A stretch of DNA of 64,000 bases from Cucumis sativus. Lineage: Eukaryota; Streptophyta; Magnoliopsida; Cucurbitales; Cucurbitaceae. The notes beneath the pieces were generated by a model. It did not search any database. It saw only the letters and a program-made list of their open reading frames with translations, and was not told the DNA's origin. Shown here piece after piece: positions 1 to 64,000 of this stretch. A program made the translations under genes and the position numbers. Location: the NCBI RefSeq assembly GCF_000004075.3, contig NC_026659.2, positions 3,658,001 to 3,722,000 of the forward strand. Reading direction: 5' to 3'. The stretch's first letter is position 1, and each line of letters starts with the position of its first letter.

Positions 1-629
1 GCAAGGCAACAGAAAAGGTACAAGATTTGGAATAAGAGATTTACATAATTTCACCTTTACTTTTTGAAGTATGCATTGTTCACTAATTAACAACTTCTCA
101 ATCCAAACTAAAAAGCAACTTTTCTAAGTTTCCTTTATAAGCCTTCTATCATGCACAAACCAATGCACAAACCAATAAGAGCTACCTCCATATTCTGACC
201 CAGATAACCCTCCAAATATTCTCACAATGATATACATGCATGGTCTGCTGCTTCAGCATGACCTTACATACCAATGCAAATAGTTGTCTTCAGTTATATA
301 CTCACGATCACCCCATGTCTAATGAATATGAGGTTTCAGTCGGAAGTGGAAATTAAAATTAAGCATTCTTTTCTCTGGTTACATTCTCAATAATCTCAGG
401 ATCTTTTTTGTAATTTCCCTCGGATAGAAATTCACCTTTCTGATTATCTTATCAATAAAATTTTACTGGTTCCTATGTTTTAAAAAATATAGTTAACAAA
501 AGGGCACTCAAATGGGTTTCTAGTAGGCAAATTGGACTCACTTTAATAAGATTTGTCTAGTCCCAAAAAACATAGCTAACGGTCCTGTACTACTTGGTAT
601 TGGGAGTTAAGTAATTTCAAAAAGTCGGG

Positions 630-1640
630 TTTGGTCGTAACAATAGAGGTGGTAGGACTCTTTCCTTATTTGAGAGTGACTCCTTTAGAATCAAGAGGTA
701 TCTTAGGGTTTGGATCCCCAATCCTTTGGAAGGATGTCTTGTGCAAATCTTTCCATCAAATCTTTCCTTTCCTTCAATCATTGGACACCGATCTAGATTA
801 TATTAATAATAAGCACGGTTACAAAGGTGGATAGGCTGGAGATTGACCTAACATCTTTCAATCTAGCAATGCTGTATAATTTAGAGAGATATTACTAAGT
901 GTGCCTATTTGACCATAGACCAATTGACATGCTAATATCTTCCCAAATATTCACAACACTTTTTTTGGTTGCTCTGAAAATTCTGTTGTTTCTTTTCATC
1001 CAAATCGTCTATAGGAGTGTTGTTCCTGCGTTAAATCTGATGATCATATTTTTCCTATTTGATTGTTTGAGCTTGCATAACGAGGCACAAAGGGATTTGG
1101 TGTTGCTTCTATCAAAGTTTCCCCCAATTTGAGACAAAAATCTATCCCAAAGTCCTTTTGAAACATAGCATTCCATAAAAGGGTTCTTAGCATGTTGGAT
1201 AAGCTTTTAAGCAAGTTCCCTTTGCTGGTTGTGTGCCTTTTAACTATATGCTTTGTCTAAAAGGTTGAGGAAGACTTGGGCCATATTATCTGGTGTTGTG
1301 AGTTTTTGAGTGGAGTCTGGGTTTCTTTCTACACGTTTGGTTCAGTCATAGAGATGTTGGGCTATGATCGAGAAGTTCCTCTTCAATCTGCCGTTTTAAG
1401 AGAAATGTCATTTGTGGGAGCAAACGAAATAGTGTAATGTTTAGGGGTTGAGATGGATCGTAGGGAGTAGTTATGGTCCATTGTCCCATTTCATGTTTCC
1501 TAATAGGCTTCCATTTCAAAGGTTTTCTTTTGTAACTATTCCATTGACAAAATTTGTATAGCTAAAGTCTTTTCTTGTAGAGGGAGTCACCTTTTGTGTG
1601 GGTTTGATTTTTTGTATGTATGTGTATTCTAATTTCAATT
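630..1640 (+). mobile_element. Decayed LINE (non-LTR retrotransposon) fragment, reverse-transcriptase C-terminal part
   Basis: Broken reading frames resemble the post-RT region of plant LINEs. Near 710-790 there is a stretch reading like LWKDVL-CKSFHQIFPFL. Near 1190-1225 is MLDKLLSKFPLL. From about 1261 comes KVEEDLGHIIWCCEF, the zf-RVT type cysteine motif, followed by a degraded GVEMDRRE tail near 1445. Stops and frame changes show it is dead. Fragments at 45.7-46.1 kb and 56.8-57.3 kb preserve the same segments, so they belong to one lineage. It lies downstream of the last visible MADS exon, in that gene's 3' intron or flank, on the opposite strand. Confidence 0.6.
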
Positions 1641-2888
1641 TTTCTCATAAAAAAAATGTAATGCCAATAAAAGAAAAGATTCTGAGATAGAAATTCACGT
1701 TTCTTAAATATTTATTAGTCTTTCCTTTACCAACTTGACCACTAATCCTATACGTAATACCACTATAAATAAATGGTTACATTTCAAAACTAAGTGACAA
1801 TAAGAGAATTAAATTAGTTCATCTATCTTATAAAAAGCACGAGATCCTCTACTTTTTCTAACGTAGGATTCTCCAATATGTAACCCACCTATGTCTACGA
1901 GAGCCTTTAGATTTCATAGTTTGTAATAAATTCTTTTGGAGGAGGAACTTAGTGAGCATCAAACAACCTATGGCAACTGTGTTTCTAAGAAATGAAATAT
2001 GAGAGTTTAGTTGCTCTCATTCATTATGAAAAAAGAAAAAAAAAACTTAGACTGCACAATAACAATAAAAACTTTGTCACTTCACAATTTTTTTTTTAAA
2101 CATTAGATTTTTTATTTTATGTTTTAGTAGAAAACGTGGATTAAGTGCAATTCAGACCGCATCTAATCATCGTTCTTGAATAAATTAGAAAAGAAATATG
2201 TTCCTCCATAATTCTTACTCCAATATTAATCAAAGATGATAAGTCTCTACTATTACTGTAAGGTCGATAGTTTAATCCCCACTATAATGTTCTTTTTCAC
2301 TCAACTAAACAATTGAACTGAATCAGAAAGTAAGCAACTCTAAGACTTTTGATTAGTGAAATTAATGATAATTAGTTGGTGTTATTTTTGTAAAGGTTTA
2401 TGGCAAATGCAAATTTAAGCTTTGTTATTGAACAAGGCTAGGGCTATTAGTTTGGATGTCAGTTTCTATTGTTTTATATGTGAGATGTTTAATATTTTGA
2501 TGGACTTATCAATTTTCTAAATAGTTTCATAATTTTGGTTCTAATATATCAATTTTCTAAGAGGTCAAGTTGATTATGGTTGAACTAAACTAAATACTAT
2601 TTTAGTTACTTTTGTTTAAACAATTTGATGATTAGATTTTGAGGATTACTATTTTAGATCATATATATACAATTTTTGTTTAGGTTGGATCTTTCTAGTC
2701 AAATTAAGATTTGGACTACAAAATTTAACTCATTAATCTAAATGAAGCTTCGAATAAATTTCAAGCATATCTAAGGGAATGATATTCACTCTCTCTTTCT
2801 ATTGCACAATGATCTAAAGTTCAAAAAGAGAAATTTGTAATTATCTGACATGTGATGAACTCATAATCTTTCATAATACGAAAATTAC
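1641..2888. other. AT-rich sequence, probable intron or 3' part of the MADS gene
   Basis: Nothing coding was recognised. Family structure predicts a short exon of about 42 bases and a terminal exon on the minus strand below 2889. I could not find either between 1 and 2888, so this stretch is most likely intron. Confidence 0.4.
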
Positions 2889-5800
2889 CTTTTCAATCAG
2901 CTTCTCTTTTTGCTCCTTGAATAGCTGAGCCTGTAAACAAAATACAATTTTCAACATATATATTCTAAAGTTTAAATCATTTTAATGATGGATGATGCAA
3001 TTACATTTACAAGATTTTAATTCCTATACTGTGAGCATTTTCACACAAAACGTTTTTATCAAAATTACTTCTTCACTTTGCTAATAAATTAAATGTGTGT
3101 TTTAATAGTAAATGATTTTACTATTTTTGGTTCCAAGTACGTGTTCATGAAGATGATGACATCTTAGACCATTAGGTTCTATGTTCATGAAGAGCTTTAT
3201 GAGTTCTTGGCCATGCCCTTTGGGATTATGAAGTTGCCTATCCCCTTTGAAGCTTCGATGAATTAAGTTTTTTCTTTTAAGCACATAAACCATGGAATCA
3301 CTATCTTCTATACAAATAATTTATCTGGCTAATTAACCATTTTTCTTTCGAACGCCCTTTAATCTCTCAAAAGAATATTAGTATATAGGATGCATGTGTA
3401 CTTTGGATGTTCTTCCTACGAAGGTTTCATTTCTTTATCAAACACATGTTGGAAAAGCTAATAAAGCCATGGATTATTCTTATTAGATAATGTATAATTC
3501 AAACATTCCCCTTCAAGATGGTGTCTGTTTTGAGTTTTTCATTGTTGATTGAATCACAATTTTTTTATTAGATTAAATACCCGTGTGTGGGTTTTATAAA
3601 CTTTGATACTATATTAAATAACAATAGTTTCCATCTCACGAAGTAATCATAGGCTATCTAACATGAAGTTTTATCTCAAAATCAATCGGCTAATGGAAGG
3701 AGTAGCTCATGCATTTGTGGGTTTCATGGGATATAGGAGGTTTTTCCATCTTTCCAACCTGGGATGCTCAATCTTTACTGCATTGATGTTATTTATGAGT
3801 GACTGTGTTAGTAAAATGGCACATTTTATTGCCCAGTAAAAAGTGTAATGATGTTTTCTATTTTGCAAACTTTTCGTCTACTAGGTAATCCAAAGCCCAT
3901 ATATAGTTTTTGACCTAGATGTAAAGTTCCCAAGTCATCTTTGGAGAACTTTTGTGGAGAAAGTTTGACACACACATCTTTGAGTATAGCATACTAGTCA
4001 CTTGCAAACGAATACTAGACACATGTTTAAATGGTGATCATCCAAAGCAATGAGACCTTATTCTTTGTCCAACCTGAATTTGCATTCAACCAAATGAAAG
4101 AAAAGAACATTGTTGTATCTTTGAGATTGTATATACTAAATTGCCTTGACCACTAGGGACTTATCTAACTTACCATCATTTTCTCTCAGTAATGAGAGGA
4201 AAGATGATGGTTGAACGAACTACACAGCTTCCATATATAAAGAAGTTGAAGCAAACATTAATTGAGAATGCTTACTCTTTGTCATTGTACAAAGAAACAG
4301 CTGAATAAACTTTGGAGGAGTTGCCAATTTTAGGATGGAGAGGTCTTGTTTAATGTAGCTCGTATGCTTAATTAGTTTTTGTAATTTTTCGATGACTTTT
4401 TGGAATATGCAACGGTAACTGTTTAGAGAAATATATATTTTAAGAATATGTAAACTGTCATGTAATTTGATAGACAACATTATTTTCTAGACCATTAATT
4501 ATTATTCTCTAGAAAAGTTTATTAGAGGTGTTCTCCACTCTTTGTAAGAAAAAAAAAACTAAAACCTCTGATCCGATTGAGTCAGTATCAAAACACACAA
4601 TAGAAGAAGTTTCTCCAAAATTCTCTCTCCCTTCTAAATTCTTTCATAATTTTTCTTCACTGCCTCCAACAGATCTTGTTATGATCCATTCACAAAAAAG
4701 TTGATATGTGATATTAATTACTTACTAGGGGCAGTCTCTTTGGGTTGGAACGTGTGTTTTGGGATTGCTACAATAAGGTTCCACCTCAAAATTTAATTAA
4801 CATTTGAGTTACTTGAGCTCCTATACTATATTAAATAAACCCGAGGAGGAGTAACTAGTCCATCTTATAAAGATGGTAAGAGACTCCTTTCAATGGAAGA
4901 TTATCAACAAGTCTGATCCTCTCAAGATAGTGTATATGCATTCACCATTTTTAGATTAAATTTCAATTATTTATTAGATCGAGTATTTGTTTGGGTTTCA
5001 TAGCTATAAGACTATATTACCTAACACATGGTTTCGTATCATATTAGATAAATCTATGATGGAGTAACTCATCTTTCTTGTTAAAATAGTGAGAGACTTC
5101 TTACAATGATTTTCAAAATGCCCTTTTAAGATTTTGTCTTTGTGGGTTCACCAATATCCTCGGATCGTATTTTAAAATTTCTATTGGATATGAGTATCCT
5201 GTTGAGTCTTCAAAGAAATTGGTTCCAGTAGCCCATGCATTTGGGTTTCATGGAGATATCTACTTCAAGGAGATTACTTATAAGGAGTTGTACTGTTCTT
5301 TTGGTGGGTTCAACTGATAGCTTTGTGAAAACAAACTCTCTGTGAGAGCTTAGACTTAAAAGGCTTACAGGTCCCAATGTGTTCATTCTTCCTTATAATT
5401 TCCATTACAGTTGTGTTTTGAGAATGATTCATCACTTACAAGATAAGTTGTTGCATTAAATCCCACAAAAGTTTTCTCAAAGGTTTAAGAGCGGTCAAGT
5501 TCTTACTTAGAACTTGTCGGGAAGTTAGTTTTCTACAGTTTTATTTCCCGTTATGAGTTGTATATATTTATTGTTGTTACGAAATCAACAAATAAATAAT
5601 ACAGAAAAACATAAAGAGAGATCAACACACAGGTATTTGTGGTTTACTAACATCGTTTGTTAACTAGTTCATGAGAAAAAAAGAGAACAATTTTATTAGA
5701 GAGAATATAAGTTTCAAAATAGTCTTTATATAGTATACTTCTCTAAACCCTAAGATCATAGTTGTAAATAACTACAAACAACTCAACAAATTGAATTCAA

Positions 5801-8800
5801 AGCATTCCACCTTTGATAAAAAAATTGTTCTCTTACAAAACACAAGAATCAACACTCGACCAAAATTGTTCTCTTTGACCCTTAATTATATTGAATTGTC
5901 TTGCTTTCAACATGCTTGAATTGACTAGGTTGGGTTAGAAATAAAGTAAATGATCTCAACATACCTCTTTCATGTATCAAGAAAAATCGTTCTAGCGAAG
6001 TCTACATTTCATTTTTCTTTCAAACAAACAACTAAAACGAAACAATAAATCGATCAACGATAGGTGCAATATTTTAAACCTTGATCGAGAAAACTCATCC
6101 CGGTATGCACGCTCATCAAAATTTAGCAAATTAAACATAAACAATCAACTATTTATTTTGTGGTAATTAAAAGCGTTCATAGTAAAGCACATATTCCAAG
6201 GTTGAAATAAAGAAATAAAGAAATAATAAAATGATCAAATTCTTATAATTCGCATAAAGAAGTAATCAAGGTAAGAATGTAAGAATAGTTATGTGAATTA
6301 TTTAGAAACGTACCTTAGTTTCTCTGATACGAGTTAAGCTAAGTACCAATTGTCTTTCAATCTCTCGAATTTCCTCAAAAGAACAAGAATCCAACCCACG
6401 TCCTAAAAGCTTCCTAATTAACACCACATGAAAATTCAAAATATAATGCTCAATAATATATATGAATTACCTCCTATATATATAACATATATGATACTGT
6501 TTATGGTAAGCTTTCATTTAAATTGCATACTGTTGGGATTTCTCAAGTTGTTCGATTTTCTTTGCAGTCATCTCAGCTTCTTGCTTCAGTTGCTGCATAG
6601 ACTCATGATCAGATAAGAAAAATTCATTAGGGTATTAAACTACATTATTGTTTCATAATTATATATCTATTCTTTTAAAAATTACAATATTATTGTGAAT
6701 TAATAAAAATGTGTTGGAATGTTTGATGAAAACTGAGACGTGGTGGAATGGTGTACCCATAAAGGGAAACAAAAACATGACTCAAACACTACTACGACCC
6801 TTTTTCTACTCAGCGGCACACCCACTCAAAACTCCAATTTTCATCAAGTTTTTATTGGATTTTTTCTACTCTAATCATAATTTTTTTAAAATATTTATAA
6901 AATGATTAATCAAAACAAATGATAAAGTTTTAAAATAGTTTTTTTATAGTAATATGTCTGGGGATCCTACGTTCAAAAAGTACTCGAGAAAAGAGTTTGA
7001 AAAGTGTTAATATAATTAAATTAACCATAACCAACGAGACAGCTTAAGTTGATCACAATGTTAGTTATAAAATAAATGAGTTCCTTCTCCCATAGCCGAA
7101 CCCATATTATGTAATATAAACAATGTATTACACATTATTAAAAACCAATTAACTAAACAGAATTATAATTAACCAACTAAAACAAGATTAATTTTCTAAC
7201 ATCTCATCCTATCAGAAATCGATTATTTATTATTCCAAATTGGTTGTTATATAGTATTTTGAATTACGATTTAATTTTATTCTCTCTCCATTAGAGAGTT
7301 TATTCATGCATGCACAAATATTTATCTATTAAACTTGCATCCTAATATAAGATTTTCTTTCATCATTGCCTTTTATATACTACATACATACCTATACAAT
7401 ACACATGTATATATAATCAAAATAAAAGTAGGCAGAATATGTTATCTAGTTCATTTTTTCATAAAAAACAAATTGTAACCTAATCCACAAAAACCCTATC
7501 TCATATATTTGCTTTAAGAAATCTGTATACAGTACATAATTCAAGATAGATAGCAAAATAATAAAGTAAAAACAGATTACTTTGAAAAATCGATCATGTA
7601 GGCAATGGTAACATAATATACATGGTCGAAGAATAGATATGACTTAGTATTATCAACTTCAAAAGATTCGATCTCAATCTCCAAATTTGTAAAATATAAA
7701 ATAAGGTATTGGCAACATTTGAATTAAAGTTGATGGATAGAAAAGAAAAAACCTGCATATATCCTTCTGATCGAAAAGGGTTGCTTTGTCCGTCTTTCCC
7801 ATGCTTTCGATAGCGTTCGATTGTCTTTTGCATGCTGAACCATTCAAAATATATATATTATGAGAAAAGAAATATAATTCAACTTCGGTTATATATATAT
7901 AGCATTTTTACAAAATAATTCTTCAAATAAATGATAAATAAACCAAATTAGAATTAAAAAACAATACAATTACCTATTAATTAATTTAAAACCATACCAA
8001 GTATATCTTTATTGAAAGAAACAAAAAAGGAAAAATGGAAACATTGAAGTGAGTTAACAGGATACCTGTTATATTAGATTTGATTCATGTTCTATCGCTT
8101 CAAAAATAATAATGATAATAATATCACTAGACAACTTCTAATAAATGTATCAAACTCCTTTTAATAGAGATTTTGTTGTTAAGAATTATGCTTGTTTTTA
8201 TCATAATTTTGATGTTGTTAATTAACTTTTATACATGTCTTAAAAATAAAGAAATTAATCATTTTAATGTTAATGTCTATAGAAACTATTGCTACTGGTG
8301 TAAAATAATAATCACCTTCGTTAATCAAGAGATTATATATATAGGAAGAAACAGTTAAACCAATGCTGAGAGTTATGATTAACAACTTACTGCTATATAT
8401 ACACTGATTAACACTTTATATACACTGATAATCTATCCTTTCAATTACTTGAAACACTTTAGTTTAGACACTTGGAGAAAATGACTATTAATGTATTTTC
8501 TTTGACCTAAGATTTAAATATTTATGAGAATTATCATATTTCTCTCTACATATATATACAAAACCTAATTTATATATTTAATAAAGTAAAGCTTCAATGT
8601 CTTAAAATGAATACAGAAACGCATAGATCCATAATCAAGCTAAAAATGATATATACAAGAATTACACAAATATATGCATACAAGAAAAGCTCAAATATTG
8701 ATTATAAAAGCATAAAAATGTTAATTAAAAAAAAATAGTTACGCTAGCCTATTAAACATGGCTAGATTAGACTAAACTAAACTTCTTATTTTCAACGACA

Positions 8801-10692
8801 TTCCAGAAACACTCCTTTTATCTCTTTCCATTCAAATAATTCAATAAAAGGGCCAAATAGTCCTTTTTTTTTTTAAGAAATAGAACATTGAGCATTGTAC
8901 ATTAATGTAAATGAAAAGGAAAATCACCAAAAACTAAGTACATTAATGGAAATGTTTTTTTTTTTTAAGTTTAGAAAGTGTGTGATAGGTTGCGGAAAAA
9001 AAAAAAAAAACTTGAGGGTCAAACCTTTAACCTCGAGATTATAGTAAGTGTTTGATATTAACTAAGTTATGTTCATTTTGTTGAGTGTCAAAATGAGTTT
9101 ACTTTTTATTCAATCAAGCATTCAAATGGAAAAGAAAACATAATACGAGAAAAGAGAAATTTTTGTAATGAAGAAGTACTTTACATAAAACATAAAAGAA
9201 ATAGCAGAAAAAACATTTTTAGAAGATAAAATATATATAGCAGTTATAGATCAACGTTGTTATTCAATAATTTTATCAAAAATATTAAATTTTCAATTTC
9301 TATTGTTTAAAAAAGCTAATGATATGATGAAAGTTCCTCGATATGATAGACTTATTAAAGATTCGAATAAGTTTAACTAAATATAGTTAGCGACTTACAT
9401 ACACTTTGCATTAGAAAAAATAAAGAAATTTTTCGCATGTAATGTCGTATTTTCTTCGACCATGTTAACACATAAAATGTGTTTATGATGTATTTTCTAG
9501 AGTACTGAGCAAGGATCATATCATAAATGTGGGCAAATACTAAATTACAAATAGGTAAAGCAAAAGGACATTTTATTAATTGCATGCAAAATGATAGTAA
9601 TGATATATCGGAAAATTTGGCTAAGAATTCTTAAAGTAGAAAACATAAACTATTATCAAATAATTGTACTTTCAATGAAAAAATAGTAAAAAAGAAGTAT
9701 AAGTAAATGATCATGAAAAAGGGAGAAAAAGAGTAAATTATGGAATGTACAATCACAAAATAATTGAAAATTAGCAAAAAGTGAAAGAAAAAAAATGGTA
9801 GAAAAATATCTTCTTTCGAATTTTGTTTTTTAAAGAGATAATTTCTTCTTATTAGTAAACTAATCATTAGAGATACTTAAACATAGTTATCTAAACTATA
9901 CTTATATGAAATATTATTATTTTTACATTTCCCTTACAATAAAACCAAAAAATCAAACAAACCCAACATAAAATAACTCATACAAATATATATTAAATTG
10001 CCACTCTTAGAAACATCAAGGAAATGAAAATAAACAAGAGAGTTAATTAGATTATTATATCCCAATTTGCAATATATACTCCTTCCAATGCAACAAAATT
10101 AATTTAAATTAAATTAAAAGGATTTTTTTTTTTCAATTATACCCTCAAGAAAAGGGGGAAAAAAAAGGTACAATTGACCCATAAAATCATAGCCTTGAAA
10201 CAACATAATAATTCAAATTAAAAAAAACAAGCACATAGGTTTTATCTTGGAAATTATATTAAAAACAAGAAAAAAGAAATTAAAAAAATTCCAGTTTCCC
10301 ATAAGGGAAAATCTTGCAGAAATCTAAGAGGTACAATTTTGGAATAAATAAATTTATTCACAGTGAAAGGTAGATATTGTTTAAGATTTGAAGTAAAATT
10401 TTAAAAATTAAAAAGAAAGAAATAAATAAAAATCAGCATCACAACCTTTTTAGAATTTGGATGAATTCATCAACAGAAAATATAAATTAAAAAAAATTAG
10501 AACTACTTACTCGGAGCTTGAGAATTCATAGAGTCTTCCTTTCTGGGAGAAAATGATGACAGAAACTTCAGCATCACAAAGAACGGATAATTCATAAGCT
10601 TTCTTCAAAAGTCCATTTCTTCTCTTTGAGAATGTCACTTGACGACTCGTCGAATTTTCAATTCGTTTCATTTCTACTTTCCCACGAACCAT
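2889..10692 (-). CDS. MADS-box transcription factor, SOC1 clade (AGL42/FYF-like), 3' end not seen
   Basis: Type II (MIKC) MADS-domain factor, expected to bind CArG boxes in the nucleus as a dimer. Coding exons on the minus strand: 10511-10692 (MADS domain, residues 1-60, starting [20 protein letters not shown]), 7753-7834 ([16 protein letters not shown] region), 6531-6592 ([21 protein letters not shown]-box start), 6314-6413 ([21 protein letters not shown]-box) and 2889-2930 ([14 protein letters not shown]). All junctions are GT-AG and keep frame, giving 130 residues. The [10 protein letters not shown] linker and the LLGxGLxSCSxEE stretch point to the AGL42/71/72 branch of the SOC1 clade, whose members influence flowering time and organ senescence or abscission; that role is inferred from family. 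Complete proteins are about 210 aa, so two C-terminal exons are missing. Introns reach 3.4 kb. Confidence 0.9.
2931..6313. repeat. Large MADS intron with several degenerate copies of a dispersed repeat
   Basis: Intron 4 of the MADS gene. It contains imperfect copies of one motif family near 3580-3790, 4770-4930, 4970-5110 and 5210-5290. Shared pieces are 'ggttccacctcaaaa'-like and 'gggtttcatag'-like segments, 'agtaactcatc' or 'agtagctcatg', 'atattaaataa', and 'cttataaagatggtaagagac'. Such blocks are widespread in eudicot genomes and look like eroded LTR or MITE ends. No protein-coding segment is recognisable on either strand. Confidence 0.45.
6593..7752. other. MADS intron 2
   Basis: AT-rich intron between the I-region exon and the first K-box exon, bounded by GT at its 5' end and the tract ending ATGCAG before 6592. 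No coding or structured element was recognised. Confidence 0.7.
7835..10510. other. MADS intron 1 (2.7 kb), no second gene seen
   Basis: First coding-region intron, donor GTAAGT just below 10511 and acceptor CAG above 7834. Large first introns are usual in SOC1-clade genes and often carry regulatory sequence, but I can name no specific site. It is AT-rich with poly-A/T runs (for example 8866-8875 and 8997-9010) and a tRNA-like relic near 8990-9075. Confidence 0.7.
8990..9080 (-). repeat. Possible tRNA-derived (SINE-like) relic
   Basis: Read on the minus strand, an A-box-like TAACTTAGTTAAT is followed about 35 bases later by a B-box-like AGGTTTGACCC preceded by CTCGAGGTTAA. The spacing resembles a degraded tRNA head. 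Similar weak signals occur on the plus strand near 2255-2280 and 20190-20240 (ending GTTCGATTCT). No intact tRNA fold is present. Confidence 0.25.
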
Positions 10693-10714
10693 GTCGTTCT
10701 TTCCAAATTTATCC

Positions 10715-11115
10715 CTTCAGAAAAACAAAAAAAAAAAAAACCCATATATTATTTGATATATATATATATACAGAAACCCAAGTAGGATAATTAATTCCAA
10801 AAAAGAAGGAGGAAAATGAAAATTATTCTCACTTGAAAGGGTTAATTGAGAAAAATCAGAAAATTATGGAATGATTTTTGAGGTAGTAAAGGAAAAATAT
10901 GGGGGGTTTGTGCAGAAAAAATAAAGAGAGAAATGAGAAACACACCAAGGGGTTTTATAGAGAATCATAGAAGAGTGGAGAGTGAAGAAGAAGAAGAAGA
11001 AGAATGAGAAAATTATAGTGTGAAAATGGCTGGAAGAAAGAAGAAACCCTAAAAGAGGAAGGAATGGGAATCTATCCCCATTTCTCAATCTCACCCTCAA
11101 AACCAATAAAAGCAT
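10715..11115 (-). promoter_or_regulatory. 5' UTR exon, UTR intron and proximal promoter of the MADS gene
   Basis: Upstream of the ATG at 10692 a strong poly-T tract ends CTGAAG at 10715-10720, an acceptor. A donor CAA|GTGAG lies at 10833. This predicts a UTR intron at 10715-10832 and a noncoding first exon from 10833 to about 11000-11110. The first exon carries a short (GAA)n microsatellite near 10985-11005. A leader intron is common in SOC1-like genes. Confidence 0.5.
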
Positions 11116-13050
11116 TTTTTCTATTATCTATTTTCTCTTTTCATGCATATTATTATTATTACTTGTTGTCCTTGACTTGACTAATTACCAAAAATAACAA
11201 TAAGTGTTTTTTTTCTTCTTCTTTTTAATAAAAAAAGAAATAACATTTATTATATATACTTTACTTTCATTCATTTTCCAAAATTTAAGGGGGAAAACAT
11301 TATTATTTTCCCAAATCTCACTTATTGCAAGAAACATATCTTTTGGAAAAGCAAAATGAATTTTTGGTGGTTGGGTTGTTTTTATTTCTTACCTAAATTT
11401 TAAAATGGTTTACCAAAATTATTAAAATACATCATTATTTCATATTTTATCAATTATAGACACGGTTATTAGTATTTACGATAGATCTTAAACGATTGGA
11501 TTACAACAAAATTTAAATTATTTAAAATGTAAAATTTGGTAACATTCTTGAAACTTATGGACAATAGATTGAACGTCAAAATCTAAAGACCAAGAGTTGT
11601 GTTTGTTTTTTGTTTTTTTTTTTAAATAAGTTCGGTTTGAAATTAAAGAAGTTTTGATTGAACCAATAACTTTGAAAAAGTGATTATTTGTTAATTATCA
11701 CTGACTTATGTTAGTTTCACTAGTAATAAACTTGTTAAAAGTAGAATATTGATTGACATTTATGATTAATTAATCGCTTTCTAATTTGAGCATTTATAAT
11801 TATAACAAATAAATATTAACACGTTTTCATGAATATTTTAAATTAGTCATCTAAAACATCTATTGAACTTGATTTCTTATCACTAACAACAATAAAACTA
11901 TTTACAAATTATATAGAAAAAAAACTTAAATTAATTATAAAAAATTGATAAATTATATATATTTCAAAAGTCAAAGGTGATGGAGGATTATTTTTATACC
12001 ATGGATTACATATTTTAGTGTTGAGAATTTGTTAAATAGCAGTTAAAAGTTGTTTTGATTCATAAACTTTTATTGAATTAACAATTTAGTCTCGAAATTT
12101 TATCAATAAGAAATTAATTTTTATACTTTAAATTTTATAACAATTGGATGACTGTACTTTAATATCTAATCATTTATAAATGAATATATTTTAAAATTTG
12201 TAAAAATTTAATACTTTCTAGACATTAGAAAACATCACTAAAAGAATAAATGACCATTTTTTTTTATATATTTTTGTTAGTTAACATTTTAAATTTTATC
12301 GGTAACTATTAACACATTCAACCCCAATTTATTTTATTGGGTAAGAAACCTTTTAAACCTTTGATATATAAGTACTAAATTTGACATAAATTTGAAACTA
12401 CATAAATTATTAGAGTTTAAGATCGCTAAGGATTGCAAAATTAAAAATACTATACGATGATTATAAATTAAAAGCTTAAAGACAAACAATGATAAATTTT
12501 AATTATAGTTAGAGATTTTTATAAAAAATAAAAAAAATTAACAAACTATTTATGGTTAATTTTTGTATAAAATATAAATATTTTATTTTTGACCATTTTT
12601 CTTATAAAATTAGTTTTTATATAATCTATTAACACGCTCTTTTTTTTATAACATTTACAAACAAAGTTAAACCCTAATGAATCCGTCCATCAATAGCATT
12701 TTGTCATCTTCAAATTTTATTTAAAATGTAAATAAAAATGATAAGAATTAGAAATGCAGAAACATATAAAATAAAAGGAAAATATATGTTGGTAAGAAAA
12801 TAAAAAAGAGAATTTATGAGTGGGAAGAGAAACAACGTAAGAAGAGAAATGAAAGGAAGTATGAATTTGCGTGCATACAAATTACAACCTCTGTGCTTCT
12901 CTCGTTTTGGTAAAATCAATGCCCCAAAGAGAAAAATTAATTACTTTTCTTATATTGGTTTCCTACTCCTAAGTCATGGGGATGTGTTCGTTTATTCACT
13001 CAACAAAACACACAAGCGTTCTTAGACCGTACAATTTCCTGCGTCAATGA
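11116..13050. other. Intergenic AT-rich sequence
   Basis: Region upstream of the MADS gene. Many short A/T tracts and a (TTA)n run near 11147. No open frame with family resemblance, no RNA gene and no clear transposon ends were recognised. Confidence 0.6.
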
Positions 13051-13079
13051 CCAATCAAAATAAGACAGCACAGATGCTC

Positions 13080-13350
13080 AATGACTCACTCCACCAATGG
13101 GCGGTGACCGTCACGTGGACCCCTCGTGGGGCGTGCCCACTTTCTTCCCTTCACCCATCACCTTTCACTTATACACCTTTCCCTCATCAATTTTCATTAT
13201 TGTTATTATTGTTATTCTTTTTACCTATATCATAATTTTAATTTTTACCCCCCCATTTATTTGCATCTACTGTTTTTTCTTTTACTTTTTTTTTTGTTTC
13301 TTCTCCCTATAACCACGTTTTTTTTAGTGTGTTTGAAAATAATGGAAGAA
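13080..13350. promoter_or_regulatory. Isolated GC-rich patch with G-box and inverted repeats
   Basis: Within very AT-rich DNA, 13096-13142 is GC-rich. It holds the inverted repeat GTGACCGTCAC, a G-box-like CACGTGG, and GTGGGGCGTGCCCAC, whose ends are complementary. It is followed by TTATACACC near 13169 and a pyrimidine-rich leader-like stretch to 13315. This looks like a plant promoter pointing right, but only a trivial ATG frame follows. It could belong to a noncoding transcript or a lost gene, or be a distal element of the MADS gene. Confidence 0.3.
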
Positions 13351-16300
13351 TAAAACTACTGTGGTTGCGATGACAAAAGATTGTTAGGGGTAAATCTATC
13401 CAGGTAGATTGATATTGAAGAGTTTTGTGGATATAGGAGATTGGATGGAGGTGTTATGAGGAGGCTTGATGATAGTTCATTTGCATGGTCGTGAGAGAGT
13501 GTAGATTGTAGAGGTAAGGTCATAGGACCTATAGAAGACTTTAATTGGACACTAGAGAATATTGGATGATTTATGATAGACCTCAAAAAGACTCACAATT
13601 TACATGGAGGATCCATAGAGTCCTAGAAATAATCATACGGAGAATCTTAAAAGACTTTGATAGAACCTAAGGTAGACATATATAGAATGTACATGGAGGA
13701 TCCATGTAGTAATACTTAGTCGTTAGTGGTACCAAAGAGGACCCTATGAGTCACATGAATTTTCGTTACGATACACATGTAGAAGACTTGGTTGTCCTAT
13801 GGTTGATCTTGAAGCGCTAATTGAGTCACCTAATTTGCAAGACTCATAGAAGATGTCAAAGTGTTTAAGCTTGAAACCATCTTGATTCTTAACGGACAAT
13901 TCACAAATGTACATGACTTATTATATCTTTTTAACCCCTCGAGGGTAAATGACTTTTCTCAATGGTTCATTTGTCCATTCAAGATATGTAATGAACACCA
14001 AAGTCTCTTCTATAAATATACTTACTCACAATAAAAGTTTTGAAGGAAATATAAGGACTTGTTCAAAATTAAAATGTTAAAGCAAGTTAGTCTCACTTTA
14101 TATCAAAAGTTGAATGGTCGTGGAGATTCCTTGAGTTGGTATGTTATTCGATTGGACTTCTTAACTTGCTTGTATTGCATCCTTCATATTTTTCTTAAAA
14201 TGATATTTTTGGTCCTTAAATTTTAAATAATACATGCATTTAGTTCAGGTTTGTTTGTCATGAAATGTATGCTCGTTTGATCCATCAAAAGATACATTTT
14301 TAGTCCCTTAATTTTTTAAAATATGTTTTAAAAGCCCGATATCAACTTTTTTAAAAAATAGCAAATACAATAAAGTTTATTAGTGATCAGTAATAAACAA
14401 CAGTTTTATGATCTATCAATGATAGATCGATATTTGTTACATAGTTTATTAGTTATAGACTCTAATCATTGATATAATTAAACGGCTACATCTACCATAA
14501 AAATTGCTATATATTTATATTAATGTATTTGCAACTATCACGTTTCAAAACTATCAAAAGCTTTGGTTTTTAGAGCCTTGGAAGCTTCTCCCTTTCTTTT
14601 CTTTTGGGTTTGGGCTTGATTGTCTTTTAGGCCGAAACAATAAAATTTGGGCTTGGGCTTACCTTTTCCTAGTCCAATTTTCCTTTTAGGACACAAGACT
14701 GACGTATTTGGAATTGAAAGACTAATATTTTCATATCAACTTTATATTAAAATTAATAAAAATCATGTGTTACATAGAAAACAAAAAATGCCACAACAAG
14801 AAGAACCCCCTTAAGTCTATTTTTTAAAAGTTAGAGAATAAAATCGTATATTTCGAAACCTCAAAACGAAAAACCCGTTCTGAAGAGTTTAGACATTTAA
14901 AATGAGATAACTATGTAAAAGCTTGAAAACAAAGCCCCAAATGGTTTCTTGTTCTTCGCCACTTTTTGAAACTTTATAATTTTTCCTATCACCTTTACCT
15001 CATCATTCAAAATTATAATACCAAAAAGTGAGAGAGAGACATAAAAGCCTTAGAAGGGAAAAAGTCGAGACTGAATGTTATTACAAAACTGGAGAGGACA
15101 TAGAGATGGGGAGTTGCCGACGAGGAGGTCTAGATGGAATGAGCTTCAAATGTATTTGTGGACGTGTGGATGAGAGTGAGAAAGAGAGAAAGAGATCGAG
15201 AGTGAAAGACTCAATCGACAAACATGAGTTTCTCTTGGATTATTTATAAATATAGTAAAATGCATATTTACAAGCGATAAACAAAGACGGACTACCTATA
15301 GTTGACTATCACAAATATATTGTAATATTTTGTTATATTTGTAAATGTTTTATCATTTAATTAAAATAATTTAAAAAAATTCTTGAATTGGTTTATCTAC
15401 TCTTTCAAGTTCGTAAGTAATTGCTAGATATTAATGACTTATATATCTATGGTTCAAACATCAAATCACACCCATAAGATATATCACTTCAACCTAAATA
15501 GTTATAGTGTGACAAAAGATATGATTGTCCGTTTAAACATGAATCTCTTTCTAGCTAGATCATGAATTTTCATATTTACATACGTATATACAAAAAGATA
15601 TACCGCTTCAACTCGAACAGTATATAGTAGAGAAAAAATGGTTGTTTGTTCAAACACATCTCTACCATTGAGTTGCTGCCATATTTCAGTTTTTCAAATA
15701 CAGTTAGTTGTGAGGATTTGTTTTTCAGTATCACCATTTTCAAAAAAATACTTACCTTAGTTTCTAAGTTATCTAAACCATGTCCTCATGATTGTACATG
15801 ATCGTCCTTAGTTTCTAAGTAAAATTCTTCGGGAATAGGTTTAATCAACTTGTGGAGTATTCAAACTTAAGAGTGATTGTCAAAAGCCAATTCAGACCTA
15901 ATACTCATTGTCTTATAATTCATAAATCAAATTTGAATTGAAAGTTTTAGCGTTTGAAAATGTTGGGTTTAGAAACTCCAAGGAAATCCCATGTAAATTG
16001 CATATAATACAAAGTAATCAGTATAACTTTGCTTATTTTTATCCTCAACTACGGTCTGTTTGCATGTATAAGTGGATGAAAGTTTCATAATCTAAATGTA
16101 CCTTAACCGTTGAATAATAATAAACTAAACTTGTAATAAATCTGTGGAACTAAACAGATCTCAATTGATTAAAGTATATGCGTCAAAATAAGAGATCATC
16201 TAGCCATAATAATAAAAAAAGAAAAACTTGGAAACATACCAAGAATATTCACACGTCATTTGATTTTGTACCATAATTTCTCTGTATTCATCACAACAGC

Positions 16301-16378
16301 AGCTTCTGATTTCTATCAAAGGTTCCAAGAATTTATTATAACTTCAAAGAATGTAAAGGGAAGAATCAAAATCATGAA
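13350..16378. other. Intergenic; short repeated motif, otherwise nothing recognised
   Basis: An imperfect motif ACATGGAGGATCCAT occurs at about 13602 and 13692 in a low-complexity, purine-rich stretch suggesting eroded transposon sequence. From about 13930 to 16300 I see no gene. The small open frame at 15028-15249 has no family resemblance. The last few hundred bases before 16379 should hold the 3' UTR of the PLP-protein gene. Confidence 0.5.
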
Positions 16379-18253
16379 CTAAAGCACTTCAATAATGGTT
16401 CTTTGATTAAGAGCAGTGTATCTCCATCTCTCTTTCTCAACAAAATCAGCATCCAAAAACTGAGCAACAAAACTCCAAAGCTTATAAACATCTTCAAAAT
16501 TTGTCAAAAACCCAAGAGCAGCTGTTACCACACTAATCCCTAAATTCCCTTTACTTTTCTTCATGTTCTTCTCATCTTTTCCAAATTCTTTCCTCTCGAG
16601 AACTTTCCCTTTCTCCTCTCCGTACTTATCTGAAAAACAAATGTTATGTAAAAATCCGTAGCTTAGTGAAATATTGCTTCTATCAGCAAGCTTTTGTACA
16701 AGAACAGGCTCAACTTTCTCCCCTTTCCAATCAAACACATTGAAAGCTAAAGCTGGTCCTCTATCAAATTTCACTTTTGGGCCATAGATTTTGACTAAAC
16801 AAACCCCTTGTGAATTGGGATGTTTGAGTTTTAACAATGAACTCACTAGCCAATTGATTAAACATCTTGCTCTTGTTGATATCAAAACCAAGCCTAATGA
16901 ATCCACTTGATCTAAGCCTTTGCATTTTGTCTCATATCGATTTGAAACTATCTCAATTTCTGAAACATTTGATCTTGATTTACCTTCTTCGTCCATTTCA
17001 GGAAAATTCGTTGTTGTTGTTTTTGAAATTTGATGAGAGATTGGACCTGAAAATGAGCTTGTTGATGGAACCATTTGTTGTTGTTGAAACTCAAGATCTA
17101 TGTCAGTTCCTGATGAATCTTCATTTAGCTGCAACAACTTATCAGCAGGAACAAGATTAACAATCCCAACATTAGATGATGAAGAATTGGTTTCAAGAAT
17201 TGAAATGACAGATTTTTTCACTAGAAGACATCCAAATCCAGAGGGGTTTTCACCAAAAACTTTATAGAAAGAAGAAACAAGAAAATCAGGACGGAACAAC
17301 GACAGTCCGAAGCAATCCATATCTTTTGGCCCTAAAGCACAAGCATCCACAAGAACATGCCACCGATTTTCCTGTGCTATACTCATCCACAAATAAGGAT
17401 AACGAGCTCCAGTAATTCTGGAATGTAACGGGAAAACGAAAAGGCCCTTTTTAGTTTTCTTCTTCTTGTTCTTACTTACAATCATCTCCTTCAATTTCCT
17501 TGAATTTATCCTCAATCTTGGCCAGGAAAATTCAGCCGACATGGTTGTAGCTCCCCTGTTTTGAGAGCTACTAACCATGGCTTCCACTGCTTCGCTTTCG
17601 TAATCATAAACAGTTAAAACCTTGTTGCTGGTTTGAAATGGGTATGATTCTGCTAAGAGTTTGAAAGCAGAGGTTCGATTTGCAGTGAAAATCATGGCAT
17701 AATCGGACTCGGAAACGTTGAGGAATCTGAATATTCTTCGTTTAATGGCGGATTCTAGGTCAGAATCGAGGCCATTTTCGAGTAGGCGAGATTTGAGATT
17801 GCCGGTACGGTAAGAAACGCCGAAGAAAGGGAAATTTAGGTTGGAAGAAGGGAATGGGTTTGAATGTTTTTGGAATTGATGATAAGAGAAGAGGCCGATG
17901 CCGATGTAATCGAGACAAATGTGGTTTGAGAGATTGAGATGGTAATATTGTCTGTTTCTGATCGCATCGATTTCTTGGGTTTGACTGTACTGAGGGAAGG
18001 CAGCGAGAAAGAGGGAGAGAGCCTGCGGCGGCGACGGAAGGCATTCTGGATTTGTGAAGGTGGTGTTTGGGAAGACGCCGGCGCTGGCTTTTGCAGCGAA
18101 GTCACGGCGGGAAGCGGCAGAGGTGCGAGGAGTGGCGGTAGTTGAGGGTTGGGAGGATGGGAAGTTGAGGAGTGGAGTTGGGCAACAGCTGCTTCCGCCG
18201 CCACTGCCTCCACCACATGCGGCGGAGATCTCTGTCAGGCACGGCGACGGCAT
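16379..18253 (-). CDS. Molybdenum cofactor sulfurase-like PLP-dependent protein (NifS-like domain only)
   Basis: Single uninterrupted frame of 624 codons, intronless. The fold is the class V aminotransferase/NifS-like domain found in the N-terminal half of molybdenum cofactor sulfurase (ABA3). Visible landmarks: HICLDYIGIGLFSYHQF (about residues 111-127), AMIFTANRTSAFKLLAESYPF (186-206, read as AMIFTANRTSAF then KLLAESYPF), VDACALGP with D303 as the probable PLP pyridine-nitrogen partner, and SSFYKVFGENPSGFGCL with K331 as the probable Schiff-base lysine. The C-terminal MOSC domains of true sulfurases are absent. Length and layout match the short Arabidopsis paralogue At5g51920 better than the roughly 900-aa group. 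Substrate and pathway are unknown; cysteine desulfurase-like chemistry is inferred. The N-terminus is Ser/Thr/Ala/Pro-rich low complexity. Confidence 0.88.
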   Translation of the reverse strand: MPSPCLTEISAACGGGSGGGSSCCPTPLLNFPSSQPSTTATPRTSAASRRDFAAKASAGVFPNTTFTNPECLPSPPQALSLFLAAFPQYSQTQEIDAIRNRQYYHLNLSNHICLDYIGIGLFSYHQFQKHSNPFPSSNLNFPFFGVSYRTGNLKSRLLENGLDSDLESAIKRRIFRFLNVSESDYAMIFTANRTSAFKLLAESYPFQTSNKVLTVYDYESEAVEAMVSSSQNRGATTMSAEFSWPRLRINSRKLKEMIVSKNKKKKTKKGLFVFPLHSRITGARYPYLWMSIAQENRWHVLVDACALGPKDMDCFGLSLFRPDFLVSSFYKVFGENPSGFGCLLVKKSVISILETNSSSSNVGIVNLVPADKLLQLNEDSSGTDIDLEFQQQQMVPSTSSFSGPISHQISKTTTTNFPEMDEEGKSRSNVSEIEIVSNRYETKCKGLDQVDSLGLVLISTRARCLINWLVSSLLKLKHPNSQGVCLVKIYGPKVKFDRGPALAFNVFDWKGEKVEPVLVQKLADRSNISLSYGFLHNICFSDKYGEEKGKVLERKEFGKDEKNMKKSKGNLGISVVTAALGFLTNFEDVYKLWSFVAQFLDADFVEKERWRYTALNQRTIIEVL

Positions 18254-18360
18254 CTCTGTTTTCTTCTTAAGATACTCTGTTTTTCTTTCTTAGGCTGTTG
18301 TCTTTGCTTCCAAATTCCAATTAAATTGGGTGTTGCTTAATATACTTTGGGTTTGACCAA
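18254..18360 (-). promoter_or_regulatory. Core promoter and leader of the PLP-protein gene
   Basis: On the minus strand a TATA-like GTATATTAAGC lies at about 18338-18348, roughly 90 bases before the ATG at 18253. A W-box core TTGACC is visible on the plus strand at about 18353-18358. Inferred from sequence only. Confidence 0.35.
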
Positions 18361-21300
18361 AAGTTTCCACCTTTATTTTCTTTTACTTTATTAATTTTTT
18401 ATGTTGAATTATTGTTTATTCTCTTCTCATTTATGCTTTAGATTTCTTTTTTTTTTTTTTTAAATACTTTTTAACAACTAATATAAAATTTACGAGGTCT
18501 TATCGACTTAAGTTTATCGAACTACACCATTAGTCCCTACGTTCTTTGTATATCATATGTAATGGACTTGTCCATGTCTATAATATCATCTACCTCTAAC
18601 TTGAAGAGGTTAAGCACCTCTTCTTTCATTCAACAACCATTCAACTCTCACACGGTTCAATTCCATCACCCATAAGTGTATTGTATCAATAGTAACGTAT
18701 CTACACTTATTTCATATAATTTATTCTAAGTCTTACGTATTTATTTTTCTACAAAGTTTCATATAAGTTACATTAATCTATTTATGACTAATGAAATGAA
18801 ATGAGAAATCAAACATTATAATAGTACAAGTTCATGTCAATTAAATTATACTCGTTTAGTAAGCTTACATTAACTTATAACTCTATTCCATAACCCTAAT
18901 AAGTTTATATTTTTCCACATTAGAATAAAAATGTATTTAAATGTCTTTTTATAATATTATTTAAAAAACTAGTTGATTTTAGTTTAGTAGATACACATTT
19001 AAGAAATAAAAAGTATAGAACAAATTTGTTCACATTGAAAAGGTCCCCTAATCTCATCAGCTTTGATATATATCATTGATCTAGGAAGTTTGACCTTTTA
19101 TTAATACTAAAATTTAATTTAATGACCATTTCTACTCTAAAAAATTAAATGAATAAAATAAACTCTTTCATAGACCACTAAATTTGACTATATAAATTAT
19201 TTTGCACTTTGCTTTATCCTATATCCTATATTAAACCTTTTAAGTTCGTAATAACAAAATTTGAAAACTAAAAAAAAAAGAGTACGATTTACTTTTTTTT
19301 TAGAATTTGACTGAAAATCAAATGATTGTATTTAAAAAAATGTTTAATTTTAAAAAACTAGAATAACAGAATAAAATTTATTCTTACCAACCAAAGTCTA
19401 ATTTTTTTTTGTTGAAAATCAAGTAAGATAGGGGTGGCTAAGGTTGGAATGAATAGGTCAGAGAGGGAATTGATTTTTTTTTCCCCTAAATTCACACTTA
19501 ATACTCAAGAAAGTAATTTTAAAATACAATTTTTTTGCACATCAATGTCATGAACTTTTCTTTTAAAAAAAAAATTCAAGTCAATTATAACGTTATTAAA
19601 TAATGTTTAGAGACACAAATGATAATGGTGAAATCAAAACTTTTGAAAAGTGGATCAAAATTTTCAATTTTATTCTCTATGATACATTTTTCTACATAAT
19701 TTGGGAAAATTTTCACCAAATAACTTTGAATATTTTCTTCTTTCAATAAAAAGAAAAAGAAAAGCCATTTCTTAGCTGAATCTTAGTATGTAAGAAACAA
19801 GAACTTTAATTTGAAGTTAAATCATGATGAGGAAATTTTGGAGTTGAAGACATTGAAAATAGGGTTTGAATAGATGTTGATGAAAAAGGGAGAAAAATTC
19901 GAGAATTTTTTTTATACAACGAGAACCTCGAGTGAAAAATTCCTTTCTTTAGTCTCACATTATCATCATGTTTTAAAAAATTAACCGAAATTTGTTTTTG
20001 TATACTACGAAAATGATATATTTTTCTTATTCATTTTAAAAATTTGCTTTCATGAGTATTTATGGACCTCACGTTAACGTTAACAAATCTCACTCTAAGC
20101 TGTAGTTCATGGAGTCCACTAGTATTTATAAAAGTAAATTTATTATATAAAATGAATAGAGTATGTCATTCACCAAAGTGAGTTTAGCTTGGCAGTAACT
20201 GAAGTAACCTTTCATTATAAAGGTAGAAAGTTCGATTCTAATTCTCAAACACTTTCTATATTATGGAAATGTGGAAATTCTTTTTTTTATTTATTTATTC
20301 CATTACTGATATTGATGCATATATATTTACAAAATATAGAAAAATTTTAGATTCTACAAATTAAACTGATAGTAATCTTGTATCAGTATCATCAACGTCG
20401 ATATTTGAAAAGGAAATAATGGGATTGTTAGTATAAAAAAAATATGGCGTGGAAGAAGTGATTTTATGGGGGAAGTGAGTGTTAGCATAACATACGGCTT
20501 TTGAGAAAAAGACAATAGCAACAAATAGTGGACTCTATAAAAGTGGTTTCATATTGGCCGGCACCATTCATTGCTTACCCAAAAGAAAATAAAAGAAAAG
20601 TGTTTCTTGGAATGCTTCCTTACCTACTCAATAACACAAAATTAAAGCTTAAATTAACATTTTTAATTCATCTATTTTGGATTTAATTCTACTTCTTTTT
20701 TCTCTAAAAATATAACCAAATTAATTTTAAAAATATTTTCAATATTATTATTTCTCAAATAATATATTTACTCCTTAAAACAATTTTATTTTTACTTTCA
20801 ACAAATTTAAATTTTAGTTTATCAAAGTTATTCAATGACGGTTGAATTTGTAATCAAATCCTAAGAAAAACAAAGTCTTTTTTTCTTTTTTGTCAAAAAG
20901 TAAACTAAGCTTGATTTTTTAAACACGAGTAGAAAAAAATGGATGATTAGATAATAAAAATAATAAATCTATCTTCATCTATTTGCTCAAGTTTTCTTTG
21001 TTAGTAGATAATTTAAAATGGTATTATTATAATAAGTGGTTTCAAGTCATGTGTTTAAACTCATCTAGACAACTTTAAAGTACTCCAAATACAAAAATTT
21101 TAAACTCGAACGAAACAACATTGTTCCAAACTTAAACAATTTGAAGTCTAATAACTCAATTCCAATTTCAAAATGTTCCTATTTCTTAAATTTTAACCTT
21201 TTGTGAGACGAAGTGAAACTCTTAATGCATAAAATGATTACTTCCAAAGTTTAATATATATATATATATATATCCTAGACTTGTTCACAAAGAAAAGGAG

Positions 21301-22675
21301 AAGGAGAAACTCTATTATTTTATGTTGGTGGGGAACTCTCTTTTGGGATTAAAAAAAAAAAAGGAAATTCACATTTCTCAATTCTTTGACATATAAAGGT
21401 GTCAAGACTTAAAATATATACAAATATATAAAAATATGTGTTTGGAGAAATAATGAAAAAAAGTATGATAATAGAGCTCATATCACTACATTTTCGAAAT
21501 TGCAAAAATAGTAAATTTAAAAACGTATAACCATTTGATAACCTACAGATAGCCTTATGATATTATTAATTACTTGTCATATTTGAATTATCATCTGATA
21601 CAGTTTTTCTAAGAATATTATATAGATCTATCATCTGTGTCTATCACAACCTAAATAATAGTAGTCTATTCGTGGGTTGTCGTAAATAAAGTATAAAAAA
21701 TTTCTATATTTGTGTAAAATATAACTTTTGGTTAATTTTTACATATTTGAAAACAGCCAACAATTTTTTGTTATTGCTACAAACTTTTCTAGATGATTAA
21801 AGTTTAATAATTTTTTAAAAATCAATATTGAACTAATAGAAAAGGTCTCCACATTACATTATAACAATTGGAGTACTCTATGTGGAGTTGAACACAATGT
21901 GGAAAATTTGTTCATAAATCATACCCATCTCCAGCTGCATTATATATTGTTGTAAATGTGAATTATATCATTGATCACTTCTCATTTGAGCTGTTAACCT
22001 CACAAGGACCTAAACTCTACAATATAAACATATATCTATATATAATTTGTCATTTCTCTAAATGGTTTTATTCAAATATTTAAGTTTATGAATCAACAAT
22101 TTTATAGTTTAAAATGAGAACATAATATTGTTTTCTAATTTCTAGTTATATAAATTCAATTCAGTCTCTATATAGTCAATCAATATATATATATATACTA
22201 TGCATGATCACATCCTATTAGTAATTTAATGTTTAAATGTTTCTTTCAAGTTTCAAGTTGTTTACTATTTAAATGTTATTTGGTTTAGTTCTTTTTTAAC
22301 AATTTTGTTATTTGAATGAGATTTAAGTAAATATTTTCTTTTTATACTTTTCTTAACAACATAATTATGAATGAAATTATTCTAATAGTTTCAAATTGAC
22401 CAAAGTTTCAATACAAGCCAAATTCAAAGTGACTATTTGATAAATTTTGTGTAAACTTCATTCAACAGTTTTGAATGCTCAAATAAGATAAACATTGCCT
22501 TAACATCTCGAACTAACTGGAATCGATAAAATATATGAAAAGAAACTTGACAATATGTCTTATGTAAATAACAATGAGGATAACGAAAATTCACTTATTT
22601 ACACGATGGTATGCTATTTTCTACTTTAGGTGTACACTATATGCTTTTGGATTCATACCATCCAAATGGTCAATC
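18361..22675. other. Long AT-rich intergenic stretch, no gene recognised
   Basis: No family-like open frame on either strand. A good TATA consensus (CTCTATAAAAG) sits near 20532-20542, followed by a mildly GC-rich patch (TTGGCCGGCACC) near 20555-20566, but no coding sequence follows. A long (TA)n run lies at about 21250-21273, and a tRNA-like relic is possible near 20190-20240. Confidence 0.5.
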
Positions 22676-22837
22676 ACTGATGGGGATATAATTGTTCACA
22701 ACTATATATATATATATATACCCATACCGATGATCATTATCTTCTCCTAACTAATTACTGATGGGGATATAATTGTTCACAACTATATATATATATATAT
22801 ACCCATACCGATGATCATTATCTTCTCCTAACTAATT
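22676..22837 (+). repeat. Perfect 81-base tandem duplication
   Basis: Two head-to-tail copies, 22676-22756 and 22757-22837, look identical base for base, including their internal (TA)n tract. Perfect identity implies a recent duplication or an assembly artefact. Confidence 0.9.
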
Positions 22838-24690
22838 AGTGACCTTTGCTTGCACTTCCTAATAATTTTTCCCAGTCTCAAACTCCCCTCATTCCTCCAC
22901 TTTTGACCGTTTGTGAGAGCTTGTTTTTATTTAATGTCGTGATATTTCAATCTACTCGACTTGATAAGTTTACTCTCCAATCCAAATCCACTTGATTTGA
23001 TAGAGCTCTACTTTCTTACCATATTCCAAACCCTTTTTGTCTCATCCCACAAGACTCACTACTTTTGTTCAAAATAATCAACGATCTCACTCACACGTAT
23101 AGGTTTAGATCACCTTAGTTATGATATTAATTAATGGACAAGAACAACAAAGCCTCTACCTATCTCCACATCGTACAATTAGCCCACTGATATATATACC
23201 ATGATCATAATTCTTTTACTTGTGATACCATAACAAACGTTTCACACCAAAGAAGATAATTGTTCACATTTATAAACCCAACCATAATCATATTATTCTT
23301 TTTTAAAATTAAGATCGTTCTTTTTCCAACCAAAAATTCGTTTACACTTCTAACCAGTGGTAGAATAGTAATTACAACTTATAGATTACGTACAGAATAC
23401 AAGAGTAGAATGTTTGAAGATTGAAGTATATATTAGTATTTTGTTATTGGCAGTGTATTTTTCCATTAGTGAGGAATGAAAAGTCAAGATCTAAAGAAAA
23501 GAGATGTTGAAAAAAACATAATGAAAAATGATTGTCCTTGAGAAAATGATGAAAAAGCAAAAGTTGCATCTGCACACACACAACACACAACACACCACCA
23601 TAATTTATGATATTCAAAAAAGTGAAAAACAACAAAATAAAATTATATTATAATGCCTATTTTTCAAAAAGGAAAGATAGAAAAAGAAAAAGAAGAAATT
23701 CTTTGACTATCATTCCAATCATTGCTTAACCTTGTTCATCTTTATCAAACCTTACTTTTAATTCATTACAAAAATCCCCCATAAATTACGATTTCATTTT
23801 ATAATTGTTTTAGTCTTCACTTTTAAATAAAAAATTATTGTAAATAATAAAACTTTCAAAAACATTTACATAATAAAAATTTAGAAAGTAAAGGAGACTT
23901 AGTTATTTCTATAAAATTTAATATTTTATTTTTCATATAAATAAACTTATAAACTTAAAAATTATTTGAAGAGTACCAATCACATCAATCTTGATATCTC
24001 TTTTCTTTTTCCAGTATTACCCTTCTCTATGGTAAGAAATGTATATAGAGAGTTAATCATGGCCCCTAGAATGATCATAACTTGGATGATGCCCAAGAAA
24101 GATTAAGAATGCAAGAAAGTGCCCAAAAAGTATAGGAAATTCCCTTGTAGTTATAAGTTTCTCCCCAAAGCTCCACGAGCATAATAAGAAAAAGGGAAGA
24201 TAGTTATGATAGAAAATTTTTAGTACTACAACGATACTTGCTATTTTCATTGATAATTTGATTAGTTAAAGTTGATTATGATTATACTAATTTTCATTAC
24301 GAAGTGATAAATGTCCTCGTTTTCAACAATAAACTAATTTATTTTTTTCATACTCGCATGGTATTAGAAATTTTTTCTATAGAGAACTTAAATGACCCTT
24401 CGTTTGATGCTCGCCCATACTTTCCGTGTTAAATTTATATCTAATAACTATGCAAGTTTTAAAAAATTTAGCAATTTATTAAACGTAAAATGGATAACTC
24501 AAATAACTTATTAAACACGTGAGAATAAAGGGACATATCTTTATACATAATAATGATATAATAGTTAGCAAACACGTCTTTACATATAAACATTCGTATG
24601 AGCTAGAATAATAATTATAAACTATGGTAAAAACTAAAAAGAAAAAATAAGAACAAACGGACGTATCTTTATACGTAAGAAGTTAATCAC
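22838..24690. other. Intergenic, downstream of MIR399
   Basis: AT-rich; a CA-rich microsatellite lies at about 23570-23597. No supported gene. The 3' part of the MIR399 primary transcript may extend into the right-hand end of this stretch. Confidence 0.5.
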
Positions 24691-24860
24691 TAAGCTATAG
24701 CAGTTCATAGGGCAACTCTCCTTTGGCAAGTTATATAGGAAATGATATAAATATAATAAATATATGTACACATATATATATATGTATTGTGATGAATAAT
24801 TTAAAAGCCAAGAACCTGCCAAGAAAGAGATTGCCCTAAGACTGATTTGCTTATTTGAAG
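24690..24860 (-). ncRNA. MIR399: MIR399 precursor (microRNA399 hairpin)
   Basis: On the minus strand the 3' arm at 24708-24728 gives a 21-nt miR399: it begins TGCCAAAGGAG and ends AGTTGCCCTA, the canonical family sequence. The 5' arm at 24816-24836 contains GGGCAATCTC followed by TTTCTTGGCA, the miR399* position. The two arms pair along their length with one bulged T, one C-A mismatch and two G-U pairs, the usual MIR399 geometry; the loop is about 87 nt. miR399 is made in phosphate-starved shoots, moves in phloem and represses PHO2 (UBC24) mRNA, releasing phosphate uptake and loading. The TATA box and P1BS sites just upstream agree with this identity. Confidence 0.93.
24708..24728 (-). ncRNA. 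MIR399: Mature miR399
   Basis: The 21-nt mature product on the 3' arm. It shows the family core GCCAAAGGAGAGTTGCCC, which targets the multiple sites in the PHO2 5' UTR in other plants. Confidence 0.9.
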
Positions 24861-24908
24861 AACCATCCTTTCACTAGAAGCCATTTGAAACCCTAAACCT
24901 TTCACAAG

Positions 24909-24919
24909 CTTTTATATGC
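24909..24919 (-). promoter_or_regulatory. TATA box of MIR399
   Basis: GCATATAAAAG on the minus strand, about 75-80 bases upstream of the start of the 5' arm. This places the transcription start near 24880, a compact arrangement typical of MIR399 genes. Confidence 0.7.
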
Positions 24920-24970
24920 ACACTTACTCTGACTTTGAGATAAAGAGAATAAAAACCCTCTGGAGCAAAG

Positions 24971-25003
24971 GCATATGCTTGAGGGTTTATGCTATGGATA
25001 TTC
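24971..25003 (-). promoter_or_regulatory. Pair of P1BS (PHR1-binding) motifs upstream of MIR399
   Basis: Two matches to the palindromic consensus GNATATNC: GCATATGC at 24971-24978 and GGATATTC at 24996-25003, centred 25 bases apart and about 50-90 bases upstream of the TATA box. PHR1-family MYB factors bind P1BS to switch on MIR399 under phosphate starvation. The close pairing at the right distance makes functional sites likely. Confidence 0.75.
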
Positions 25004-28000
25004 ATTTTAAAAAATATATATATTTATCTTTGCTTGTTTTGTTGATGTTTTGTGTGATGCTCTGAGTTCAAGAGTGTTTCCCTTGAAAGCTTGCTGTCCT
25101 ATGTGTTATGCTTTATGCCTTAACTCCGTGTAGTTGGGTCCCTAGCTCCTTGTTATTTAATATAGATGTCTTTCAGAAAAGAAATTAATAGAAAAGTATA
25201 CCCATATGATCAAGGAACCTTCCATGTTACGTATCCTCCACTATATCCATATACTTTCAAGTATTCTTTTCCTAATGTGGAGTATTGATCAGAGATTCCT
25301 TCTTAGCAATCTTAAGGGAAGGAAAAAGGATAGGAAGAAATTGTCAATTTTAGAGTTAAAGACCTCATGTTGGTGAGTTTAATTTAGGTGAAAATGAGTA
25401 TAAGTTGAGTTTGTATTTTTCCTCTTTTTGTTTCTAATAATCTTTTATATGCTTCAAATTAACTTACGACCAAGATTTTCTTAGTTTTAACTTTTTAATG
25501 GTAGGTATACATTAATTTTATTCTTCTTTTACTTAATTTGATGATGTATTTTTTAAAATTCTAATTGATCATCGATTAAATTCAACATAGCTATTACTGT
25601 AGTTTTAGAAAAAACAATAGCTTAAAATTTCACAAACTATAAATTTGACTACACTTACTCAGGTTTGCAAGATATGTTTGCAATAATGACCAAGAATTCA
25701 AATTTAGCAACAAGCTTATACAGTGGCTAAAAATACAATTTCATAGACAAACTAATTGCAATATCACTATATTAAACAAATAGGTACATACAATGATGAG
25801 CTTTATATAATTAACTTAATCATAGAATCACACTAATATTTAAACGTTAGATTTTACTAGAGCACCGTCAGTTTGTGACTAAAACCATTTACCAAGTGGC
25901 TATACCACGTGTATATAGTGATGCGCCTAATTTACACATTGTTAATATTTTTGGATTTGTGAAAATGAACATAGATCATTAATTAAGATAGTTCTAATAG
26001 TTGATCAAATCTATATATATATATTTTGGATTTGTATATTTTTCAAAATTGCAATAATGATGGTTTTTCAGGGTATGTTGGTCCTTTTAAGTTGTATATA
26101 GTTAGAGAAACTTGTATCAAATGATAAAAACATTTAAAAAAACAATTTATGACATCATTTTTTTTATATTACGAATATGGTAAAATTAGTGATATCAGAC
26201 AGCTATCAAACGGTAATCATAAGGCTATCAAATGATCATCATTTTTAAATTTGCTACTTTTACAAATTTAGAAAATTTCATGACATGAACTTTATTATCG
26301 TAATTTCTCTTGCTATTTTTGCAAAAGTCCTTACTTTCCCGCTACAAGTTTGATTGCATTAGTTTATATTTTTTGTTGAGCTTGCTACCATGCTTAAGCT
26401 ATATATATATATAACATATTAAAGTTTAAATAAGTTTTCCCTAACACACCATATAACACATCCACTATGTTAGTTTGCCATCTTTATATGCTATTTACAT
26501 CTTTTTATCTCAGAGTTTAGAAGAAGTGTGGTGTATAAATTCTTTAACTCTAGAGAGGCACTTCTATTATGTATTCTGAATTATATTTCTAATACATTGG
26601 TTCTTCTTCAATTCTATGAATGTAGCTAACACACTGTTAGTGAACCATGTAAATCTATGCGTTAATTTTTATTATTATTTTATGTTTTTTTGTTTTCTTT
26701 ATAATTCATTGATTTTCTTAACTATTTGAATTTGTAATTCTATTTTTGAGTTGGACATATTTGAATGAACAATTTAAATCATCGTTCTCTAAATCACGAG
26801 AGCATAGGTCTAAACTAGTGAAAATAATTATGCTTAACTAGGTTAACATTGATACTGAGTTTTGTTGGACTCTTTATATCTTTGAACAAATCTAATTAAG
26901 CTACACAATTAAACGTGCAACAAACACCCAAACTAATTATTCAAAAAAAAATCCAACATTTGACGATTGATTGTCACAACCAACTTTCGAACCCACTTAT
27001 GCAACAAAACTGATCTAATGGCTAACTCTAACAAAGACCACCTCCAACTCTCAATCTTGGTGAAATGACCACCTCTTGATTAACTTCAACGACTACTTCT
27101 GGCAGCCAACTTCAATGATTGTCTCTAATGTGTGACATCCAACAACAACTTTATTGATCACTCCAGCAACCAGAGTTCATTGTAGTTCATAGTCTTCTTC
27201 TATAATAAAAGCACTTTGATTATATCAAAACAAACAAACTTAAATGTGAAAACGCTTCTTTTGGAGAATATATATGTGTATATATAACAAATGAATGCTT
27301 TTTTAGATAATTTTTATAAAGGCATTGAAATAAAAATGAAAAAAAAAAATTGCCTAATCAAATCCAAATGTCCTCTAATGCAACTTGTTTGCAAGAGTCT
27401 CTTCAAAAATTTTATGGGAAAAAAATGTCATTCATAAAATTAAACCAAAGGCTAAAAAACTATTTCAAGGGTTCTTCTATAACAATTTATATATTTTAAT
27501 TCAATTGATATAATATATAGTTTATTATAGTATATTCAAGCTTTTCTTCAATAAACATTGTTTGATGAACCATTTTTTTTAATAATCGTTTATTTACGTT
27601 TGACGTGTCACTGTTAGATATACATTTGTGTTTTATATGCATGGAGTTAGAGATGTTGGTTGCCTTTTCATCTGATCTTACGTATTTGGTGCATATCAAC
27701 CTTGTTTAATTTTCACCATTTCCATACCCATCTCTTACCTAAAAGAAACCTTGAAATTTTTAAGTATATATATATTACTGAGCTTTAGTTATATAGTATT
27801 TTCAATTTAGTCTCTGTAGATTTTCTTTTCTTTTTTTTTTTGTTTGCCATACACACACACTATTTTACCATCCTATTCGAATAATAGGGCATGGGGATGG
27901 GCATGAATGGAAACTAAAATATGTAGAGTTTTTGTTGGAACAGCTACGCTTAAATGAAAATTTCAGCACTGACAGAAACTTTGAATCTGCAGATCAAGAA

Positions 28001-28340
28001 CTGAGCAATAGAACAGACGGACAGCTGCAAAGAAAAAGTGAGGACAAAACGTGCTAAAAGGACTTGTATTGGGTTGTGAGAGCAACTTTCACTCTAACAA
28101 GCCTTTAAAATAAGTAAGGATGATGTTGATAAGTCGTAGGGAGACGTCGGGATCTGAATTCAAATCCTACCTGAAATGTTACAGTTATATTTGAAAAAGT
28201 AGCGAAAATCATTCGAACAAGAATATTACTACAACCACGATCATATACTTTTTAATACCTTCCAGGCGTTCTCCCCTTGTGATTGGATGCCCCATTAATA
28301 AGGCCATAAGGACACATAGGGATTAATCTCGATACAAAAT
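25004..28340. other. Intergenic between MIR399 and the MIR399-like foldback
   Basis: AT-rich, with (TA)n patches and a CA run near 27852. A less AT-rich block at about 27880-28330 may be inserted repeat sequence. It contains GGGCATGGGGATGGGC at about 27890-27905, partly complementary to the 5' arm of the foldback on its right. No protein gene recognised. Confidence 0.45.
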
Positions 28341-28745
28341 TAAGCCAAAAGCAGTCACAGGGCAGCCCCATCGGGCTAAGTTTATGGAATTAACCTTAAA
28401 ATTTCAAATAATCAAGACCTTATATAGTAATCATTTGATTTTGATTTTTTAGTTTTTGAAATTAAAGTCTATAGTATTGTATTCCACGTTTAAATTTATT
28501 GCTTTGCTATCTACTTTTACCAAGATTTAACTTTCAAATTAAAAGAAAAAAATTGAAAACTTGTTTTTGTTTCTTTGACAAAGACAAAACCAATTATTAT
28601 ACAAACTGCTGTAAGAAAAAGGAAAAGAAAAATGACTTAATTTGAAACAATTAAAAAAAAAAAAAAAACTTAAGGGTTACCAAAGTAATTCCAAAGCCAT
28701 GCCCAACATGGGGCTGCCCTACAACTGATTTGCTCACTGAACCCA
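28340..28745 (-). ncRNA. Diverged MIR399-like foldback (candidate miRNA gene)
   Basis: On the minus strand the 5' arm (28701-28722) contains TAGGGCAGCCCCAT and the 3' arm (28358-28377) contains ATGGGGCTGCCCTG. They pair over 12 GC-rich bases, with further G-U pairs and a GGGC/GCCC block beyond a small internal loop. The sequence outside both arms matches the real MIR399 locus 4 kb away: GCAAATCAGT then TAGGGCA before the 5' arm (17 of 19 bases), and TGCCCTRTGA, CTGCT after the 3' arm. This indicates duplication from a MIR399 gene. The mature-position sequence has changed strongly (about AGCCCGATGGGGCTGCCCTG) while pairing was kept. The loop is about 320 nt, long for a miRNA. Function is unproven. 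Confidence 0.45.
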
Positions 28746-28804
28746 CCACTTCTTCCCTTTCTTGGTTTCTCACTTCACCCACTTCCTCTTCATTCATGAG
28801 CTAA

Positions 28805-28816
28805 GGTTTTTATAAG
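28805..28816 (-). promoter_or_regulatory. TATA box upstream of the MIR399-like foldback
   Basis: CTTATAAAAACC on the minus strand, about 85 bases before the 5' arm, matching the spacing at MIR399. No P1BS (GNATATNC) was found in the next 500 bases upstream, unlike at MIR399. Confidence 0.4.
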
Positions 28817-28849
28817 TGCCAATTTGTGTCTGTGTATCACTGTTTACAT

Positions 28850-31250
28850 TTAAACACTGCTGCTGTCTAGTAATCAAACTGTTCGCTTAAGCTTTAAGCA
28901 ATTTTGGGTATCTTTTTTGTTACCCAAGGCAAAAAGAAAAAAAAAGTTGGATTCTTATGCTTTAAATCATAGTCGAGGTCGTTGTCGTGATGATATCACA
29001 TGAATTAGATACTATATAATAGATTCGAAACCCATTGTATCTTTGAGTGCAAACACTTTTAGTGTATGCTATGACTGCTTTTAGTTTAACCTAAAGTTGA
29101 GGTTGGTTTGGTCTATTAGATAGATTGGTCATGTCAATCAATTTTGGATCATGCTTATTAGTAAGAACGGATACATTTCATGAATTGAGTTTATCAATAT
29201 GGAGTGAAGTTGTTTAGTTGTAGGAACTTCAATATAAAAAATTAAAAAGTCATGAAATTAATTTTTTTAGTCGTGGAGCCTACAGTAGATTTAGACGTGT
29301 CTTAAGACTTCAATAGTGTTACATCGAAAAATTATGTGATTATTTCCTCTCTTTTTACAAGTTGAGAGAGAGAATCCATTCCAAACAATATATTAGTGTT
29401 ACATTGGAAAATTATATGTAATTATTTCCTCTCTTTTCACAAGTTGAGAGAATCCAAACCAAACAATGTATTCTTCCATGATATGATTATAAAGGTGACT
29501 AAAGATTTTGTTGTATTTGAATTATAATGTGTTTGTGCATGCATTTATGGACAAATAAACAATGAATCAACCAAAAAAGAATTCAAAATTGTTCAATTTC
29601 AAAAAATTTCTTCCTTAGGCCACCTACGACTATGTAGAACTAAAACCAAATAGAATATAAGCTCAAACCTCGAAAACGAAAAACTCATTTTATCATTTTT
29701 ATAATCAATCATCCATTTGAATTACACTTAAAATGCCATATTTTTTATATGTCAAAATAAATGTTTGATTGATCCATTTGATTTGTTAGAGTACGAAGAT
29801 ATGAGATGGAGATGGAGTTCATATTGATACGGCATATGAAACCAACTTAAAGTTGTTTTCTCGTTTGATATATATAGCATTAATTGATCCAACTTAAATG
29901 TTATCTGAAGTGTTTGCAATTATTAATGAACATATAACGTATGGTATGTTTGACGGTAATTTTGAAATGACGAAAATCACTTTTCTAATTGTATTATGAG
30001 TGGAGAATGCAAAAAGTTGTAACCATTACGTCATACTTCACAAGCTAACCAAGCCATAGCCAATGGGTCTTTGCAGCAGAAGTTAGAAACTTTTGATCCC
30101 TTCAGTAAAAATTAATTCAAAAGCAACTTTACTTTGCCTTACCCAGAAAATTAGAGAAATTATTTAAGGACCTCTAATTTGTTACTAAAAGTAACTACAA
30201 AAATCATGGATACAAAACCAAGTGAGTTTGTAGTCCATTTAAAATAGAAAACAATGCACTATATTGAGTTATGTTGTCCTAGTTAGATTTAACTTGAATC
30301 TAATTCATGGTTTAGATTAGTTATACTTTTTTTTCCTAGTCTCTGAGATGGTTTTATCTCCAAGAAATTACATGATAATCATTAAGAGGAAAAGAAACTG
30401 CAGCAAATGCTATTTTCTTTAACTTTTCCAGAGCACTATCTAATCCAAAGATAATTTAATCAGCAGTATTTTAGAGCATTAGCAATCAAGATTAGTGCTG
30501 CTAAATATCTCATCTTAGTCAAATCATGTCGATTGTCTATGAAATCAAATACAGCAGAATGAACATTAATGGATCAGCCGAAGTTCAGAATTTACCTTGT
30601 ATTCATGGCCAGCACCCAAATCTGTATCTGCTGTTGTACAATATTTTAAAGGCACAAAGACTGTTAGGACTAGTGATTCGAATTACTAATCTCTTAATTG
30701 GTTAAAGTGTATATACCTAAACCAGTTAACTGCTCATCTAAAAATTGTTAACTATGCTTGAATTGGTCTGTTGAGTGGAAGTTAGAAATATCATTAGACA
30801 TAGGAAGGGTGCAGTTACATCAACTAGATGTTTTGTTATCAGGGGTAGCCACATTACAGTAACCTCATTCAATAATTTTAATTCTATAGTTCCCATAGAA
30901 AACCAAATATATATATATATGCACAAGTACAACATTTATCACATAACAGTTTTGTGGAAAGAAGCAGTTCAATCAAACAATTCTCCACTGTCAGGGATGC
31001 ATTAAACTCTTAAAACCCATCAATTACATTCAAATATGTTACTATATTCAATTTGAGGGTGAATAGAACATTTAATTCTTCAATGTAAACCGTATGTTGA
31101 AAATATACAGAAGAAAAAAGAGGGGAAGGGGAAAAAAGTTCATAAAAGAATTAGAACAAGCTGTAAAGATATAGAGTAAAACCAAAATTATTGCTCAAAG
31201 AACTTTACAAATGTAAATGCTGTAGCTACCACCAGAATGGTTTCATCACG
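28850..31250. other. Intergenic; one weak exon-like segment
   Basis: No complete gene recognised. A minus-strand segment at 30596-30627 is bounded by CAG and GTAAAT and stays open in one frame (TDLGAGHEYK with its upstream context). Its product is unknown and no flanking exons can be joined with confidence. The right end should hold the 3' UTR of the Ycf20-like gene. Confidence 0.4.
29315..29472 (+). repeat. Imperfect 80-base tandem duplication
   Basis: Copies start at 29315 and 29395 with AGTGTTACAT and run to AACAAT(A/G)TATT. They differ by several substitutions and short indels, for example GAGAGAGAGA against GAGAGA, so this duplication is older than the one at 22.7 kb. Confidence 0.8.
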
Positions 31251-31255
31251 TGCTG

Positions 31256-31726
31256 TTAACTAGCAAGTTTGAAAGCATCAATGAAAAGACCATAAGTGAA
31301 TCCCATTTTGAAGTTGTTCAGTAGAGCAATGGGGAAAGTTACCTTTGGTCGACTGTAATAAAATCGAGTAACATACTCGGTAAGGAGAACGCATACCACA
31401 GCAGCTATAACATCATTTACTCCTAAAGCGCCAAATGACAATGAGATAGTCTGTGCCACATAAAAGCCACCCAACAATGAGATTCCTCCAAAAAGAGCCC
31501 TCCTTGAAGGACTTCGAAAGTAATTTCTCGAGAGCTCAGGCACGAGTCTAATGATATCAACTAACCTACGAGGACCTCCGGTATCTTGCACAGCTTTGAC
31601 ACGAAAGCTACGAGGAGGGGAAGGTCGTGACTTAACCATATCATATCTCCAATATGAAGGATTCATTTTAGGAGTAAATCCATAATTTAAGAGGCTAGTA
31701 TGGACTAAACTTGCAGATTGTGCCAT
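31256..31726 (-). CDS. Ycf20-like protein (DUF565), probably chloroplast-targeted
   Basis: Single coding exon, 156 aa, starting MAQSASLVHTSLLNYG. Residues 1 to about 45 are rich in Ser, Pro and basic residues, like a plastid transit peptide. The conserved DUF565/Ycf20 part runs from about residue 50 (RRLVDIIRLVPEL) through ALFGGISLLGGFYVAQTISL and GVNDVIAAVVCVLLTEYVTRFYYS to the C-terminal LLNNFKMGFTYGLFIDAFKL, with two or three hydrophobic segments. Arabidopsis relatives include NPQ6 and NPQ7, needed for normal non-photochemical quenching, so a thylakoid or envelope role is likely by family. A 5' UTR intron is predicted: noncoding exon from 32194 upward, donor CTAG|GTATT, acceptor TATAG at 31742-31743. 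The gene is divergent from ABCB28. Confidence 0.9.
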   Translation of the reverse strand: MAQSASLVHTSLLNYGFTPKMNPSYWRYDMVKSRPSPPRSFRVKAVQDTGGPRRLVDIIRLVPELSRNYFRSPSRRALFGGISLLGGFYVAQTISLSFGALGVNDVIAAVVCVLLTEYVTRFYYSRPKVTFPIALLNNFKMGFTYGLFIDAFKLAS

Positions 31727-31741
31727 TCAAGGTTTCACTTC

Positions 31742-32260
31742 CTATACAACTGGATAAAATGTTGAGAACCTGATATCATTAAAGAGCATTTTGCTTAAAC
31801 TGATGAGACACTAATACATAGAACACAAAGGCTAAAATTTGGCAATGTTGTTAAGAGAAAAAAAAATGACCCAAGACTACCCACAAAGCTAATTATCATT
31901 AAACGGGGCATATAATCATTATAAATCGAGCAACGCCTGGAATCTGAAAGGGGTTTTGAATGCAAAAACAGAAAATTGGAGTTCTAATTTGACAATGAAC
32001 AATGATAACAATAAGCAGCAAACACATAGATATTCAATTTCAAGAAACAATACCCAGCTTCCCACTAAACTTCAGCTGAATAAATATAACAAAAAGGTTT
32101 AAATCTGAATAAAATTCATCTTAGAATTGAAAAATTGAGGAACCCATAACAGAAATGAAAGAAAAATAGGAGAAACTTAAGGAAAATGAATACCTAGAAT
32201 TCGGTTCCCAGGTTCCGCTTTGGGAGTGAGGAGCAAGAGAAAACTTCCGGTTGACCGAGC
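31742..32260 (-). other. 5' UTR intron and first noncoding exon of the Ycf20-like gene
   Basis: The predicted intron is 31742-32193 (GT...AG on the minus strand). The leader exon, 32194 to about 32250, is locally GC-richer (GGTTCCGCTTTGGGAG on the plus strand) than its surroundings. The boundary with the promoter is approximate. Confidence 0.55.
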
Positions 32261-33132
32261 AAAAGAGAATCACCAATTTGGAAATTGTGATTACAAAATT
32301 TAACGAAATTACTATTTTGTCCCCCGAAAAATAATTTTGGGACAGTTTCAAACAAAAATAATTTACATCACAAATTCATATTATTATCACTCAAACTAAA
32401 ATAATTTACATCTAAATCTAAATATTACAACACTCATTTCTTAGATTTTGTATCATCTATAAACTTTAATAAGCAACAATTTAATTTTTATGTTTTAAAA
32501 TTTTAAGCAATTTACAATTTCGTTCTTATTGTAAAAATTTTCATCAAAACTAAGCGTCAATTCTAGAGACTAAATAAATTTGATTTTTAATTCTACCTAG
32601 GTAAGAAAATCTACTAGTTTTGTAATATTTCACACAATAGGAGTAAATCATTCAAAAGGTGGAAACTATACCAACAAATTTAAAGCTTATTAAAATTAAG
32701 TGAATAAATTATGGAAAATTTGGAAATACAATAACTAGCAATTTTTACCTTTTAAAACTAACAATTTGATAGACTAGTTTTTCTTGGAAAATTTTGAACA
32801 AGATTTACCATCGAGATTTGATTTCAGGGCCTAGGTGATTGAAATTTTGAAAGTGGCATTTGTGACCATGAGCAGTTATAACTACTGGCTACCATCAGTT
32901 GGCTAAGAAGAGAAAAGTGGTTAGCCAATAGAAACAGAAAAGATGTAAATAAATTTTGATTTTAACAACAAACAAACAAGAAATTGAAGAACATGGCCAA
33001 CTCCATGCCCAATTCCTTCCTCCTTCTTCATGCCTATGTCTATCACTTTTAAATCTCCACCAGAAAATAAGAAAGAAACTCTTAACCCAAATTTCAATTC
33101 TCTATCTATTTCAGCAACCTCCATTTTCTTCC
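32261..33132. promoter_or_regulatory. Shared upstream region of the divergent Ycf20-like and ABCB28 genes
   Basis: About 0.75-0.85 kb separates the leaders of two divergent genes for predicted plastid proteins. The central part is AT-rich. The right 200 bases (32930-33132) are pyrimidine-rich and probably the ABCB28 5' UTR. An in-frame ATG at 32956 is separated from the chosen start by 59 codons of low-complexity sequence and is not favoured. Confidence 0.4.
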
Positions 33133-36100
33133 ATGTCTTCTTCTCTAATTCTCTCTCTCCCTTTCACTCTCAAGCCTTCTCACTTCCCCAATCAAACTCC
33201 CAAACTTCCCAATTCCTCTCTTTCCCTTCTCCGTTCATCATCTTCCTTCGCGCCATTTTCAACTCTAACACCTTTCAAGGTCTTTAATGGTCCAATCAAG
33301 AAAAGTAGCAGTTCTACTTTCGCCTATGTCACCGGCCCTGCGTCGGACCCTAATGTCAGCGAGTCCGACCCTAAGGTTGATGACGCCTCCGATTCCCTGG
33401 TTCGGGTTGTTGGAGTCTTGAATTTGGGGTTGTTCTTGAAGCTTTTGACCAAGCATAAGCTAAGGCTTCTGGGTTCTTTGCTTACTCTTCTTTGCTGCAC
33501 TACTTGTACTCTTTCAATGCCGTTTTTCTCTGGTATGATTATGCATTTTATTTTTTTGCTTTTGTAATTGTTGAATTTTCTCTCTATTTGAATTCTAAGT
33601 TAGTAACTGTTTTGCTATTGATACTGTGTATTAACTCTTAAATCACACCCTGTTTTATTGAGCCATGGCAAACTTTTCGAAAGAATAATAATTAATTGAA
33701 CCATGTCAAATAACCCAATCACAAAATGTAGCTACATGATCAAGCTGAGTAAAAAGATCACCAAATTTTGAAAACAAGATATTTAAATAAATACTTCAAA
33801 AGATAGCACCTTGAAAAGAGTTGTGTACTTAACTGTAAGAATGTCTGTAGTTAGTTGGGAAAATATCTAAAAGGAAAAAAGAAATTGACCCAACATTAAA
33901 TTGTTTATTATCTGCACCCCAAATCATTCTTGTATTATACTAATGTGACAATCAATGAGTAGAAGTATTCCTTACTACCTTGGTTGTAGAAATCTTTCCA
34001 TGGTCTTGAATCTTGAAAAGATGAAAATTAAGCTAATTGTAGGAATTAATTGCACACGGGATGAAATTTACTCACGTACCGATTGCAGGGTACAAATTGA
34101 GCTCCCAAAAGAGAGAAAAAAGATGAAACCCACACAACGTTCTAAATGGCATGCATGCTTCAGTTACATAGTTTTATTTTCAATCCTGAAGGTTTCATGG
34201 CTTGCTTTTGTAGGTAGATTTTTTGAGGTACTTATAGGTGCAAAACCTGGTTCCCTGTGGAGGCTTCTTAGTACAGTTGGAGTTTTATATGCATTGGAGC
34301 CAATATTGACTGTTTTATTCGTCACAAACATGAATTTCATGTGGGAGAAAGTTATGTCAAGATTAAGAGCCCAAATTTTTGGAAGGTTGCTGATTCAGAA
34401 GGTAATATTTTTTTTTTTCCGTTGTTAATTACAGTGTTGGAGTGTCTCTTAGTTTTATTTTAATATGCCGTGCTATTGAAGTTGACAGTTTGTACGCTGA
34501 ATGTTCTATCACAGCTTTGCCACGCCAAGTAAATATGTGAAATTGTTGGTCTTCTGATTTACATTCTCCCTTTTCCTTCTCAGGTGGAATTCTTTGACAG
34601 ATACAAGGTATGTATATTGAACCACTTAAACTTTCAGATTATGGATGCTTTTAGTAGCTTAAGCTAAATCTTCCCTGTAAAAGGACTACAAAGGAAAAGT
34701 CGTTCTGCATGTTGTTCTCTATTGTTATTGTAGAGACCGCCTGCACCAATTAGGGCAGAAAGATTTCTAGCTTGGATATTGTCCTCTGAATTCAAACTCC
34801 CTTGAATAGTGACTTAATAAACTCTTCCTTTCCCATATATTTATCTCGATTGGAATGTTGATTTCTTAGTCAAATATTCAATTAAATTGACTTGGACTTT
34901 TCCTTTTTAAGGTTGGTGAAATTACCGGATTGTTAACTTCTGATTTGGGATCTCTCAAGGATGTGGTGAGTGAGAATGTTTCAAGGGATCGTGGATTCAG
35001 AGCGTTCTCTGAGGCAAGCAACTCTTCACCAAGTACAAGTGAGCTGTGTGTTGCCTGTATTTGGCATATAGATTTGTTTCACTGTTGCTGATTGATATGT
35101 AGTGTTCTTATCTGAACTGGTTTTTCTCTTTGATTTTTTTTTATATTCTTAGATTTTGTGTCCAATCTTTTACTTACTTTCTATATTCCTTGTAACTGTA
35201 TTGTTGAAAAATATGACTAAGTTTTTTAGTTGGTTGGTTCGTGGTTGAACATAATTTCCTACTTCTGTGAACCTTTAGCTGGTTGGTTCGTGGTTGAACA
35301 TAATTTCCTATTTCTGTGAACATTTAACAAAGTTGCGTAATTTTTAATTTTCATTTCATTCTTTTCACTGAACAGTTCGATCTTGTTGCTCATGTTTATT
35401 GTTTCCTACAGGTGATTGGAACAATATGTATATTATTTGCTTTGTCCCCCCAGCTTGCACCTATTCTTGGCCTGCTGATGCTTACGGTATCTGTTTCAGT
35501 GGGTAAGTTTGTCAGTTCAGCTGGGTTCCAGCTATTTTCTTTTACAGTACTCTTTATAGACAAATTTTTTCTTCCTCTTTCTCTCGTCTTTCTTGGAACA
35601 CATTTTTATGTTTGATGAATACTTAGTCAATGAAGCCTGTCGCTCTAGTTCAATTGTATATTTTGACCAAATTATCATGACCAACTTGGATGGCCCTTTT
35701 ATTTTTACGTATGTTTGTACGTGTGCATGTGCTCTCCTACTTCTAAGTGATGCTGGGAATGTAAAGATGTTATAAATTCAAATTGAGTCCTCTTTCTAAG
35801 GGTCATACAGCTTTGAGAAGTGTGTTTCCTTAGTCTGTCGTTATTTCCTGAATCCAATTAGAACCCATTTTATATACGAGCCATTTTCCTCTTAGGTATA
35901 GGTTAAGGTCAGATGGCTTTAACAAAGGCAGCCATCTGAGCACCTGTAATTAACACACATGTTCTACTTAGGCATCCAAAATGATAGCCGGTGTACCAGG
36001 AAAAGATAAAGCAGAAGCAATTTACAGTTATAACAGAAAGCTATAGGCTACACCAATTTTCATGTCTTGTATTTTCTCAAGTTGAAATGCTGACTTTCAT

Positions 36101-39100
36101 TTCTCTCAAGCTGTATACAAGCGATCAACTATTCCTGTATTTAAAGCCCATGGGTTAGCCCAAGCGTCCATGGCTGATTGTGCAACTGAGACATTCTCTG
36201 CAATTCGTACTGTGAGTTCAAAATACTTTGCTGCTTGGATTATCTCACTAAATTTAAAAAACCGGACCCATAGAATTCGTTCGATTTCTTTTGTTGAGAT
36301 ACAAAGTCGTTGATACAGGTGAGATCCTTTGGTGGTGAGAAGCGTCAAATGTTCAATTTTGGTCGCCAGGTAAGATATTATTAGGAACTGTGAAGGTGCC
36401 TTCAGATAAATCTCGGTCCCATGTTAGTCTACGGAATATTATTTATGTATTCTTGGATTTTGGCAGGTTATGGCGTATGAGAGCAGTGGCATATCACTTG
36501 GGACTTTCAAATCTCTGAATGAATCTCTAACTAGAGTTGCTGTTTATATTTCGCTTATGACATTGTATTGGCTTGGAGGAGACAAAGTGAAAGCGGTAAT
36601 TTCCAAAATTTTCCTACTTATTTCTAAGTGTTTTAATATTGGGGTTTTCTTGAGGAGAGAATTGTGTTATACAGAGAAATATAAATTTTTCTAGTTAGTG
36701 TGGTAGATGAGAACTATACACTTTTTTAGAGAGAAAGGTAAGATAGAGAGACAAAGGGATTAATTAGAGAAATAAACTTCTCTCATAAATGAAACTTTTA
36801 ATGGTAATGGAAGGGTCCAATTTTTTATAGGCTTGAGGATTTAGTTTTTACAGTAAAAGTTTGCGGTGCAATTGTAATACCTCCTGATGTACAAGTATAA
36901 GAAATGAGTTGTCCTTCTAGAATGAGGTCCTCTGTATTCTTTTATTTTGGATAGTATGCCTTTTTGTAATGTTGGTTTTTAAATATTCGTTCGTAATTTC
37001 GCTATATCAATTTAAGTTACGTTCCCTTCTTCATTTGAATTTAAATATATGTCTATGTGTGTATCTGTATTACATCTAATAATAAGATTATTTTTTACCT
37101 TGTTTTGTCCATCTTTAATTATTCATATTATCTCCTTGCAGGGTGAACTTTCTGTTGGAACCATGGCTTCTTTTATTGGATATACTTTCACGTTAACATT
37201 TGCTGTGAGTCCTCTTCCTCTTTGGTTTCTATTTCTCAATAATCCCATTCTTCATTACTGACCCAATTAGCATTTTCAGGTTCAAGGATTAGTAAATTCA
37301 TTTGGAGATCTCCGTCGAACTTTTGCCGCTGTTGAAAGAATTAATTCTGTTTTAAATGAAGAGGTTGATGAAGCCCTTGCATATGGATTAGAAAAAGAGA
37401 TGCAACAAAAAGAATTTAGATATAAGTTGTTATTCTCCAGCGATGGAAATAGTCAAGTGAAAACACAGTACATGGCAGCCCTAAAATCTTCTAGCGACAT
37501 TATCAATCTTGCTTGGTCTGGTGATATTTGTCTTGAAGGTAAATATCTTGCAGTTTCCAATATCCACTGTGAATAGTCTCCTTGTACTCGAATAAATATA
37601 TTGGTAGAAAGAATTATTTATGTTTGTTTTTCCCATCAAGTGCTTTCTACGTTTGTGCTGTGGCATTTATAATAACTAATGAATGGTTAAACCTTGCTAA
37701 GTCAAGTGTTGATACAAGAGTTCGTCTTAGTAGGTGAAACCTTTTCATTGCTATGTTAATCCATCGTTTTCTAGAGCTAAATTTCTTTGATAACCGGAAT
37801 GTGTGAGATTGTCCTAGTTGAGATGTGCATAGGCACCATTTGGACACACACAGATATTACAATAAACAATCTCTTTTCTAAATCCGATTTCCATGCCTTT
37901 GCTCTCCAAGGAAATATACACTAATACAATGAGCTGTTCATGGTTGTGCTCACTTTGAGATTAGAAACTTGTTTTCTATAATTACATGTACTAAAGGTAA
38001 GGAGTTTCAAACTACACATTGCATGCCAATTGAACTATCTTGCTTTGGCATTTTGAGAAATGAATTAATGTGTTAATATGTTCTCGTTTCTTGTCTTGCA
38101 GATGTGTGCTTTTCTTATCCTTTGAGACCTGACGTTAACGTTCTTAGCGGTTTGAATTTAACCCTTAAATGTGGAACCATAACGGCACTAGTGGGCGCTA
38201 GTGGAGCAGGAAAGAGTACAATAGTGCAGCTGTTGGCACGTTTTTATGAGGTGAAACTTCCCTTTTATATCATCCAAGTTCAGTAATATAGAGATTGGTT
38301 CATGACATCGATATGCTTATTCTACAGCCAAAGCAAGGGCAGATAAAAGTTTCTGGTGAAGATATTCGAGCATTTGATAAGAGAGAATGGGCTCGGGCTG
38401 TCTCAATAGTGAATCAAGTAATATCTTGGCCTACTTAAAACTCACATTGAACATCACGATACTACTTAGCTCTTACCTTGAGAGGCTAAAGATTGAAACA
38501 GTGATCATTAATATTATAATTGACATACATAATGATTGCCCCAGTATATATATATTTTTTCTAGTTTATAAAAACAAGAGGAAAAGGAGAAAAAGGAACA
38601 AAAAAGCTAATAAGATGATGATTCAGGAACCTGTTCTTTTTTCGGTATCTGTTGGAGAGAATATTGCATATGGACTTCCAGATGATAATGTAACAAAGGA
38701 TGAAGTTATAAAGGCAGCCAAAGCTGCAAACGCTCATGACTTCATTATTTCACTTCCTCAGGTTTGCTATATTCTTGAATGCACGTATTTTGTTTTGCTA
38801 GCTCATTTCTTGCTATTAACATAGTCTTATTCTGGAAGGGCTATGACACGCCAGTGGGTGAACGTGGAGGCCTTCTTAGCGGTGGCCAACGACAGGTATT
38901 GCAACAAAGACATCAGAAGAAATTTTGCGTTTGTTTGAGAAAAGAGATACTGACATTTAACTTACCATTGTAGAGAATTGCAATTGCGAGAGCTTTGCTT
39001 AAGAATTCTCCAATTCTTATACTTGATGAGGTAAGTTTGTATTGATCACGTCCTCTATGTCAACTGCATTCTTCTTCCTGCCCTGTTACTAGGGAAGAGA

Positions 39101-39430
39101 CCTCATGCGTAGCCTACTCGACCCAGGAGTTCAAAGTCTAGTCACGGATCATGATGCCATCTTTCTTTCTTTTTCTTTTTTTTTTCTGTGTAGGCAACCA
39201 GTGCACTAGATGCAGTTAGTGAGCGACTGGTCCAGGACGCTCTAAACCATCTAATGAAGGGAAGGACAACATTGGTGATCGCACATCGATTGAGTACGGT
39301 TCAAAATGCTCATCAAATTGCATTCTGTGCTGATGGCAAAATTGTAGAGCTGGGAACTCATTTGGAACTACTGGCTCAGAAAGGTCAATATGCTTCGTTA
39401 GTTAGCACACAGAGGCTGGCATTTGAGTGA
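33133..39430 (+). CDS. ABCB28: ABC transporter B family member 28 (half-size, chloroplast)
   Basis: Sixteen exons encode 710 aa: 33133-33532, 34214-34401, 34584-34607, 34912-35013, 35412-35502, 36111-36211, 36319-36369, 36467-36595, 37142-37204, 37280-37538, 38102-38250, 38328-38417, 38627-38761, 38839-38895, 38974-39030, 39194-39430. The Ser-rich N-terminus ([19 protein letters not shown]) looks like a transit peptide. A membrane domain (about 90-400) is followed by one nucleotide-binding domain: Walker [10 protein letters not shown] (501-509), Q-loop Q549, signature LSGGQ (607-611), Walker B ILILDE (627-632), D-loop SALD and switch H663. Length and sequence fit Arabidopsis ABCB28 (NAP8, At4g25450). 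It should work as a dimer; the substrate is unknown. Intron 4 starts with GC rather than GT, and exon 3 is only 24 bases. Introns split the signature region from IARA, and Walker B from ATSALD. Confidence 0.95.
35232..35329 (+). repeat. 49-base tandem duplication in ABCB28 intron 4
   Basis: GGTTGGTTCGTGGTTGAACA begins at 35232 and again at 35281; the copies differ at only a few positions. They lie in the intron with the GC donor and do not touch exon boundaries. Confidence 0.85.
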
Positions 39431-41256
39431 ACTTCCTTTGCCATTTTACTGCATCCCCTACGTCGAGGCTCGCAAAAAAGTTCAAAATAACCATAAAAAA
39501 AGAAATACCCCAGTACAAATTGATGTAAACTAGTATGTAGCTGCTAAAATAACATTGAGAAGTTTGAGCAAAGGCATGCATTTTTTCCATCTTTTCCCAA
39601 GGAACCTTTAATGTTATTGAATATCTGAAGGAGTATAAGTACAGAATGTTCCTCAAATGAATTTTGGTTGACAATAATAATTCTATGTAATAAGTGAAGC
39701 CTGGATACCTTTAACAATTGTCTGTTGTACTTTGTTTGCTTTTCATTATGGTCTATTGATAATGGAAAATAAACAAAAATAATAACAATTGCAATGCCAA
39801 AGACCAAGTCTGGATCAAAGTCGTGGAATGATAAGTATTGTCCAACATTCTTTTCAACTATAGGTTGAAGTTGTTTGATAAAGGTTGTTCGTATAGAGCA
39901 TTAGAACTTACGGTTTAGGGGCTTTTAAAGTCAAGTCATTTCACTTGAAAATTAAAAACAAAATTGTGAGTGTCATTTCAGTCTAACTTTGGTGCTTTTG
40001 GAGAATTCATTGTTTTTTATGTAACCAAGAATTGAATATTAGGTGAATATAAATTCAAGAATTTAAGTAAATGAACTGATTATTAAAGGAAAAGATATTG
40101 AAAAATAATTAAAAGGTAAAAGGACCTGCACTTATATTTAACCATAGGAAGGGTTTGAGATGATTATATTAAGATTATAATAACCACATTTTGCTACATT
40201 AAATATCATTTATTTAATTATTATTTCATTTAGCTAACAAACATCTAGTTTTTACTATTTCATTATTTTACATTCATAATTTTATTTTATTTAATTAAGG
40301 GTTTGAGTTTACTATTTCATTTTCAAACTAAAATAATTCAGAGTACAAACAAATATTATTATAATCCAAACACAAACTATTATAATTTAACTATAAAATT
40401 ATAATAACGAAGATATTTTATTTAAACGGAAAGACAGTCTTTCCCATTCTAAACTAGCATGCATTTTTATTATTTAGAAAAATAGCATGCATTTTTATTA
40501 TTTAGAAAAAATAGTTTTGTGTGGATGGATTATCCTAAATTTTGTATCAAGTAAGCTTTATGTTGTCTTAGTCTTCCTTGTCTAAAATAAGTGTTCTATA
40601 ACTTCAATCCTGTTTCATCATTAAGATTCTAATAGGCTTTGAAACATTGAAGAAGGGAAAACCCTACCGTTTCAAGCAGTCCAAATAAACCAACAGATGA
40701 ACAAATGGAGTGACACCAAAGAACTCCAGTTTTTCTTTCAAGAGGGTAAAGAAAAGAATTTTCCAATTTCATAAAATAAGATTTGAAAATTGTTTTAAAC
40801 GGTGAAATGGACAAAAATATCAATGTCTATCCGTAAGAGATAATGATATACACCGATAAATATCTACCAATACCAGTATTCAAAACAGATTTTAAGACAC
40901 AAAATATTACTTAGCTTTCATTATAGGAATGGCCGAAGACCAAAGCTGATTACATCTAAAACACACTGAAATGATATATCATTCTATCATAGTAGCTGCT
41001 AACAAGATATAACATTTTACATGGCACCAAAAGAACAGAATTTGACAGGAGATTAGCACAACAATGAATTTGTTAAAACTTAGAAAATCAGTACCATGCT
41101 GAAAATTCCTCTATCTGTTGTGCAGTAAAGCATGATGAAAAATAATTCACAGCTTGTATAGACAACAAGTCTCTTATTCAGAAGAAAGGAAAAAAGACAA
41201 ACCAATATCCCAAGGATTTCCAAATTGAACAAAGGGATTGTTGAAAAACAAATTAC
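39431..41256. other. Intergenic between convergent ABCB28 and NDUFA12
   Basis: Holds the 3' UTRs of both genes. AT-rich and with no gene. A 28-base tandem repeat with TAGCATGCATTTTTATTATT starts at 40455 and 40483. Confidence 0.6.
40455..40512 (+). repeat. 28-base direct repeat
   Basis: Two near-identical units, each starting TAGCATGCATTTTT, in the ABCB28-NDUFA12 intergenic region. Confidence 0.8.
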
Positions 41257-44200
41257 TTATGATTTGGTTGGTTGCCATGATTGGTATCGAGTCCAATCTC
41301 TCTGTCCAGGATTAAGAGCATGTCCCTTGGAATGGTAGATAAGTTCTTCACCTTCCCCGGAAAAGTTTTCCTTATGTTCAATTCCATATCTGCTTGGTTT
41401 CAGCATCAGAAGCTGCAAAACATTTTTCACATTGCTTAGATTAATATTTAAGTTGCTTTTACTCTCAAACTGAGTTCTAGATGTTGTTATTAGTATTTCT
41501 ATTCGTACTGGAATATTGGATTAAACACACGACATTCTTATGTTTTGCGAGCCTTTGCAAAAGATAAAAAGATATATGTGGATATTCAGTACCAATGTTG
41601 AGCTTTTCGATTTGTGATATAACGATATCTATTGACAAATCGATGTATATTTTCATTCTTGCAATTGGGTTTCTCCATATAAAATTTAGCTAAAATTTGT
41701 TAACACAAAGCTTATGTCATTAAAATTCGTGTTTTATAAGTATATTTGGACATGTGGCAAACAACATAATAGTTTAATAATATACCAATTTTTGGTAAGC
41801 AAATTTTTACCAAGCTTAGTAGAGAATTAAGTGCAAGGGAATTACCTCGTCTCCTGTATGATCAGTTATGTGGTGGAGCCAGCCATGCCATTCGGGTGGC
41901 ACCTGAGAAGCATTATATCGACCCTTCTCTGCATATTCAACCCACCTGTGCCTACCTACAGAAATGTCAAATTCACTAATCACTACCTCAGCTTTTCCCA
42001 AAACATGAAAAGAGAAGGTTAGAGAACACTGGAACACTGAATAAGCATAATTGTTAATTCGATATTCGAGATAAAAAGGTTCCGTCCTATATAAGTAATA
42101 AATTCCTTTTCTTCATTTCACTTACCTGGTTTCATCCTATATAGGTAAAAAATTCCTTTTCTTGATTTCACTTTTAAAGGTAACGGCTATTTGATCCAGC
42201 AAGCTTTTTTCAACTTTCTTGTCAGCTAGTGTTTTTTAAAACTCAAGGAGTAATAAAGCGTAATAATCTTTTGGGTCTTAAGCACATGTTGCAGAAAAAA
42301 GTGGATTTTCTTAGGCGCATATAAAAGTACATTTGGAAGACAAATCATAGTTGAAGTGGAAATGTGGAGAAAAAAAACTCAAAACACAAGAAAGTTTGTA
42401 TTTAGTCTTGGTAAATTTGATATTTTTCAGTTAATAGAGAAAAAAACCCTCATTATTACTATTTCCTAAATATAATGAAAAAGCCCCAAGGCACGGGGCT
42501 TCACAAAAAGCACACGCCTAAGGAGCACCTTATTTTGTGAGTTTCATCTTTCTAAGGCGAGGCACTAGACTTGTGCCTTCTGCCTAGGTGCGTACCCAGA
42601 GGGCTTTTTAAAACACTGCTATCAGCAGCAAGGTAGGATTAGGGAATAGAGCAGTTCTGAACAGGAAAAAAGTACAGCATTACTTTGTAACGAGAAACAT
42701 AATCAATCGATCATGAACAATATCACTCAATGATGGAGAAATTTTTTTCTTTTTGAAAAGGAAAGGAGTCTCTTTTATTAATATGAATAATGAGACAAAA
42801 GCTCAAAGTACAAGAGGATTATACAATGAGCATAAGAACCTAGGGATTAGTAGACGCACCCGGACATTTGAACTAGGTTGACACCCCCTTAGTATCTCCG
42901 TCATATCCATACAAACTATTAGGAACATATAAAATGTGGGCAAATGAAAGCCACTACATCACAAGCAAATATAAAAAGGTGACCGAACAACCAAAATCCA
43001 AGATCTAATACAACAAAACTAGACTGAACATAAGCACCAGTAAGTAAGGTAGGAAACCAACAAACTCTGAGACTTTATTAGATTGCTGAAATAAAGGCAT
43101 CCCAGTTCAGATTAAATTCAGATATGCTGTACTTGTCGAATTCCTTAAAGAGAATGCACCACATGGCGGAGTTTCTAAAAGGAAATAGTAATTTTCAATT
43201 AAACATTCTTTCTCCTAATATTAAATATTTGTCGTTGTTCAAGCAACTTAATCTACCAGAAGCAAATATAAACCTAACATGGAAAGTTTATTAAGCATTG
43301 GTTTACACATCTCGACCCTGACCCATAGCAAAGAGGTAGTAACATCATGAAACTCAAACAAAAACCAATTAGAGAAAAAAAAAAATACCATATTGAGTCT
43401 CTTCATCAACCTTCTGGTAATATTTATTACCAAACTTATCAACACCCACAAGTGTCGCACCAATGTTGTGGATCTTTGTTTGCCTTGAAAAGAAAAATGA
43501 AAAATTAGAGATGATAAAGATTACTCCTCTAAACCAAATAAAATGCATAATTTACATGGAAAGGAAATTATTCACGGCATGAATGAGAGACAAAAAAGTT
43601 GTTTGACGTCAAATAAAAAGCCAACTAACGGCACAATGGATTTATTGTTGATGGAAAATTTGAAGTATCATGAAAATCATAACATAATTGTACAGGAGCA
43701 GAACATTTGAGTCGAGGAAGAACTACAGTACATTGTTTAGTTAATTGATAATGCAGTTTTTAGTACCCCCAAGGCCTAAATATAACATTAAGTGTATTGA
43801 CATTAATATAAATGATATTAGATGTAGATTTCTTTACGGAATACAGGCCCTTTTGAAAACAGAAGCTGACTTTTAGGAAAAAAATGATTCCGCTCTCCCC
43901 CCTCCCCACCCCCACCCCCACCCCCTAACCCCTAATCATGAATCTATTGTACCAACCACAGTGCCGACTACCAAACTTGACTCATTTCAGATAGAGAAAA
44001 AGGACTTCTCCATTGATCACAGACCTGCTCTTGACCAGACAAAAATCAAGCCACAAGAGACCGAACCTTCTTCCTCACCATTAAACGTTCCATCGTCCAT
44101 TGGTTGATTGAATGCTTCAAGGTTCTGCAACAAGCCCCATTTAACCAGCGTTTCATCATAGAAACTCGATGTGAGGACCAAACAGTATGGGTCGAGAGAA

Positions 44201-46859
44201 CGACCAACAGCAAGAGGGTGCTTGCAGAAATTGCCAAGCTAGACAATAATAAAGGCTTAAACAAGCTTATGATCCCTGTGGGAGAGACAGAAAAGGTTGG
44301 CGCAGCTTCTTAATTATTCCCACTGGTCTCCACCTAACCAACCCCCCCTCCAACAGCCTACCACCCCCCTGCTCAACACCATAAAGAACCCCCATCATAC
44401 AAAGAGGTTTTTGGAAAGAGACATATTGCCCACCTACCAAAAGCATTACTACTGAAAATGCAAACCTTGATGTCTCTGTTGTTGTATACAGGAAGTCTTT
44501 CCATGATGACTGGTACAGGATTACAAGGGCGTTACCACAACACATCAACTATTTCTGTACTGTCAACCCATTTCTTGCTGATCAAGCTTTTCTGCATTGT
44601 GACAACGAAGAGGAAGTTGCTTCCGTATGCAAGATCAAAGATTGGTACAAAGTTGGTCCCTTTTTCTTGAGATTTGACCATTGGAACCCAACTTTGGCCT
44701 ACCAGAAACAGGTTGTCCCCTCATTTGAGGGTTGGATAAAGATCCGGAATCTCCCCCTTAACAGAGGGGATGAAGAAACTTTAAAGTCCATCAGACACCA
44801 ATGTGGAGGTTTTATTGGGACCACAAGGAAGATTCTTTCCCGTTTGGATTTGATGGAGGCACCAATTCGGATCAAGCCTGATCAAACAAAAATCCTACGA
44901 CATTCTTTGAAACAAGCTTATAGGAAGAAACTATGGTTGAGAAAATCTAGGCTGGCTATGGACAAACAACGGTGGAATAGTATGCAGTATACACAACCCA
45001 TGGTTTTGCAAAACCAACCAAGGATAATGCAAACCTTCATGCAAGCATAAACAAAATGTAAAGGAAGGCAACCATGAATTTTTTTGCATATACATCCGTG
45101 TTCTAAGGAGAGAGGGGGTGTTAGTAACCAACTATTTTATAGGAAAGCATAATATTTCATGGAAAATTTAACTTACAATAGATTTCCATCGGGTAAGCAT
45201 TTCCTGCAAGAAACAAAACAGTTAACACAATCAGATTCTAATATTGGTGGAGAAACAGAGACAGTATCCATTTACAAAATGAACAAAGATGTAAACTAAT
45301 TATTTACAACAACAATACATGCACAAACCAAGAATTTTATGTTCACTCCTCCAGTCCTCCTTCAAATTACACTATTCTAACCAGTCCCCACTAATTTAGT
45401 TTAACCCTCATTAAAGCAAACAACATATTTATCGTCTATTGACATCAAACACATGCCATAAACACAATTCCATTATTTGATCATTTGTTGTTCAAACATT
45501 TCCTGATAAGAAAAAAATATATAAACAAAAATCATTTAAAATCTCTTTAAACAACCAAGCATGCTTCACGCTTGAATTCTCGTTTCTAAAGGTTCAGTAT
45601 CACACACAAGAATATAAACAATTTAAAATAAACCTTAATCAAATTTTTTTATAAAAACAAATGCTTTAGAGGGAAAAAAATAAAGCAATCAGCATGCAAA
45701 AAAACAAGCCTGCGATAACGGATTTCCATCTAAAAAAAAGATTCAACCTAGAGAATAATTACGAAGGAAAAGCAAAAAAAAAAAAAAGAGAAAATCCAAA
45801 ACCAAAGCCCAAAGAGAAACATGCAACCTCACCAAGGACCAGACATCAAAGGGGTCCCTCTCCACACCTCTAATCACTCTATTGTTTGTTCCCCCAAATA
45901 TTTCATAGTAAAGCACACATCTTGTCAAACCACAATAAGATGTCATTCTATTTGAAAGGCACACGAAAAACGAACTCCTTAATCGTCAAAGAAACATCCC
46001 TTTGGCAAGCTATCCAAAGTGTTCGCTCAACCAAGTAAGACTTGCCAAGTAGCGAACCTGACTTTCTCACGGATCCTAATCCTCCATAGCAATCAAAGAC
46101 CGACTAGCTAGCAGGAGGGGATCCAACAACAATCGAAAACATAAAACATTTACAATTTCATTCTTGCAACAAAATTGAAGGTAGGGTCTATTAATGGAGA
46201 TATTCCCAAAACTCAAAAAGAAAGAAGGGGAGTTAGATAAAAAGAGAGAAACTTGGAGATAACCAGTTCTGAAAAGCATCTATTTAGAAATTTTTAACTT
46301 TTCTTTTAAAAAAATCTACATTTTATCGGTAGACAATAAAGTAAGGGATTAAACTCGAAAAGAATCAATATCCATGTTTCACTTGCAAATTCCTGTTAAA
46401 CAGTGCACTCCATAGCTACACAAAATACAAATCTGCAATAACAATCTCAAATAGGCCACTTTAAGGCCATAGAGAGAGTGCATTAACGATTCCCTACTGT
46501 CGGCGACTGAAAGGAAACATTCAAATTGGGAAAGAAACACCCATAGTCATTGAACATTAAAACAGCGATCTTCAGACCAATAAGAGAAACACCAATACAT
46601 CACATCCATTAATCATAAAAGAAATAAAGGACACGAATTCTCGAATTCGGTAACAATAGTCAAATTACCCAAAAAAAAGAAAAAAAAAAAAGAAAAAACC
46701 ACCACAAAATCCCCAGGGAGTTCACATAAACCATGGATGAAAAACGAAAAGTAGAGGAGGAAATTATTACAAGTAGCCTTCTTCCTTGAGCTCTCGCCAG
46801 AAAGTGCCGATCCCTTTGTCTTTGATCGATTTCAGAATCCCCCGCACCACCGACGCCAT
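41257..46859 (-). CDS. NDUFA12: NADH dehydrogenase (complex I) 1 alpha subcomplex subunit 12
   Basis: Five exons encode 158 aa: 46771-46859 (MASVVRGILKSIKDKGIGTF...), 45177-45203 (27-base microexon, KCLPDGNL), 43389-43483 (QTKIHNIGATLVGVDKFGNK...), 41846-41955 (GRHRWVEYAEKGRYNASQVP, then PEWHGWLHHITDHTGDE) and 41257-41412 (LLMLKPSRYGIEHKENFSGE...). All junctions are GT-AG and phases agree. The product is the B17.2/DAP13 accessory subunit of respiratory complex I, at the matrix arm of the inner mitochondrial membrane. Length equals the plant family norm of about 159 aa. The conserved core HRWVEY...PPEWHGWLH is intact. Introns 1-3 carry transposon remnants, which explains a 5.6-kb gene for a small protein. 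Confidence 0.95.
42085..42182 (+). repeat. 50-base imperfect tandem repeat in an NDUFA12 intron
   Basis: TCCTATATAAGTAATAAATT at 42085 recurs as TCCTATATAGGTAAAAAATT at 42135, with matching CCTTTTCTTSATTTCACTT afterwards. Confidence 0.75.
42229..42618 (-). mobile_element. MITE-like element with AGTGTTTT...AAAACACT ends
   Basis: The left end AGTGTTTTTTAAAA (from about 42229) and right end TTTTTAAAACACTG (to about 42618) are inverted repeats. Internally, minus-strand blocks such as GCCTAGGCAGAAGGCAC and GGCGAGGC resemble a repeat common in plant genomes with AGTGTTTTAAAAA termini and aggcg-rich sequence. I could not establish a target-site duplication. It lies in NDUFA12 intron 4, between exons 3 and 4 (41956-43388). 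Confidence 0.5.
43895..43938 (-). other. G-quadruplex-forming tract in an NDUFA12 intron
   Basis: The plus strand is a run of C-blocks (CCCCCC, CCCC, CCCCC, CCCCC, CCCCC, CCCC). The minus strand, which is the sense strand of NDUFA12, therefore has at least five G-runs of 4-6 separated by one to three bases. This meets the usual quadruplex pattern in DNA and in the nascent transcript. It sits just left of the DUF4283 remnant. Confidence 0.7.
43960..45080 (+). mobile_element. Degenerate LINE ORF1 (DUF4283-type) in NDUFA12 intron 2
   Basis: Two broken plus-strand blocks. The first, about 44104-44310, reads QAPFNQRFIIETRCEDQTVW. After a stop and frame change, from about 44415 an open stretch reads SVVVYRKSFHDDWYRITRAL, then KDWYKVGPFFLRFDHWNP, then VVPSFEGWIKIRNLPLNRGD, to about 45050. 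This is the DUF4283/gag-like N-terminal protein of plant LINEs, abundant in cucurbits. There is no proper start. It is inserted antisense to NDUFA12, between the microexon and exon 3. Confidence 0.65.
45730..46075 (-). mobile_element. LINE RT-end fragment in NDUFA12 intron 1
   Basis: On the minus strand, NNRVIRGVERDPFDVWSLVR, then LHVSLWA and, after an A/T-rich insertion, RNYSLG match the C-terminal tail of plant LINE ORF2. Upstream, at about 45990-46070, comes a decayed VR-Y-LASLTWL piece. It has the opposite orientation to the ORF1 remnant 0.7 kb to the left, so the two come from separate insertions or a rearranged one. Confidence 0.55.
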
Positions 46860-47900
46860 TTCTCCGATCGGTGTTGTTTGCTCACACGAGTAATAAATCA
46901 GATTGGTTGTTTTCTTTTCAGTTTAAGCAGCTGCCGTCGGGATGGTGAGGGTAAAATCGTCTTATTGGGGACTTTAGATGAAAAATAAGGGAAAAACTTA
47001 TCAAACAAATAATAATAAATAGAAACTTTGTCAAAAATACAATCTTTCACCAAATATTTATCCCTCAAAAAAGTTATTCTTTTTTTGTCATCAAGTTTTT
47101 AAAAATAAAATTTAAAATTTTAAGTAAACTAAAACTTGTTATTTTATTTTTTTAGAATTTGGCTATATCTCGAGTATTTTATTTTGAATTGTTTTTCATA
47201 ATATTCACTAAAAGTATGGCGTTGAGGGTGTGAAAGACAAAGCATGTGAAAGATCTTACATGAACTGAACAACATACAACAATCAACAACCAAAAAATCC
47301 AAACAAGTGATTATAGGACTGTGTTTTAAAATTGGTAAAAAATAGATAACAAAACAAGTAGAAGTTGATTACAAATAGAGGGGAAAAGAGTCATCCAACT
47401 TGCTAAAGCTCTTGTCAATGAGATTAGGTAAATGAGTAAAATGTAACAATGAATTGTGAATTAAGTTCACTGTCTCCTTAGCATCAGATTTAGAGAAGAG
47501 TCGGAAGAGAATAGGGAGGGTAAACACTGAGGAATTGCGTCAGTTGTTAATGAAGTTCAACATCTTCGTAGCATCAAATTCAACCACAATTGAAGGAGGA
47601 CGTAAGAGTGAAAAGAAGGTAGAAAGGCCAAAGTGACGAATGTCTGAGCTTGGAGCACGTTGATAAACCAATCGTGGAGAATTTTCCTAAACCACAACAC
47701 AAGAATACGTCTCATTGTTCGAAGAAGAGAGAGAGTAAAGAGTAAAGCCAAAACCTAAAAACCAACGCCACGAAATACAGATCAGCAACATCAACCAATA
47801 GAATTCATGGCCTGCAGATTCCCTCAGGATTTTTTTCTTCTTCCTCCACATCGTCAATGTAAAAGTAAAGTTCCTTCCTTTTCCTTCTTCCATGAAAACG

Positions 47901-47963
<63 letters not shown>

Positions 47964-48182
47964 GCTTTCCATGAAAATCTCTCGTCCAATGTAACGTGGA
48001 ATCGTTCTTCACTTCCCCACCTCAAATTCATTTCAAGGTCTTAAATTTCCAGAACCCCATTTCCTCTCCGCCCTTGTTTTCTCTGAAAGATTTTTTTTCC
48101 ACCAAATGCAGCGGTTTTATTTCCAACTGATTTCTTTTCTTTGAGTGCTTTCTTCAATTCTAGTTTTTGAGTGTTTATTGCT
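46860..48182. promoter_or_regulatory. Shared upstream region of divergent NDUFA12 and the helicase
   Basis: 1.3 kb between start codons. The NDUFA12 leader lies near 46860-46960. The right 400 bases are pyrimidine-rich and probably form the helicase leader. It includes a (CT)n tract and a short upstream ORF, ATG at 48106 to TGA at 48144 (12 codons plus stop), out of frame with the main start. No other gene is seen. Confidence 0.45.
47903..47960 (+). repeat. (CT)n microsatellite, about 27 units
   Basis: An uninterrupted CT run about 230 bases upstream of the helicase ATG. GA/CT tracts in plant leaders and promoters are known targets of BPC-type GAGA-binding factors. Length is likely polymorphic between individuals. 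Confidence 0.95.
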
Positions 48183-51100
48183 ATGACTGCACCAACATCG
48201 ATCCACTTGTTTCGTCAGAATCACACAGCGGTAACTGTTGCTTTCCACCAGTTTGTTCAGACTATCAATGGGGTTAATCAACCCAGTGGTGCTCAGAGGA
48301 GGATTCGTGTTGTTAAAAGTAAGAAGAATGTGAAGAAACCTAATGTTCTTGAGGTTTCTTCTCCTTCTACTGCTCCTAAAATCAGTGTCAGTACCAGTGG
48401 TTCGCTCGCCTCTGAAACGAAGGCACGACCGAAGCGAAGGGAACTGGAAGAAAAGAAGAAGAAGGATAGGGAGGTTAACGTGCAAGGGATTTATCAGAAT
48501 GGGGATCCTCTTGGGCGGAGAGAGCTGGGGAAGAGCGTGGTTCGGTGGATTGGGCTGGCCATGCGAGCTATGGCTTCCGATTTTGCTGCTGCGGAGGTTC
48601 AGGGAGATTTTCCTGAGCTCCAGCAGCGGATGGGACAGGGACTTACTTTTGTGATTCAAGCTCAGCCGTATTTGAATGCGGTGCCTATGCCTCTTGGACT
48701 TGAAGCTGTGTGTTTGAAAGCTTCTACTCATTATCCGACTCTATTTGACCATTTCCAGAGGGAGCTTAGGGACGTTCTTCAAGATCTCCAACGCCAATCG
48801 CTGTTTCTTGATTGGCGCGAAACTCAATCATGGAAGCTCCTCAAGAAGCTCGCTCATTCAGGTTGCTCTTCCACTCCCAAGTACAGCATCTGTGTTCTTT
48901 ACAAGAAAATGATGTTTTGTTAATCTGTTTTGGTAGAACTCGATTGGATTAATTCAGAAGTGTTTCTTTCTTTAGAATGGTTCCGAAAGTAAAGAATTAA
49001 ATTGAATTCGATTGAAACATTAAATAGTGTTCATATAACAAAAATTTCCATTTGAACTATACAGAACAGGATCAACGAGTTTTCAAACCGTGGTTCTTGA
49101 TGGACCCATAAAAGTATTTATTTATTAGTTAAATTAGGGACAAGTTGCGTGACTGGGAACTGACATGGTGCATTTGCAGTTCAGCACAAAGCTATAGCGC
49201 GTAAGATAAGCGAGCCCAAGGTTGTTCAAGGTGCTTTAGGCATGGACCTGAAGAAGGCCAAGGCTATACAGAACAGGATCGACGAGTTTGCAAACCGTAT
49301 GTCTGAATTACTTCGCATTGAGAGAGATTCTGAATTGGAGTTTACACAAGAGGAGTTGAATGCTGTTCCTACACCAGATGAGAGTTCAGATAATTCCAAA
49401 CCTATCGAGTTCTTAGTCAGCCATGGCCAAGCTCAGCAAGAACTCTGTGACACTATATGCAATTTGAATGCAGTTAGCACGTCTACAGGTCTATCTAATG
49501 ATTTCATTTTATAAAGGTGTTTCAAGTAATTTGTTTTCTTCAAATTTTGAGCTCAGCTCTATTTCAATCATTTATTCTCAAAAATGCTAAACAAGTTCTT
49601 ATCAAATTTTATTGATATTCAGGATTGGGGGGGATGCATTTGGTATTATTCAGGGTTGAAGGAAGCCATAGATTACCGCCTACAACCCTTTCACCGGGAG
49701 ATATGGTTTGTGTGAGAGTTTGCGATAGCAGGGGTGCTGGTGCAACTTCTTGCATGCAAGGGTTTGTGAACAATTTGGGGGATGATGGATGCAGCATCAC
49801 TGTAGCTCTAGAATCTCGTCATGGTGACCCTACCTTTTCTAAACTCTTTGGGAAAACTGTGCGTATTGATCGTATCCCAGGATTAGCTGATACTCTCACT
49901 TATGAGGTACTTGGCGTTTATTGCTTGATTCAATGAATAAACTTCTCCTGCATTGTTATCTTCATTTTTTATTTCATGAGATTTTGTTAAAGGAAAAATG
50001 TTATATCTGAACTAAGTTCATTTTCAGCGCAACTGTGAAGCATTGATGTTGCTTCAGAAAAATGGTTTGCACAAAAAGAATCCTTCTATTGCTGTAGTGG
50101 CTACATTATTTGGTGATAAAGAAGACATCAAGTGGATGGAAGATAATAACTTGATAGGTCTAGCTGATACCAACCTGGATGGCATAGTTTTCAATGGAGA
50201 TTTCGATGATTCACAAAAGAGCGCAATTTCACGTGCTTTGAATAAGAAGCGGCCCATATTGATAATCCAAGGGCCGCCTGGTACTGGAAAAACAGGTCTG
50301 CTAAAGGAGCTTATTGCACTTGCTGTTCAGCAAGGTGAAAGAGTGCTTGTAACTGCACCTACTAATGCAGCTGTTGACAACATGGTCGAAAAACTCTCGA
50401 ACATTGGGATAAACATTGTTAGGGTAGGAAATCCAGCACGGATATCTTCAAGTGTTGCGTCCAAGTCTTTGGCTGAAATTGTGAACTCTGAACTATCAAG
50501 TTTTAGAACAGATATTGAAAGGAAGAAGGCAGATTTAAGGAAAGACTTGAGACAATGTTTAAAGGATGACTCATTGGCTGCTGGCATACGCCAACTTCTG
50601 AAGCAGCTTGGGAAGTCATTGAAAAAGAAAGAGAAGGAAACTGTGAAGGAAGTACTCTCAAATGCCCAAGTTGTTCTTGCTACCAACACTGGAGCAGCTG
50701 ATCCTTTAATTCGGAAGTTGGAGAAATTTGATCTAGTTGTTATAGATGAGGCGGGCCAGGCAATTGAACCAGCTTGCTGGATTCCAATATTGCAGGGACG
50801 CCGTTGTATTCTAGCAGGCGATCAGTGCCAACTTGCTCCTGTGATTTTGTCTAGAAAAGCCTTGGAAGGTGGTCTTGGAGTGTCATTGCTGGAGCGAGCT
50901 GCAACCTTGCATGAGGGGGCTCTAACTACAATGTTAACAATACAATACAGAATGAACGATGCAATAGCTAGTTGGGCTTCAAAGGAAATGTATGATGGAA
51001 TATTGGAGTCCTCACCAACGGTCTCTTCTCATCTTCTTGTTAACTCTCCTTTTGTCAAGGTACATACTTCAAAACTGTAGTGCACTCTAGCATTTCTGTC

Positions 51101-54100
51101 TAGACATTCACGTTGGTGAAGGTTCTTTAGTTATATTTCTAAGAACATGATTCTGCTTTGTAAAAGATCTTCTGACATATCTTTTTTTACTAGTCTTTCA
51201 AGTAACTCATACAAATTTGTTAAGATTTGTACATTAGAGTCTATTTCGATTACATTGTCAAAAATTTTAGTTCCAAAAACGAGTCCAAAGACTTCTAAGT
51301 GATGGTCTTTTTGCTGTCTTCGTCTGTATTTGTTTCTACACTCAAAGAAGCTTTGCATGTCAATCTGGGATCAATCCTGGATATTTATCTTCTGTAGTTT
51401 TATATGGAGTTAATAATAACTACATTTTTATTATTGTATAACTAAATTTCACAAGCGTCCATGCTGTAAATCGACCTTTTCCTCTTTTCATTAGATCAAT
51501 GTAAAATGTTGTTTCCTTTAAAAAAACAAATTCAAAAGTCTCCATAAGTTGTCAAACATAGCGGTCCATGTTATTTTCACATCTTTTGAAAGCCTTGTCC
51601 GAGTGATACTTAGCCACTGTTATTCTACTTTGTATTGATGCAGCCAACATGGATAACTCAGTGCCCCTTGCTGTTGCTTGACACTAGAATGCCATACGGT
51701 AGTCTGTCAGTTGGCTGTGAAGAGCACTTAGATCCAGCTGGTACAGGCTCATTATATAATGAAGGCGAGGCAGATATTGTCGTGCAGCATGTCTGCTCAT
51801 TGATTTATTCTGGTAAATGTTATTTATGTCAACACATATAATATTATGCATTAGTGCCTATTATAGGGAGCTTAGGGAACCAAATGATTGCAAACAAGGT
51901 TTGGTGAATGGAAGTTGGGGAAGTTAAGATTAGTTCTCTCGGAAGTTTCGAATATTTGGGTGCCAAGAGAATGCACAGAAGATATTTTATTTTTGATATA
52001 CTATGTTTGGTATTAGATCTGAAAGCATCCATTTTCTGACACTGAAAATAACCAAGTATAAAGGGTCCCCTAATTCAATCTAAATATTGTTTAATGACAA
52101 CTATTTGTAGATTCAACTATCATGTATACAATATCAGGTTCCTCTTTCACCCACAAGTCTAAAGGATATGCTAGATTAATGACTAGCGTGTCAGAATTTT
52201 TTTTTAAAAAAAAGAAGAGATGACATGCAATTTTGCATGTCTGAAACGTGTGAGGCGCGTGTTGGTGTCGGACGGACACAGACACTCTCTCTAAAAAAAG
52301 AGTGTCCGTGCTTCATGGACACTAACTGACGGGTAATTCTCCTCCCATATTTGGATGCTTGCTATCCTTGCACGAGATTCGGTGTTCATGCAAGGATAAC
52401 TTCAACTTGAGCTCTATATTTATCACTGGTAGTCTATTGGTTGTGGAAATGAGTGCACCATCTGAGATTTCACAACTTCATCCATCAACGCATGCTTCTT
52501 GGAAACATTTAGGTCATTAGATATAATTGTTTATTTCTTGTTTTAGTAAGCATTTATGGTGTTTAAATAGCTTTAATTTTTCTGTACCTTCATCTTGGAT
52601 GAAGACAAGTTATTGGCATTTATCTATTGTAAATTTGGTCACAGGTGTCAGCCCAAGAGCAATCGCAGTGCAATCTCCTTATGTTGCTCAGGTACAGCTA
52701 TTGAGGAACAGGCTTGATGAAATTCCTGAATCTGCTGGTATTGAGGTAGCGACTATTGATAGCTTCCAAGGCCGAGAGGCGGATGCGGTGATCATATCAA
52801 TGGTAAGATACACTTGATTCGGATTTAGGAGCTATGAAATTAAATTCAGCCAGTGAGTTCTGGAAGCCCCATTATGATTACTGAGGGAGAGTAAAGCAGA
52901 CCTAGAGGAAAAGGATCCCCCAACTCCAAAGTCCAGTTCTATCTGCCTCCCTTTCTATCTGAATTCTTTCAAGTTTTTTTCACAAAGGGATGTCCAATTT
53001 TCTACCTCCAAGTAAAAAATAAAAAAGAACCTCTTCTAATCTCGAGGTCCCATGTCTGTCGGTCCCAGTTTCAACAATCTACTATATTGGCTTCTTTCTT
53101 TGTCGAAGGGGAGTGAATATCTGGAAATTTCTCATTTAAAAGCCTTGAATTTGCCCAAACATCCTCCCAGAAAGAGGGTTTTACTTCCTTTTCCCATCAT
53201 AAACTTCGTAAGCCTGAAGAGCAACTCTTTGTCTTTACTTTCACTAACCCACTCTTCGTCCAGTTTTTCTTTTATCCTGTTTGGTCATCCATGATCCACC
53301 CGTTTGAGTCAACCATAAATCACTACAATCACTTTCCCCCACAAAAAAACTTATTTCTTGAGTGAATCTCCAACGTCATTTCATCAACGATGGAATACTT
53401 CTTATACGAAAGGAACCCATCCCAAGCCCATCAACGACCAAAGGAAGCGAGGTCATCTTCCAATTAACCAAGTTTCTGCCTGGTTAGTAGTTTCCACCAC
53501 TTTGAACGAAGTCCCTCGTTAACTATGGTTTTGGTAGTTTGAACATGGCTTTAAGAAAGAAAAAGGGTGGATAAGGTTGGTTGTGCAATACAGCTTGAAT
53601 TGAAGTTAATTTGGCCGCCTTTAGAATGGAAAAGAACCTGCCACTTGTCTAATTGTGTTTTTAGCTCATCAACCAATGGCTCCCAAAAGGCGCATCACCT
53701 TTGATTCCTCCCAACACTCCCAAGAGGGAAGCCAAGATAAACTGGAGGAGTATCCATTTTGCACCCAAGATTATTAGCCTGCTCAATCACCACCGAATTG
53801 TCGACAGTAATGCCAACATTCTTTTGCTATAAGAAACAGAGATATAATTATGCAGGAACCCCCTCCCTTAATGGCAACATTAATGCCAATCACACTCCCA
53901 TCCTAGTTAGTGCCACATGGGTCCAGCATTATATTTCTTATCCTCCTAATTCCCTTACATAGCAATTCCAAACAATGAAATCTTGAATCTCATCTAAAGA
54001 GGTTCGTCTGTTAATTCATGATTGGATAATGTTCCATTCAAACCTTTCTTTCCCTTGCTGCACCAGTCGACAAGTTCTAAAATGGAAGCTTAAAGCTTGG

Positions 54101-54711
54101 TAGAATGAATGACGATAGGGTGAAATTTTGAGAGGACACTTGGCTTCATCCATCTCCTTCGTGCATATAACTAGCAAAATTCTATGCCACTGCTTGATCT
54201 AAACGATGAACTGTTTGTGACTGCTGGAAAAAAAGTGAAGGATCTCAACCGGAAACCCTAAGCTAATGGATGTTTGTTTGATCGGTTTATTATAAGGAGG
54301 CTTCTCCACATTTTGCAGGCTACCATGTCATTCTTTTGACAAAATATATTTATGGCAAAATGCTGTCTTGATTTTGATATTTATAAAATGTAATGTAGGA
54401 TCATTCAAGATGTCAATACTGCATTTACAATGGAAAGTTCATATGATGTTGTCTACTTATTTTATCAGGTAAGGTCAAACAATCTCGGAGCTGTTGGATT
54501 TTTGGGAGACAGTCGGCGGATGAATGTGGCCATAACAAGGGCAAGAAAACATGTAGCACTAGTCTGCGATAGCTCGACGATATGTCAAAACACATTCTTG
54601 GCGAGGCTATTACGACATATACGTTATTTTGGAAGAGTGAAGCATGCCGAACCAGGTAGTTTTGGAGGATCTGGTCTTGGAATGAATCCAATGTTGCCAT
54701 CCATCAACTAG
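48183..54711 (+). CDS. SMUBP2/IGHMBP2-type SF1B helicase (AAA ATPase fold)
   Basis: Seven exons encode 957 aa: 48183-48861, 49180-49488, 49623-49906, 50028-51059, 51644-51812, 52645-52802, 54469-54711. All junctions are GT-AG and phases agree. A basic N-terminus and helical domain come first, then a beta-barrel-like segment (LSPGDMVCVRVCDSRGAGAT), Q487 of the Q motif (FDDSQKSAI), Walker A GPPGTGKT (506-513), motif Ia TAPTNAAVDN, DEAG (664-667), motif III GDQCQLAP, motif IV QYRM, motif V TIDSFQGREAD and motif VI MNVAITRARKH. This is the UPF1-like SF1B helicase family, 5'-to-3' on RNA or DNA; length matches Arabidopsis At5g35970 (961 aa). The R3H and zinc-finger domains of animal IGHMBP2 are absent. 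Substrate and compartment are not established. Intron 6 (1.67 kb) carries a LINE remnant. Confidence 0.93.
52180..52335 (+). mobile_element. Palindrome-rich MITE-like remnant in helicase intron 5
   Basis: A perfect hairpin GACATGCAA-TT-TTGCATGTC occupies 52222-52241. A second stem pairs GACACTCT (52281-52288) with AGAGTGTC (52299-52306), beside repeated GTGTC/GGACAC motifs and GTCCGTGCTTCATGGACAC. GTGTCCGTG-CTTCAT blocks recur in many plant genomes as non-autonomous transposon remnants. Confidence 0.45.
53040..53960 (-). mobile_element. LINE reverse-transcriptase fragment in helicase intron 6
   Basis: Minus-strand frames read NVGITVDNSVVIEQANNLGC, KMDTPPVYLGFPLGSVGRN, then FWEPLVDELKTQLDKWQVLF, HSKGGQINFNSSCIAQP and, further on, PSFWEDVWANSRLLNEKFPD. 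These are consecutive post-catalytic RT blocks of plant LINE ORF2 (YLGxPLG; LDKWK; FWEDxW). Stops and frameshifts show that it is inactive. It is antisense to the host gene and explains the size of this intron. Confidence 0.7.
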
Positions 54712-56815
54712 GGAATTATTTGGCAGTTGAAGCTTGCTTTCAAACCCAGGAAAGATGCATTGTGTTAATATTTGATTGTTGTCTTCTTCATCCTCTTCCT
54801 CGGTTCCATGTAGGCATGTACAGCATTCCTTTCGCCTTAGTAAAGAAAACCAATGAAAACTATTGTGCATTGATAAATTGTATATAAATTTTGAGATTAT
54901 AATCACACACATTCTTATAGAAACATTGAAGTTTGGGGAGATTAACCCCATGATGTACTCAGTAATGGGACATTACATTGATCCAAGATGTTTTATTTTA
55001 TAATCAGATTGTTAGCAGATTGGATTACAAGTTATGTGTGGTTGATGACTCAAATTTAAATTCCATTTTATGATTGATAGTAGTAGGAATAATAATGGTA
55101 CGTTTGAAAGTGTGCATAGGGAGCTAAAACGAGTAAAAACAAAGTTGAAGGAGTGCAGAAAAAAGAAGGCTTATATAGCCTCTGGCTTACAGCACCGCAA
55201 CGCCTCATTGTGCTACATGTAACACTGTAAGGAAGTAGCAGCTTTTAACACTTAAAGCATACAACACCACGACACTCTGAAATTTGTTCGGCTATAGCGC
55301 TAATAATACTCTAAAGTTTGTTTGTGCGACAATTTTCATCAGCATCGTTTAGAGCGTTGCGACGTCGTTGCATTTATTTGAAAACATGTTATTACCGCTT
55401 AGGTCCATTATATTCTCTCATCGTTTGAACATGAGAGGTTAAGATACTAATTTATAGCTTGGGATATTAAGGTTTTCATTCTATTTCATTGCATTTGTGA
55501 AGATTGGAACTAAACTAATAGAATTTGTGAAGATTGAAACTAAACTATTGTATTGTTGGATCTCAATTCTATTTTGAATAGATTTTAATTCAATTGTGCG
55601 ATGCTTGAAGACATGTGACGTTGTTTTCCGTTCATGTGCAAATTACTTATGAATTGTGTATGATATTTATGAAGCAATAAATTACATTAGCTTGTTAATT
55701 AAGCTAGGTTGCATTGGTAAATGTGTAGAAGTTAATTATTCACCCTAACGTTATCTAGATCTTAACCGATCTTAACGCAATTGGTTTGATTTGAACTTGC
55801 ATGCTTTTTCATCTTTTTCAATTACACTAGTTTGACATTAAGTATGATTTAGTTAGCTTCTCTAACTGAAGGTGTAGACAATGAACTTTATTAAGAACAT
55901 TTGAATAGAGTGAACCCAGTCCATCCAAACCAGGTTCTTTTAATTATTGAATCCCAACTAATTTACTTTTCGAACAAGTTTACCTTATTCACAATTGAAC
56001 CAATCTCAACCCTCTTGGCTACTCTCATGTTGGAAATTGTTTAGTAAAGAAATTCACATGCTTCCTATGCAAGATTGGGTCTTGCCACTAAGATAAGCTC
56101 ATATGGATAATTGATAAACTAATTGGTCCAAATTTGGACGACAAAATCCATCATATCACTTAGCAAAAAAAGATGCTTAGATTGATTTTCTCTTCGAAAA
56201 TGCTCTTACCTCTCCTCCCACCAACCCCTAACTGTCATACCTTCAATTGGTGTATTTTTCTACTAGCGACTGCCAAAGATTATTAACTGCTTGAATATAG
56301 ACGATGGCCGCAAGAAAAATCATGATGATAAGATGTACGACTAAAATTCCCTTGCAATCATGTTTACGGTTCTCAAATTCAATTTCAAATGTTCAACTCT
56401 TATTAACAGCTTTTCCCATAAACGTCATGCTAAACCAAATAAAATTCAATCATATATTAATTGATGTTTAATTCAATTTAATCAACCTTGGTTTATTAAA
56501 CCAAACTATTTGGTTTTTTCATTTTCATTTTTTTGGAAAACTTAGTATTTTCTTACTGTTATTTTACAAATGATTTTTCATCTTTTTGAAGAAGAGGTGT
56601 AATTCATAACCAATGTTCAAAAACCAAAACAAGTTTGTAAAAACTAGTTTATTCAGTTTTATGGACTTCAAAAACATCCCCAACAAAGTAGATAACAAAG
56701 TTTAAAAAGAAAAAACTCAATAAAAAACTCAAAAGGGGTAGTGAGGTTCATAAACTTAATTTATTTTTACATGAGATGGGAAGGTGACAAAGGGGGTTAC
56801 TTTTTTCTTTCCTAT
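54712..56815. other. Intergenic; helicase 3' UTR and eroded repeat
   Basis: The first 200-250 bases should be the helicase 3' UTR. At 55080-55380 a GC-richer patch with repeated GCACCGCAACGC and GCGTTGCGACG-like words suggests retrotransposon sequence. A 29-30 base direct repeat (TTTGTGAAGATTGRAACTAA) lies at about 55493 and 55525. No gene. Confidence 0.45.
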
Positions 56816-57325
56816 GGAAGGTGAAAATTTCAGAGATAGAGTTCTCCATTTGCCAGGTTATTCATAGAAGAGTTAACATTCTTGATTGTCTTTCAAGAAG
56901 GTTGACTTGTTTGGTTGGGACATTTTGCTGCTTCCTTTGTTGGAGACTCGAGGAAGACTTGGATAATATCCTTTGGAGCTATAACTTGTCTGGCCTGTTC
57001 GGAGTTACTTCTTTGAGGTATTTGGTTTTTTAGGTAGCCCGACACAGAGATTAAACTGAAATGATCAAGGAAATATTTCTACATCTGTTGTTTTAGGAGA
57101 TGAGGATCTGGTGGCAAGTCAAAGAAGGCTTTGTCTTGGGGTTTTAAGGAAAATAGAGACAATAGAACCGTTAGAGAAATGGACAGGGACTGTGATCCTA
57201 GTGTTGGGACCCTTGTTAGGATCTATTTCTCTTTGGACCTCGATGGCAAAAAAAATTTCTTTTTTCTTTTTTGTAATTATTTGTTAGGTCTTATTTTGCT
57301 TGAAAGTGACTGAGTCACGTACGTC
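56816..57325 (+). mobile_element. Decayed LINE ORF2 C-terminal fragment
   Basis: Frames read CQVIHRRVNILDCLSRRLTC, LVGTFCCFLCWRLEEDLDNI, LWSYNLSGLFG and, after frameshifts, ENRDNRTVREMDRD and CNYLLGLILLESD. This is the same segment as in the 0.6-1.6 kb and 45.7 kb fragments (EEDLxxIxW; NNRV; NYSLG), so all three derive from one LINE lineage. It ends about 350 bases from the BOLA4 stop codon. Confidence 0.6.
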
Positions 57326-57669
57326 CATGAGAAAAAGAACAGGAAATAGACTAGTGCATGCAACGGGGAAAAAAGGTTTAAATTTAGAATATTTAGAGCT
57401 CTAGAACAGAGGGTTCCCAAACTGGTAATATGATTTGGTTAAGAATGACATTTTAAGTTCTCAAGCCAGATGTTGGGTGTTCCAAAAAGGGGAGGGGGTG
57501 GAACCCATGCAAAAAAGGGCAAGCTGATTCCTTGACCATCAGTTATGAATGTAAGATCAAAGATAAAAACTTTTACCATTAATCAACAGGTGAAAAGAAA
57601 TAATATGAGCACACTTTTTTGCAAGAAATTTATTGGCAAAGACAAGAAGGTTTGGACAAACTTTGAGAG

Positions 57670-60600
57670 TTATGAATTCTGAGCTGCTGCTTCCGCAGGT
57701 GTTCTGGTGGTCATTTGATCAACTGCATGTACTGTGCTTTGTAGCTCCTCCCAAATAGCTTTGTACACCATCCTCTGCCTATTCACAGCCGTCTGTCCCT
57801 CAAAGGCTGAAGAAACAACATCAATGCTGCAACAAAAATTAACTTAACTAAGTACTAAATTCATCTTGACTTGTCCTTTGGATATGGCCAATGAAGCCAA
57901 TTATACTTCAATGTAACATGCAAACTACAGGAAACTCCCCAATCAACGTGCATCTCCAACGAACTTTGCCAAGTAGGAAAAACAGAGATAAAGACATTTA
58001 ATCAATTTATTAGGGAATTACGTTGGAGGTTCAGTATCAATATTTTTAATTCAACAATATACGGAGGTAGAGATTCAATTCTCTCACCTTTTGATTGCAA
58101 AATAAATTTGAACTAGTTGAGCTTGGAGACATCAATCGTTTACAAGAATGAGAAGACTTCATAGCGAACCCATGGGACATAAACTGCGCTTTGGCAAGAA
58201 ACAGATGCCAAAAGGGTAGTTGAAGATAAGCCTATCCATCTCCAATAGGAATGGTATAAGGGTGTAAGAGGAATCTTAAGGGTACGTTAGTAATTAGCTA
58301 TAGGAGTTAGTTATGGAATTTGGTTATAAATAGAAGGATGGAGAACAGGGAAAATCGGTATTATCTTGGTGAATCAATTACGACATTAGAGAGGTCTCAA
58401 GAGAGGAGGGTTCAAGTACCTCAAATTATTTGCTTATCTTGTAAGTTTAAGTCATTTACTGTCATTTAAATAATTTGATTGTGTTTTGGTTGCTATCAAT
58501 TTCTCTTCCATACAAAGTGGAAACCAAATTTCTTTTTGCTAGATAATATATACATTTAACAGACAAAATATGTACATATTTACCCCGCAAGACAATTAAA
58601 CGGGTCCCCAACTTTTTATGATAGGAACAAAAAAGTGTTCCTCGGGAGATGTAGTTCTTAGGAGGATGTATATGGATACGACTGTTCAAACATCCCTCTT
58701 GGAGCTCTCAACTTTTAAAAAATGGGGGGGAAGAGAGAGGGGGAGAGAGGCTAATGCTCAAAATAACATGACACAAATAAAAAATAATAATACAGCTTAA
58801 CAAAACATAAGACCAATTCCCTAAAAAATAAATGTGTTCCAATTTAAATTCTGGAGAAATCAAGCTTCTTAAACTAAGCAACCATAAAAAGGAATTATAG
58901 AGAAAAGCCCTCACCTCACATGTCGTCCATCCCCATAAGCATCTTTTACTGAGACGGATTGTGCATCTAGTTGTTCCTTAATCTGGATGAAGAAATTTGC
59001 AAAGTCAACACGATAAACAAAAATTTAATCATCTTGAAATAGAAACCGACTCTAGAAAGAAATAACAATTCCCATTCAAATATACTTTACCAGACTAATT
59101 TCAATAAATATCCAAGACAAGGATTGCACAGCTTTTGTTTTCTAACTATAAATGATGAATTGAAAACAATGTTCTCTCTTCTCTTTTCCACCTCTCTCCC
59201 CCTTCTCACCGGAGCTATCTGCCAACCATGATTCTGTTGACAGTAACTACTTCATTCTCCCAACATGACTTCCCCATAGCCACGCACAACAATGGACATT
59301 GAAAGAAAGTTTTTCTTTTGTTGGAATTGACAAAGAGCTCGTGACTCCCAAGTCAAAATCACATAATCAACCAAGGACAATCATCACGATAATTCCCCTT
59401 GAAAAGAAAATCCTATGATCTCTGATAATTTCCCCATTTCCCTTCTTCATACACCATAAACTCATGACCTTTTTTTCTGCTCTTCTTCCTTCTTCCATTT
59501 CTCTTCTTCTAAAGAAACACAAAAAAGAAAAAAATACTCTCTTTTTGGTCTTTCTAAAAAATGGTTGTTTCCAATATTATCAACGACGTCGAATTTATGA
59601 TATGCTCGTTCACATTGTTCTTGATCTCTTCACGGCATGCAAATTAAACCCACTCTTTATTTCTTCTCTTTCTTTGATCTTCATTTAGAATCACTACTTC
59701 ATTTTCTACCTACCTCCTATTGAGGGGGTAAAAAATACGAAGTGGGTTCTCTTAGAAACTCTAAAAGATGAGATCTTTCTTCCACCTATGACAAAAGGCT
59801 TCAATCTTTTAAAAGATTTCTTTATTTCTCCTTCTTTTTTGTGCTTTCCTTGATTTTTTTAATTTTCCTTTTTTACTGGATTTCTTCTCATAATCATCAT
59901 CCAATAATACCACTACTTATACCACCACCTCAGCGCTGCCAGTTGTTTCGGTTGTCCACCACCATCTCAAGCTGGTACAAGAACCAAAAACGGTGAGATT
60001 GGAATGCATTCTATCAAAACCTTCACACCCACCACCTGCTATTGGCTTGGCAGATGTCAGTGGCACTCAAGTGCTGGATTTTCTACTCATGGCAGGTGCT
60101 GGTCTCTTCCTAGTAGCGATTAAGTGTGCAGATCTATCTGTATTTCATTGAAGGGAAAATCCTTTTCTTTGGAGAAATGAATTGATTTTCTTATCAAGTA
60201 TGCCATCAGTTTCTGCGTATGCCACTACGCACAGGCGACCTCGGGATGAATTAGTCAACCAGCTGTGGTCGTGGCCCTTCTAATAACATGGCACCGGTAA
60301 GAACTAAACAACTAGGTGGATAATATATTGGAGCGAGAAAAACAAAGCTACATCCGTTTTACAAACAAATACACATTTGCAGAAAAGAAACTGAAAATAA
60401 GTTGGATAGCAGACATGTTAAAACGAAAACATAAGATAAGAAAGAATCATCTCATAAAATCGGCTTTAAGGTCTTTATCCCGAGCTACTAAGAACGTTTC
60501 TAAACTAAAATCAACTGGGAGATTCCATTCCTCTTAAATTAGCTCATTAACTTGCCCTAATTTCCCCCAAAAAAGCAACGCACTTATTTGCTCAAATAAA

Positions 60601-60971
60601 CGAAAACGTAGAAAACTATAAACCTAAAACGATAAAGAAACCATAGATTAAACAAAAAGCACCTTGTTCTCCATTGACTGCATGAGCGGGGAATCAATAG
60701 ATCCAGATTCATTCACTTGAGTGGCTCTAATGCTCAAGTTCCGACTCGAACCCCATTTTGGAAATGTTCCATTGGCACGGCTATACTTCGCAACATTACT
60801 GCTCTTACTACGGAGGCCGGTGGTGGACGTTGAGATAATTACAGCGACAACGGCGGGGGTGCACACACAATTGGAAGTGACTTGGCGGGAGACAACCGAA
60901 AAAGGTCGGTTGCGGGGAAGGAATATTGGAAGAACCCGACGGAACGCAACTTGAGGAACCTTAATCATCAT
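57670..60971 (-). CDS. BOLA4: BolA-like protein, BOLA4 type (chloroplast/mitochondrion)
   Basis: Three exons encode 177 aa: 60663-60971, 58915-58982 and 57670-57826, all GT-AG and in phase. ATG at 60971 gives [20 protein letters not shown]; residues 1 to about 85 are basic and Ser/Val-rich with no acidic run, an organellar targeting sequence. The BolA domain starts at about [20 protein letters not shown] and continues [20 protein letters not shown], then [20 protein letters not shown]. The end, [15 protein letters not shown], is a BOLA4-like tail. BolA proteins partner monothiol glutaredoxins and tune Fe-S cluster trafficking and redox signalling. The usual RHR before the final helix is RQR here, so the C-terminal conserved histidine is absent; I recall the same in other plant BOLA4 proteins. 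Length equals Arabidopsis BOLA4 (177 aa). Confidence 0.9.
58130..58450 (+). mobile_element. LTR-like fragment in BOLA4 intron 2
   Basis: A block with GGAGTTAGTTATGG, the TATA-like GGTTATAAATAGAAGG (about 58321-58336), then GAGAGGAGGGTTCAAGTACC and CTTATCTTG has the U3-R-U5 look of a plant LTR. No second LTR or internal coding region is present, so at most it is a solo or partial LTR. Ends are not resolved. Confidence 0.4.
58983..60662. other. BOLA4 intron 1
   Basis: A 1.7-kb intron between the transit-peptide exon and the first BolA exon. It contains T/C-rich stretches (59160-59900) and a (CCA)-rich patch near 59920-60060. No independent gene is supported. Confidence 0.6.
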
Positions 60972-63900
60972 GATCAAAGTCTTAGGCGCAGCTGAATCGA
61001 TGGAACTGCTCTACTTGATCGGTTTTATTCTATCTTTCTTGTTTGCTTTCCCGTGTCGATGTATGGTCCGAGTCTGCCGAAAGTTCCACATAGTGAAATT
61101 TGTTCCAATGTTAACAAAATAATGAAAAAGAAAAAGAAAAACTGTTCTTTTTTTCTTTTTTGTATTTTTTTTAATGTTAAAGTGACGTTCGGAAAAAGAA
61201 TTGGCAAAGGTTATGGTAACTCAATTCTATTTATCTTTTTAACTGGTATGTAGTTTTATTATTTCATTTTTTTATAAAAAATTTATTTGTCTATTTATCA
61301 AATGTAATTTGTTTTTAATTAATTTAATAATCTTAAAAAACATTATTTTTAATTTATTTTATTTACAAAATTAATTTTAATTGTGTAGCGGTCGTATTTA
61401 ACCTTTTTTTAATTTTATTACTTCATGTCTTTTATTTGTTTTCTTCTTTTATTCATTTTTCAAATTTTCAAATATTTTATTTTAAATCTAAAATATCTGT
61501 ATCTAAACAATAAAATAAATCAAAACAAAATCAAATTAAAATAATATATAACAAATATTTTTTTTGAAAGTAAAACTTTAAACGTATAATAAATTTTTTA
61601 AAAAAAAAAACAATTTATTGACAGAATTTGATTTAAGATTTATTTCAATTAAATTTTGAATCTAAATTCTTTATCAAATCATGCTACAACATTTCTAAAA
61701 TGTACTTTCTTTTTCTTTTTCTTCTTCATTATTTTTATATCTTTCATTAATTCATACTTTTTTTATTATTTTTGTTGCTCCACGTACCAACAATCCTCTA
61801 ATTTAAAATGAGAAAAAAAAACATAATATTTAGATAAGAAAAAAATCGATAATGTATCAAGGAAAAACAATAATTGAAAATTTCCTATTGTATTTAAAGA
61901 AATTAAGACAAATTGTTTTACGAAAATTATGAAATTTTGGTAAATATTAATATACTTTTAAAATTTGTAGAGAAAATATTAAAAAAATACAACACAATGA
62001 AAAACTCTATAAGTATGTATTAAATTTAATATTTAAAAAGTTTAAGGACTAAAATTAATCATTTGAAAGTACATAGACTAAAAGTGAACAAACTATGGAT
62101 TAAAAAATCTAAAACTGATAGAGTTTGAAAGTATGATTCAAATTTCTTTATATTGAGCTAAGAATGATTGGAATATGATAAGATGAATTAGTTGATACCT
62201 TGGTTTGTTTGAATCCATATTCCATCTTATCTTTCTACTTATCTTTTATGTTTTTTTTCCTTATGTTGTCAAGTTCAATTCATCCACGACATCATGTTTG
62301 GTTAGTTGCTAAATATTTTTAAACTCAATTTGCGCGTACGTTCCTCTAACTAGTCCGCTTCAATGATCCAATTTGGTTTCATGCAAGGTAGATACATATC
62401 GATCCATCGAACTTATAAGGTTAATGTTAGGTACCTCTTTTGACAATATCTTATGTCCTAGAGTAATTTTGACTATATTATAAGATAGTCGTAGATTACA
62501 GATGACACATGATATTCAATCTAGATGAAAACTTATTTATTTAGATTCTAAGTACTTTCTTAAAGATGAAAAGTTGATTCTTGAGGAGTGGTGTGACCAA
62601 TCAATAAACTTTAATTGAAATTTTCTTTAGAAAACGTCAAACAATTCTATATAAAGTAAACGGATAAGTATGAGATATTGTGACCAATAGGTTCTCTAGA
62701 GCTTGAGATTAAAGATCATAATCAATTGACTTCATGTACCTATCCTTAGCTTCAACTTTAGGTACCTAACTAAGTTTCACAGGATGACATTCTTTAGACT
62801 TTTCTTTAGACAATGTAAATCAAGCTTGATTATGAAGAAGAGGAAGTGATTTTTCCATGGGAGAGAAACCGAAAAAAAGTGGAAAAGTTTACCATTTTAA
62901 AGGTATAAAACGGTTAGTTCATTTATAACGTGTATCATTTTCTTGAGTTTTGAAAGAAACGGAAAAAAGTCATAACTCAAAACTACGTTAGTTCATTGTC
63001 ATTTAGTAGATGGGATAAGTATGAAGTTAGGAATAACAACTTGCCGCCTAATGCACATGCAAAATGACTTAAAATGAGAACAATTTAATGAAATTTAAGC
63101 TACTCGTACAAATGATTTGGTAAACCTTTATATTTGGTTACTTTGTGGATGCATGAGCAAAGTTTATTTATCGATTTACAGAAGGGAGCAAATTTTATTC
63201 ACTCATCATTTTAATTTTTTGCAAAATATACTCTCTTTTTTATATTCGTGAGTGTTCGAGTCAACTTAAACACACATCGACCAATCTCACATAGACAACT
63301 CGTTTGACTCTACAACACTGACCTTCAAACTAAAAATATCATTCAAGTTTGACTCTAAAACAATGACTTTCTATACATATTTCCCTTTTACCAAACTAAC
63401 TCATTACGGTTTTTAGCATAAATCCACTATGTTAAATTCTTGATATGTTCCTATATTTTTATAACGATTCAAGTTTTGCATTTTCTACTATTTTTGTTTT
63501 ACTTTTATGATATGTCTTGTTCCTTTATTACTCACTTATTTTTATTGCCATTGTGTTTAGAATAACAAATAGAGAACGTGTAACTGAGTTTGGATTTCTT
63601 TTTTCTAAATTCACTCAAATTTAAATTGAGTTTAATAACAATGTTTGGTGTTAATCATTGTGAGAAAGATGAGAACTTACTCATGGTTGAATTGTGCAAA
63701 CTCGCACAATGTTTTGTACAAATATATGATGTGTTTAAAGTACATTATGCACAGCAACACATTCCTTACATAAAATAAATTTTGCTTCAATACCCATCTT
63801 TCTCAAAAGTATATAATAAAAAATACTTTATTTTTATAATTAAAAGTTATGTTATTTTTCGGACATAGTTATAAAAAAAAAAATCAATCATATGGTTGAG

Positions 63901-64000
63901 CTATATTTAAAAAGCTAATATAAAAATATATAAATTAACATTAACATATCTAATATGTTAAAAGTTATAATTACGAAAGTTTAACTGTATGTTTGAATTT
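60972..64000. other. BOLA4 upstream region, then AT-rich intergenic DNA
   Basis: The first 200 bases contain the BOLA4 leader and presumably its promoter (GGCGCAGCTGAATCGATGG near 60985). From about 61100 to the end the sequence is extremely AT-rich, with long A/T homopolymers and no open frame, RNA gene or transposon end that I can support. Confidence 0.55.

Follow-up and report, generated by a model that had tools for sequence, protein, structure and literature searches.

The window analysed here, a 64-kb stretch of the cucumber (Cucumis sativus) genome, contained a canonical MIR399 hairpin and, 3.9 kb away on the identical strand, a second foldback at 28341–28745(−), whose sequence and coordinates were as given in an earlier sequence-only reading (Table 1). 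The two arms of this second locus enclosed a loop of ~320 nt (28379–28697), and the distance from outer arm end to outer arm end was 362 nt. The 3′ arm, at the miR399 position, reads TAGCCCGATGGGGCTGCCCTG; the UGCCAAAGGAGAnUUGCCC-like mature form of miR399 was absent from the locus, and scanning the 64-kb window with the mature miR399 pattern matched the neighbouring hairpin alone. Among the frames scanned, the nearest recognised coding frame upstream of the locus was a DUF565-domain frame of 156 aa at 31256–31726(−). Frames at 33000–39000(+) resembled ABC transporter exons by eye, and two pieces of them had no Pfam match. The window also contained tandem duplications at 22672–22833 (81 nt, 99% alike) and 35225–35322 (49 nt, 94% alike).

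Table 1. Features of the MIR399-derived locus and its canonical neighbour (positions in the 64-kb window)
Feature	Position	Strand	Remarks
Neighbour canonical MIR399 hairpin	24697–24848	−	Rfam MIR399, 43.1 bits; mature miR399 at 24708–24728
Two P1BS motifs upstream of neighbour MIR399	24971–25003		No counterpart at 28341–28745
MIR399-type 3′ flank TGCCCTGTGACTGCTTTTGGCTTA	28341–28364	−	Alignment with neighbour
3′ arm at miR399 position	28358–28378	−	Predicted 20–21-nt small RNA; exact ends inferred
MITE-like repeat copy, most of loop	28416–28685	−	Genome matches and copy alignments; 5′ end ± ~6 nt
5′ arm	28698–28719	−	Located by position; counterpart of melon 22-nt RNA a23_244052, one base different (PMC3163571)
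MIR399-type 5′ flank GCAAATCAGTTGTAGGGCA	28715–28733	−	Exact pattern shared in this genome with neighbour MIR399 alone; flank score test
TATA-like box	28807–28814	−	Motif match only; 94 nt upstream of 5′ arm

The genome (226.6 Mb; 88 contigs, of which seven are large) was searched with the Rfam MIR399 model (RF00445), which gave at least 13 matches, corresponding to at least eight loci when both strands of one hairpin were counted once. Among the matches listed, C6 carried three canonical MIR399 loci, C1 and C5 two each (the C5 pair near 2.10 Mb), and the window one. Several hairpins in the clusters at C6 29.70 Mb and C1 20.16 Mb matched the model on both strands, and C1 20162589–20162725 was above the gathering score on both. 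At gathering scores, Rfam yielded no match in the 64-kb window, neither at the locus nor at the neighbour, whose score falls below the MIR399 gathering score of 57, so that a default search misses it. When E-values of up to 10 were allowed for positions 24000–29500, the canonical neighbour was the sole credible match, and the locus was not reported by the MIR399 model.

The descent of the locus was instead recorded in its flanks. The 5′ flank pattern GCAAATCAGTNNTAGGGCA had two perfect matches in the genome, namely the locus and its neighbour (41 matches with two mismatches). In local alignments between the two, the 5′ and 3′ flanks scored 34 and 26, values reached by 0 and 16, respectively, of at most 20,000 random draws, from which those near both loci were skipped and in which the other MIR399 loci were kept as background. 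The other seven MIR399 loci gave flank scores of 14–20 (5′) and 12–22 (3′). Since both flanks match the neighbour, the locus is, on sequence evidence, a tandem duplicate of MIR399 by descent. The foldback is genuine and derives from MIR399; the earlier observation of MIR399 sequence outside both arms is confirmed, and the proposed status as a diverged MIR399 paralogue is supported. The locus is no longer a MIR399 in its mature sequence, Rfam match, upstream motif or PHO2 pairing: it shares with RF00445 the outer flanks, the arm positions, the strand and the place beside a canonical copy, but it has a rewritten mature sequence, no Rfam match, no upstream P1BS motif and no PHO2-like site that we could find.

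The arms pair as GGGCAGCCCCAT / ATGGGGCTGCCC, with 12 uninterrupted Watson–Crick pairs, nine of which are G–C, in agreement with the claim that 12 GC-rich bases pair perfectly at the rewritten miRNA position. In the minimum-energy fold, this block lay inside an uninterrupted helix of 19 pairs, followed by a 2-nt bulge and six further pairs. Inverted-repeat cores of at least 12 nt within 450 nt numbered 23 in the window, and that of the locus was the most GC-rich (9/12; the next had 8); no such core with nine or more G/C was found in 20 shuffled windows. By the usual rule, mismatches in a plant microRNA duplex are few and its asymmetric bulge is small; the duplex of the locus, with 17 pairs and a 2-nt bulge, is of this kind.

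A hand alignment with the neighbour, in which the neighbour's bulged base was set aside and a short indel zone was left out, provided 17 comparable pairs. Ten of them were unchanged, five had changed on both sides and were still paired, one had changed on one side and was still paired, and one was broken at the loop end. The duplex had therefore been rewritten and remained paired, as proposed, with one of 17 pairs broken. Four of the both-sided changes were inside the perfect 12-pair block, and the fifth was outside it. The predicted duplex energy was −35.9 kcal/mol at the locus and −25.9 kcal/mol at the neighbour.

The loss of the mature miR399 sequence and the absence of an Rfam report at E up to 10 would also be expected if the locus were a defunct MIR399 pseudogene with only fortuitous pairing between its arms, a reading that we consider very unlikely, as the observed energy was seldom reached in simulated decay and a matching melon 22-mer has been sequenced with its star strand (described below). 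In the decay simulations, which are approximate in that they start from assumed ancestors, substitutions of the same kinds brought the neighbour to −35.9 kcal/mol in 2 of 20,000 runs (11 of 20,000 with the basal pairs protected). With GC-rich random substitutions applied to four possible ancestors, the observed energy was reached in 0 of 20,000 runs for each, and the longest helix in 26 to 92 of 20,000. The pair count alone was not unusual (2,141 and 2,965 of 20,000).

The mode of arm change fits both stepwise compensation and hairpin template switching, with gene conversion as a further candidate. In template switching, one arm would have been copied from the other in one or a few events, consistent with the 12 perfect pairs holding four both-sided changes; such switching has been put forward as a way for a stem to arise or be repaired in one event (PMC8794818). 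However, one of the five both-sided changes falls beyond the perfect block, several of the substitutions (A to G or T to C) would equally result from a stepwise route through G–U pairs, and we lean somewhat against template switching while regarding it as a serious candidate. The stems described in the available text of PMC8794818 likewise stay perfect through multi-base change, but those cases are mammalian microRNAs and rRNA studied with reconstructed ancestors.

The long loop, which the sequence-only reading had regarded as a weakness, has the length that was claimed, and this weakness is explained by the insertion of a transposon-like element. Positions 28407–28572 matched 23 other places in the genome (E of 1.8e-6 or lower), and an alignment of 19 copies showed that the element occupies the greater part of the loop. 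Its ends are of the form TTAGG..GTTTGGTAACC and GGTTACC..GGCCTTA, which we take to resemble those of Harbinger-type MITEs. Seven copies with both ends had lengths of 263–301 nt. The 5′ end of the element can be read in two ways, with TTA before the element or with TTG on both sides. Most of the long loop is thus a MITE-like insertion. This insertion looks old, because the locus copy differs by 32% from the consensus of the seven copies, whereas the copies themselves differ by 14–20%, a rough comparison given that the copies had been collected for their resemblance to the locus copy and partly shape the consensus.

The insertion also bears on the RNA folding check, which came out differently for the arms and for the whole. 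The arms were in the 19-pair helix, but the whole fold including the loop was no better than shuffled sequences (z = −0.48; 32 of 100 shuffles as good). With 28413–28685 removed, the resulting 133-nt empty site folded at −59.6 kcal/mol (−53.8 with the alternative element boundary), and its z of −5.96 was inside the range of the eight canonical MIR399 loci listed (−5.42 to −8.13). An annotation rule limits plant microRNA precursors to about 300 nt; the cucumber locus, at 362 nt (353 nt in melon), exceeds this length because of the loop element.

The presence of a MITE-like element with inverted ends raises the alternative that the GC-rich arms are transposon terminal inverted repeats rather than a MIR399 duplex. 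This is highly improbable, as the ends of the element fall inside the loop and each arm is bordered on its outer side by MIR399 flank sequence. Moreover, the arms do not occur in many genome copies, as those of a transposon would: the 3′ arm had no other genome match at up to three mismatches, and the 5′ arm had one, with three mismatches, on C4 and without a comparable partner arm.

The strongest evidence comes from melon, for which a counterpart of the 5′ arm has been published. Table 3 of PMC3163571 lists a23_244052 (GGGCAGCCCCACGUUGGGCAUG), a 22-nt RNA represented by five sequences including variants, with one genome hit, a potential precursor of 353 nt (MFEI, −0.9263) and a miRNA* marked as sequenced. 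It was placed among the potential melon-specific miRNAs, and the available text of the paper makes no tie to MIR399, to a loop transposon or to cucumber. This RNA and the cucumber 5′ arm have the same base at 21 of 22 positions, and the precursor lengths are 353 and 362 nt, respectively. The single difference, at nt 12, leaves the predicted duplex energy unchanged at −37.1, which is weak support for constraint because equal or greater stability is predicted for 14 of the 66 possible single changes. The RNA starts with GGGC, presumably the expected start of the MIR399 star strand, and this fits an unchanged basal cut.

From the sequence and the precursor length, we infer orthology between the cucumber locus and its melon counterpart; given the similar spans, the loop element is probably present in melon too. 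The melon RNA, one base off, suggests that the MIR399 copy is still processed, with processing published for melon only, and the possible new small RNA of the sequence-only reading is supported by this 22-mer and its sequenced star strand. In turn, the melon candidate gains a probable origin in MIR399. Literature searches with long pieces of the cucumber arms gave no match in open-access main texts. In the same texts, 11-mers of the arms led to PMC3163571 alone, as did a separate search with the 5′ arm in its melon and its cucumber version. The main texts searched contained no cucumber small RNA from the locus, GGGCAGCC was absent from the available main text of a paper on four other cucurbits, and a literature search on MIR399 neofunctionalization gave no match.

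Upstream of the arms, the locus differed from its relatives. The phosphate-response motif P1BS, which we took as GNATATNC, was found within 210 bp upstream in all eight canonical MIR399 loci listed. At the locus, none was present in 1990 bp upstream (the nearest was at 1996), and the nearest 600 bp contained a single one-mismatch form. P1BS was present in 4.4% of random 210-bp stretches of the window, and among random stretches of 1990 bp about two thirds lacked it; the locus therefore resembles the background, unlike its relatives. Judging from the absent motif, the locus is probably outside the phosphate-starvation regulon, and the phosphate-starvation link that had been suggested is less likely. 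A TATA-like box was located upstream of the 5′ arm at both the locus and the neighbour (at 94 and 80 nt, respectively).

Target prediction, which had been suggested as a check, was run for both arms, but no convincing target for either was obtained in searches of the unannotated genome sequence that allowed few mismatches; the proposed new targets are thus unsupported, and sites beyond these limits may exist. No other target site was found in the genome for the 3′ arm (up to three mismatches in 21) or the 5′ arm (up to three in 22). A G–U-tolerant pattern with one mismatch gave seven non-self sites, compared with four for the reversed control, and the closest of the seven is located in sequence that by eye appears non-coding. 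With one mismatch allowed, a 13-mer matched 10 non-self sites (control, 4) and a 15-mer matched 4 (control, 1). The site with the best score (4 with the 20-nt form and 5 with the 21-nt form) was rejected because it is antisense to a frame that by eye resembles a short-chain dehydrogenase.

As a control, sites at C6:29245208–29245536 were scored at 1.5, 2 and 2.5 with C1-type miR399 and at 3 at best with the neighbour's miR399. The gene downstream of these sites contained two pieces of a ubiquitin-conjugating domain, and the closest solved structures to one piece were UBE2O-type E2 enzymes, as expected of PHO2. This PHO2-like gene (C6 29239200–29246936) carries three miR399-type sites upstream of the domain pieces, and it had no site for either new arm at a score of 5.5 or below.

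Taken together, we consider it likely that a MIR399 copy became a different, still processed microRNA gene of Cucumis, probably outside the phosphate regulon, with the processing published for melon only. A microRNA gene born from a MIR399 tandem duplicate would be transcribed from its own TATA-type promoter into a primary transcript, which DCL1 would cut at the ancestral MIR399 base position, so that a duplex of a 22-nt 5p strand and a 20–21-nt 3p strand would be released from the stem beneath the enlarged loop. Loaded into an AGO protein, one of the two would repress targets distinct from PHO2; the locus itself would have left the phosphate-starvation regulon. Beyond the melon 22-mer and its star strand, these steps are drawn from general plant microRNA biology. 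The 22-nt length and asymmetric bulges have been tied to the triggering of secondary siRNAs, according to the available text of a review (PMC5902766).

The locus might also be processed without having a selected job, as a drifting MIR399 relic that DCL1 cuts by chance. The lack of a convincing target, the few melon reads (five sequences including variants) and the absence of the canonical upstream motif are all in line with such a relic, which we find credible, though not to the point of adopting it: the pairing has been kept and strengthened over many changes, while the loop element has come to differ by 32% from its consensus. The more far-reaching proposal, in which the duplicate both escaped from the phosphate regulon and became the founder of a distinct Cucumis microRNA family by an in-register, hairpin-templated rewrite, with targets of its own and as a DCL1 substrate that still worked once the transposon had filled the loop, appears rather doubtful to us. 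For the reading that we prefer, a different microRNA gene derived from MIR399, a close parallel is the series miR390–miR4376–miR7122, in which a conserved microRNA is thought to be the parent of families with other sequences and targets (available text of PMC5902766). That series has reported targets and phased siRNA, whereas the cucumber locus yielded no convincing target in the genome searches and has its likely parent copy 3.9 kb away.

The finding touches on the long-standing question of how a conserved microRNA can turn into a different one without a broken-hairpin stage. With a likely parent copy 3.9 kb off, descent recorded in the flanks, arms that are still paired and evidence of processing in a sister species, such a route becomes testable by comparison among cucurbits. 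Overall, the locus represents a microRNA hairpin that seems to have tolerated a transposon in its loop, and a candidate once called melon-specific receives a probable origin.
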